Part shown: positions 1-36,334 of the stretch, one piece after another
How the letters are laid out: every line of letters begins with the position of its first letter
How positions within the stretch are numbered: the first letter of the stretch is position 1
NCBI RefSeq assembly: GCF_019052655.1
Contig: NZ_JAHQVB010000014.1
Coordinates: forward strand, 1 to 36,334
Length of the DNA stretch: 36,334 bases
Reading direction: 5' to 3'
Source of the DNA: Holdemanella porci
Lineage (GTDB): Bacteria > Bacillota_I > Bacilli_A > Erysipelotrichales > Erysipelotrichaceae
The notes under the pieces: model-generated
The model's input: only the letters and a program-made list of their open reading frames with translations
Told to the model about the DNA's origin: nothing
Databases searched by the model: none
Made by a program: the position numbers and the translations under genes

Positions 1-1
1 G

Positions 2-231
2 AAAAGCGAGAAAGGAGATGTAAAAGTGTGCAGAGCATTCTATGAAATGTTTGAATAATCAACAAACAGAGGAATCCATATGGTATCAAGCAAGGCACTG
101 AACAAGGTATTGAACTAAATCAATTTGAAGTATATCAAATCATGCTAGACAAAGGTTTTAGTGTTAAAGTTATCGCATCCATTTTCTCAGTGAGCGAAGA
201 ATCGATTAAAAAGTTATTGATGAAAGCTTAG
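2..231 (+). pseudogene. Rpn-family nuclease/transposase remnant (C-terminal end, frameshifted)
   Basis: The window opens inside a broken gene. One frame from base 2 reads GDVKVCRAFYEMFE and then stops at 56-58. The sequence resumes in another frame around 58-91 and continues through QGTEQGIELNQFEVYQIMLD to a helix-turn-helix-like tail ending ESIKKLLMKA at 229-231. This layout, a VCRAFYEMFE-type segment followed by a GxxxGIE repeat and a short helical tail, is typical of the C-terminus of Rpn recombination-promoting nuclease/putative transposase (PD-(D/E)XK) proteins. At least one frameshift plus a stop separates the halves, so the copy is probably dead. The catalytic N-terminus lies outside the window. 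Confidence 0.6.
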
Positions 232-246
232 ATGTCGTAGTATAAT
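217..246 (+). promoter_or_regulatory. Promoter of fluoride riboswitch/antiporter transcript
   Basis: TTGATG (217-222), an 18-bp spacer and a perfect TATAAT (241-246). The expected transcription start near 252-253 coincides with the first G of the aptamer P1 stem, so the riboswitch would sit at the very 5' end of the mRNA. The -35 lies inside the end of the broken upstream gene. Confidence 0.6.
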
Positions 247-252
247 CTCATT

Positions 253-313
253 GGGAATGAAGTTCTCCCTTAGTTGTAAACTAAAACCGCTTTTATAAGC
301 TGATGACTTCTGT
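253..313 (+). promoter_or_regulatory. Fluoride riboswitch aptamer (crcB motif)
   Basis: The crcB architecture can be traced base by base. P1 is GGGA 253-256 with TCCC 266-269. Its loop holds GAAGT (259-263), complementary to ACTTC (306-310), which gives the pseudoknot. A small hairpin follows, TAGTT 271-275 with AACTA 279-283. Next comes the conserved AAACCGC segment and the stem GCTT 289-292 with AAGC 297-300, followed by the hallmark TGATG. This class senses fluoride and turns on fluoride-resistance genes. Here the target is a cation/proton antiporter, one of the known gene classes under this switch. Confidence 0.85.
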
Positions 314-350
314 GTTTTTAACGCGGAAACCATCAGCTTTTCTGCGTTTT
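297..350 (+). terminator. Riboswitch-controlled intrinsic terminator
   Basis: AAGCTGATG (297-305) is complementary to CATCAGCTT (331-339), followed by a T-rich run. The left arm is the same sequence that forms the aptamer's inner stem and the conserved GATG. Ligand-bound aptamer and terminator are therefore mutually exclusive, the expected ON-switch logic. Confidence 0.75.
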
Positions 351-365
351 GAAAGGAGAGATAAA

Positions 366-1550
366 ATGCTGATCAGTCTATCTTATATTTTTCTTGCAGG
401 AATGTTTTTATCTTGGTTATGTAAAAAGATGAGATTACCTGGGCTATTAGGAATGATATTTACAGGAATTCTTTTAGGACCTTATTGTCTTGGCTTGATT
501 GATTCTTCATTGTTGAACATATCCAGTGAATTAAGAAAGATTGCTCTAATTATTATATTAATGCGAGCCGGATTGAATCTTGATTTAAGTGATTTAAAAA
601 GGGTAGGAAGACCAGCCATATTGATGTGTTTTGTGCCAGCTTGTTTTGAGATGGTTGGAATGATTTTGTTGGCGCCAAAATTATTAGGAATTTCTTTATT
701 AGATGCTGCTATTATGGGAAGCGTTGTTGCAGCCGTAAGTCCTGCAGTTATTGTTCCAAAAATGTTACAACTTATGGATGAAGGATATGGAACGAAAGAA
801 AGTATTCCACAATTGATTTTAGCTGGAGCAAGTGTAGATGATGTATTTGTGATTGTGATGTTTACGGCATTTCTTAGTTTAGCCCAAGGAGAAAGCGTGA
901 ATATATTAAGCTTTGTGAATATTCCACTATCCATTCTAACTGGTATTATATGTGGAGCATTATTAGGAAAAGGTTTTGCAATCTTCTTTAAGAAAAATCA
1001 TATGCGAGATACTATAAAGATTTTAGTTCTACTAAGTGTGGCATTTATTCTAGTGACATTTGAGGATGCTTTACCAATTCCATTTTCAGGATTAATTGCG
1101 ATTATGTTTATGGGAATTTTCCTTCAAAGAAATCATTCAGTTGCATCCAAACGACTATCCGTTAAATTTAATAAGTTATGGGTAGGTGCTGAAGTCTTAT
1201 TATTTGTGTTAGTTGGAGCTTGTGTAAATATTTTTTATGCATTAAAAGCAGGCGTTATGGCTATTCTGTTGATATTTGGCGTGCTTTTATTTAGAATGCT
1301 TGGAGTATTTATTTGTTTGTTAAAAACATCTTTGACAAAATCAGAACGCTTATTTTGCATGATCGCATATTGCCCTAAGGCTACTGTTCAAGCAGCAATT
1401 GGCTCAGTTCCTTTGACTGCAGGACTAGAATGTGGACAAATTGTATTGACCGTAGCTGTTTTATCCATCTTGATTACAGCTCCATTAGGTGCATTTTTAA
1501 TTGAACATACATATAAAAAATGGTTAAAAAAAGAACAAAGAGCTTATTAG
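366..1550 (+). CDS. Cation:proton antiporter (CPA family), fluoride-riboswitch controlled
   Basis: A 394-residue integral membrane protein with about 12 hydrophobic segments and the fold signs of the monovalent cation:proton antiporter superfamily: an SPAVIVP stretch (about 125-131) and an acidic pair in GASVDDV (D158-D159) in the position of the ion-binding aspartates. The start chosen is ATG 366, which follows AAAGGAGAG with good spacing. An in-frame ATG at 303 would add 21 residues but lies within the riboswitch and terminator, so it is rejected. Under fluoride control the likely role is ion and pH homeostasis during fluoride stress, because HF entering the cell releases protons. Whether it exports Na+ or K+, or moves fluoride itself, cannot be read from the sequence. 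It ends tail-to-tail with coaX, overlapping by 4 bases. Confidence 0.85.
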   Translation: MLISLSYIFLAGMFLSWLCKKMRLPGLLGMIFTGILLGPYCLGLIDSSLLNISSELRKIALIIILMRAGLNLDLSDLKRVGRPAILMCFVPACFEMVGMILLAPKLLGISLLDAAIMGSVVAAVSPAVIVPKMLQLMDEGYGTKESIPQLILAGASVDDVFVIVMFTAFLSLAQGESVNILSFVNIPLSILTGIICGALLGKGFAIFFKKNHMRDTIKILVLLSVAFILVTFEDALPIPFSGLIAIMFMGIFLQRNHSVASKRLSVKFNKLWVGAEVLLFVLVGACVNIFYALKAGVMAILLIFGVLLFRMLGVFICLLKTSLTKSERLFCMIAYCPKATVQAAIGSVPLTAGLECGQIVLTVAVLSILITAPLGAFLIEHTYKKWLKKEQRAY

Positions 1551-1563
1551 TCTTTGTTCTTTT
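1529..1563. terminator. Bidirectional terminator between antiporter and coaX
   Basis: AAAGAACAAAG (ending 1540) pairs with CTTTGTTCTTT (from 1552), flanked by A-rich sequence on the left and T-rich on the right. It can end transcription in both directions. The arms contain the last codons of both convergent genes, and both stop codons (1548-1550 plus; 1547-1549 minus) are in the loop. Confidence 0.7.
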
Positions 1564-2314
1564 CATATATAACTTTTAATCCTTTGAAAATTAGGTTTGG
1601 ATCATATACATCAATGGATTTTGTGTAGTTACAAACAATTCTTCCTAAACCACCAGTTGCAATGACTTTCATGTCTTTACCAACTTCTTTTTTGAATTGA
1701 GCAATTGTATATTCAACTCCGCCCAAAAATTGATAAAATACACCAGCTTGCATTTCTGTTTGTGTATTTCTTGCCAAGATAGTTTTTGGACGTTTGATCT
1801 CAATTTCAGGAAGTTGTGCCGTTTGTCCCCATAATGCATTTGCTCCTGTTTCAATACCAACACCAATGGCACCAGCTTTAAAACAACCATTTTCATCTAC
1901 ATAGTCATAAGTTGTAGCTGTTCCAAAATCGGCCACTAGAATAGGTCCTCCATATTCACTGAATGCACCAGCACAATCGGCAATACGGTCTGCGCCAACA
2001 TTTCTAGGGTTTTCTAATTGAACACTGATACCACTCTTAATACCAGGACCAACAATAAGTGGTTCGATACCAACAAATTTTTTGATTCCATTTGTGAAGG
2101 AATGCATCACTTTAGGAACAACACTTGAAACAATAACGGCATCAATTTGTTTTTCATGTACATTAGAACGATCCAAAAAATTTTTTAACATAAAACCATA
2201 TTCATCACTCGTTCTTCTTACTTTTGTCGTTAATCGATATGTACCAATTAAATCCTCTTTATCAAAAATGCCAATCGTAATATTTGTATTTCCAATATCT
2301 ACTGTTACAAGCAT
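1547..2314 (-). CDS. coaX: Type III pantothenate kinase
   Basis: CoaX phosphorylates pantothenate, the first committed step of coenzyme A synthesis. The 255-residue protein opens with the ASKHA-fold phosphate loop VDIGNTN (5-11), followed by the conserved GADR motif and a VADFGTATTYD segment that supplies the second nucleotide-binding block. Length is normal for the family. ATG 2314 is preferred because it has GGAGA upstream and places the VDIGNTN strand at the N-terminus. An ATG 18 bases further upstream would overlap coaBC. The gene begins one base after the coaBC stop, so both are cotranscribed and supply successive parts of the CoA pathway. Type III kinases are not feedback-inhibited by CoA and are common in Bacillota. 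Confidence 0.95.
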   Translation of the reverse strand: MLVTVDIGNTNITIGIFDKEDLIGTYRLTTKVRRTSDEYGFMLKNFLDRSNVHEKQIDAVIVSSVVPKVMHSFTNGIKKFVGIEPLIVGPGIKSGISVQLENPRNVGADRIADCAGAFSEYGGPILVADFGTATTYDYVDENGCFKAGAIGVGIETGANALWGQTAQLPEIEIKRPKTILARNTQTEMQAGVFYQFLGGVEYTIAQFKKEVGKDMKVIATGGLGRIVCNYTKSIDVYDPNLIFKGLKVIYEKNKD

Positions 2315-2315
2315 A

Positions 2316-3512
2316 TTATTTCTCCATCTCAATCTCTTTCATCGTTTCTAGAATTTTATATCCCAATTCTTCTTTTGAACACTTAGGCAAATGTTGCGTA
2401 TCATTCTTTCTTAATAAAGTCACAACATTTGTATCTGTCTGAAAACCAGCACCACTTGTGAATAAGTTATTCGCAATCAACATATCACAATTTTTGGACT
2501 CTAGTTTTTTTCGCGCATTTTCCTCTAAATTCTGAGTTTCCATCGCAAAACCGCAAATGACTTGATTCTCTTTTTTATGTTGTCCAATGTAAGCTAAGAT
2601 ATCTGGGTTTTTCACAAAATGAAAAGTAACCTCTTCATCTGACTTTTTGATTTTTTGATCTGCGACTATTTCAGGTCTGTAATCCGCAACCGCTGCCGCC
2701 ATGATGATATAGTTTTGAACATCGAGTCTCGATGTGATCGCATCAAACATATCTTGCGCACTTGTTACGTGTACCATATTAACATCATTAAGATCTTCTA
2801 AAGCAGTAGGACCTGCAACTAAAGTTACATTGGCACCTAGAGCTTTTGCGGCTTTGGCAATCGCATACCCTTGTTTACCACTTGAATGATTGCTTAAAAA
2901 ACGAACAGGATCTAAAGCTTCCTGCGTAGGACCTGCAGAAACTAAAACGTTTTTCCCTTTTAATGTTTGTTCCAATTCAAACTCATGATCAATGGCAGAC
3001 ACAATATCTTGCACATCAGCAAGCTTACCTTTTCCAGTATCATTACATGCCAAATGACCAACAACGGGTTCTACAAATTTATAGCCAAGTTCTTTGGCAA
3101 GTTTAATATTTCTTTGGGTGACCTCATTCTCATACATATGAACATTCATTGCCGGACAAATTAATTTTTTAGTATGACAAGCCAAGAATGTTGTTGAAAC
3201 AATATCATCCGCAATACCATGAACAACTTTGGCAATGATATTGGCTGTAGCCGGAACTAGCACCATGATATCAGCCCATTTAGCTAAAGTAATGTGGGCA
3301 ATTGGATCTTCATTTGTTTCGTCAAACAAAGAAACTTCACATTTATGTTTACTCAAAGATTCAAAGTTGATTGGTTTGACAAATTCTTGAGCATGTTTTG
3401 TCATGACAACTTTGATTTCATAATCTTTTTTGGATAATTTGCTGACAAGATCGCAAGCTTTGTAGGCTGCAATACCTCCAGACACCCCTATAACGACATG
3501 TTTTTTTTCCAT
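2316..3512 (-). CDS. coaBC: Bifunctional phosphopantothenoylcysteine decarboxylase / phosphopantothenate-cysteine ligase
   Basis: This 398-residue fusion catalyses ligation of cysteine to 4'-phosphopantothenate (CoaB, C-terminal half) and decarboxylation to 4'-phosphopantetheine (CoaC, N-terminal half, FMN dependent). In the CoaC half, GVSGGIAAYKA (9-19) binds FMN, H73 lies in the IAHITLA segment, PAMNVHMY (120-127) is the substrate motif and the ACNDTGKG flap (155-162) carries the catalytic Cys. The CoaB half begins near 185 with SAGPTQEALDPVRFLSN and SSGKQG and has a KIKK lysine motif. Start ATG 3512 has AAAGGAG upstream. It heads the coaBC-coaX operon with its own promoter at 3565-3593. 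Confidence 0.97.
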   Translation of the reverse strand: MEKKHVVIGVSGGIAAYKACDLVSKLSKKDYEIKVVMTKHAQEFVKPINFESLSKHKCEVSLFDETNEDPIAHITLAKWADIMVLVPATANIIAKVVHGIADDIVSTTFLACHTKKLICPAMNVHMYENEVTQRNIKLAKELGYKFVEPVVGHLACNDTGKGKLADVQDIVSAIDHEFELEQTLKGKNVLVSAGPTQEALDPVRFLSNHSSGKQGYAIAKAAKALGANVTLVAGPTALEDLNDVNMVHVTSAQDMFDAITSRLDVQNYIIMAAAVADYRPEIVADQKIKKSDEEVTFHFVKNPDILAYIGQHKKENQVICGFAMETQNLEENARKKLESKNCDMLIANNLFTSGAGFQTDTNVVTLLRKNDTQHLPKCSKEELGYKILETMKEIEMEK

Positions 3513-3564
3513 GATTATTGATTCTCCTTTGTGAATAAAATCACGTATAGATTTTCACTAAAAT

Positions 3565-3593
3565 ATTATCCCATATGACATCTTGCTTTTCAA
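3565..3593 (-). promoter_or_regulatory. Promoter of coaBC-coaX
   Basis: Reading the minus strand: TTGAAA (3593-3588), exactly 17 bp, GATAAT (3570-3565). It lies 53 bp upstream of the coaBC start in the divergent gap with the glycerate kinase gene. Confidence 0.6.
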
Positions 3594-3672
3594 GCAACAA
3601 TAAAGTATTAACTATGGATATTTAAACTTATGAAACTGAAAAATTAAAAAAGTGTTTATTTTTTGTGGCATA

Positions 3673-3681
3673 TGGTAAAAT
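3673..3681 (+). promoter_or_regulatory. Extended -10 promoter giving a leaderless glycerate kinase mRNA
   Basis: TGGTAAAAT (3673-3681) is an extended -10 element (TGn plus TAAAAT). The ATG of the next gene starts only 6 bases later, so transcription would start at or within a base or two of the start codon. No convincing -35 and no ribosome-binding site are present. Confidence 0.5.
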
Positions 3682-3687
3682 GTACGC

Positions 3688-4821
3688 ATGAAAATAATTG
3701 TTGCGTGTGACTCTTTTAAAGGTTGTATGTCTTCAAAAGAAGTCGAAGAAAGTATAAAAAAAGGAATATTAAAGGCAAATAATAAACATGAAGTTTTAAC
3801 TTTTCCTATGGCCGATGGCGGAGAAGGAACGGCTATGGTGTTTTGCGATATCATTCAAGGAAAGACAATAGACGTATTAACTGTGGATGCCTATGGTAAA
3901 AATGTATTTACGACATACTGTATTTCTCAAGATGGTCAACTTGCCATAATGGATGTGGCTAGCTGCATCGGACTGAATATGACACCTAAAGAAAAAAGAA
4001 ATCCAATGATCGCATCAAGTAAAGGTGTGGGTATCATGATGAAAGACGCACTTTCTAGAGGATGTAAAAAAATTATTATTGGCTTAGGTGGCAGTGCAAC
4101 AAATGATGGTGGTATGGGAATTTTAAATGAATTTGGGGTTCGCTTTTATAATTCAAAAAGAGAATTGCTTGTACCAAGCGTATATGCTCTTAGTCAAATA
4201 GCTTTTATTGATAAGCGTTATGCAAGATTACCAAAAGATGTAGAAATCGTTTGTGCTTGTGATGTAAAGAATTATTTATTGGGGAAGAATGGGGCTACTT
4301 ATATTTTTGGGAAACAAAAAGGAATTTATTTAAATCAAATGGCAGAAGTCGAAAAAGGAATGGCTCATTATTGTACGAAATTGAAACAGACATTCCATGT
4401 GAATGTGAATGAATTTGAAGGTTCAGGAGCGGCTGGAGGCATTGGATGTGTATTGTTGGGTGTTATGAAGGCAAAAAGAACTTCGGGTATCGATTTAGTT
4501 ATAGAATATTCTGGCTTAAAAAATCATCTTCAAGATGCTGATTTAGTCATTACTGGAGAAGGTCAGACGGATGCGCAGACATTGTATGGTAAATTGCCAC
4601 TAGGAATTGCCCAATTGGCAAGATCCTATAATGTGCCATGTGTTTGTTTGAGTGGGGCTTTAGGCTTAGGTTATCAATCACTTTATGAGCAAGGTATGAT
4701 TGGAATTTTTTCGAGTGCTGATCGTGCCATGTCTTTTCAGATGGCCTTACAGACAGGAAGTGAAAAACTAGAGGCATTGGCTTTTAGTTTGACTAAATTT
4801 ATGGATGGTATTAGAAAGTAG
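3688..4821 (+). CDS. Glycerate kinase (GarK/GlxK type)
   Basis: A 377-residue member of the glycerate kinase type 1 family, which phosphorylates D-glycerate (usually to 2-phosphoglycerate) and feeds it into lower glycolysis. Family motifs are clear: the opening CDSFKGCMSSKEV, MADGGEGT near 42-49, GLGGSATNDGGMG near 133-145, a SGAAGGIG segment and VITGEGQTD near 287-295. Length is normal. The start ATG 3688 has no Shine-Dalgarno sequence and lies 6 bases from a -10 element, so the message is probably leaderless. Its stop is 8 bases before the next gene, a lipoprotein, suggesting cotranscription. The family assignment is firm; the exact phosphorylated position (2- or 3-) is inferred from the family. 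Confidence 0.93.
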   Translation: MKIIVACDSFKGCMSSKEVEESIKKGILKANNKHEVLTFPMADGGEGTAMVFCDIIQGKTIDVLTVDAYGKNVFTTYCISQDGQLAIMDVASCIGLNMTPKEKRNPMIASSKGVGIMMKDALSRGCKKIIIGLGGSATNDGGMGILNEFGVRFYNSKRELLVPSVYALSQIAFIDKRYARLPKDVEIVCACDVKNYLLGKNGATYIFGKQKGIYLNQMAEVEKGMAHYCTKLKQTFHVNVNEFEGSGAAGGIGCVLLGVMKAKRTSGIDLVIEYSGLKNHLQDADLVITGEGQTDAQTLYGKLPLGIAQLARSYNVPCVCLSGALGLGYQSLYEQGMIGIFSSADRAMSFQMALQTGSEKLEALAFSLTKFMDGIRK

Positions 4822-4829
4822 GTTGTTCG

Positions 4830-5339
4830 ATGAAAAAACTATTAACTATATTTTGTGCTTTTGTTCTGTGCATTGGGCTTGTTGGATGTTCTTCAAAAGA
4901 ACCTTTCGAAATTAAAAAAATTACGGCAACAAAATTACAGAAAAAATTAGATCATAAAGACTCTTTTGTGTTAATTATTGAAAGAGAAAATTGTCCTTAT
5001 TGTGAATCTTTACAAGAATATATCAAACAAACAAAGGATGAACATCCAAATCTTGTTTTATATAAGATTGATTCAACAAACTATGGCTTTAGTAAAATTA
5101 GCCAGGATTCTAAGCAGCTACAAAGCTCGACAGAAGATGGAAAGATTCTTTTGGATATGGCTCCATATTTCCTTTATACACCAACATTATATGTGATTGA
5201 AAATGGCAAGGCCACACATGCAGGTATTGGTTATAGTGAAGATGATCATTCAGTCAGTTTATGGGATGTTGATTCTACCGTTGATTTTGATTTGGCAGAT
5301 ACACAAGAGTTCTGGGAGTTTTTAGAAACATATGAATAA
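4830..5339 (+). CDS. Thioredoxin-like lipoprotein with CPYC motif
   Basis: A 169-residue exported protein. The N-terminus is a lipoprotein signal (MKKLL, hydrophobic core, lipobox LVGC with lipidated Cys20). After a short linker a thioredoxin-like domain follows, with the redox pair C55-P-Y-C58 and a later APYFLYTPTLYVIENG segment that includes the cis-proline region. It should sit on the outer face of the membrane and may act as a thiol-disulfide oxidoreductase. A CPYC pair resembles glutaredoxin/DsbA-type active sites, but the substrate is unknown. The ribosome-binding site is weak. The gene follows glycerate kinase by 8 bases and overlaps the asparaginase start by 8 bases, which suggests coupled translation. 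Confidence 0.8.
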   Translation: MKKLLTIFCAFVLCIGLVGCSSKEPFEIKKITATKLQKKLDHKDSFVLIIERENCPYCESLQEYIKQTKDEHPNLVLYKIDSTNYGFSKISQDSKQLQSSTEDGKILLDMAPYFLYTPTLYVIENGKATHAGIGYSEDDHSVSLWDVDSTVDFDLADTQEFWEFLETYE

Positions 5340-6315
5340 GAAGAATATTACAATCATTGCGACAGGCGGAACAATTGCTGGTCGAGGAAGTTTAGGCAAA
5401 AGTGCGAATTATGAGGCGGGCACTTTTGATGTGGAAGAAATTGTTAAAAGTATTCCACAAATTCGTGATTTGGCAAATCTAAATACGATTCAATTATACA
5501 ATGTAGATTCTAATGATATGGGTTTAGATAAATGGATTGAATTAAGAAAAATTTGTCATGAATTAGAAAAAGATCGCTATGTGGATGGAATTGTTATTAC
5601 ACACGGTACAGATACATTAGAAGAAACAGCCTTCTTTTTAAATCTTACTTTGGCATGTCATAAACCTGTTGTCCTAACAGGGTCGATGCGACCTGCAACT
5701 GCAACAAGTGCAGATGGACCTATGAATTTATATCAAGCAGTAGCTTTAGCATGTCATATGGAAGCTTGGCAAGCCGGTGTTTTAGCTGTGATTTCTGATA
5801 CAATCTATTCAGGTAGAGATTTACAGAAAACAAATAGCTATAAAACCGATGCATTTAAAATGGGTGAATTTGGCTCTCTAGGATATATGCGTGATGATCA
5901 TGTGTATTTACTGAATGCACCATTTAAAAAACATACATTCCAAACCATTTTTTCAAAAATGGAATTTGATGACTTGCCTAAAGTAGAAATTTTTTATGTG
6001 CACACAGATTCGGATCCTGAATTGTTAAAATTTATGTTAGGTACGTATGATGGCCTAGTTCTAGCAGGAACAGGTTCAGGGAATTATCCAACAAAAATTA
6101 AAGAAGTTTTAGAAAATTATACAGGAGAATGTACAGTCGTACGTGCAAGTCGCGTATTAGAGGGAGCTGTCTTTGATTCAGAATTTTTTGATTCTAAAAG
6201 AGTCACTATTCCGGCCTATAAATTTTCAGCGCAGAAGGCAAGGATTTTATTGATGCTTGCACTAAATTGTACTAAAAACCATGAAACAATCAAATCTTTC
6301 TTCCAAGAATATTGA
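5332..6315 (+). CDS. L-asparaginase
   Basis: A 327-residue bacterial-type asparaginase, which hydrolyses L-asparagine to aspartate and ammonia. The first catalytic block is IATGGTIAG with nucleophile T14, and the flexible-loop Tyr is probably Y27. A DSNDM segment (59-63) binds the substrate carboxylate, and HGTDT (91-95) supplies the T93/D94 second triad; LTGSMRPA is conserved as well. There is no signal peptide, so the enzyme is predicted to be cytoplasmic, although the internal motifs resemble type II enzymes. It starts inside the end of the lipoprotein gene, has no good ribosome-binding site and is probably translationally coupled. Aspartate produced here could feed NadB, encoded 3.5 kb downstream, but no direct link is visible. 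Confidence 0.92.
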   Translation: MNKKNITIIATGGTIAGRGSLGKSANYEAGTFDVEEIVKSIPQIRDLANLNTIQLYNVDSNDMGLDKWIELRKICHELEKDRYVDGIVITHGTDTLEETAFFLNLTLACHKPVVLTGSMRPATATSADGPMNLYQAVALACHMEAWQAGVLAVISDTIYSGRDLQKTNSYKTDAFKMGEFGSLGYMRDDHVYLLNAPFKKHTFQTIFSKMEFDDLPKVEIFYVHTDSDPELLKFMLGTYDGLVLAGTGSGNYPTKIKEVLENYTGECTVVRASRVLEGAVFDSEFFDSKRVTIPAYKFSAQKARILLMLALNCTKNHETIKSFFQEY

Positions 6316-6331
6316 AAAAACTTTTCTTGTA

Positions 6332-6359
6332 TTGTAAATAATTTTGTAAATGCTATAAT
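6332..6359 (+). promoter_or_regulatory. Promoter of pyrophosphatase-like gene
   Basis: TTGTAA (6332-6337), a 16-bp spacer and TATAAT (6354-6359), preceded by TGC to form an extended -10. The next gene starts 33 bp downstream behind a strong AGGAGG site. Confidence 0.6.
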
Positions 6360-6392
6360 AATCTATAGACTATTACAAGACAGGAGGTTATT

Positions 6393-6782
6393 ATGCAGCA
6401 ATTAGAAAATAACGCATACTTTTGGCAAAAGCTTGATACACTATTGTTGTCTAGCAGTTGTACGATTGACCGACCAAAAGGAAGTACTCACTATAAATTT
6501 ACAAATTTAGTCTATCCTGTAGATTACGGTTTTCTTTCAGATACATTTGGTTCAGATCAAAAACCTATTGATGTTTTCAAAGGTTCTATCGCAACAAATA
6601 ATGTAGATGCGATTGCGATTACAGCTGACATTCTTAAGAAGGATTGTATCGTCAAATTATTGATAGGATGTACAGAAGAAGAAACGATGCGTATTTTAGA
6701 GTTCTTGAATCAAACCGAATTCCAAAAAGCTATTTTAGTACGAAGAGGCAATGATACACCATCATGGTCAAATAATGATTAG
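6393..6782 (+). CDS. Inorganic pyrophosphatase-like protein with altered active site
   Basis: A 129-residue protein resembling the core of family I soluble inorganic pyrophosphatases. It has the RPKGS segment (27-31), LVYPVDYGF (39-47) matching the conserved tyrosine strand, and a DQKPIDV stretch (55-61) in the place of the DxDPxD metal-binding signature. It is shorter than classical enzymes (about 170 residues), like other small Bacillota members. D55 and D60 are kept, but the middle metal-binding Asp is lysine (K57), so normal Mg-pyrophosphatase activity is doubtful. It could be an altered-specificity hydrolase or a non-catalytic relative. It has its own promoter, a strong AGGAGG ribosome-binding site and its own terminator, so it is monocistronic. 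Confidence 0.75.
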   Translation: MQQLENNAYFWQKLDTLLLSSSCTIDRPKGSTHYKFTNLVYPVDYGFLSDTFGSDQKPIDVFKGSIATNNVDAIAITADILKKDCIVKLLIGCTEEETMRILEFLNQTEFQKAILVRRGNDTPSWSNND

Positions 6783-6812
6783 AAAAGACAAGTCTTAGGA
6801 TTTGTCTTTTTC
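6783..6812 (+). terminator. Terminator after pyrophosphatase-like gene
   Basis: AAAAGACAA (6783-6791) pairs with TTGTCTTTT (6802-6810), followed by T. The left arm begins right after the stop codon. Confidence 0.75.
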
Positions 6813-6825
6813 TTATGCGTTTTAA

Positions 6826-6854
6826 TGGAAAAATATGTTGAGTTGATTTAAAAT
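6826..6854 (+). promoter_or_regulatory. Possible rubrerythrin promoter
   Basis: TGGAAA (6826-6831), a 17-bp spacer and TAAAAT (6849-6854). The match is moderate. No clear PerR-type inverted repeat was seen. Confidence 0.35.
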
Positions 6855-6878
6855 AAAGACAGATAGGAGGTCTTTATT

Positions 6879-7421
6879 ATGGAATTAAAAGGATCTAAAA
6901 CAGAAAAGAATTTAATGACTGCTTTTGCAGGGGAATCTCAGGCATGTGTTAAGTATCAATATTATGCTTCACAAGCTAAAAAAGATGGTTATGTAAAGAT
7001 TCAGAACATTTTCACTGAAACATCAAATAATGAAAAAGAACACGCAAAATTGTGGTTTAAGGCTTTGCATGGTGGAAAAGTTCCTACAACAACAGAAAAT
7101 CTAAAAGATGCGGCTGCAGGTGAAAACTATGAGTGGACAGATATGTACGCAACAATGGCTAAAGAAGCTCGTGAAGAAGGCTTTGATGATATTGCTGCCT
7201 TGTTCGAAGGCGTAGGGGCTATTGAAAAACATCACGAAGCTCGTTATAAAGCTATGTTGAAAGATGTTGAAAAAGATGCAATGTTTAAAAAGGCAACTTC
7301 AACTGTTTGGATTTGTTTGAATTGTGGACACATTCACTATGGCGAAACAGCCCCATTAGTATGTCCAGTATGTAATCATCCACAGGCTTATTTCCAAGAA
7401 TTAAAAGATCATTACGAATAA
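6879..7421 (+). CDS. rbr: Rubrerythrin
   Basis: A 180-residue non-heme iron peroxidase that reduces hydrogen peroxide in anaerobes. The N-terminal four-helix ferritin-like domain supplies diiron ligands E19, E52-x-x-H55 and E116-x-x-H119, with further glutamates between 83 and 100. The C-terminal rubredoxin-like domain has the iron cysteines C146/C149 and C162/C165 in CLNCG and CPVC. Length and domain order are those of classical rubrerythrin. The start has a strong GGAGG ribosome-binding site. It lies in a group with a flavodoxin and a ferritin, all flanked by individual terminators, so they may be coregulated rather than one operon. Confidence 0.97.
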
Positions 7422-7432
7422 TAATATCTCAT

Positions 7433-7455
7433 GGTAGCTTCGGCTACCTTTTCTT
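7433..7455 (+). terminator. Rubrerythrin terminator (UUCG tetraloop)
   Basis: GGTAGC (7433-7438), loop TTCG and GCTACC (7443-7448), followed by a TTTTCTT tract. Confidence 0.9.
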
Positions 7456-7469
7456 ATCCTTGAAAGTTG

Positions 7470-7478
7470 TGCTAAAAT
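7470..7478 (+). promoter_or_regulatory. Extended -10 promoter, leaderless start
   Basis: TGCTAAAAT (7470-7478) lies exactly 6 bases before ATG 7485. This is the same element and spacing as at the glycerate kinase gene, and it implies a leaderless mRNA. Confidence 0.5.
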
Positions 7479-7484
7479 AATTCT

Positions 7485-7733
7485 ATGGAAATAATAGAGG
7501 CATTTGAAAAATTAAAAGATAGTCATGCACTAATATGTTTAGAAAATCGTGCGTTGATTAAAATGGAAAAAGATAAAGTATATATATGGCATAGTCAATG
7601 GCATTCAAAGATTTCAAGAAATGATTTTATTTCACTATTTCATCAGAATACGTTTGAAGTTTATGAAAATGACCATGGTATTGATATGGAAAAAGATGAA
7701 GAGTATTATGCATGGCGTAATCGCTACTTATGA
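7485..7733 (+). CDS. Small protein of unknown function (82 aa)
   Basis: This 82-residue protein is not recognised. It is acidic to neutral, rich in Glu, Lys and aromatic residues (WHSQWHS near 35-41, EEYYAWRNRYL at the C-terminus), has no membrane segment or signal peptide, and contains no cysteine pair. It reads as a compact soluble alpha/beta protein. Its ATG has no ribosome-binding site and follows a TGCTAAAAT -10 by 6 bases, so it is probably read from a leaderless message. The stop codon is 13 bases before the flavodoxin start, and its last bases form part of that gene's ribosome-binding region, so the two are very likely cotranscribed. A role linked to the flavodoxin is only an inference from position. 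Confidence 0.65.
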   Translation: MEIIEAFEKLKDSHALICLENRALIKMEKDKVYIWHSQWHSKISRNDFISLFHQNTFEVYENDHGIDMEKDEEYYAWRNRYL

Positions 7734-7746
7734 AAGGGTATATTTT

Positions 7747-8208
7747 ATGATAGGAATTGTATATAGTTCAAAAACAGGGAATACACAATCTTTGGCAAAC
7801 AGCTTGAATTTTATGGAGTCAAAATATTGTGTACCTGTAGAAAATACACAAAATTTAGAACCTGTAGATTTGTTGTGCATTGGATTCTGGTGTGATAAGG
7901 GAGATTGTGATGATCAAATGAAACAATATCTTTCTACACTACGTAATCAAAATGTTTTCTTGTTTGGAACGGCTGGTTTTGGTAAATCTAAAGAATATTT
8001 TGAGATGATTTTAAAAAATGTTCAAAATCATTTAGATGCATCCAACTGCGTTAAAGGAACATGGATGTGTCAAGGTAAGATGCCTTTGGCAATTCGTGCA
8101 AAGTTTGAATCGAATTCTGAAATGTTGAAGAATTTTGATGAAGCTTTAAAACATCCAAACGATAAGGATGTTGATAGTTTAATGAAATGTGTAAATGAAG
8201 CGTTGTGA
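7747..8208 (+). CDS. Flavodoxin-family protein
   Basis: A 153-residue flavodoxin-like protein. It begins MIGIVYSSKTGNTQ, the FMN phosphate-binding loop of flavodoxins (SSKTGNT), and continues through CIGFWCDKGDCDD and FGTAGFGKS segments typical of the short flavodoxin-like domain family found in anaerobes. It is expected to carry electrons through bound FMN in the cytoplasm; partners are unknown. ATG 7747 is chosen because the flavin loop begins there and AAAGGG precedes it. Longer in-frame extensions run through the preceding gene. Its last codons and stop lie in the left arm of a terminator. It sits between rubrerythrin and ferritin, which suggests a role in peroxide or iron metabolism. Confidence 0.88.
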   Translation: MIGIVYSSKTGNTQSLANSLNFMESKYCVPVENTQNLEPVDLLCIGFWCDKGDCDDQMKQYLSTLRNQNVFLFGTAGFGKSKEYFEMILKNVQNHLDASNCVKGTWMCQGKMPLAIRAKFESNSEMLKNFDEALKHPNDKDVDSLMKCVNEAL

Positions 8209-8230
8209 GAGCATATCACTACGCTTTTCT
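8198..8230 (+). terminator. Terminator overlapping the flavodoxin stop codon
   Basis: AAGCGTTGTGA (8198-8208) pairs with TCACTACGCTT (from 8217) with one T-T mismatch, followed by TTTCTT. Confidence 0.7.
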
Positions 8231-8272
8231 TGTCGCTAGGAGTATGATGTAGCCAGAAAGAAGGAATGTGCT

Positions 8273-8794
8273 ATGTTGAGTAAGAAAGTAGCGGACTTGT
8301 TGAATAATCAAGTTAATAAAGAATTATATTCTGCTTATTTGTATTTGGATTTCGAAAATTATTATCATGATAAAAGTTTAGAGGGTTTCGCAAATTGGTA
8401 TCATGTACAAGTACAAGAAGAGATTGCACATGCTCAATTGATGATGCAATATCTTCAAGACAATGATCATAGTGTTGTTTTGGAAGCTATTAATAAGCCT
8501 AATATTCCTTTAAATGAACTAAGTGATCCGTTAAAAGCAGGCTTAAAACATGAACAATACGTAACTGAATTGATTCATACTTGTTACGCAGCAGCTTATG
8601 AAGTAAAAGATTTTAGAACTATGCAGTTCTTGGATTGGTTTGTCAAAGAACAAGGAGAAGAAGAAAAGAATGCTTCGGATTTAATTTCTCGATTTGAATT
8701 GTTTGGACACGATGCCAAGGGTTTGTATGATTTAGATGCAGAGTACAAAACTCGTACTTATATTGCACCAAGCATTTTACAGACAAAAAACTAA
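8273..8794 (+). CDS. ftnA: Ferritin (FtnA type)
   Basis: A 173-residue non-heme ferritin that oxidises Fe(II) and stores it as a mineral core in a 24-subunit shell. The ferroxidase residues fall at the canonical positions E17, E50, H53, E94 and Q127, matching FtnA numbering. The protein begins MLSKKVADLLNNQVNKELYS, typical of bacterial ferritins. The ribosome-binding site is AAAGAAGG with slightly long spacing to ATG 8273. It stands alone between two terminators. With the rubrerythrin it forms an iron/peroxide protection neighbourhood. No convincing -35 was found in the 40 bp after the preceding terminator; a TATGAT near 8240 may serve as the -10. Confidence 0.96.
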   Translation: MLSKKVADLLNNQVNKELYSAYLYLDFENYYHDKSLEGFANWYHVQVQEEIAHAQLMMQYLQDNDHSVVLEAINKPNIPLNELSDPLKAGLKHEQYVTELIHTCYAAAYEVKDFRTMQFLDWFVKEQGEEEKNASDLISRFELFGHDAKGLYDLDAEYKTRTYIAPSILQTKN

Positions 8795-8795
8795 G

Positions 8796-8824
8796 GCGAT
8801 GATTTTTGATTCATCGCTTTTTTC
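8796..8824 (+). terminator. Ferritin terminator
   Basis: GCGATGA (8796-8802) and TCATCGC (8811-8817), followed by TTTTTT. It begins just after the stop codon. Confidence 0.85.
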
Positions 8825-8862
8825 GTGCTTATTTCATTGTGATATATAACTTATATAATATT

Positions 8863-8894
8863 GGCTTTACAACTGTCTTGTCAGATGTAAAGCC
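8863..8894 (+). promoter_or_regulatory. Palindrome over the nadA promoter, candidate NiaR operator
   Basis: GGCTTTACA (8863-8871) and TGTAAAGCC (8886-8894) are perfect inverted repeats. The inner CTG (8873-8875) and CAG (8882-8884) extend the symmetry. The right half covers part of the -35 (8878-8883) and spacer, where bound repressor would block RNA polymerase. The last gene of the operon encodes a NiaR-type niacin-responsive repressor, which makes it the natural ligand of this site. The assignment is inferred from position; the half-site was not compared with known NiaR boxes. Confidence 0.6.
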
Positions 8895-8906
8895 TGGGTG
8901 TATAAT
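8878..8906 (+). promoter_or_regulatory. nadABC-niaR promoter
   Basis: TTGTCA (8878-8883), 17 bp, TATAAT (8901-8906). It is near consensus and embedded in the palindrome. Confidence 0.75.
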
Positions 8907-8942
8907 TCAAAACGGTAAAATTTTTTAAGGGAGGAAAATTCC

Positions 8943-9848
8943 ATGTCTTTAAAAGAAGATGTATTGAAATTAAAAAAGGAAAAAAATGCGATTATTTTAG
9001 CGCATTATTATGTAGATGGAGCTGTACAAGATGTAGCGGATTTTGTCGGAGATTCATATGCTTTGGCAAAGAAAGCAAAAAATACAGATGCAGATATTAT
9101 TGTATTTGCGGGTGTTAAATTTATGGGTGAAAGTGCCAAAATGTTAAATCCAGACAAGAAAGTATTGATGCCAGATTTAAATGCAGATTGTCCAATGGCA
9201 CACATGGCAAGTAAGGCTGTTATTAAGAAGATTAAAGAAGAATATGAAGATTTAGCGATTGTATGTTATATCAACTCAACAGCTGAACTAAAAACAATGG
9301 CTGATATTTGTGTAACAAGTTCAAACGCAGTGAAGATTGTTCGTTCACTTCCAAATAAAAATATTTTCTTTATTCCAGACGGAAACTTAGGTGCTTATGT
9401 GAAGAAACAAGTACCTGAAAAGAATATTATCTTAAATGATGGATATTGTATTACACATAAGCGTGTGACATTAAAAGATGTTGAAAAAGCACGTGAAGAA
9501 CATCCAAATGTTCCAATCATTGTTCATCCTGAGTGTGTTAATGAAGTTGTTGAGGCAACTGATTTTGCGGGAAGCACTTCAGAATTGATTCAATATACAG
9601 TGGACAATCCAAGTAAAGAATTTGTGATTGGCACTGAACTTGATGTACTTCATGAAATGCAGTTGAAATCACCAGATAAAACTTTCTATCCATTATCCGA
9701 TAAATTGATCTGTATGAATATGAAAAAAGTATCTTTGGAAAAAGTTTATGATTGTTTGTTGAATGAGACAAATGAAGTGTTTGTAGATGAAGAAGTGAAG
9801 GCTATGGCCGAAAAGTCATTAGATAGAATGTTGGAGTTGGCAAAATAA
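8943..9848 (+). CDS. nadA: Quinolinate synthase (NadA)
   Basis: NadA condenses iminoaspartate from NadB with dihydroxyacetone phosphate to give quinolinate, using an oxygen-sensitive [4Fe-4S] cluster. The 301-residue protein has the short three-domain form common in anaerobes. The cluster ligands are C83 (in NADCPMA), C169 (DGYCITH) and C257 (LICMNMK), and the HPEC motif with C198 is also conserved. The start is HYYVD-type (LAHYYVDGAVQD at 19-30). A strong GGGAGG ribosome-binding site precedes ATG 8943. It is the first gene of the nadA-nadB-nadC-niaR operon and ends one base before nadB. Confidence 0.98.
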   Translation: MSLKEDVLKLKKEKNAIILAHYYVDGAVQDVADFVGDSYALAKKAKNTDADIIVFAGVKFMGESAKMLNPDKKVLMPDLNADCPMAHMASKAVIKKIKEEYEDLAIVCYINSTAELKTMADICVTSSNAVKIVRSLPNKNIFFIPDGNLGAYVKKQVPEKNIILNDGYCITHKRVTLKDVEKAREEHPNVPIIVHPECVNEVVEATDFAGSTSELIQYTVDNPSKEFVIGTELDVLHEMQLKSPDKTFYPLSDKLICMNMKKVSLEKVYDCLLNETNEVFVDEEVKAMAEKSLDRMLELAK

Positions 9849-9849
9849 T

Positions 9850-11142
9850 ATGGAAAAGTTAGAGGCAGATATAGTTATTGTTGGAACAGGTGCAAGTGGG
9901 TTGTTTGCAGCTTTACATGTTCCAAATGATAAAAAGGTCCTAATGTTGACAAAATCTGATGCGGAAAATAGTGATTCATTTTTAGCACAAGGTGGAATTT
10001 GTGTATTGAGAGACAAAAATGATTTTGATTCTTTTATGGAAGATACTATGAAGGCAGGGCATTACGAAAATCGTAAGGAATCTGTTGAAATTATGATCAA
10101 TTCAAGCCGTGACATTATTAATGAACTGATTGGATATGGTGTTAATTTTGCGACAAAAGATGGTGAATTAGATTACACGCGTGAAGGGGCACATTCTAAG
10201 CCACGTATTTTATTCCATGAAGATATTACGGGAAAAGAAATCACATCCACTTTATTAGATGCGGTTCGCAAATTAGAGAATGTTACAATCATGGAATATG
10301 TCACCATGACAGACATTATTGAAAAGGACAATGTATGTTATGGTGTTTTGGCGAAAGATGCCAACAATAATGAAATGAGCATTGAAGCTGGTTATACAAT
10401 CTTTGCGTGTGGTGGAATCGGCGGATTATATGATCATTCAACTAACTATCCACACTTAACGGGAGATGCCATTGCGATTGCAATCCAGCATGGTATTAAA
10501 TTAGAAAATGTGGATTATGTACAGATTCACCCAACAACTTTATATACAAAGAAAAAAGGAAGAGCCTTCCTTATTAGTGAATCGGTTCGTGGAGAAGGGG
10601 CTAAGCTTTATGGAAAAGACGGAAAGCGTTTTGCGAATGAAGTGTTGCCACGCGATATCATGACACAAAAGATTCGCGAACAAATGAAGAAGGATGATAT
10701 GCCTTATGTTTGGATGGATATGACTGTTTTAGGTGAAGAAGTCATTAAGAATCATTTTCCTCACATTTATGAAAAGTGTTTGGAAGAAGGATATGATTGT
10801 ACAAAAGAATGGATTCCTGTTACGCCAGCCCAGCACTATTTTATGGGTGGAATTCATGTAGATAAAGATTCACGTACTTCTATGTCCCACTTATATGCGG
10901 TAGGAGAGACGAGTTGCAACGGAGTTCACGGAAGAAACCGCTTGGCTAGCAACTCTTTACTTGAATCTTTAGTGTGGGGTAAAAGAGCTGTTGAAGATTT
11001 ATTGAAAAATAAACCGGCAACAACTAGTGAATTTGATCATTTGACGAATGTGATTAAGTCACATCAGTTGTCAAATCAAGAAAAAATATATCATGATATG
11101 GTACTTGAAGAAATAGAAAGAGAGAGACAAGCTCGTGGATAA
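9850..11142 (+). CDS. nadB: L-aspartate oxidase (NadB), short form
   Basis: NadB oxidises L-aspartate to iminoaspartate with FAD, supplying NadA. The FAD-binding loop is at the N-terminus (IVIVGTGASGLFAAL, about 8-22), with SLAQGG-type FLAQGGI near 43-49. The substrate region SEGARGEGA-like SESVRGEGAKL lies near 243-253 and the HGRNRLASNSLLE signature near 358-370. At 430 residues it is about 100 shorter than the E. coli enzyme and lacks most of the C-terminal helical domain, as seen in several other anaerobes. In such organisms the electron acceptor is probably fumarate rather than oxygen; this is known of the family, not shown here. It follows nadA by one base. Confidence 0.95.
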   Translation: MEKLEADIVIVGTGASGLFAALHVPNDKKVLMLTKSDAENSDSFLAQGGICVLRDKNDFDSFMEDTMKAGHYENRKESVEIMINSSRDIINELIGYGVNFATKDGELDYTREGAHSKPRILFHEDITGKEITSTLLDAVRKLENVTIMEYVTMTDIIEKDNVCYGVLAKDANNNEMSIEAGYTIFACGGIGGLYDHSTNYPHLTGDAIAIAIQHGIKLENVDYVQIHPTTLYTKKKGRAFLISESVRGEGAKLYGKDGKRFANEVLPRDIMTQKIREQMKKDDMPYVWMDMTVLGEEVIKNHFPHIYEKCLEEGYDCTKEWIPVTPAQHYFMGGIHVDKDSRTSMSHLYAVGETSCNGVHGRNRLASNSLLESLVWGKRAVEDLLKNKPATTSEFDHLTNVIKSHQLSNQEKIYHDMVLEEIERERQARG

Positions 11143-11986
11143 GAATACAATGCGTTTAAATGTGGATCACTTATTGATCCAAGCTTTGCAGGAAGATATA
11201 ACAAGTGAAGATGTTTCAACAAATGCAGTCATGCCTTCCTATCAATATGGGCAGGTACAATTGATCTGTAAAGAAGAAGGAATCATTGCAGGCCTTGAAG
11301 TATTTGAAAGAGTCTTTTATTTATTAGATGAAAACATGGAAGTGAAATTCTATGTAAAAGATGGGGATGCCGTTAAAAACGGACAATTATTGGCTGAAGT
11401 GTCTGGAGATGTTCGTGTTCTTTTATCAGGTGAAAGAACTGCGTTGAATTATCTTCAAAGAATGAGTGGAATTGCCACTTATACAAATCGTGTCGTATCT
11501 TATTTGAAGGGTTCAAAGACAAAGCTGTTGGACACAAGAAAAACAACACCAAATATGCGTGTGTTTGAAAAATATGCAGTTCGTGTTGGTGGTGGAAATA
11601 ACCATAGATACAATTTATCAGATGGTGTTATGTTGAAGGATAATCATATCGCAGCAGCTGGTTCAATCACGAATGCAGTTAAGATGGCAAAGGATTATGC
11701 TTCTTTCGTTCGTAAAATTGAAGTGGAAGTAGAAAATTTAGAACAGGTTAAAGAAGCAGTTGAAGCAGGTGCGGATATTATCATGTTAGATAACATGAGT
11801 GTTGAAAATATGAAAAAAGCAATTGAAATCATCGATGGAAGAGCCGAAACTGAATGTTCTGGAAATGTCACAAAAGAGAATATTGAAAAATTAACTGCCT
11901 TAGGTGTGGACTATATTTCAAGTGGTGCTCTAACGCATTCAGCACCTATTTTAGATTTGTCTTTAAAAAACTTGCAGGTGAAATAA
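11135..11986 (+). CDS. nadC: Quinolinate phosphoribosyltransferase (NadC)
   Basis: NadC converts quinolinate and PRPP to nicotinate mononucleotide with loss of CO2, completing the de novo branch of NAD synthesis. The 283-residue protein shows the N-terminal LIQALQEDI segment, SGERTALNYLQRMSGIAT, the DTRKTTPNMR substrate motif, GGGNNHRYNLSDGVMLKDNH, and the EVEVENLEQ and IMLDN strands of the alpha/beta barrel. The start is uncertain. GTG 11135 overlaps nadB by 8 bases behind an AAAGAGAG stretch, whereas ATG 11150 would remove only five residues. Close overlap with nadB and the directly following niaR supports one transcript. Confidence 0.97.
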   Translation: MDKNTMRLNVDHLLIQALQEDITSEDVSTNAVMPSYQYGQVQLICKEEGIIAGLEVFERVFYLLDENMEVKFYVKDGDAVKNGQLLAEVSGDVRVLLSGERTALNYLQRMSGIATYTNRVVSYLKGSKTKLLDTRKTTPNMRVFEKYAVRVGGGNNHRYNLSDGVMLKDNHIAAAGSITNAVKMAKDYASFVRKIEVEVENLEQVKEAVEAGADIIMLDNMSVENMKKAIEIIDGRAETECSGNVTKENIEKLTALGVDYISSGALTHSAPILDLSLKNLQVK

Positions 11987-12493
11987 ATGGAAAAAGAAGC
12001 TAGACTTCAAGCCATTTATGACACGATTTCAAAAAGCGAAGTGCCAGTTTCAGGAAGTGAACTTTCCAAAAAGTTTAATGTATCAAGACAAGTCATTGTG
12101 CAGGATATTGCCTTATTAAAGGCAAGAAATGTTCATATTTATGCGACACACAAAGGATATGTATGTTCACATCAAAGAGTTCGAAGAGTATTTTCTTGTT
12201 TTCATTTGAATGATCGTATGGAAGAAGAAATGAATGCGATCGTAGATTGTGGTGGCTGTATTGAAAATGTATTTGTCAAACATGATGTATATGGAAAGTT
12301 AGAGGCTAAAATGAACATTAGTTCTAGAAAACAAGTCAAGGAATTCATTGATTCTATTTCACAGAATCAGGCAAAACCTTTAACGGATCTAACGAGTGGA
12401 TATCATTGTCATACGGTGAGTGCACAATCAAAAGAAGATTTAGATTCAATTGAGGAATCATTAAGAAAACTTCATATTTTACAAGAGGCCTAA
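11987..12493 (+). CDS. niaR: NiaR-type transcriptional repressor of NAD synthesis
   Basis: A 168-residue regulator with an N-terminal winged helix-turn-helix of the HTH_11 type (about 1-60, VSGSELSKKFNVSRQVIVQDI) and a C-terminal 3H domain (about 75-165) marked by VKHDVYG and GYHCHTVS, whose histidines bind metal. NiaR (YrxA) proteins bind nicotinic acid and repress nad and niacin-transport genes. It begins on the base after the nadC stop, with AGGTGA upstream as its ribosome-binding site. It is the last gene of the operon it should control, so autoregulation through the palindrome at 8863-8894 is likely. No niacin transporter is in the window. Confidence 0.92.
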   Translation: MEKEARLQAIYDTISKSEVPVSGSELSKKFNVSRQVIVQDIALLKARNVHIYATHKGYVCSHQRVRRVFSCFHLNDRMEEEMNAIVDCGGCIENVFVKHDVYGKLEAKMNISSRKQVKEFIDSISQNQAKPLTDLTSGYHCHTVSAQSKEDLDSIEESLRKLHILQEA

Positions 12494-12505
12494 GAGCCTC
12501 TTTTG
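12483..12505 (+). terminator. nad operon terminator
   Basis: AAGAGGC (12483-12489) pairs with GCCTCTT (12496-12502), followed by TT. The niaR stop codon lies in the loop. Confidence 0.8.
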
Positions 12506-12537
12506 TGTTAGAATAAATTTAAGAAAGTAGGGATTTT

Positions 12538-13434
12538 ATGCAACAACCACCTAAATTTATGCCCGATAAAGAATTAAGTAAAGTTGGAGGCTCATTATGG
12601 CTATATATTATTATGCAGCTGACACTCTCTTTTTTGTTTAGCTTTGTCGCAATGCCTTTAATTATGTATTCTTTGTATTATGATTATTCTGCAATCAATG
12701 CCTGCATTGAAATGTTGATTTCTTTTATATCTGGAATCATCATATTATGGTTTATGAGTAGTTCTTTTAAACAAAATATCAAAGATTTGAAGTTTACATT
12801 TAAACCCAAAGAGACAATAGATACTGTTTCAATGATGTATTTTCTGAATTATGCGATTGGTATTATTGGTGCTTTATTATCAAAATTTGGATTACCAAAT
12901 ACAAGTCCAGATTTTTCGTTAAACGGCAGTTTAATGTATAACACTTTTACTTTTATCAGTGTTGTCGTGCTTGCACCTATATTTGAAGAGTTGATATTTA
13001 GAGGTATGATTCTACAAACATTGTCGAAATATAATAAAATGTTTGCGATTATTGTGACTTCTTTATTATTTGGACTTTTACATTTAAATATTACACAAGC
13101 CATACCCGCTTTATTTATGGGACTGGTACTATGTTATATGTATGTACAAACAGATAGTATATTAGTAACAATATTGGCACATGCAGGAAATAACTTTTTA
13201 GCTCTAATGTCGGCATATTCAAATCATATTTTGATTACAGTTTTAGTACTTGCCCTTGTGATTTATGGCCTCATTACAATAATACTAAAATCAAAGGAAG
13301 TGAATGCATTTATTAAAGAAGAGAAGACAAATGAGAATTGGTATGTAAGATTCTTTAAGCAAATTCCTAACCTTTTATATTTAATATTTACGATTCTTTG
13401 GATTATCATTTCATTATTCATGAATATGTTTTAA
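12538..13434 (+). CDS. CPBP-family intramembrane metalloprotease
   Basis: A 298-residue polytopic membrane protein with about eight hydrophobic segments. The CPBP/CAAX-protease (Abi) signature is intact: E150-E151-x-x-x-R155 in FEELIFRG, H182 in LLHLN, and H215 with N219 in LAHAGNNF. These residues make the intramembrane glutamate/histidine catalytic site. Bacterial members process or bind membrane peptides, including bacteriocin immunity roles, but the substrate here is unknown and no bacteriocin gene is nearby. The ribosome-binding site is weak (AGTAGGG). A TGTTAGAAT extended -10 (12506-12514) in the tail of the nad terminator is a possible promoter. It converges on the DUF2130 gene. Confidence 0.85.
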   Translation: MQQPPKFMPDKELSKVGGSLWLYIIMQLTLSFLFSFVAMPLIMYSLYYDYSAINACIEMLISFISGIIILWFMSSSFKQNIKDLKFTFKPKETIDTVSMMYFLNYAIGIIGALLSKFGLPNTSPDFSLNGSLMYNTFTFISVVVLAPIFEELIFRGMILQTLSKYNKMFAIIVTSLLFGLLHLNITQAIPALFMGLVLCYMYVQTDSILVTILAHAGNNFLALMSAYSNHILITVLVLALVIYGLITIILKSKEVNAFIKEEKTNENWYVRFFKQIPNLLYLIFTILWIIISLFMNMF

Positions 13435-13475
13435 AAAAGAGGACATCTCCTATTTGGAAATGTCCTTTATTTGTT
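13434..13475. terminator. Bidirectional terminator between CPBP protease and DUF2130 gene
   Basis: GGACATCTCC (13441-13450) pairs with GGAAATGTCC (13456-13465) with one mismatch around a TATTT loop. It is flanked by an A-run on the left and T-rich DNA on the right, serving both converging genes. Confidence 0.8.
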
Positions 13476-15107
13476 ATCTTTCTTTAATTCATCAAACTTC
13501 TGCTTCATTGTAGGATTGTTACGAGTTAAACGCTTGATTGTAAGATCCTCTGCTTTATTATTAGCCAATTGCAATTGTCTTTCACTTGATAGTAAGGCTT
13601 CTTTTGTCTTTTGAAGATGTGAAATAGTTTTATCAATCTCTTCGATAGCCGTATTGAATTTTTTGGAAGCTAATTCATAATTTCTTGAGAACTTTTGTTT
13701 AAAATCATTCATGCTTTCTTCAAAATGTGTAATATCAATATTTTGATTACGCATCAACTGCAATTCATTTTTATACTGCATAGAATTGAATGCAGCATTT
13801 CTTAAAATGGTGATCATAGGAATAAAGAATTGAGGACGAATCACATACATCTTTGGATAGCGATGCGATTTATCAACAATACCCGTGTTATATAATTCGT
13901 TTTCTGGCTCTAACATAGAAACAAGAACAGCATATTCACAATTCTTTTCATTACGGTCTTTATCTAATTCTTTTAAGAAATCTTCATTCTTATGTTTTGT
14001 AGCTGTTTTGTCATTTTCGTTTTTCATTTCAAACATGATGGAAATGATTTCTACACCATTCTCGTCTAACTCACGATAGATATAGTCACCCTTTGATCCT
14101 GTACGAGCATCATTATCTTTTTCAAAGTATGCATTTTGAAAACCAGTAGCACGAAGTTTATTGAATTCAATTTCACAATGTTGTTCTAAAGATTCACCAA
14201 TCATTTTAGTAGACTGTTTTAATTTGAAATCTTTATAGTAGGCAATTTGCTCATCTTTGGTTTGTAGTAAAGTATCGTATTTTTCCTGCAAGCTCTTTTC
14301 TTGAAGCTGATATTTCATTTTATCCTGCTCGATTTGATTTTGTAGATCTTGTTTAATACTCTTTACATTCAATTCGTTTTCAACCTTAGCCTTATCCATA
14401 TCTTGCTTTAAAGACTGGATTTCAAGGTTCTTTTCATTTAGCTTTGATTGGTATGTATTTTCTAGATTTGCCTTTAATACTTTTTCGTTGTTTGAAATGT
14501 TGTTCTTTAAGGCTTGAATTTCATTTTCCTTTGCCTGCAGCTGCAATCTATATTCTTGTTCAGCTTTAGATTCATGGATTTTATTCTGTGAAAGAATCTG
14601 TTCTAATTTGGCATTGAGTTTAGAAATCTCTAAATCTTTTTGATTTAATTGCTCCTGATATTCTTTTTGTGTTTCAGTTTTCGTTAACTGCGTACTTGCT
14701 TCTAGCTTTTCTTTTAATGAAATGACTTCCTGCTCTTTATCACTTTGTTTCTGATTGAAGTTCGATTGCAGCTGTTTGATTTCAAGCTCTTTCTTGTTTA
14801 ATTGGTCTTGATAAGCTTTTTCAGTTTCACTCTTGATAATTTGTTCAGTAGACTTTAATTGTTCTTTTAAAGAAATGATTTCTTGCTCTTTATTTGCCTG
14901 AAGCTCTTTGATTTCTAAAGTTTTCTGACTTAATTTAGCTTCATATTCTTTTTCAAGTTTAGACTGAAGAACCTGGTTTGAATTCTTTTCTCTTTCTTTT
15001 AATTCCTTTTCAAATTCTTCATTACGGACTTGTTGTAAGATTTCATGATAGTGACTCTCATCCACCTGAAATACAGTTCCACAATTGGGACATTTTATTT
15101 GACTCAT
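13467..15107 (-). CDS. DUF2130 protein: zinc-ribbon-like start, long repeated coiled coil, PD-(D/E)XK-like domain
   Basis: A 546-residue protein. Residues 4-9 hold one CPNC pair (CPNCGTVF), resembling half of a zinc ribbon. Residues 25-295 form a long, highly charged coiled coil built of five imperfect repeats, each starting with a Tyr (Y55, Y99, Y150, Y186, Y219) in a YxxxLxxKxLEIxxL pattern. The DUF2130 domain spans about 295-440. D341 in GSKGDYIY and E360-x-K362 in FEMK fit a PD-(D/E)XK nuclease-like core. A second helical region closes the protein. Function is unknown; the architecture (coil plus possible nuclease) suggests a DNA-associated scaffold. GGAGG precedes ATG 15107. No obvious partner gene is adjacent. 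Confidence 0.85.
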   Translation of the reverse strand: MSQIKCPNCGTVFQVDESHYHEILQQVRNEEFEKELKEREKNSNQVLQSKLEKEYEAKLSQKTLEIKELQANKEQEIISLKEQLKSTEQIIKSETEKAYQDQLNKKELEIKQLQSNFNQKQSDKEQEVISLKEKLEASTQLTKTETQKEYQEQLNQKDLEISKLNAKLEQILSQNKIHESKAEQEYRLQLQAKENEIQALKNNISNNEKVLKANLENTYQSKLNEKNLEIQSLKQDMDKAKVENELNVKSIKQDLQNQIEQDKMKYQLQEKSLQEKYDTLLQTKDEQIAYYKDFKLKQSTKMIGESLEQHCEIEFNKLRATGFQNAYFEKDNDARTGSKGDYIYRELDENGVEIISIMFEMKNENDKTATKHKNEDFLKELDKDRNEKNCEYAVLVSMLEPENELYNTGIVDKSHRYPKMYVIRPQFFIPMITILRNAAFNSMQYKNELQLMRNQNIDITHFEESMNDFKQKFSRNYELASKKFNTAIEEIDKTISHLQKTKEALLSSERQLQLANNKAEDLTIKRLTRNNPTMKQKFDELKKDNK

Positions 15108-15205
15108 AAGATACCTCCATTTTAAAAGATTATAATCATTAAACTGACAATACTGATGTCTAAAACTAGATTAATTATAATATTTAAAAAAAATCAAAAA
15201 AAGAC

Positions 15206-15234
15206 TTGCATAATATAAAATCGCATGATATATT
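15206..15234 (+). promoter_or_regulatory. tRNA operon promoter
   Basis: TTGCAT (15206-15211), 17 bp, TATATT (15229-15234), with TGA making an extended -10. The expected start at about 15241 is just before the leader arm of the tRNA-Ile flanking stem. Confidence 0.75.
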
Positions 15235-15242
15235 AAATAGGC

Positions 15243-15340
<98 letters not shown>

Positions 15341-15344
15341 ATAT

Positions 15345-15420
15345 GGGGTGTTAGCTCAGCTGGGAGAGCACCTGCCTTGCACGCAGGGGGTCATCGGTTC
15401 GATCCCGATACGCTCCACCA
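15345..15420 (+). tRNA. tRNA-Ala (anticodon TGC)
   Basis: A 76-nt cloverleaf. The acceptor stem GGGGTGT pairs with ACGCTCC (two wobbles), the D-arm is TAGCTCAGCTGGGAGAGC, the anticodon TGC is at 15378-15380, the T-arm is GGTTCGATCC and CCA is encoded. It is 14 bases after tRNA-Ile in the same transcript. Confidence 0.97.
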
Positions 15421-15432
15421 ATTAAAAAAAGT

Positions 15433-15458
15433 AAGTCATCTTCGGATGACTTTTTTTC
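15433..15458 (+). terminator. tRNA operon terminator (UUCG tetraloop)
   Basis: AAGTCATC (15433-15440), loop TTCG, GATGACTT (15445-15452), then a T run. Confidence 0.92.
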
Positions 15459-15477
15459 TATATATAGAGGTTTGATT

Positions 15478-15954
15478 ATGTATATACAATATTATGATTC
15501 ACCATTAGGTAAAATGTTATTGGCGGCTGATGAAATCGGATTGATTGGTGTTTGGTTTGAAAATCAAAAATATTATGCGGATGGTTTGATAGACCCTGTT
15601 GAAAAAGAAACGGCTGTTTTAAAAGAAACAAAAGAATGGTTAAATCTTTATTTTAGTGGTAATGAACCAAAAGTTTTGCCTAAAATGCATCTAATTGGAA
15701 CAAAGTTTCAAAAGAAAGTTTGGCAACTACTTCTTAAAATACCCTATGGTAAAACTATGACATATAAAGACATCGCAAGAATGATTTCTCCATCAATGTC
15801 AGCACAAGCAGTGGGAAGTGCTGTAGGACATAATAAGTTCTCGATTTTGATTCCTTGTCATAGAGTAATTGGATCCAACAGTAGTTTAACTGGATATGCA
15901 GGTGGAATTGAGAAGAAAGAAAAATTATTAGAAATTGAGGGTATATATGAGTAA
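15478..15954 (+). CDS. ogt: Methylated-DNA--protein-cysteine methyltransferase
   Basis: A 158-residue suicide repair protein that transfers the alkyl group from O6-alkylguanine in DNA to its own cysteine. The active-site motif is IPCHRV with C127. Upstream, the DNA-binding helix region AQAVGSAVGHNKFS carries the conserved arginine-finger-equivalent turn, and GYAGGIEKKEKLL is the usual ending. ATG 15478 is chosen because AGAGG lies 7 bases upstream. A TTG at 15472 would be too close to that site. There is no Ada-type N-terminal domain, so this is the simple Ogt form. It follows the tRNA terminator and has no clear promoter of its own other than A/T-rich sequence around 15458-15466. Confidence 0.94.
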   Translation: MYIQYYDSPLGKMLLAADEIGLIGVWFENQKYYADGLIDPVEKETAVLKETKEWLNLYFSGNEPKVLPKMHLIGTKFQKKVWQLLLKIPYGKTMTYKDIARMISPSMSAQAVGSAVGHNKFSILIPCHRVIGSNSSLTGYAGGIEKKEKLLEIEGIYE

Positions 15955-16023
15955 TATGTACCATTTTTTCGATGGATGTAAAACATAGATTCGAATTTAC
16001 TGAAAATAAATGTAAGAAAATGC

Positions 16024-16052
16024 TTGCTTAAATGAAAATGTGGTGTTATTAT
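16024..16052 (+). promoter_or_regulatory. Promoter of the T-box transcript
   Basis: TTGCTT (16024-16029), 17 bp, TATTAT (16047-16052). The start is predicted near 16059. Confidence 0.6.
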
Positions 16053-16059
16053 AAACGCA

Positions 16060-16333
16060 CAAAACACAAGGAAATGGAGTAGTAAAAGGAAAGTCTTTGT
16101 TAGAGAGTTGTCGGTTGGTGCAAGACATAAAGGATTGAACTTTGAACTTACCATGGAGTGGTCAGGTTGATAAGACTTGAACGTAGGCTTAACGTTAATA
16201 AAGCAGGATGTGATAGCATCTGAAATGAGTGCATTCTTAAATGAATGAAGAAGAGTGGTACCGCGGAAGTATTGTAATTCTAACCTTTCGTCTCTTCTGT
16301 CTAAACAGGCAGCAAGAAACGATTGGTTTTTTT
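16060..16333 (+). promoter_or_regulatory. T-box riboswitch, probably leucine-specific
   Basis: The Stem I landmarks are present: AGTA (16081-16084), AG bulge AGAGAG (16102-16107), distal loop GGTTGGTGCAAG (16113-16124) closed by TGTC/GACA, and GAA (16144-16146) followed by a candidate specifier CTT (16147-16149) and ACC. The antiterminator carries the T-box GAGTGGTACCGCGG at 16253-16266. CTT reads as leucine. If the frame were shifted by one base, TTA is also leucine. T-box elements raise expression when the matching tRNA is uncharged, so the downstream transporter and dehydrogenase should be induced by leucine shortage. Confidence 0.9.
16282..16333 (+). terminator. T-box terminator hairpin
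   Basis: AACC...CGT (from 16282) pairs with ACG...GGTT (ending 16328), with inner CTGTC (16298-16302) and GGCAG (16308-16312), then seven T residues. It competes with the antiterminator formed by the T-box sequence. Confidence 0.75.
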
Positions 16334-16367
16334 GTTAGCTTGTTGTGCACGTTATAGGAGGAAAATT

Positions 16368-17519
16368 ATGAAAGCACAAAAAGTTGGGAAAATGGCGATA
16401 TTTTCGGTAGGCGCTGTATTATTCTCAGCACATGCTGGAGGTGGATTTGCCACAGGAAATCAGGCAAATACATATTATGTAGGTTTAGGATGGACTGGTA
16501 TTGTGAGTGCCATAATAGCTATGTTGCTATTGATATTGACAATGCGAGAAGCCATGGTGATGTATAACCAGAGAAATTTGACAAGTGCAAAGGAATTGTT
16601 TGAAAACTTATATCATCCATTCGATAAGTTGGAAATCTTATTTGAGATCTTCTTTAATATCATGGTTTTGATGGCTGTTGCAGCAGCAATTAGTGGAGCT
16701 GCAAGTGCATTGCAACAATACTTTGGATTTAATTATTATGCTTGTGTCGTTGCGGTTGGAATTGTTGTTCTTTGCTTAACAATTTTTGGAGCTGACGTGG
16801 TTCGTATGGCAAGTACATATATGGGTATGGCTATTTTGGTAACAGCTATTGTTATTTATGGTATGGGAATCATGAAAGGTCAAAATATTGGAGCTATTTT
16901 AGCAAATGACTTTACTGTAAATGGTTTTATGGATATGCCTAAAGCCATCTTAAATGCATTTACATATGCAGGCTTTCAATGTGTGACATTACCAACGATC
17001 GTAGCATGTGGAGCTATCTTACCAGATCGAAAATCTTGTTCAAAAGCAATGTGGATCTCATTTGTGATGAATGCTGTCGCATTAGTATTAAGTGTATTGA
17101 TGTTAATTTCTTGGAAGAGTGTTTATGGAGAAACAACTCTTCCTACATTGACGAGTTTAAATACGATGAATGCCAATTGGATGGTTGTTGTATATGGTAT
17201 TTGTTTATTACTTTGCTTAATTTCTACAGCAGTAACAACAACATTCGGATTTGTGGCTCGCTTTGAAAATATGCGTGTTTTAAAGAATGTAGAAAATCCA
17301 GTAAAGAAAAGAATTATTGTATCTGCCTTTATTATTATTGTATCCATGACAATTTCTTTAGCCGGATTAACAAATATTATTAAATATGGATATGGATATT
17401 GTGGATATTTAGCTATCGCAATCATTATCGTTCCATTCTTAACGGTCGGTGTATACAAGAATTATCATACAAAAAGTATTGAAGTAAAAGAAGGAGTAGA
17501 AGTTTATGAAAACAATTGA
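16368..17519 (+). CDS. YkvI-like membrane transporter, T-box regulated
   Basis: A 383-residue membrane protein with about ten hydrophobic segments. It resembles the YkvI family of putative transporters (APC-like fold), beginning with SVGAVLFSAHAGGGFATGNQ, a glycine-rich first-helix break typical of sodium-coupled amino-acid-type carriers. ATG 16368 is preferred because GGAGG lies just upstream; an upstream in-frame extension would start in the terminator tail. The T-box at 16060-16333 places it under leucine tRNA control. It overlaps the dehydrogenase gene by 14 bases. The likely cargo is leucine or a leucine-related acid, inferred from regulation and neighbour, not from the sequence itself. 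Confidence 0.8.
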   Translation: MKAQKVGKMAIFSVGAVLFSAHAGGGFATGNQANTYYVGLGWTGIVSAIIAMLLLILTMREAMVMYNQRNLTSAKELFENLYHPFDKLEILFEIFFNIMVLMAVAAAISGAASALQQYFGFNYYACVVAVGIVVLCLTIFGADVVRMASTYMGMAILVTAIVIYGMGIMKGQNIGAILANDFTVNGFMDMPKAILNAFTYAGFQCVTLPTIVACGAILPDRKSCSKAMWISFVMNAVALVLSVLMLISWKSVYGETTLPTLTSLNTMNANWMVVVYGICLLLCLISTAVTTTFGFVARFENMRVLKNVENPVKKRIIVSAFIIIVSMTISLAGLTNIIKYGYGYCGYLAIAIIIVPFLTVGVYKNYHTKSIEVKEGVEVYENN

Positions 17520-18588
17520 AATGTCTAATTATTCAGTCGGAGAAAGTTGTTACAACGAAATCCCAGGTGTATGTGAAAAGTACAATGTTAAAAAAGTTGT
17601 ATTGATTGGTGGTAAAAGAGCTTTGGCGGCTACTGAACCAAGAATTCGTGAAGCCATTAAAGAGACTGATATTATTATTACAGATTCAATTGTATATGGT
17701 ATTGAATGTACTATGACGAACGTACATAAATTGACTTCAAATTCAAACGTACAAGAAGCCGATGTTATCTTTGCGATTGGTGGAGGAAAAGCTATCGATA
17801 CTTGTAAAACCGCATCCATTGAGATGAATGACAAAATGGTTTTTTCATTTCCAACAATCTGTTCAAACTGTTCGGCCGCTACAGCTATTGCCGTAGTATA
17901 TGATGACAATGGAGCATTGGACCACTATTCATATCCTCATTGTCCAGCACACATCTTTATCAATCCAGATGTCATCGCAAAAGCACCAAGTGAATATTTC
18001 TGGGCCGGAATTGGGGATGCGTTGTCTAAACAATGTGAAGTTGAATTCGCAACACAAGGAAAGATTTTAGATCACACGGCTACAATGGGATTGGCATTGG
18101 CGAAAACTTGTACTGCACCATTGTTGAAATATGGTAAACAAGGTATGGAAGATTGTAAAAATGATACAAATTCAGCTGCAATCGAAGCTATTGCCTTGGA
18201 TATTGTCGTATCAACTGGATATGTTTCAAACTTAACAAACCAACCAGAATATTATTATAATTCAAGCATTGCGCATGCCTTCTATAATGGTAGTTGCTCA
18301 ATTACACGTGATGGACACCATCTACATGGCGAAGTTGTATCCTTTGGTGTATTAGTATTGTATGCATATGCCAAAGATGAAGAAAATTTAATGAAAATGG
18401 CAAAATTCAATAAATCAATCGGCTTACCAGTGACTTTAGCGGATGTGGACTTGGATGAAAGCCATTTGGAAGCTTTGACTGAAGCGGCTACAAAAACAAA
18501 TGAGTGGAAAAATGCACCTTTCCCATTCACAAAAGAAGAGTTTATTGACGCTATTAAAAAGGCAGATGCAGTAGGTCAAAGCTTATAA
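17506..18588 (+). CDS. Iron-containing alcohol dehydrogenase family (GldA/HcxA-like) oxidoreductase
   Basis: A 360-residue member of the glycerol-dehydrogenase branch of the iron-containing alcohol dehydrogenases. The nucleotide-binding signature GGGKAIDTCK is at 92-101. The metal ligands align as D171 (GIGDALSK), H257 (SIAHAFYNG) and H274 (HLHGEVVS). Close relatives include glycerol dehydrogenase GldA and the hydroxycarboxylate dehydrogenase HcxA. The substrate cannot be told from the motifs, but leucine-type T-box control makes interconversion of a 2-hydroxy acid and 2-oxo acid related to leucine (for example 2-hydroxyisocaproate/2-oxoisocaproate) more likely than glycerol. A GGAG lies upstream of ATG 17506, inside the transporter gene. 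Confidence 0.87.
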   Translation: MKTIEMSNYSVGESCYNEIPGVCEKYNVKKVVLIGGKRALAATEPRIREAIKETDIIITDSIVYGIECTMTNVHKLTSNSNVQEADVIFAIGGGKAIDTCKTASIEMNDKMVFSFPTICSNCSAATAIAVVYDDNGALDHYSYPHCPAHIFINPDVIAKAPSEYFWAGIGDALSKQCEVEFATQGKILDHTATMGLALAKTCTAPLLKYGKQGMEDCKNDTNSAAIEAIALDIVVSTGYVSNLTNQPEYYYNSSIAHAFYNGSCSITRDGHHLHGEVVSFGVLVLYAYAKDEENLMKMAKFNKSIGLPVTLADVDLDESHLEALTEAATKTNEWKNAPFPFTKEEFIDAIKKADAVGQSL

Positions 18589-18647
18589 GAGATCGAGTAA
18601 TCGATCTTTGCTTATAAAAAGAATCCCGATTTTTCGGGATTCTTTTT
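18585..18647. terminator. Tandem hairpins; strong bidirectional terminator
   Basis: First hairpin: AGATCGA (18590-18596) and TCGATCT (18601-18607). Second: AAAAAGAATCCCGA (18616-18629) and TCGGGATTCTTTTT (18634-18647). The second has A- and T-runs on the two sides, so it can also end the opposing nuclease gene, whose stop is 6 bases away. Confidence 0.9.
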
Positions 18648-18652
18648 AATGA

Positions 18653-19630
18653 TTACATATTATCATAGCAGATTGCTAAAATATCTTTTGGTATGTATTC
18701 TAAGAAGTCTTGAATATCAAGTCTTACAGAATCTTCATCAAAATAATTTTTGTTGTCACTATGATAGACACGTTCGGATAATTTGATTAGATTTTCGCCG
18801 TTAATAAGTTGAACGTGAGTGGCATTAGCGTATTCTATTGCTTCATTTGAAAAATCACTTGTCGTTATAAAAATCAAGTTATTGGCTTTTTCTGTGACAC
18901 TAGCTCCAACAAGTTTTTGGATTAATGGTCGTCCAACTTTTGTTTTATCAAATAACTTGCATTCAACTAAAGCGAATATATTGTTGTTCTTCAATAACTT
19001 TATATCATATCCTCCATCGTTAGTTGGCGGAGTTACTACAGCTTCAAAGCCTATTTTTTTAAAAATATTTGCACAATAATACTCAAAATCTGTAGGCTTT
19101 GAACTATATAGTCTGATTAAATCTGTAATTGACAGGAGGGTGTTGCTATATTCAAATTTACTCTTTTCTTTATTTATCTTTTCAATTTCGTAAAAAGATT
19201 TCTTTATTTCAACGCTATTATTTCGTAAGTGATAGATACAGTCCATTAGGGATAATGGATTATCAAAAGATATTAAATAGTTGTCAATATAGAGATAACT
19301 ATCTTCCCAGACAATATAATTATTGTTCATGCGATTATCTTTTGTTTTATTCATATTTTCAAATTTCCAATGTGGAAAATTTAATTGATAATAATTTTCT
19401 GCATAACATTCTTCTGTGCTCTCGATAATTGCGTTGCTCGGCATTATATCTAATTGATATTTATTGGTAAATTCTCTTTTGAGATTGTTATTTAATTCAA
19501 TGGCTTTTTCTTCTCTTTTATTCCTTATGTAAATCGTAAGGTAAACAAAAGGACCAATAATAATAGTTAAAATAATCCCTAATAAAGATGCTAAGAAGAT
19601 ATAGCCTATTAAATCTTCAAATATGTACAT
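18653..19630 (-). CDS. Membrane-anchored Mrr-like restriction endonuclease
   Basis: A 325-residue protein with an N-terminal transmembrane helix (about residues 6-35), a charged linker of about 140 residues, and a C-terminal Mrr_cat-type PD-(D/E)XK domain. The domain opens with FEYYCANIFKKIGF (E183) and holds the catalytic trio D209 (GGYDI), E223 and K225 (VECK), followed by VGRPLIQKLVGA and FITTSDFSNEA. Mrr enzymes cut modified DNA; a membrane-tethered form could act on incoming DNA, which is an inference. ATG 19630 has AAGGGG upstream, and a start 45 bases further 5' is less likely. No methylase or other defence gene is adjacent. It is noticeably A+T-rich, which may indicate acquisition by transfer. 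Confidence 0.82.
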   Translation of the reverse strand: MYIFEDLIGYIFLASLLGIILTIIIGPFVYLTIYIRNKREEKAIELNNNLKREFTNKYQLDIMPSNAIIESTEECYAENYYQLNFPHWKFENMNKTKDNRMNNNYIVWEDSYLYIDNYLISFDNPLSLMDCIYHLRNNSVEIKKSFYEIEKINKEKSKFEYSNTLLSITDLIRLYSSKPTDFEYYCANIFKKIGFEAVVTPPTNDGGYDIKLLKNNNIFALVECKLFDKTKVGRPLIQKLVGASVTEKANNLIFITTSDFSNEAIEYANATHVQLINGENLIKLSERVYHSDNKNYFDEDSVRLDIQDFLEYIPKDILAICYDNM

Positions 19631-19775
19631 TTTAATTTTCCCCTTTTTATAAAAACTATAAGAAAAATATATCATTTTTTGAGAAAATTAGCGACTTTAA
19701 TGTTATTTTCACATGGAAAGATTAGAATGAAGGTGTATGTGAAATTTTGTGATTTGTAGGTTGATTTGATAGATA

Positions 19776-19784
19776 TGTTATAAT
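19776..19784 (+). promoter_or_regulatory. Extended -10 promoter of the fts cluster
   Basis: TGTTATAAT (19776-19784) is a full extended -10. The -35 is unclear (TTGTAG at a 19-bp spacer). It is 20 bp upstream of ftsX1. Confidence 0.55.
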
Positions 19785-19804
19785 TAGTGATGTAGGTGAT
19801 AAAA

Positions 19805-20707
19805 ATGTTACTGTTTTTTAAGAGTTTACCAAGACTAGTACACAGTGCCAATAAAGATATGCACCGTCATTTCTTGATGACCTTTTCTTCCATTGTATCG
19901 ATTGGCATTGCTTTATTAATGGCTTTGTTTATATTTGTGATTTATATGAATGTCGGAGGATTTACGAGTCAAATTGAAAGTGAATTTATGATTCAAGTCT
20001 CTTTAAATCCAACACTAGAAGATGAAGAAATTAGTGAATTATCCGATTCAATTTCATCTCTTGCTTCCGTAAAAAAAGTAACGTATTCAAGTAAAGAAGA
20101 GGAATTGGATGCGTTGATCAAAGAAAATGGGGCGATGTTTAAACAATATAAGGGAGAGGACAAGAACCCTTTATATGACGTTTTGAATGTGGAATTAAAA
20201 GACAACACAAAAATTTCAAAAGTGACAAAGAAAATTTCTAAAATGGATGGTGTTGTTCAAGCTACATATGGAGGTAGTGCTATCAACACGATGATTCAAC
20301 TGTTTAAAAATATCCGTGTATGGGGAAGTGTCTTTGTTGGATTGATGGTTTTGATTGCCGTATTCTTGATTCGAAATACTATTAAAATGACAATTTTAGT
20401 ACGAAAAGATGAGATTGCGATCATGCGAACAGTTGGTGCCTATAACTGGTATATTTCTTTACCGTTTGTATTAGAAGGAATCTTTATTGGCTTTTGGGGT
20501 GCATTAGGCCCTGTTTTGATTTGTATATTTGGCTATACAGGACTTTACCACGTAATGAATGGTATGTTTTTTAGTGACATGATGAGTATGCTGAAACCAT
20601 ATCCATTCGTACTTTGTACTTCGGGCGGCATTCTTTTGATTGGAATGGTTGTAGGAATGCTAGGAAGTTATTTAGCCGTTAGAAAATATTTGAGGTGGAC
20701 ACGATGA
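19805..20707 (+). CDS. ftsX: FtsX-family permease (first copy)
   Basis: A 300-residue membrane protein with the FtsX layout: one N-terminal helix (about 26-50), an extracellular domain of about 130 residues, then three more helices. The ABC-permease segment DEIAIMRTVGAYNW is followed by LEGIFIGF. FtsX forms the membrane part of FtsEX, which uses ATP to activate wall hydrolases outside the cell. ATG 19805 with AGGTGA upstream is preferred to a GTG nine bases earlier. It overlaps the hydrolase gene by 4 bases (ATGA). A second, different FtsX follows at 22762, so the two may form a heterodimer with the one FtsE. A short C-terminal RKYLRWTR is shared with the second copy. Confidence 0.92.
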   Translation: MLLFFKSLPRLVHSANKDMHRHFLMTFSSIVSIGIALLMALFIFVIYMNVGGFTSQIESEFMIQVSLNPTLEDEEISELSDSISSLASVKKVTYSSKEEELDALIKENGAMFKQYKGEDKNPLYDVLNVELKDNTKISKVTKKISKMDGVVQATYGGSAINTMIQLFKNIRVWGSVFVGLMVLIAVFLIRNTIKMTILVRKDEIAIMRTVGAYNWYISLPFVLEGIFIGFWGALGPVLICIFGYTGLYHVMNGMFFSDMMSMLKPYPFVLCTSGGILLIGMVVGMLGSYLAVRKYLRWTR

Positions 20708-22068
20708 GAAAATATAAATTCTGTGCAGGTTTTCTAAGTTTAGCTATGGCCTGCTCATTAATCATGCCTGTTTCAGCAGAAGACTATTCCGATACAGAAG
20801 CCTGGTATGCCAAGTGTAGTCAGGCACAAACTTCACAAGCTGGCGTAAAAGCTTGTCAGGGATTTCAGGAATATCAGAAGAATCGTAAACAAAGTCTGCA
20901 AAACAGTATTGAAGCTTATACTTCGAGCATAGCTTCTTTGCAGAGTGATACGACAAAAATGGAGCAGCTTGCCAAGGAACAAAAAGAATTGGTTTCCAAT
21001 TTACAAACGCAGATAAGTGAAAAAGAAAAATCGATTGAGTTGATTGAAAACAACATTAAAGAATTGGAAGAGAAGATTCAGGCAAAACAAGCTGAAATTG
21101 ATGCTTGGAACGCACAAATCGAAAATCGTATGAAAAATGAACAAACAACGATTGGAACCAATATGATTATAGACTTGATCATGGGATCGGATAGTTTAAG
21201 TGATATGCTACGTCGTATTTCTGGAGTTGAAAGAATCACAGAAGATGATCAGTCGCAAATTAAAAAGTTAAATAAATTAAAGAAAGAACTTGTTTTGCAG
21301 CAAGATGAACAAAAACGTTTAGATGAAGACGCAAAAAGTCAAAAGGCAGAATTAGAATCGCAAAAACAGCAGGCCAGTAAATTAGAGGAATCTTATAATA
21401 AACTGGTTGAAGAATATCAGAAAAAAATTACAGAATTAGAAGCACAGAAACGTTCCGCACAAGTGGACATGAATAGCATTCGAGACTTTGTGATTTCAAC
21501 AAACTTCTCAGGATCGATTGAATCCGTATCTGGATTTATACATCCTGTACAAGGTGGAAGCAAAAGTGCTGGTACCTGGGCATATCCTGGTGGAGGCATG
21601 CACTTAGGACTAGATTGGGCAGCTCCAATTGGTACAACTGTAGTAGCTCCAGCAAGTGGTGTGATTTTATATGCCGCAGCCCCTGTAGGAAGCAACTCAG
21701 GCTATTTGGGTAACTGGTCAGGATATCCTTATGGTGGTGGAAACACAATAGAAATGTTGTGTAATGTGAACGATACACTTTATGCCGTAAGTTTCTGTCA
21801 CTTGTCGCAAACAATCTACGTAAGTGCAGGACAAAGTGTTTCACAAGGTCAAGCAATCGCGTTATCGGGAAATTCAGGAAATTCAAGTGGGCCACATACA
21901 CATATTGAAGTCTATAATCTAGGTTCAATGTCTGTAAGTGATGCGGTAGCTCGTTTTAGTGCGGGTGCTGATTTTGCGTGGGGAACAGGCTGGTCAGGCA
22001 CAGGTACTTCTTGTGAAGCTGGCAAAGCAGCGCCTTGCAGGGAAAGACCAGAAAAGTTCTTTAGTTAG
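20704..22068 (+). CDS. Exported coiled-coil M23 peptidoglycan hydrolase (EnvC/PcsB-like)
   Basis: A 454-residue secreted protein. Signal peptide 1-25 ends VSA. Residues 45-260 form a long coiled coil like those of EnvC, PcsB and CwlO, which bind the FtsX outer domain. The C-terminal M23 (LytM) domain holds the zinc motif H300-x-x-x-D304 in HLGLD and H398-x-H400 in HTHIE, so it should be catalytically active and cut peptide cross-bridges. ATG 20704 is preferred because it overlaps the ftsX1 stop as ATGA with GAGGTG upstream. The position between ftsX1 and ftsE is strong evidence that the FtsEX complex controls this hydrolase. Confidence 0.93.
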   Translation: MRKYKFCAGFLSLAMACSLIMPVSAEDYSDTEAWYAKCSQAQTSQAGVKACQGFQEYQKNRKQSLQNSIEAYTSSIASLQSDTTKMEQLAKEQKELVSNLQTQISEKEKSIELIENNIKELEEKIQAKQAEIDAWNAQIENRMKNEQTTIGTNMIIDLIMGSDSLSDMLRRISGVERITEDDQSQIKKLNKLKKELVLQQDEQKRLDEDAKSQKAELESQKQQASKLEESYNKLVEEYQKKITELEAQKRSAQVDMNSIRDFVISTNFSGSIESVSGFIHPVQGGSKSAGTWAYPGGGMHLGLDWAAPIGTTVVAPASGVILYAAAPVGSNSGYLGNWSGYPYGGGNTIEMLCNVNDTLYAVSFCHLSQTIYVSAGQSVSQGQAIALSGNSGNSSGPHTHIEVYNLGSMSVSDAVARFSAGADFAWGTGWSGTGTSCEAGKAAPCRERPEKFFS

Positions 22069-22078
22069 GAGGAACATT

Positions 22079-22765
22079 ATGATTGATTTAAAAGATGTTT
22101 CAAAAGCATATCCCAATGGAGTACATGCTTTAAATCATGTAAATTTACATATTGATAAAGGTGAATTTGTTTATGTGATTGGAGCCACAGGTTCTGGTAA
22201 ATCTACATTGATCAAAGTGCTAAATGGAGAAGAAGTTCCAGATGAAGGTGCAGTTATTGTAGATGGTATTAATGTAGGGGCCTTAAAACATAGAAAAGTT
22301 CCATACTATAGACGTAATGTTGGCTGCGTATTTCAAGATTATCGTTTACTTCCAAAATTAACTGTCTTTGAAAATATTGCCTTTGCCCTAGAAGTTGTGG
22401 GTATGCCACGCAAACAAATTCGTAAACGTGTAATGGAAGTATTAGAGCTTGTTGATTTGAAAGAAAAGGCTAGAAGTTATCCAGACGAATTATCTGGAGG
22501 ACAACAACAGCGTGTAACGATTGGCCGTGCCATTGCGAATAAACCAAAAGTTTTGATTGCAGATGAACCAACAGGAAATCTAGATCCCGAAAAGAGTTTA
22601 GAAATTATTTCATTATTAGAAAAAATCAACCAAAAACTAGATACAACAATCATGATGGTTACACATGATAAAGTATTGGTTGACCGCTTTAAAAAACGTA
22701 CGATTATGTTAGACAAAGGATATGTGATTCACGATTCGAATAAAGGTGGGTATAAGAGTTTATGA
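22079..22765 (+). CDS. ftsE: Cell division ATP-binding protein FtsE
   Basis: A 228-residue ABC ATPase that powers FtsX to activate wall hydrolases. Walker A is GATGSGKST (35-43), the signature LSGGQQQR (138-145) and Walker B VLIADEPTG (158-166), with the Q-loop in CVFQDYRLLP. ATG 22079 has AGGAGG upstream. An in-frame extension of 40 codons to 21959 overlaps the hydrolase gene and is rejected. It ends overlapping the second ftsX by 4 bases. It is the only ATPase in the cluster, so it must serve both FtsX proteins. Confidence 0.97.
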   Translation: MIDLKDVSKAYPNGVHALNHVNLHIDKGEFVYVIGATGSGKSTLIKVLNGEEVPDEGAVIVDGINVGALKHRKVPYYRRNVGCVFQDYRLLPKLTVFENIAFALEVVGMPRKQIRKRVMEVLELVDLKEKARSYPDELSGGQQQRVTIGRAIANKPKVLIADEPTGNLDPEKSLEIISLLEKINQKLDTTIMMVTHDKVLVDRFKKRTIMLDKGYVIHDSNKGGYKSL

Positions 22766-23664
22766 TGAAAGGTTTACGTACTTTTTTATACGAATTGAAG
22801 TATGCCTTTCTCCAAATGAAAAGACATATTATGTTGTGCTTTTCTGCCATTAGTGCCATTGGCATTACCCTACTTTTGATTGGTTCGATATTGATTATTG
22901 GATTACACGTTAATTATTTTTCGAATGATGTTCAAAAAGATTTGAGTATTCACGTTATTTTAAATGAGGATATCGATGATGAAACAGCTATATCAAGTAT
23001 TCAGAGTGAAATATCTAAATTGAAGAATGTTTCAAAGGTAGAAGTATCCTCTAAAGATGATGAACTTGAACTTATGATCAAAGAAAAGGGAGATGCTTTT
23101 AAAGCTTATCGAGGAGAAACAAATCCCTTATCCAATGCTTTCTTTGTTTATGTAAAGAATGCTTCTTCTATCCGTAAAACAAGTGTGCAGATTCAAAAAA
23201 TTGATGGCGTATCCAGCACAGCTTTTGGAGGAGACAGCGTTACAAGCTTAGTAGACATGTTGAATATGATTCAAAAGATTGGTTTAGGCATTGTTGCTTT
23301 ATTGACTCTATTGTCTTTATATTTGATTTATAACGCGATTCGAACGACAATTGATTCAAGAAGTGATGAAATCATTATTATGCGTACAGTAGGTGCAACG
23401 AATGGTTTCATCAGTAATCCATTCATTGTCGAAGGTATTTTTATTGGACTAATTGGATCTATCATTCCATATTTATTGGTGCATTTTGGATATGAAAAGC
23501 TGTACGAAAGTTTAGACGGAAAACTATTCACACCTATGTTTGCCCTATTTAAACCAAGTACAATCAGCTTTCAAGTAGGACTCTCTATCATTCTTGCGGG
23601 AGCCTTGATTGGTGGGTTCGCATCCTTGTTTGCGGTAAGAAAATATTTGAAAATGAAACGATAA
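22762..23664 (+). CDS. ftsX: FtsX-family permease (second copy)
   Basis: A 300-residue protein with the same architecture as the first FtsX: N-terminal helix, an outer domain of about 130 residues, and three C-terminal helices with DEIIIMRTVGATNGF and VEGIFIGLIG. Both copies share NP-type residues in the outer domain (ENGAMFKQYKGE versus EKGDAFKAYRGE) but are otherwise divergent, so this is an old duplication rather than a recent one. It starts ATGATG, overlapping ftsE. Standard Bacillota clusters are ftsE-ftsX with one permease. Here two genes of the same length flank the hydrolase and ftsE. No frameshift is seen in either. Confidence 0.92.
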   Translation: MMKGLRTFLYELKYAFLQMKRHIMLCFSAISAIGITLLLIGSILIIGLHVNYFSNDVQKDLSIHVILNEDIDDETAISSIQSEISKLKNVSKVEVSSKDDELELMIKEKGDAFKAYRGETNPLSNAFFVYVKNASSIRKTSVQIQKIDGVSSTAFGGDSVTSLVDMLNMIQKIGLGIVALLTLLSLYLIYNAIRTTIDSRSDEIIIMRTVGATNGFISNPFIVEGIFIGLIGSIIPYLLVHFGYEKLYESLDGKLFTPMFALFKPSTISFQVGLSIILAGALIGGFASLFAVRKYLKMKR

Positions 23665-23669
23665 AAACA

Positions 23670-23698
23670 TTGCAGAATAAAGGATTGTTTCGTATACT
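23670..23698 (+). promoter_or_regulatory. Promoter of ctp protease gene
   Basis: TTGCAG (23670-23675), 17 bp, TATACT (23693-23698). The start at about 23705 lies upstream of a terminator-like hairpin. Confidence 0.5.
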
Positions 23699-23715
23699 TT
23701 CTATATGGAATTATT

Positions 23716-23745
23716 GGGGCGAATGATTCGTCCCATTTTGTTTTA
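23716..23745 (+). terminator. Terminator or attenuator hairpin before ctp
   Basis: GGGGCGAA (23716-23723) and TTCGTCCC (23727-23734) pair over 8 bp with one wobble and a 3-nt loop, followed by ATTTTGTTTT. It may end the fts transcript, but a promoter lies before it, so it would also act on ctp. Confidence 0.55.
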
Positions 23746-23760
23746 GAATAGGATGAGCTT

Positions 23761-25176
23761 ATGAGAAAAAAAAGTCAAACAATATTGATTACACTACTAT
23801 GCATTGCATGTTTTGGCGCAGGCATAAGTGTACCAGCTATTTTAAATAAAAAAACGACAGGAAATAGTAAAGAACAAGAAAAATTTGATACCATTTATTC
23901 AATTTTGAATTCAGATTGGTATTATTCGAATAAAATCAAAAATTTGGATTCCAAACTTATGGAACAAGCTATTGATGGAATGACAACTCTAGATCAAGAT
24001 GTTCATACAAACTATTTTGACTTAGAACAAGCCAGAGTCTTTTCAAGCAGTCTTGAAGGAAGTAATGTAGGATTAGGGATCTCTTTTTATTTAAATGAAA
24101 GTAAAAACTTCGTCGTATCCAACGTATACATCAATTCAACAGCGGATAAGAAAGGCTTAAAACCCCAAGATGAAATCATTTCATTAGATGATTTAAAATG
24201 TAGTGAAAATGATTCAGACACAATCATTAAATATATTAAGGCGCATGAAGGGCAGAATGTTAAAACAAAATATCTTCGTGATGGAAAAGAATATACGACA
24301 AATTTGATTCCAGGTACTTTTGATTCAACGGTCGTATGTAACGTATACGAAGGTTATGGAGAAATTATTCTAACGAGTTTCTCAGAAAATAGTGGCAAAG
24401 ATTTCTCAAAGGCAATGTCTCGCCTACAAGAAGCGGGGATCAAAAAGTTGGTCTTAGATTTACGTAATAATGGTGGCGGCTATTTAAATGCGGCATTGGA
24501 AATTTCAAGTTCTTTGATTCCCAAAAAGTCAGTTGTCTTCAAGGAAAAAGATAAAGATGGCAAGTTTACTAAAGAAATGGCAAAAGATGAATTCAATCAA
24601 GTAAAAATGGGTAAAATTATTGTTCTACAAAATGAAAATACGGCAAGTGCAGCCGAAGTTTTGATTGGTGCTTTAAAAGATAATTTAGGGGATACAGTGA
24701 TTACGGTAGGAACAACATCTTACGGTAAAGGTACCGAACAAGTTACAGTACCATTCTCAGATGGAACAAGTTTTAAGTATACAGTGGCACGTTGGTATAC
24801 GCCAAAAGGTACAAGTATCAACAAGAAGGGTTTTAAACCAGATATTGAAGTAAAACTTGGAGAAGTGAAGACAACGTCCTATTATAAAGTCAAGAAAAAG
24901 GATGTCATCAAAAAAGACAGCGTGGATGATAATGCCCAAGCTTTACAAGTATATCTGAAGTATTTAGGATATGATGTGGATCGAACAGATACATATTTTT
25001 CAAATACCAGCTCTCAAGCTTTGGCAAGTTTTCAACAGGACAATCGTTTAGAAGTAACGGGAGATTGTGATAAAAAGACGTGGGATCTTTTGATGGAAAA
25101 AGTATTGTTGAAGATGAATGGAACACCAAGTGATGATACGCAAAGACAAAAAGCGATAGAAGAGGCACAAAAGTAG
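23761..25176 (+). CDS. S41-family carboxy-terminal processing protease with PDZ and peptidoglycan-binding domains
   Basis: A 471-residue protease. An N-terminal signal anchor (about 5-28) places it outside the membrane. The PDZ domain spans roughly 90-180. The S41 domain has catalytic Ser296 (TASAAEV) and Lys323 (SYGKGTEQ). The C-terminus (about 385-450) is a peptidoglycan-binding domain of PG_binding_1 type ([18 protein letters not shown], then [19 protein letters not shown]). Such Ctp proteases, like CtpA/CtpB of Bacillus, trim exported proteins and are often next to ftsEX. Here it may cleave the M23 hydrolase or its regulators. The ribosome-binding site is weak (AGGATGAG). Confidence 0.93.
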
Positions 25177-25196
25177 GTATAAACCTACTTTTTGTA
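25169..25196 (+). terminator. ctp terminator
   Basis: AAAAGTAGGT (25169-25178) pairs with ACCTACTTTT (25183-25192); the ctp stop codon is in the left arm. A TATAAT at 25197-25202 just after it is a likely -10 for uvrB. Confidence 0.85.
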
Positions 25197-25223
25197 TATA
25201 ATGGAGAAGAAGGATGTGAACGT

Positions 25224-27197
25224 ATGAAAAATCAGTTTGAATTAGTATCTGAATATAAACCGAGTGGAGATCAGCCAGAAGCTATTAGGGAATTGGTTTC
25301 TGGTTTAAAAGAAGATAAAAAATTTCAAGTACTGTTGGGAGCTACAGGAACTGGAAAAACATTTACAATTTCGAATGTGATTGCCCAAGTGAATCGACCA
25401 ACCTTGGTGTTTGCACATAATAAAACTTTGGCGGGACAGTTGTATTCCGAATTTAAAGAATTTTTTCCACATAATCGTGTGGAATATTTCGTCTCTTATT
25501 TTGATTATTACCAGCCAGAAGCCTATTTGCCAAAAACAGATACATATATTGATAAAAACACAAAGACCAATGAAGAATTGGATATGCTTAGAATGGCAGC
25601 TGTAAATAGTGTTTTAGAAAGAAGAGATACGATTATTGTAGCTAGTGTTGCCTCTATTTATGGTGCTAGTAATCCAGAACAATATCGTCATATGATCTTT
25701 ACTTTAAGAAGCGGACAGATCATTGAAAGAAATGAATTGATGCTAGCGTTAGTACATCAACAATATAAGCGTAATGATACAGATCCATTAAGAGGGACTT
25801 TTAGAGTACGTGGGGATGTCATTGAAATCACACCAGGTCATACAGATCGTTATTTAATTCGTATTGAAATGTTTGATGATGAAGTGGAAAGAATTTGTGA
25901 AGTCGATCCAGTAACAGGACATGTCAATCAATCTTATCAGCTGTATATTATTTATCCGGCCAATGGCTATGCGACAAGTATGGATATCATCAATCATGCA
26001 GCAGACACAATTCAAGAAGAATTGGATGAAAGATTGGCTTATTTTGATGAGCAGGATAAACCATTAGAAAAAGAGCGTTTGGAACAAAGGTGTCGTTATG
26101 ATATAGAAGCATTAAGGGAATTTGGCGTATGTCCAGGTATTGAAAACTATTCAAGGCATATTGATGGCAGAAAACCAGGCGAAAAACCGTATACACTATT
26201 TGATTATTTTCCAGATGATTTCTTGCTTGTGGTAGATGAAAGTCATGTTTCTTTACCACAAATTCGTGGCATGTATAATGGAGACCGCGCAAGAAAACAA
26301 ATATTGGTGGATTATGGCTTTAGACTTCCAAGTGCTTTAGATAATCGACCTTTGCGTTTTAATGAATTTGAGGGGTTGATTAAAAATGCCATCTTTGTAT
26401 CTGCAACACCTGGAGATTATGAACTGGATCAAACGCATGGGGAAATTGTTGAACAAATCATTCGTCCAACAGGTCTTTTAGACCCGGAAGTCGAAGTACG
26501 TCCTATTGAAGGTCAAATTGATGACTTAGTAGATGAAATCAAGGAGCGCCTTGAAAAACATGAAAGAACTCTGATTACGACGCTAACGGTTCGTATGGCT
26601 GAAGATTTAACTTCCTATTTAAAGAATATGGATTTAAAAGTAGCGTGGCTACACCATGAAGTTACAACGATTGAACGTACGGAGATCATTCATGATTTAC
26701 GCCAAGGAAAATACGATGTACTTGTAGGTATCAACTTATTAAGGGAAGGTTTGGATATTCCGGAAGTCAGCTTGATTGCGATATTAGATGCGGATAAAGA
26801 AGGTTTCTTAAGATCAAGACGATCATTGATTCAGATTATTGGTCGTGCGGCACGTAATGCCAAAGGTAAAGTTATTATGTATGCCGACAAAATTACGGAA
26901 AGTATGCAAGAAGCCATAGATGAAACCGCAAGACGTAGATCGATTCAGATGGAATACAATGAAAAACATGGTATTGTTCCTAAGACAATCATTAAACCAA
27001 TCCACGATGTAGTTCGTTCTAAGGAAACTAAGGAAATGGCGGCTAAGTATTTGAAGAAGAAAAAGTTGCCGGCAAAACAAAAGGAAAAGATGATCCAAGA
27101 ATTAGAGCAGGAAATGAAAGAGGCAGCTCGTACTTTAGATTTCGAAAGAGCGGCGCAACTAAGAGATATCTTATTTGAGATGAAAGGTGAAAAATAG
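25224..27197 (+). CDS. uvrB: Excinuclease ABC subunit B
   Basis: UvrB is the damage-verification helicase-like subunit of nucleotide excision repair. The 657-residue protein has the Walker A GATGTGKT (39-46), the beta-hairpin region YYQPEAYLP, the helicase motif DESH ([19 protein letters not shown]), SATPGDYE, motif V-VI residues ([20 protein letters not shown]), and a C-terminal UVR domain (about 620-655, [22 protein letters not shown]) that contacts UvrC. Length is normal. The ribosome-binding site is AGAAGGATG. uvrA, usually next to it, is not in the window. FMN-riboswitch DNA follows instead, so uvrB seems to be a single-gene unit. Confidence 0.98.
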
Positions 27198-27225
27198 TCA
27201 CATTGTGAAAAAATAAACAAATTAA

Positions 27226-27254
27226 TTGCATAATGAAAATAAGTGTGTTATTTT
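27226..27254 (+). promoter_or_regulatory. Promoter of the FMN riboswitch transcript
   Basis: TTGCAT (27226-27231), 17 bp, TATTTT (27249-27254). Confidence 0.55.
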
Positions 27255-27276
27255 ATTTGCGAACATAGATTCAATG

Positions 27277-27391
27277 AGTTCTTCGGGGCAGGGTGCAATT
27301 CCCTACCGGCGGTAAAAGTCCGCGACCCACGCAAGTGGCTGACTTGGTGTAATTCCAAGACCGACAGTATAGTCTGGATGGTAGAAGACAC
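27277..27391 (+). promoter_or_regulatory. FMN riboswitch (RFN element)
   Basis: Canonical RFN blocks are present in order: TTCTTCGGGGCAGGGTG, CCCTACCGGCGGTAAAAGTC, CGCGACCC, GACTTGGTG, CCGACAGTATAGTCTGGATG, and closing GTAGAAGAC, which pairs with the opening arm. It binds FMN and, when occupied, allows the terminator downstream to form. It controls ribU and the creatininase-family gene. Confidence 0.97.
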
Positions 27392-27415
27392 AAAAGTATT
27401 TTTTGTATTTTTTAG

Positions 27416-27446
27416 ACCCCGAGAAGATTTTTCTTGGGGTTTTCCT
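27416..27446 (+). terminator. FMN-controlled terminator
   Basis: ACCCCgAGAA (27416-27425) pairs with TTCTtGGGGT (27431-27440), followed by TTTCC. It lies between the aptamer and the ribU ribosome-binding site. Confidence 0.8.
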
Positions 27447-27484
27447 TTTGGAAGAGCTTATCCGAATCAAAAGGAGGTAAAAAG

Positions 27485-28102
27485 ATGAAAAAATGGAATG
27501 TTCAAACAATTGTATTAACGGCGATGCTTGCAGGTCTTGCCGGGGCATTGATGTCACTGGAATTTTCTTTACCAATGATGCCACCATTCTACAAGATTGA
27601 TTTTAGTGATGTACCAAGTATTATTGCCCTATTTAGTCTAGGACCTGTATCTGCCACTTTAGTTGAAGTTATTAAATTGATTGTAAAAGTAGTGACTGTA
27701 GGAACAAATACAGCTTATGTGGGTGAACTCGCAAATCTTTTAGGAATTGCTCTATTTATTTTACCAACATGGTTTGTGTACAAGAAGATGAATAAGACAA
27801 GAAAAGCTGTTATTGTCTCTTTAATTGTTGGAATTCTAATTCGTACTGTATTCGCATGTTTCTGTAATGCATGTATTACTTTGCCACTATATGCCAAAGC
27901 TATGGGAATGCCGTTAGATTCTGTTGTGCAAATGGTAGGTTCTGTAAATCCAAGTATTAAAGATTTAATTTCATTTATTGCATTTGCGACAATTCCATTT
28001 AACTTGATCAAAATCTCAGCTAACTATATCATTGGATATTTCTTGATGGAAAGATTGTCTGCCATTCGTCCAAGCTTTAAGTTTATTTATGAGGCAAAAT
28101 AA
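27485..28102 (+). CDS. ribU: Riboflavin ECF transporter S-component
   Basis: RibU is the riboflavin-binding membrane subunit of the energy-coupling factor transporter. The 205-residue protein has six hydrophobic helices, the N-terminal helix start VLTAMLAGLAGALM that contacts the EcfT subunit, the ligand-binding PPFYKIDFSDVPSIIALFSLGP loop, and conserved residues of the RibU group. ATG 27485 follows AAAGGAGG at good spacing; an upstream in-frame extension is in the terminator region. It is the first gene under the FMN riboswitch. The shared ATPase/EcfT module is not in the window. It ends two bases before the creatininase-family gene. Confidence 0.95.
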   Translation: MKKWNVQTIVLTAMLAGLAGALMSLEFSLPMMPPFYKIDFSDVPSIIALFSLGPVSATLVEVIKLIVKVVTVGTNTAYVGELANLLGIALFILPTWFVYKKMNKTRKAVIVSLIVGILIRTVFACFCNACITLPLYAKAMGMPLDSVVQMVGSVNPSIKDLISFIAFATIPFNLIKISANYIIGYFLMERLSAIRPSFKFIYEAK

Positions 28103-28104
28103 GT

Positions 28105-28866
28105 ATGATTTGTAAGTATCAAGAATTAACACGTTTAGAAATGGAACAAGTCGATCGAGAAAACACAATTGTTTTGATTCCATTAGGTGCATTAGAACAA
28201 CATGGAAATCAAGCACCACTTGGTACGGATACACTCATTGCCACAGCCATGTGTGACTATATTGAAAAAGAGTTAAAGGATGAGGACATACATTTATTGT
28301 TGTTTCCAGTCATTCCAGTTGGATTGAGTACGGAACATAAAGAGTTTTGTGGCTCTATTACATTTAAACCTATGACTTACTATCATATGTTGTATGACTT
28401 ATGTGAAAGTCTAGCTCATCATGGCTTTAAAAAATTGGCTTTTCTTGTATGTCATGGTGGAAATGCACCGGTCGCAAATTTGATTTCTAGAGAAGTAAGA
28501 AGCGATTTTAAAGTGTATCCATTTGTATTAAACTCAGGAGCCTTTGATCATCCAGCTGTAAAGGCAACAATTTCTAAAGGGAATACTTTTGATTTTCATG
28601 GTGGAGAAATGGAAACTTCCATGGTCATGGCAATTGATGAAAGTTTAGTTAAGTTAGAAACAAGTGAAAAGGGTATTCCTAAAAATACAGCTATGAAAGC
28701 ACATTTGTCTTGGCTTGCATCGGATTGGGTAACTGAGCAGCAAAAACCAATTGGGATTGGTGGAGATCCAAAGGGTGCGACTAAAGAAAAGGGAGAAATC
28801 ATTTTATCAATTAGCGCAAAAGAAATTGTTAAGGATTTGATTTTAATTCGTGACTTTAAAGAATAA
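28105..28866 (+). CDS. Creatininase-family hydrolase under FMN control
   Basis: A 253-residue member of the creatininase/FAPy-deformylase fold. Metal-binding residues are E31 and H33 (ALEQHG), D42 (GTDT), H117 (VCHGGN) and E168 or E170 (DFHGGEMET). Known members hydrolyse creatinine, or deformylate the formamidopyrimidine intermediate of archaeal riboflavin/F420 synthesis (ArfB); related MftE works on a peptide. The start lies 2 bases after ribU with only a weak GAGG, so it is translated with ribU and is under FMN control. Control by FMN suggests a flavin-related substrate, perhaps a riboflavin precursor or degradation product, but this is an inference. Confidence 0.85.
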   Translation: MICKYQELTRLEMEQVDRENTIVLIPLGALEQHGNQAPLGTDTLIATAMCDYIEKELKDEDIHLLLFPVIPVGLSTEHKEFCGSITFKPMTYYHMLYDLCESLAHHGFKKLAFLVCHGGNAPVANLISREVRSDFKVYPFVLNSGAFDHPAVKATISKGNTFDFHGGEMETSMVMAIDESLVKLETSEKGIPKNTAMKAHLSWLASDWVTEQQKPIGIGGDPKGATKEKGEIILSISAKEIVKDLILIRDFKE

Positions 28867-28878
28867 TATTTTGAAATG

Positions 28879-28905
28879 GTTTACATTTGATAAAAATGCG
28901 TTCAC
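28879..28905 (+). promoter_or_regulatory. Direct repeats at the LytTR gene's own promoter
   Basis: GTTTAC (28879-28884) and GTTCAC (28900-28905), same orientation, start-to-start distance 21 bp. Known LytTR-domain sites are two short repeats with a GTTnA-like core 21-22 bp apart. The first copy precedes the -35 and the second lies between -35 and -10, fitting negative autoregulation. Confidence 0.5.
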
Positions 28906-28915
28906 TCTTTATAAT
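28887..28915 (+). promoter_or_regulatory. LytTR gene promoter, leaderless transcript
   Basis: TTGATA (28887-28892), 17 bp, TATAAT (28910-28915). ATG 28923 begins 7 bases after the -10, so the mRNA would start at or next to the start codon. Confidence 0.7.
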
Positions 28916-28922
28916 TATAAGT

Positions 28923-29585
28923 ATGATAAAAGTAGCCATATTAGAATATGAAAAAGAAACTAAGGACATCGTTTTTCAATTATCTAAATTGTTTATGCAT
29001 GAGGATTGGTGTTTTCGTCATTACTTAAAGGCGAGTGATCTGGCAAAACGGATGAAGAAAGAAGAGTATCAATTATTTGTGTTTGATGAAATGTTTAAGA
29101 CGAATCGTATTGAAAGTGTATTTGTACATGATAATCCAAATGCGATTGTGATTTATGTGTGTGAAAATCCAATTAAGACGCGTGGCGATGATGAAAGAAG
29201 TCGTGTGTTCTATATTTCAAAAGAAAATATCGCAGATGACATTTCAGCTTATGATCAAATGATTCGTTCGCAATGTATTCAAAGTCATGTATATGAATTT
29301 AATTATGATGGAGTTCGTATGAATCTTTCGTATGAAGATATCTACTATTTGGAAAAGAATGAAAAGATGGTGTATTTTTATACAAAAAAAGGCGTTTTTC
29401 ATAAGCGTGATAGTATGAATGCACTTGAAGAAGTGTTTAAAGAGTTCGGTTTTTTACGAGTACACGTATCCTATATTGTGAATTCTAAATATATTGTGGC
29501 TTGGTATAAAGATGAAGTTGAGCTTATAAACAAGGTTCTGATTCCTGTTTCGAGAGGAAAAAAACGAAAGATATCGATGAAATAA
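28923..29585 (+). CDS. LytTR-family response regulator-like DNA-binding protein
   Basis: A 220-residue protein. The C-terminal domain (about 120-220) is LytTR: MNLSYEDIYYLEKNEKMVYFYTKKG, then FLRVHVSYIVNSKYIVAW and VLIPVSRGKKRK. The N-terminal part is receiver-like but divergent: a possible phosphoacceptor D55 (VFDEMF) is present, but the usual acidic pair near the N-terminus is replaced by LEYE. No histidine kinase or peptide signal gene is adjacent. A promoter with a leaderless start precedes ATG 28923. An in-frame start 36 bases upstream lies within the promoter and is rejected. Repeats fitting LytTR sites occur at its own promoter and before the following RNA, suggesting that it regulates both. 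Confidence 0.85.
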   Translation: MIKVAILEYEKETKDIVFQLSKLFMHEDWCFRHYLKASDLAKRMKKEEYQLFVFDEMFKTNRIESVFVHDNPNAIVIYVCENPIKTRGDDERSRVFYISKENIADDISAYDQMIRSQCIQSHVYEFNYDGVRMNLSYEDIYYLEKNEKMVYFYTKKGVFHKRDSMNALEEVFKEFGFLRVHVSYIVNSKYIVAWYKDEVELINKVLIPVSRGKKRKISMK

Positions 29586-29589
29586 CCGA

Positions 29590-29616
29590 TTTTACCAGTA
29601 AAAAGGCGAGTTTTAC
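29590..29616 (+). promoter_or_regulatory. Direct repeats upstream of the ncRNA promoter
   Basis: TTTTACCA at 29590-29597 and 29611-29618 (core TTTTAC), start-to-start distance 21 bp, same orientation as the repeats at the LytTR promoter. They lie directly after the LytTR stop codon and about 30 bp upstream of the -10 of the RNA promoter, the position expected for an activator. Confidence 0.5.
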
Positions 29617-29646
29617 CACTTGTCTTTTCTTTTTGATTTTGTTGGT

Positions 29647-29652
29647 TATAAT
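29647..29652 (+). promoter_or_regulatory. ncRNA -10 element
   Basis: Perfect TATAAT. The -35 at normal spacing (29624-29629, CTTTTC) is poor; a better TTGTCT (29620-29625) is at a long 21-bp spacer. This suggests dependence on an activator. Confidence 0.5.
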
Positions 29653-29658
29653 GAAAGT

Positions 29659-30108
29659 GCAAAGAGAAGTAAGAGCAGAGAAAACTTCTCTTGAGACAAA
29701 AAGAGGGCGGTGAGAAGATGACAATAACATAGGGTTGAAACGGAAAGTTTTAACTATAAAAAGTTGAAGCTATGGAGAGAAGGCTCCAAAGGTTAAGCTA
29801 GAGGAATTCTAGAAAAAACATTCAGTGGAACTTAACAAGAAAAGGAAATAGGATTTAGATAAAGGGTTTTATTGAGTGAATAATCACAAAAAGGATAGAG
29901 TACTTGGAATGTTAAGGATATCATCCAATCTAGATCATGGAACTTAAAGATACTCATATATGGTCATACTTGAGAAAATGCTTAAGGAAAATGAATAGAA
30001 TAAAATCATAATGCGGATGATAAAAAATTGGATAAGGTAGAAAAGTTATCCGGTTTAAAAAAAGTGAATAAATAAATCAGAGCAGATGGAATGTCTGCTC
30101 TAATTTTT
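29659..30108 (+). ncRNA. Structured non-coding RNA of about 450 nt, class not recognised
   Basis: No credible ORF is present on either strand, but a promoter (-10 at 29647) and a strong terminator (30079-30108) bound the region, and it is full of locally paired arms. Examples: AAGAGAAG 29662-29669 with CTTCTCTT 29685-29692; CATAG 29728-29732 with CTATG 29770-29774 around TTAACT/AGTTGA; GTTAAG 29792-29797 with CTTAAC 29831-29836 around CTAGA/TCTAG; TTATT/AATAA 29869-29883; TTAAG 29912-29916 with CTTAA 29943-29947; GGATAA 30030-30035 with TTATCC 30046-30051. The strand is purine-rich. It lacks the signature blocks of RNase P RNA, tmRNA and SRP RNA. ROOL, OLE and GOLLD were not excluded. Confidence 0.7.
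30079..30108 (+). terminator. ncRNA terminator
   Basis: AGAGCAGA (30079-30086), loop of 7, TCTGCTCT (30094-30101), then AATTTTTG. Confidence 0.9.
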
Positions 30109-30115
30109 GTATAAT
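30087..30115 (+). promoter_or_regulatory. Promoter of gamma-glutamyltransferase gene
   Basis: TGGAAT (30087-30092), 17 bp, TATAAT (30110-30115). The -35 lies in the loop of the upstream terminator. Confidence 0.5.
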
Positions 30116-30133
30116 TGTCTCGGTGATGAAGAT

Positions 30134-31708
30134 ATGGAAATTAACTATTATGATAATCCATTCGCATCCAAAAGAACGAATGTGATTGCACGAAACGGAG
30201 TTGTCTGCACAGGAAATAATTTAGCTACACAAGCTGGTTTAAGAATGCTTATGCAGGGTGGAAATGCCGTAGATGCGGCCATTGCGACGGCAGCTTGTTT
30301 GACGGTTGTAGAACCATGTTCAAATGGACTTGGATCCGATGGATTTGCGATTGTGTGGATGAAAAATAAGATGTATGGCATGAACAGTTCAGGTCATTCT
30401 CCATATGCGATTTCGATAGATAAAGTGGATGAAATTCCAAAACGAGGATGGATTCCAGTTACGGTGCCTGGTGCAGTAAAGGGTTGGAAAGCTTTAAGTG
30501 AAAGATTTGGTTCTTTGCCGTTTAAAAAGTTATTAGAACCTGCCATTGATTATGCAAGAAATGGATATCCAGTCAGTGCAGAGATTGCTCGTATGTGGAA
30601 AAAAGCATTAAATACGATTCCAAATAGTGAGGAGTTTAAGAGCTGGTATGATACTTTTACTTTTGATGGAAAAACACCTGAACCAGGACAGATGATTTGC
30701 ATGCCAAAACTTGCGGATGCACTAGAAAAGATTGCTGATACAAATACAGATTCTTTGTATTATGGAGAATTGGCAGATCGAATTGATGAAGAATCTAAAA
30801 GATTTGGTGGATTCTTACGAAAACAAGATTTAGAAGATCACAAGGTTGAATGGGTCAATCCAATTCATGTAGCTTATCATGGCTATCAAGTGTGGGAATT
30901 ACCTCCTAATGGACAGGGCATTGTGGCTTTAATGGCTTTGAATGTTTTAAATAATTTTCAATTTAAAGAAAGAGATGCGGATTGTATTCATACGCAGATG
31001 GAAGCTTTAAAAATGGCTTTTGCGGATGCCAAAGAATATGTTACAGATCCTAAATGTATGAATATGCCAGTGGATGATTTGATAAGTGTTGATTATGGTA
31101 AACAAAGAGCAAGTCAAATTGGTCATTTGGCTTTGCCACCAAGGGTAGATAAGCCGCATGGCTCCGGTACAGTCTATTTGTGCACAGCAGATAAAGATGG
31201 CAATATGGTTTCATATATTCAATCAAACTATATGGGATTTGGTAGTGGCATTGTCGTAGATGGAGTTTCCTTACAAAATCGTGGATATGATTTTAGTTTA
31301 GATCCATCTCATGTAAATTACTTGATGCCTCATAAAAAGACGTATCATACAATTATTCCTGGTTTTTTGACAAAAGATGATAAACCTGTTGGGCCTTTTG
31401 GTGTAATGGGCGGTTATATGCAGCCACAGGGACATATGCAAGTTGTCACAAACATGATTGATTTTCATTTAAATCCACAGATGGCTTTAGATGCCAAACG
31501 ATTTCAGTGGATAGAGAATATGAAATTTATTGTTGAGCCAGGCTTTGATGAGAATATAATTACTGAATTAAAGAAACGTGGTCATGAAATTGAAATAGAG
31601 TCCGAATTAGCAATGTTTGGACGTGGACAAGTCATTATTCGATTAGAAAATGGTGTCTATGTTGCAGGATGTGAATCAAGGACGGATAGTAATATTGCCT
31701 GTTATTAA
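30134..31708 (+). CDS. ggt: Gamma-glutamyltransferase, cytoplasmic type
   Basis: A 525-residue enzyme of the gamma-glutamyltranspeptidase family, which self-cleaves to give an N-terminal Thr nucleophile and splits or transfers gamma-glutamyl groups. The motifs are GNAVDAAIATAACLTVVEP (near 42-60), GLGSDGF, and the processing site GSGT-VYLCTADKDGN, with T346 in the place of the catalytic threonine. The late GGYMQPQGHMQV segment matches the conserved glycine-rich block. There is no signal peptide, so it should stay in the cytoplasm, as with YwrD-like relatives; its substrate may be an internal gamma-glutamyl amino acid. ATG 30134 follows GGTGATGAA, a modest site; an upstream in-frame TTG is within the -10. 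Confidence 0.92.
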   Translation: MEINYYDNPFASKRTNVIARNGVVCTGNNLATQAGLRMLMQGGNAVDAAIATAACLTVVEPCSNGLGSDGFAIVWMKNKMYGMNSSGHSPYAISIDKVDEIPKRGWIPVTVPGAVKGWKALSERFGSLPFKKLLEPAIDYARNGYPVSAEIARMWKKALNTIPNSEEFKSWYDTFTFDGKTPEPGQMICMPKLADALEKIADTNTDSLYYGELADRIDEESKRFGGFLRKQDLEDHKVEWVNPIHVAYHGYQVWELPPNGQGIVALMALNVLNNFQFKERDADCIHTQMEALKMAFADAKEYVTDPKCMNMPVDDLISVDYGKQRASQIGHLALPPRVDKPHGSGTVYLCTADKDGNMVSYIQSNYMGFGSGIVVDGVSLQNRGYDFSLDPSHVNYLMPHKKTYHTIIPGFLTKDDKPVGPFGVMGGYMQPQGHMQVVTNMIDFHLNPQMALDAKRFQWIENMKFIVEPGFDENIITELKKRGHEIEIESELAMFGRGQVIIRLENGVYVAGCESRTDSNIACY

Positions 31709-31724
31709 ATGTATGTGATAAAAT
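31695..31724 (+). promoter_or_regulatory. Promoter of the HAD phosphatase gene
   Basis: TTGCCT (31695-31700), 18-bp spacer, TAAAAT (31719-31724) preceded by TGA (extended -10). Confidence 0.5.
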
Positions 31725-31755
31725 TAGGGTAAATAGAAAAGTTGAGGAATTATAC

Positions 31756-32523
31756 ATGAAGCTTTTAGCTACAGATTATGATGGTACATTACGTTATGCA
31801 CAGGATGTAATGCCAGAAGATTTAAAATCGATTGAAGAATGGAAAAATAAGGGGAACAAATTCGTGATTGTGACGGGTCGTTCTAAAGAATCGATTGATG
31901 CGCAAATCAAATTATTTAATTTACCATGTGATTATTTGATCACAAATAATGGTGGTATGGTTTTTGGCGAAAATGGAGATGTCTTGTTGTCGAATTATTT
32001 GAATTTTGATGTTTGCGTAGACATTTTACATAATGTTAAAAAATTAGACACTGTGATTAGTTATGTTGTAAATGATGGAATTCACCGTCATCGTATTGTA
32101 TTGCAGCCAGATGCAGTGGATCATCGTTATCCAAATTTAAAACCAGATGTTACGGAAGCCGAGTTGTTGGATATGACACATTTTGCGCAGATCGTATTAT
32201 CAATGGAAGATACAGATTCAGCTTTAGAAGTGGCAAGTAAAATCAATGATTTGTATTATGAACAAGTTGTTGCTTATCCAAATAATTTCGTTGTTGATAT
32301 TGTTCCAAAGGGGGTTTCTAAAGCGACAGGTATAGATTTCTTGATTGAATATGCGAATATCAAAGAAGAAGATGTATATACAATTGGTGATGGACATAAT
32401 GATATTCCGTTGATTGAATTTGGTGTGCATGGTTCAGTTATGTCGTGTGCAGATGAAGATGTAAAAGCACATGCTCAAGTTGAGTATGATTCAGTAAGTG
32501 ATTTAATTTCAAAAAATTTATAA
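31756..32523 (+). CDS. HAD-superfamily Cof-type phosphatase
   Basis: A 255-residue phosphatase of the Cof (type IIB HAD) group. The nucleophile motif is TDYDGTL with D7 and D9, motif II is IVTGRS, and the C-terminal motif TIGDGHNDIPLIEF supplies the metal-binding acidic residues. The cap domain lies between about 85 and 185. Such enzymes remove phosphate from sugar phosphates or FMN-type substrates; the precise substrate is unknown. The ribosome-binding site is GAGGAA. No terminator is seen before cdaA, 22 bases downstream, so it may be the first gene of the cdaA-cdaR-glmM transcript. Confidence 0.92.
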   Translation: MKLLATDYDGTLRYAQDVMPEDLKSIEEWKNKGNKFVIVTGRSKESIDAQIKLFNLPCDYLITNNGGMVFGENGDVLLSNYLNFDVCVDILHNVKKLDTVISYVVNDGIHRHRIVLQPDAVDHRYPNLKPDVTEAELLDMTHFAQIVLSMEDTDSALEVASKINDLYYEQVVAYPNNFVVDIVPKGVSKATGIDFLIEYANIKEEDVYTIGDGHNDIPLIEFGVHGSVMSCADEDVKAHAQVEYDSVSDLISKNL

Positions 32524-32545
32524 ATAAAATAAGGGGGTATTTTAG

Positions 32546-33484
32546 ATGAGTTTCAGCTTATCTGATATTACATTCCTAATTCGATTATTATTGGATATTT
32601 TAGTAGTATGGGGATTGATATATTCTGGACTAAGAATTGTGCGTAATAATTCACGTACGATCCAACTTGTGAAGGGTGTATTGATTATCGTTTTAATCAA
32701 GGCTTTAGCCGTATGGCTAGGCTTAAATGCTTTAAATTATTTGATTGAAATGTTCTTGAATTGGGGAGTTGTCGTTATTTTGGTTGTTTTCCAACCTGAA
32801 ATTCGTGGTATGTTGGAGAAAGTTGGTAAAACAACAGCCATCTTAACAACGGATGTCTCCGTTTCACAAATTCAACAAATGATCAATGAATTGGTAGAGG
32901 CATGCGCAGAAATGTCAAAATCAAAGACAGGAGCCTTGATTTCTATTGAAAGAACACAGAGCTTGTCCGATTTTATTCGTACAGGAATTGTGATGGATTC
33001 AGAAGTTTCAACTGAATTATTAGGAACAATATTTCAGTATGGAACACCAATGCATGATGGTGCCGTTATTATTCAGGGGAATAAAATAGCGTGTGCAGCA
33101 GCTTATTTTCCTCCAACCACAAAGGATCTTCCTAGTAAGTATGGAGCAAGACATAGAGCGGCTGTCGGCATTAGTGAAATTACAGACTCAATCACAATTA
33201 TTGTGAGTGAAGAAACAGGAAATATTTCAGTTGCGGTCAACGGCCAGTTAACGCAATATCCACCAGAAGGTTTACAGCGTTATCTAACAAATATGTTAGT
33301 GACAGAATCAAGTCAAAATCCGTCTTCAATTCTTGTTCCTATGTTGTCTCAGGCCAAGTCCATGGGCAAACGTGCTAAAAAGCAGACTGAGGACGCAAAT
33401 AAGGATGAGCGTGTGAAGGCAATTGAAATTGTGAATTTATATGAACAGAAAAAGGAGGGCAGTCAACATGGAATCTCCAAATAA
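32546..33484 (+). CDS. cdaA: Diadenylate cyclase CdaA
   Basis: CdaA makes cyclic di-AMP from two ATP at the membrane, controlling potassium and wall homeostasis. The 312-residue protein has three N-terminal membrane helices (about 8-30, 40-60 and 65-85) and a DAC (DisA_N) domain. The active-site motifs are DGA (171-173, MHDGAVII) and RHR (202-204, GARHRAAVG). A strong AAGGGGG precedes ATG 32546. It overlaps cdaR by 17 bases, as in other Bacillota where cdaA, cdaR and glmM form a conserved operon whose products interact. The C-terminal tail of about 40 residues is lysine-rich and variable. Confidence 0.98.
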   Translation: MSFSLSDITFLIRLLLDILVVWGLIYSGLRIVRNNSRTIQLVKGVLIIVLIKALAVWLGLNALNYLIEMFLNWGVVVILVVFQPEIRGMLEKVGKTTAILTTDVSVSQIQQMINELVEACAEMSKSKTGALISIERTQSLSDFIRTGIVMDSEVSTELLGTIFQYGTPMHDGAVIIQGNKIACAAAYFPPTTKDLPSKYGARHRAAVGISEITDSITIIVSEETGNISVAVNGQLTQYPPEGLQRYLTNMLVTESSQNPSSILVPMLSQAKSMGKRAKKQTEDANKDERVKAIEIVNLYEQKKEGSQHGISK

Positions 33485-34262
33485 GAAGAGCCCTTCTGTA
33501 TGGTTTAATGAGTTGCGTGGTTTACTGACTTTGATATTTCAAAAAGTTAGTAAACTCGTAGACCGTGTATTATTTGATAAAAAAGGATCTGTAATTATTT
33601 CTTTGGTTTTATCCATCATGATTTGTGTTGTGATCAACTATGAAGATATTAGTTTAAAATTGTTTAACGATACCAGAACAACTGTGGATCTAAGAAATGT
33701 AGCTGTTGAAGTACTAGCAGATACAGATAAATATGATGTGGCTGGTGTGCCAAGTACAGTAGATGTTTCATTAACTGGAGATGCGACAAGTATTCAGGTA
33801 TTCCGTTCAAAGGGTAGTGTGCAAGTCGTAGCTGACTTGAAAAAATATTCGGAAGGTGAAAATATCATCAATTTAAAGGTAAAGAATTTGCCAGAAAAAA
33901 TTGAAGCTGTTGTAGATCCTGCTACAATTGATGTTACACTTTCTAAAAAAGTTACAAAATCATTCACAATCCAACCAGAATTGTTGGTGGGATCAAATCA
34001 AAAGGTAACTGATTTTGAAACACCTACATTAGATGTGATGACAGTTAAGATTACGGCAAGCCAGAATCAATTGAATTCAATTCGAATTGTGAAGGCGTTG
34101 ATTGACTGTACAGGTCAAATTCAAGATTTTGAGGCTAATGCAGCGTTGGCGGCTTATGATGCGAAGGGTAATCGAGTAAATGTTACACTATCACCAGAGA
34201 CAGTACATGCAAGTGTGAAATTAGCTAAAAATACATCATCAGACAAGGAGGATTCAGAGTAA
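33468..34262 (+). CDS. cdaR: CdaR, YbbR-domain regulator of CdaA
   Basis: A 264-residue membrane protein with one N-terminal helix (about 40-58) and an outer part made of YbbR-like beta domains (roughly 65-145 and 150-245), each of about 80-90 residues. CdaR binds CdaA and modulates c-di-AMP formation. It is much shorter than the B. subtilis protein (about 480 residues), with two rather than four YbbR domains by this reading. ATG 33468 follows AAAGGAGGG and overlaps cdaA; a start nine codons earlier is less suitable. Its stop codon shares one base with the glmM start. Confidence 0.93.
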   Translation: MESPNKKSPSVWFNELRGLLTLIFQKVSKLVDRVLFDKKGSVIISLVLSIMICVVINYEDISLKLFNDTRTTVDLRNVAVEVLADTDKYDVAGVPSTVDVSLTGDATSIQVFRSKGSVQVVADLKKYSEGENIINLKVKNLPEKIEAVVDPATIDVTLSKKVTKSFTIQPELLVGSNQKVTDFETPTLDVMTVKITASQNQLNSIRIVKALIDCTGQIQDFEANAALAAYDAKGNRVNVTLSPETVHASVKLAKNTSSDKEDSE

Positions 34263-35596
34263 TGGGTAAGTATTTTGGAACAGATGGAGTTCGTGGAAGA
34301 GCGAATGAAGGTTTAACTTTGGATATGTCCATTAAAATTGGACAATATTTAGGCTGGTATTATGGAAAAGAAAAACATGCGAAAATCTTGATTGGTAAAG
34401 ATACAAGACTTAGTGGAGACATGTTTGAATTAGGTCTTGCGGCGGGTGCTACAAGCATGGGGGCTCAAGTCTATTTATTAGGTGTATGTCCAACTCCGGC
34501 TATATCTTATTTGGTTCGTAAAGAACGCTTTGATTGTGGAATCATGGTAAGTGCAAGTCACAATCCGTATTATGATAATGGAATCAAGTGTTTTAACCAC
34601 AATGGAGAGAAGATGGAAGAAGAACTTCTTATTGAAGTTGAAAAATTTATGGATGGATTAACCGATTTAGATCTAGTGACTGGAGATCACATTGGAGAAT
34701 ATTTCGAATGGGAAGATGGACTAGAAATCTATATGAGCTGGTTAAAAGAATGTGTTCCTGTAGATTTATCTGGTATGAAGATTCTTTGTGACTTGGCAAA
34801 TGGGTCTGCGACAAGTACGGCGGTAGAAACATTGGATTCTTTAGGTGCTACAGTAGATGCCATCAGCAATTCACCAAATGGAATCAACATCAACAATAAG
34901 TGTGGATCTACACATCCTGAAGGACTACAAAGAATGATGCGTGAAGGGGACTATGATATTGGTTTGGCATTTGATGGCGATGCCGATCGTTTGATCATGG
35001 TGGATTCAGATGGAAAGCTTTGCGATGGAGACTACATCTTATATATTTGTTCTCGCTACATGAAATCAATCAATCATTTAAACAAGAATATGGTTGTCAC
35101 AACGGTTATGGCAAACCTAGGTTTATATAAGGCTTTAGATGCCAATAAGATTGATTATATTCAAACGGCAGTAGGAGATAAGTATGTATTTGAAGAAATG
35201 CAGAAGAATGACTACTGGGTTGGTGGAGAACAAAGTGGACACATCATTTTCTTAGAACATGAAGTAACGGGTGATGGTTTAATGACGGCATTAAAGATTC
35301 TAGAAATCATGAAAGCTACAGGAAAATCATTAAAGGAATTAAGTGAAGGATTGTTTATTTATCCACAGTTATTAAAGAATGTGACTGTTAAAGATAAGAA
35401 TGCATGTCTAGAAAGTAAAGAACTACAAGAAGTTGTAGATGCAGTTGCGAATGATTTAGGAAATGAAGGACGTATCTTAGTTCGTCCAAGTGGGACAGAA
35501 CCATTGATTCGTGTCATGGTGGAAGCGAAGACAGATGAGTTATGTGCTCAATATGTTAAGCGTGTTACAGATTTCTTAGAAGAAAATAATTTTTAG
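34262..35596 (+). CDS. glmM: Phosphoglucosamine mutase
   Basis: GlmM converts glucosamine-6-phosphate to glucosamine-1-phosphate for UDP-GlcNAc and peptidoglycan synthesis. The 444-residue protein starts MGKYFGTDGVRGRANEG. The phosphoserine is S99 in VSASHNPYYDNG, the metal loop is FDGDADR (near 238-244), the sugar loop is GGEQSGHI, and RPSGTEPLIRVMVEA is at the C-terminus. Length is normal. It begins on the last base of the cdaR stop (TAATG). In other species GlmM binds and inhibits CdaA, linking wall precursor supply to c-di-AMP. Confidence 0.98.
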   Translation: MGKYFGTDGVRGRANEGLTLDMSIKIGQYLGWYYGKEKHAKILIGKDTRLSGDMFELGLAAGATSMGAQVYLLGVCPTPAISYLVRKERFDCGIMVSASHNPYYDNGIKCFNHNGEKMEEELLIEVEKFMDGLTDLDLVTGDHIGEYFEWEDGLEIYMSWLKECVPVDLSGMKILCDLANGSATSTAVETLDSLGATVDAISNSPNGININNKCGSTHPEGLQRMMREGDYDIGLAFDGDADRLIMVDSDGKLCDGDYILYICSRYMKSINHLNKNMVVTTVMANLGLYKALDANKIDYIQTAVGDKYVFEEMQKNDYWVGGEQSGHIIFLEHEVTGDGLMTALKILEIMKATGKSLKELSEGLFIYPQLLKNVTVKDKNACLESKELQEVVDAVANDLGNEGRILVRPSGTEPLIRVMVEAKTDELCAQYVKRVTDFLEENNF

Positions 35597-35611
35597 AAAG
35601 AGGGTGGCCCA

Positions 35612-36271
35612 ATGAAAAGAGTCATTAGTATTGTTGAAGACGAGAAGGATATCAATAATCTAGTTGCCCAATACTTACGAAAAGAAGGATATGAGGTTCA
35701 TTCTTACTATACATACGAAGAGGCAAGTGCACATGTTGCGGATGATGATGTGCATTTGTGGATCTTAGATATTATGTTGGATGACAAATCTGGTTTTGAC
35801 TTGATTGAAGAAATTCGTCTTCAAGGACCAGAAACGCCAGTTATCTTTATGTCTGCGCGTGATAAAGAATTTGACCGTATTATTGGATTAGAGAAAGGCT
35901 GCGATGACTATATCACAAAACCATTTTCACCTAAAGAATTAGTATTAAGAGTCAACAATATTATTAAGCGTGCTTATCGTGATGATAATAATCGCATTAG
36001 CATTGATGGATATGAATTGGATGAAGAACAACGAAAAATCTATGCGGACAATGTAGAAATTGAATTAACGACAAAGGAATTTGACTTGTTGATGATGTTT
36101 ATCAAAAACAAAGGAATTGCCTTCTCACGTGATAAAATTCTTGAAAATGTTTGGGATGAAAACTACTTTGGTAGTGATCGTGTCGTAGATGATACTTTGC
36201 GTCGTTTGCGTAAAAAACTTCCAAATTTAAACATTCATACAATCTATGGATATGGATATCGTTTAGGGTGA
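35612..36271 (+). CDS. OmpR/PhoB-family response regulator, no kinase visible
   Basis: A 219-residue two-component regulator. The receiver domain has the acidic pair E9-D10/E11 (SIVEDEKD), phosphoacceptor D53 (LDIML) and K103 (ITKPF). The C-terminal winged helix (about 125-219) ends in RVVDDTLRRLRKKL and IYGYGYRLG. A ribosome-binding AGAGGGTGG precedes ATG 35612, 15 bases after glmM, so it may be cotranscribed with the cdaA operon. The usual partner histidine kinase would be expected directly downstream, but only 63 bases remain, and these hold repeated sequence that may belong to a mobile element. The kinase may therefore be displaced or outside the window. Confidence 0.93.
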   Translation: MKRVISIVEDEKDINNLVAQYLRKEGYEVHSYYTYEEASAHVADDDVHLWILDIMLDDKSGFDLIEEIRLQGPETPVIFMSARDKEFDRIIGLEKGCDDYITKPFSPKELVLRVNNIIKRAYRDDNNRISIDGYELDEEQRKIYADNVEIELTTKEFDLLMMFIKNKGIAFSRDKILENVWDENYFGSDRVVDDTLRRLRKKLPNLNIHTIYGYGYRLG

Positions 36272-36334
36272 TACAAATGGGGTAACCAAAATCATTTAGG
36301 GTTTTAGCGCAATCATTTGGGGTCTAGTTCGGGG
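36271..36334. repeat. Short direct repeats at window edge, possibly the end of an insertion sequence
   Basis: The motif AATCATTTAGGGT (36290-36302) recurs as AATCATTTGGGGT (36311-36323), 21 bp apart. A related ACAAATGGGGT (36273-36283) precedes them, starting within two bases of the response regulator stop codon. Arrays of such terminal repeats are seen at the ends of IS21-family elements. The element itself is not in the window, so this is tentative. Confidence 0.35.

Follow-up and report, generated by a model that had tools for sequence, protein, structure and literature searches.

A LytTR-domain regulator and an adjoining structured RNA in Holdemanella porci: an apparently undescribed pair laid out like AgrA-RNAIII

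The question raised by this locus is whether a LytTR-domain regulator controls the large RNA encoded just downstream of its gene, in the way that AgrA controls RNAIII, and what such an RNA might do where no agr genes adjoin it. The window analysed was the whole stretch of 36,334 nucleotides from Holdemanella porci (contig NZ_JAHQVB010000014.1 of assembly GCF_019052655.1). A first-pass annotation of this DNA had proposed a distinct regulator-RNA circuit, in which the regulator acts through pairs of kTTyAC repeats at both promoters, repressing its own gene and activating the RNA.

The regulator gene (28923..29585, + strand) encodes 220 aa, with a receiver-like N-terminal fold followed by a LytTR DNA-binding domain; a creatininase gene lies upstream of the pair, and genes for gamma-glutamyltranspeptidase and a HAD hydrolase lie downstream. 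The LytTR domain of the window protein was identified as PF04397 (E 4.9e-16, 59.2 bits against a cut-off of 22.6) and was present in all 19 regulator proteins checked. The fold predicted with AlphaFold (pLDDT 86, pTM 0.56) comprises a receiver-like domain and a LytTR domain, and its best PDB matches were full-length ComE chains and the AgrA LytTR domain. The protein thus shares the two-domain fold of the ComE-type REC-LytTR regulators but differs from them in that Pfam gave no match for a receiver domain in 19/19 proteins, in that the phospho-acceptor-like residue 55 is Asp in 13/22 proteins and N, Q or H in the other 9, and in that one residue of the acidic pair is kept (residue 8 is Glu in 22/22, and residue 9 is acidic in 1/22). 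The altered acidic pocket also sets it apart from AgrA. The signature of a classical phosphorylated response regulator (acidic pair, Asp, Thr/Ser, Lys) does not hold across the 22 proteins, and, judged by these residues, part of the family has a degraded phospho-site.

The promoter of the regulator (28887..28915, + strand) consists of TTGATA (28887-28892), a 17 bp spacer, and TATAAT (28910-28915), and the ATG of the window gene follows only 7 nt past the -10 box. A start codon 6-8 nt past the -10 box, without a Shine-Dalgarno sequence, was found at 18 of 34 regulator loci, including the window as well as L060 and L066, where the gap is 6 nt. Because of this short distance and the missing Shine-Dalgarno sequence, the regulator of the window clade is predicted to be read, probably, from a leaderless mRNA. 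Such a start is not general, as leaders are present at the other 16 loci, which comprise type B, Merdibacter, and some others. Neither this probable leaderless start nor the short reading frame described below was part of the first-pass annotation.

Downstream of the regulator gene, the RNA promoter (29625..29652, + strand) combines a poor -35 box, TTTTCT (29625-29630), the position of which was set from the family consensus, with a 16 bp spacer and a perfect -10 box, TATAAT (29647-29652). Two putative LytTR half-sites of the ACCGATTTT type precede it on the + strand, one at 29585..29596, with CC at 29595-29596 (-52/-51), and one 21 bp further at 29606..29617, with CC at 29616-29617 (-31/-30); TTTTAC stands at 29590 and 29611, where the repeats had first been noticed. 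For comparison, 31 Erysipelotrichaceae RNA promoters were aligned on the -10 box without gaps. C was found at -51 in 30/31 and at -30, 21 bp away, in 30/31, and when one promoter was taken per lineage, both were present in 19/20. CC at a lag of 21 occurred in 22/31 promoters, against a mean of 1.5 and a largest value of 7 in shuffled sequences. Additional conserved C at -61/-60, -52, -40/-39, and -31 makes the site broader than kTTyAC, with two halves ACCGATTTTKCCA, and the -35 box is marked by T at -22 (30/31) and -21 (27/31), so that the layout of the family reads ACCGATTTT-12 bp-ACCGATTTT-10 bp-(-35).

A 35 bp site matrix was trained on 28 RNA promoters from genera other than Holdemanella. 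With this matrix, the site at the window RNA promoter ranked first of 72,600 positions (score 22.0), and as a sequence pattern the pair is well beyond chance. When the matrix was run over 696,757 bases, 27 sites were listed with a score of at least 20; 26 of these lie at promoters of RNAs of this family, the majority of which had been used to train the matrix, and two of the 26, belonging to second RNAs in L048 and L073, lay outside the training set and were newly found by the scan. The remaining one is in L015. A window site at 20778 (score 18.0), inside a coding ORF, was taken as a chance site. PMC6193735 describes the sites of LytTR activators, including those of the LytTR Regulatory Systems of the HdrRM and BrsRM type, as 9-bp repeats separated by 12 bp, with the -35 box about 10 bp further on. 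Judged by spacing, the RNA-promoter sites match this geometry, and the earlier reading of a promoter with a perfect -10, a poor -35, and both sites upstream, suggestive of activation, agrees with it.

The other repeat pair fared differently. The letters noted earlier are present at all four positions, and the conservation at -51 and -30 bears out the pair at the RNA promoter, but the pair at the regulator promoter (28879..28905, + strand), with GTTTAC at 28879 just 5' of the -35 box and GTTCAC at 28900 just 3' of it, is unsupported as a LytTR site. Shuffled sequences would be expected to contain the pattern KTTYACN15KTTYAC 0.17 times; the window has it three times, and besides the two promoter pairs there is a copy at 18134 on the - strand inside a coding ORF. 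Scored in the same register with the matrix built without Holdemanella, the regulator-promoter pair reached -27.5 and ranked 39,492 of 72,600, and it was seen in 3/22 loci scanned (the window, L007, and L008), all of them Holdemanella-like. Because of this score and rank, and of its absence outside Holdemanella-like loci, the proposed autorepression through 28879/28900 was rejected as unsupported. The L015 match (genome G045), a strong site of score 25.5 in reversed orientation, lies just upstream of the regulator gene, where the promoter region of the regulator borders on the DNA upstream. No RNA was recognised in that genome, and the site is possibly a case of real autoregulation there.

The RNA itself extends over about 450 nt (29659..30108, + strand), its 5' end being placed from the -10 box. 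From 5' to 3' on the + strand it contains a conserved block GAGRGCGGTGRGAAR (29703..29717) with a Shine-Dalgarno-like GGTGA (29709-29713), a mini-ORF (29718..29732), a hairpin P1 (GUUGAAAC / GUUUUAAC, 29734..29754) that starts one nt past the mini-ORF stop, a hairpin P2 (UGGAG / CUCCA, 29773..29788), a hairpin P3 (CUAGA / UCUAG, 29798..29812), a conserved 3' motif AAAAGTGAAT (30060..30069), and an intrinsic terminator (30079..30108) with its stem at 30079-30101 and a T run. The family form of the 3' motif, AMAANTGAAT, was found 5' of the terminator in 25/28 RNAs. The minimum free energy of the window RNA was -98.3 kcal/mol (z -5.7, or -4.8 without the terminator), and z was below -2 in 12/14 family members tested. 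The earlier description of a LytTR regulator adjoining a large structured RNA is supported. Rfam gave no match at the gathering score for the window RNA or 12 relatives, and among the three weak, scattered matches obtained for the window RNA up to E 10 none is meaningful, and RNAIII was not matched.

Measured from the 5' block onward, the RNAs are about 330-410 nt long in type A, to which the window belongs, and about 470-885 nt in type B; the ends of L058 and L061b were set by eye, and L037 was cut at a fixed length. Across the family, the first base of P1 falls between one base 5' and four bases 3' of where the mini-ORF stop ends. Its stems, which were picked by hand, are paired in 95/97 cells, against 70% (largest 87%) when 3' strands were swapped. 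For P2 and P3 together, 97.6% of cells are paired against 80.9% in shuffled alignments, and covariation was 0.532 against 0.202, a value that 0/500 shuffles reached; two of five covariation measures were not clearly above the shuffles (50 and 158 of 500). By these alignments, the helices P1-P3 covary. The full-length alignment gave little consensus structure outside P2, P3, and the terminator. One type B group has a predicted fold in which the stop-codon bases pair with a downstream strand. Merdibacter-like genomes carry a second, shorter RNA with a different body under the same type of LytTR site (L061 2058-2400, L048 from 5935 on the reverse strand, and L073 from 2469), with a near-identical 5' block and a 12-codon ORF, MTIESRCVKN[HN]R.

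The mini-ORF of the window reads ATG ACA ATA ACA TAG (MTIT*). The first in-frame stop comes 3-6 codons after the ATG in 30/30 sequences, against medians of 9 and 11 in the other frames; this count was made with the ATG of L133 and L149 chosen by eye and is exclusive of L061b (12 codons) and L021 (GTG start, 7 codons). Among 21 representatives, the chance of such an early stop in composition-shuffled sequences averaged 0.39 each, giving a product of 2e-9, and the stops used were TAG in 10, TAA in 8, and TGA in 3. All 11 type B sequences have glycine at codon 2 and six codons, and type A mostly begins MTI. The conserved start block and the early stop predict that the RNA holds a translated mini-ORF. 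Predicted folds showed no excess openness of the Shine-Dalgarno-ATG block (0.479 against 0.462 unpaired, with 14/24 above their own mean).

The distribution of the pair was determined by several searches. When 41 relatives were searched at the DNA level, 6 genomes matched the RNA at E 0.001, four of these only weakly, and inspection downstream of regulator orthologues in a search of 97 relatives revealed RNAs beyond the reach of BLAST that share the 5' block, hairpin, and terminator. The block GAGAGCGGTGRGAAVATGRVA was found at 32 loci across 84,980 species genomes, of which 24 were judged true, all with Erysipelotrichaceae-type titles or neighbours, and eight were removed by eye as chance (L045, L047, L049, L056, L062, L063, L070, and L075). 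One of these eight, L049 391-411 from a Lachnospiraceae MAG, has the 5' block pattern after TATAAT and a 7-codon ORF, MRIYSCR*, without the downstream core. L053 and L058 are rumen MAGs titled Erysipelothrix rhusiopathiae with a type A RNA, and their label may be wrong. A wider spread of the regulator subfamily was rejected, as 7/296 class-wide genomes matched at E 1e-30 and all seven fall within the same family (Erysipelotrichaceae). A viral or mobile origin was also rejected, with 0 relatives found and, in viral contigs, 0 matches to the block.

The regulator gene accompanies the RNA in 26/29 RNA-bearing sequences, the other three being cut by locus or contig ends. Conservation of gene, repeats, and RNA together, which the first-pass annotation had itself put forward as the means of refuting its proposal, was examined in 272 Erysipelotrichaceae genomes. 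A short RNA pattern was present in 30, four of which (G195, G199, G219, and G284) were removed as starts of unrelated ORFs. In each of the 26 RNA genomes remaining, the contig with the RNA also carries a regulator orthologue (E 1e-74 or better), encoded on the strand of the RNA and upstream of it, within about 250 bp in 19 and at 0.55-1.53 kb in 7, and the RNA half of the proposal passed. Regulator orthologues were present in 44/272 genomes (E below 1e-40, the next match being 7e-25), and Fisher's test for co-occurrence gave 7e-25, uncorrected for shared descent. The RNA pattern was missing from 18 of these 44. Downstream regions were inspected in 14 of them (G098, G100, G101, and G239 being the others), of which three had a diverged RNA (G014, G103, and G237) and 11 had none recognised. 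The RNA therefore implies the regulator, and the reverse does not hold.

Comparison with known systems began with agr, in which, according to PMC4227749, the promoter has a suboptimal spacer and is preceded by two direct repeats, and RNAIII also holds an ORF. The resemblance suggested earlier is borne out to the extent that the locus, like AgrA-RNAIII of Staphylococcus aureus, has a LytTR regulator, two direct repeats, and a structured RNA with an ORF. The ORF of RNAIII encodes delta-haemolysin; here it is a frame of 3-6 codons, and the RNA follows the regulator on the same strand. As had been noted for the window, agr genes are not at hand: agrB, agrD, and agrC are absent beside the regulator in the loci read, and AgrB was found in 11/26 RNA genomes and 0/2 Holdemanella genomes. 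The pair is laid out like AgrA-RNAIII and is not a member of agr. In the LytTR Regulatory Systems, as described in PMC6193735, the operon of the regulator has the repeats in its own promoter, and a gene for a membrane inhibitor comes next. In the present locus the repeats and the RNA take the inhibitor's place, and the regulator promoter is without a site in the window, L015 being the exception; in the loci read, no membrane inhibitor was seen downstream of the regulator, where an RNA or soluble-looking genes were found (judged by eye).

Compared by description only, OLE, GOLLD, ROOL, and raiA (ModT) are likewise long and structured and lack a long ORF, but the RNA described here is tied to one transcription factor and a mini-ORF and has no Rfam match. 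Minigenes of the lambda bar type are ORFs of very few codons with a Shine-Dalgarno sequence. They resemble the present frames, such as ATG ACA ATA TAA in Merdibacter, which differ in being part of a long structured RNA that has a regulator of its own. No description of this RNA family was found in the literature searched, most subscription papers and supplements being outside its scope, and the locus looks like an undescribed regulator-RNA pair of gut bacteria.

On balance, we consider it probable that an effector RNA resembling RNAIII is turned on by an atypical REC-LytTR activator and that the first hairpin of this RNA, P1, is gated by ribosomes on the mini-ORF. The atypical response regulator would bind the two direct half-sites, 21 bp apart and 10 bp upstream of the weak -35 box, and would activate an independent, terminator-ended RNA just 3' of its own gene; conserved geometry argues for this step. 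The RNA would act in trans, with its short reading frame in the 5' part, a role suggested by analogy with RNAIII. Ribosomes may bind at the Shine-Dalgarno-like block and translate 3-6 codons before terminating at the base of P1. A ribosome that terminates there would occupy P1 and melt it, and reading of the mini-ORF is therefore proposed, from its position, to gate the 5' domain or make it more stable. By comparison among the relatives, the sites at fixed places, the linkage of gene and RNA, P1-P3, and the early stop are all conserved.

An unlikely alternative is that the Shine-Dalgarno block and mini-ORF only protect the 5' end of an otherwise ordinary trans-acting antisense RNA, the peptide and the opening of P1 being irrelevant. 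Protection of an RNA 5' end by ribosome binding has been described for 5' stabilisers in Bacillus, and retention of the block in types A and B, and mostly in the Merdibacter-like second RNAs, despite differing bodies, as well as the varied peptide sequences, would be expected of it. Protection alone, however, leaves unexplained the invariably early in-frame stop and its place beside P1. Distinctly unlikely is a circuit that follows translation state, running from a leaderless regulator to an RNA that begins with a strong initiation site followed by a frame of 3-6 codons, with the first hairpin opening or closing according to ribosome supply. Leaderless mRNA is read poorly by ordinary 30S-dependent initiation, and if the circuit were real, the pair would sense and answer the state of initiation (stress, antibiotic, or ribosome hibernation), the large RNA involved being of a new class.

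The peptide might instead be the product, a formyl-peptide signal of 3-6 residues that the receiver-like domain senses to close a feedback loop, with the RNA body mainly setting its dose. The regularities of codon 2 and length in type B, the common MTI of type A, and the adjoining genes for regulator and peptide fit such a signal, but it needs no structured body of 330-885 nt with covarying helices and is judged highly unlikely. The chance that the RNA is a cis-acting leader or attenuator appears slight: the terminator-ended form and the frequency of a HAD hydrolase as next gene in type A are compatible with it, but a promoter-like box lies 3' of the terminator where the HAD gene follows (L010 and L013), and the role is disfavoured because downstream genes differ between loci (by eye, gamma-glutamyltranspeptidase in the window, rubredoxin-like in L011, rsmG-like in L023/L024, and an opposite-strand gene in L022). 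Slighter still is the chance that the RNA represses its regulator by base-pairing around the lytTR start. The genes are neighbours and feedback is common, but shuffled starts were predicted to pair just as well (mean z -0.07, 18 loci). Finally, a CsrA sponge of the CsrB type, suggested by 14 GGA triplets in the window RNA and by response-regulator control, was ruled out as scarcely credible, since CsrA was detected in 0/18 genomes searched (the controls E. coli, B. subtilis, and T. maritima being detected) and GGA is barely above shuffles (261 against 235).

A pair of the AgrA-RNAIII layout outside agr would add a further natural example, the second, of a regulatory RNA driven by a LytTR protein. 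The hosts are common gut commensals (Holdemanella, Faecalitalea, Faecalicoccus, Merdibacter, Longicatena, and Amedibacillus), and a mini-ORF fixed at the foot of a hairpin offers a clean test of whether minimal translation switches a structured RNA.

Several other features were observed in the window. An FMN riboswitch (27275-27393) lies upstream of the gene for an ECF transporter substrate-binding protein (27434-28102), which probably belongs to a riboflavin transporter. A T-box leader (16060-16298), a fluoride riboswitch (244-319), and two tRNAs (15254-15417) are also present. At 19796-23664, two FtsX-like membrane ORFs, recognised by eye from translations only, flank peptidase-like and ABC ATPase-like ORFs.
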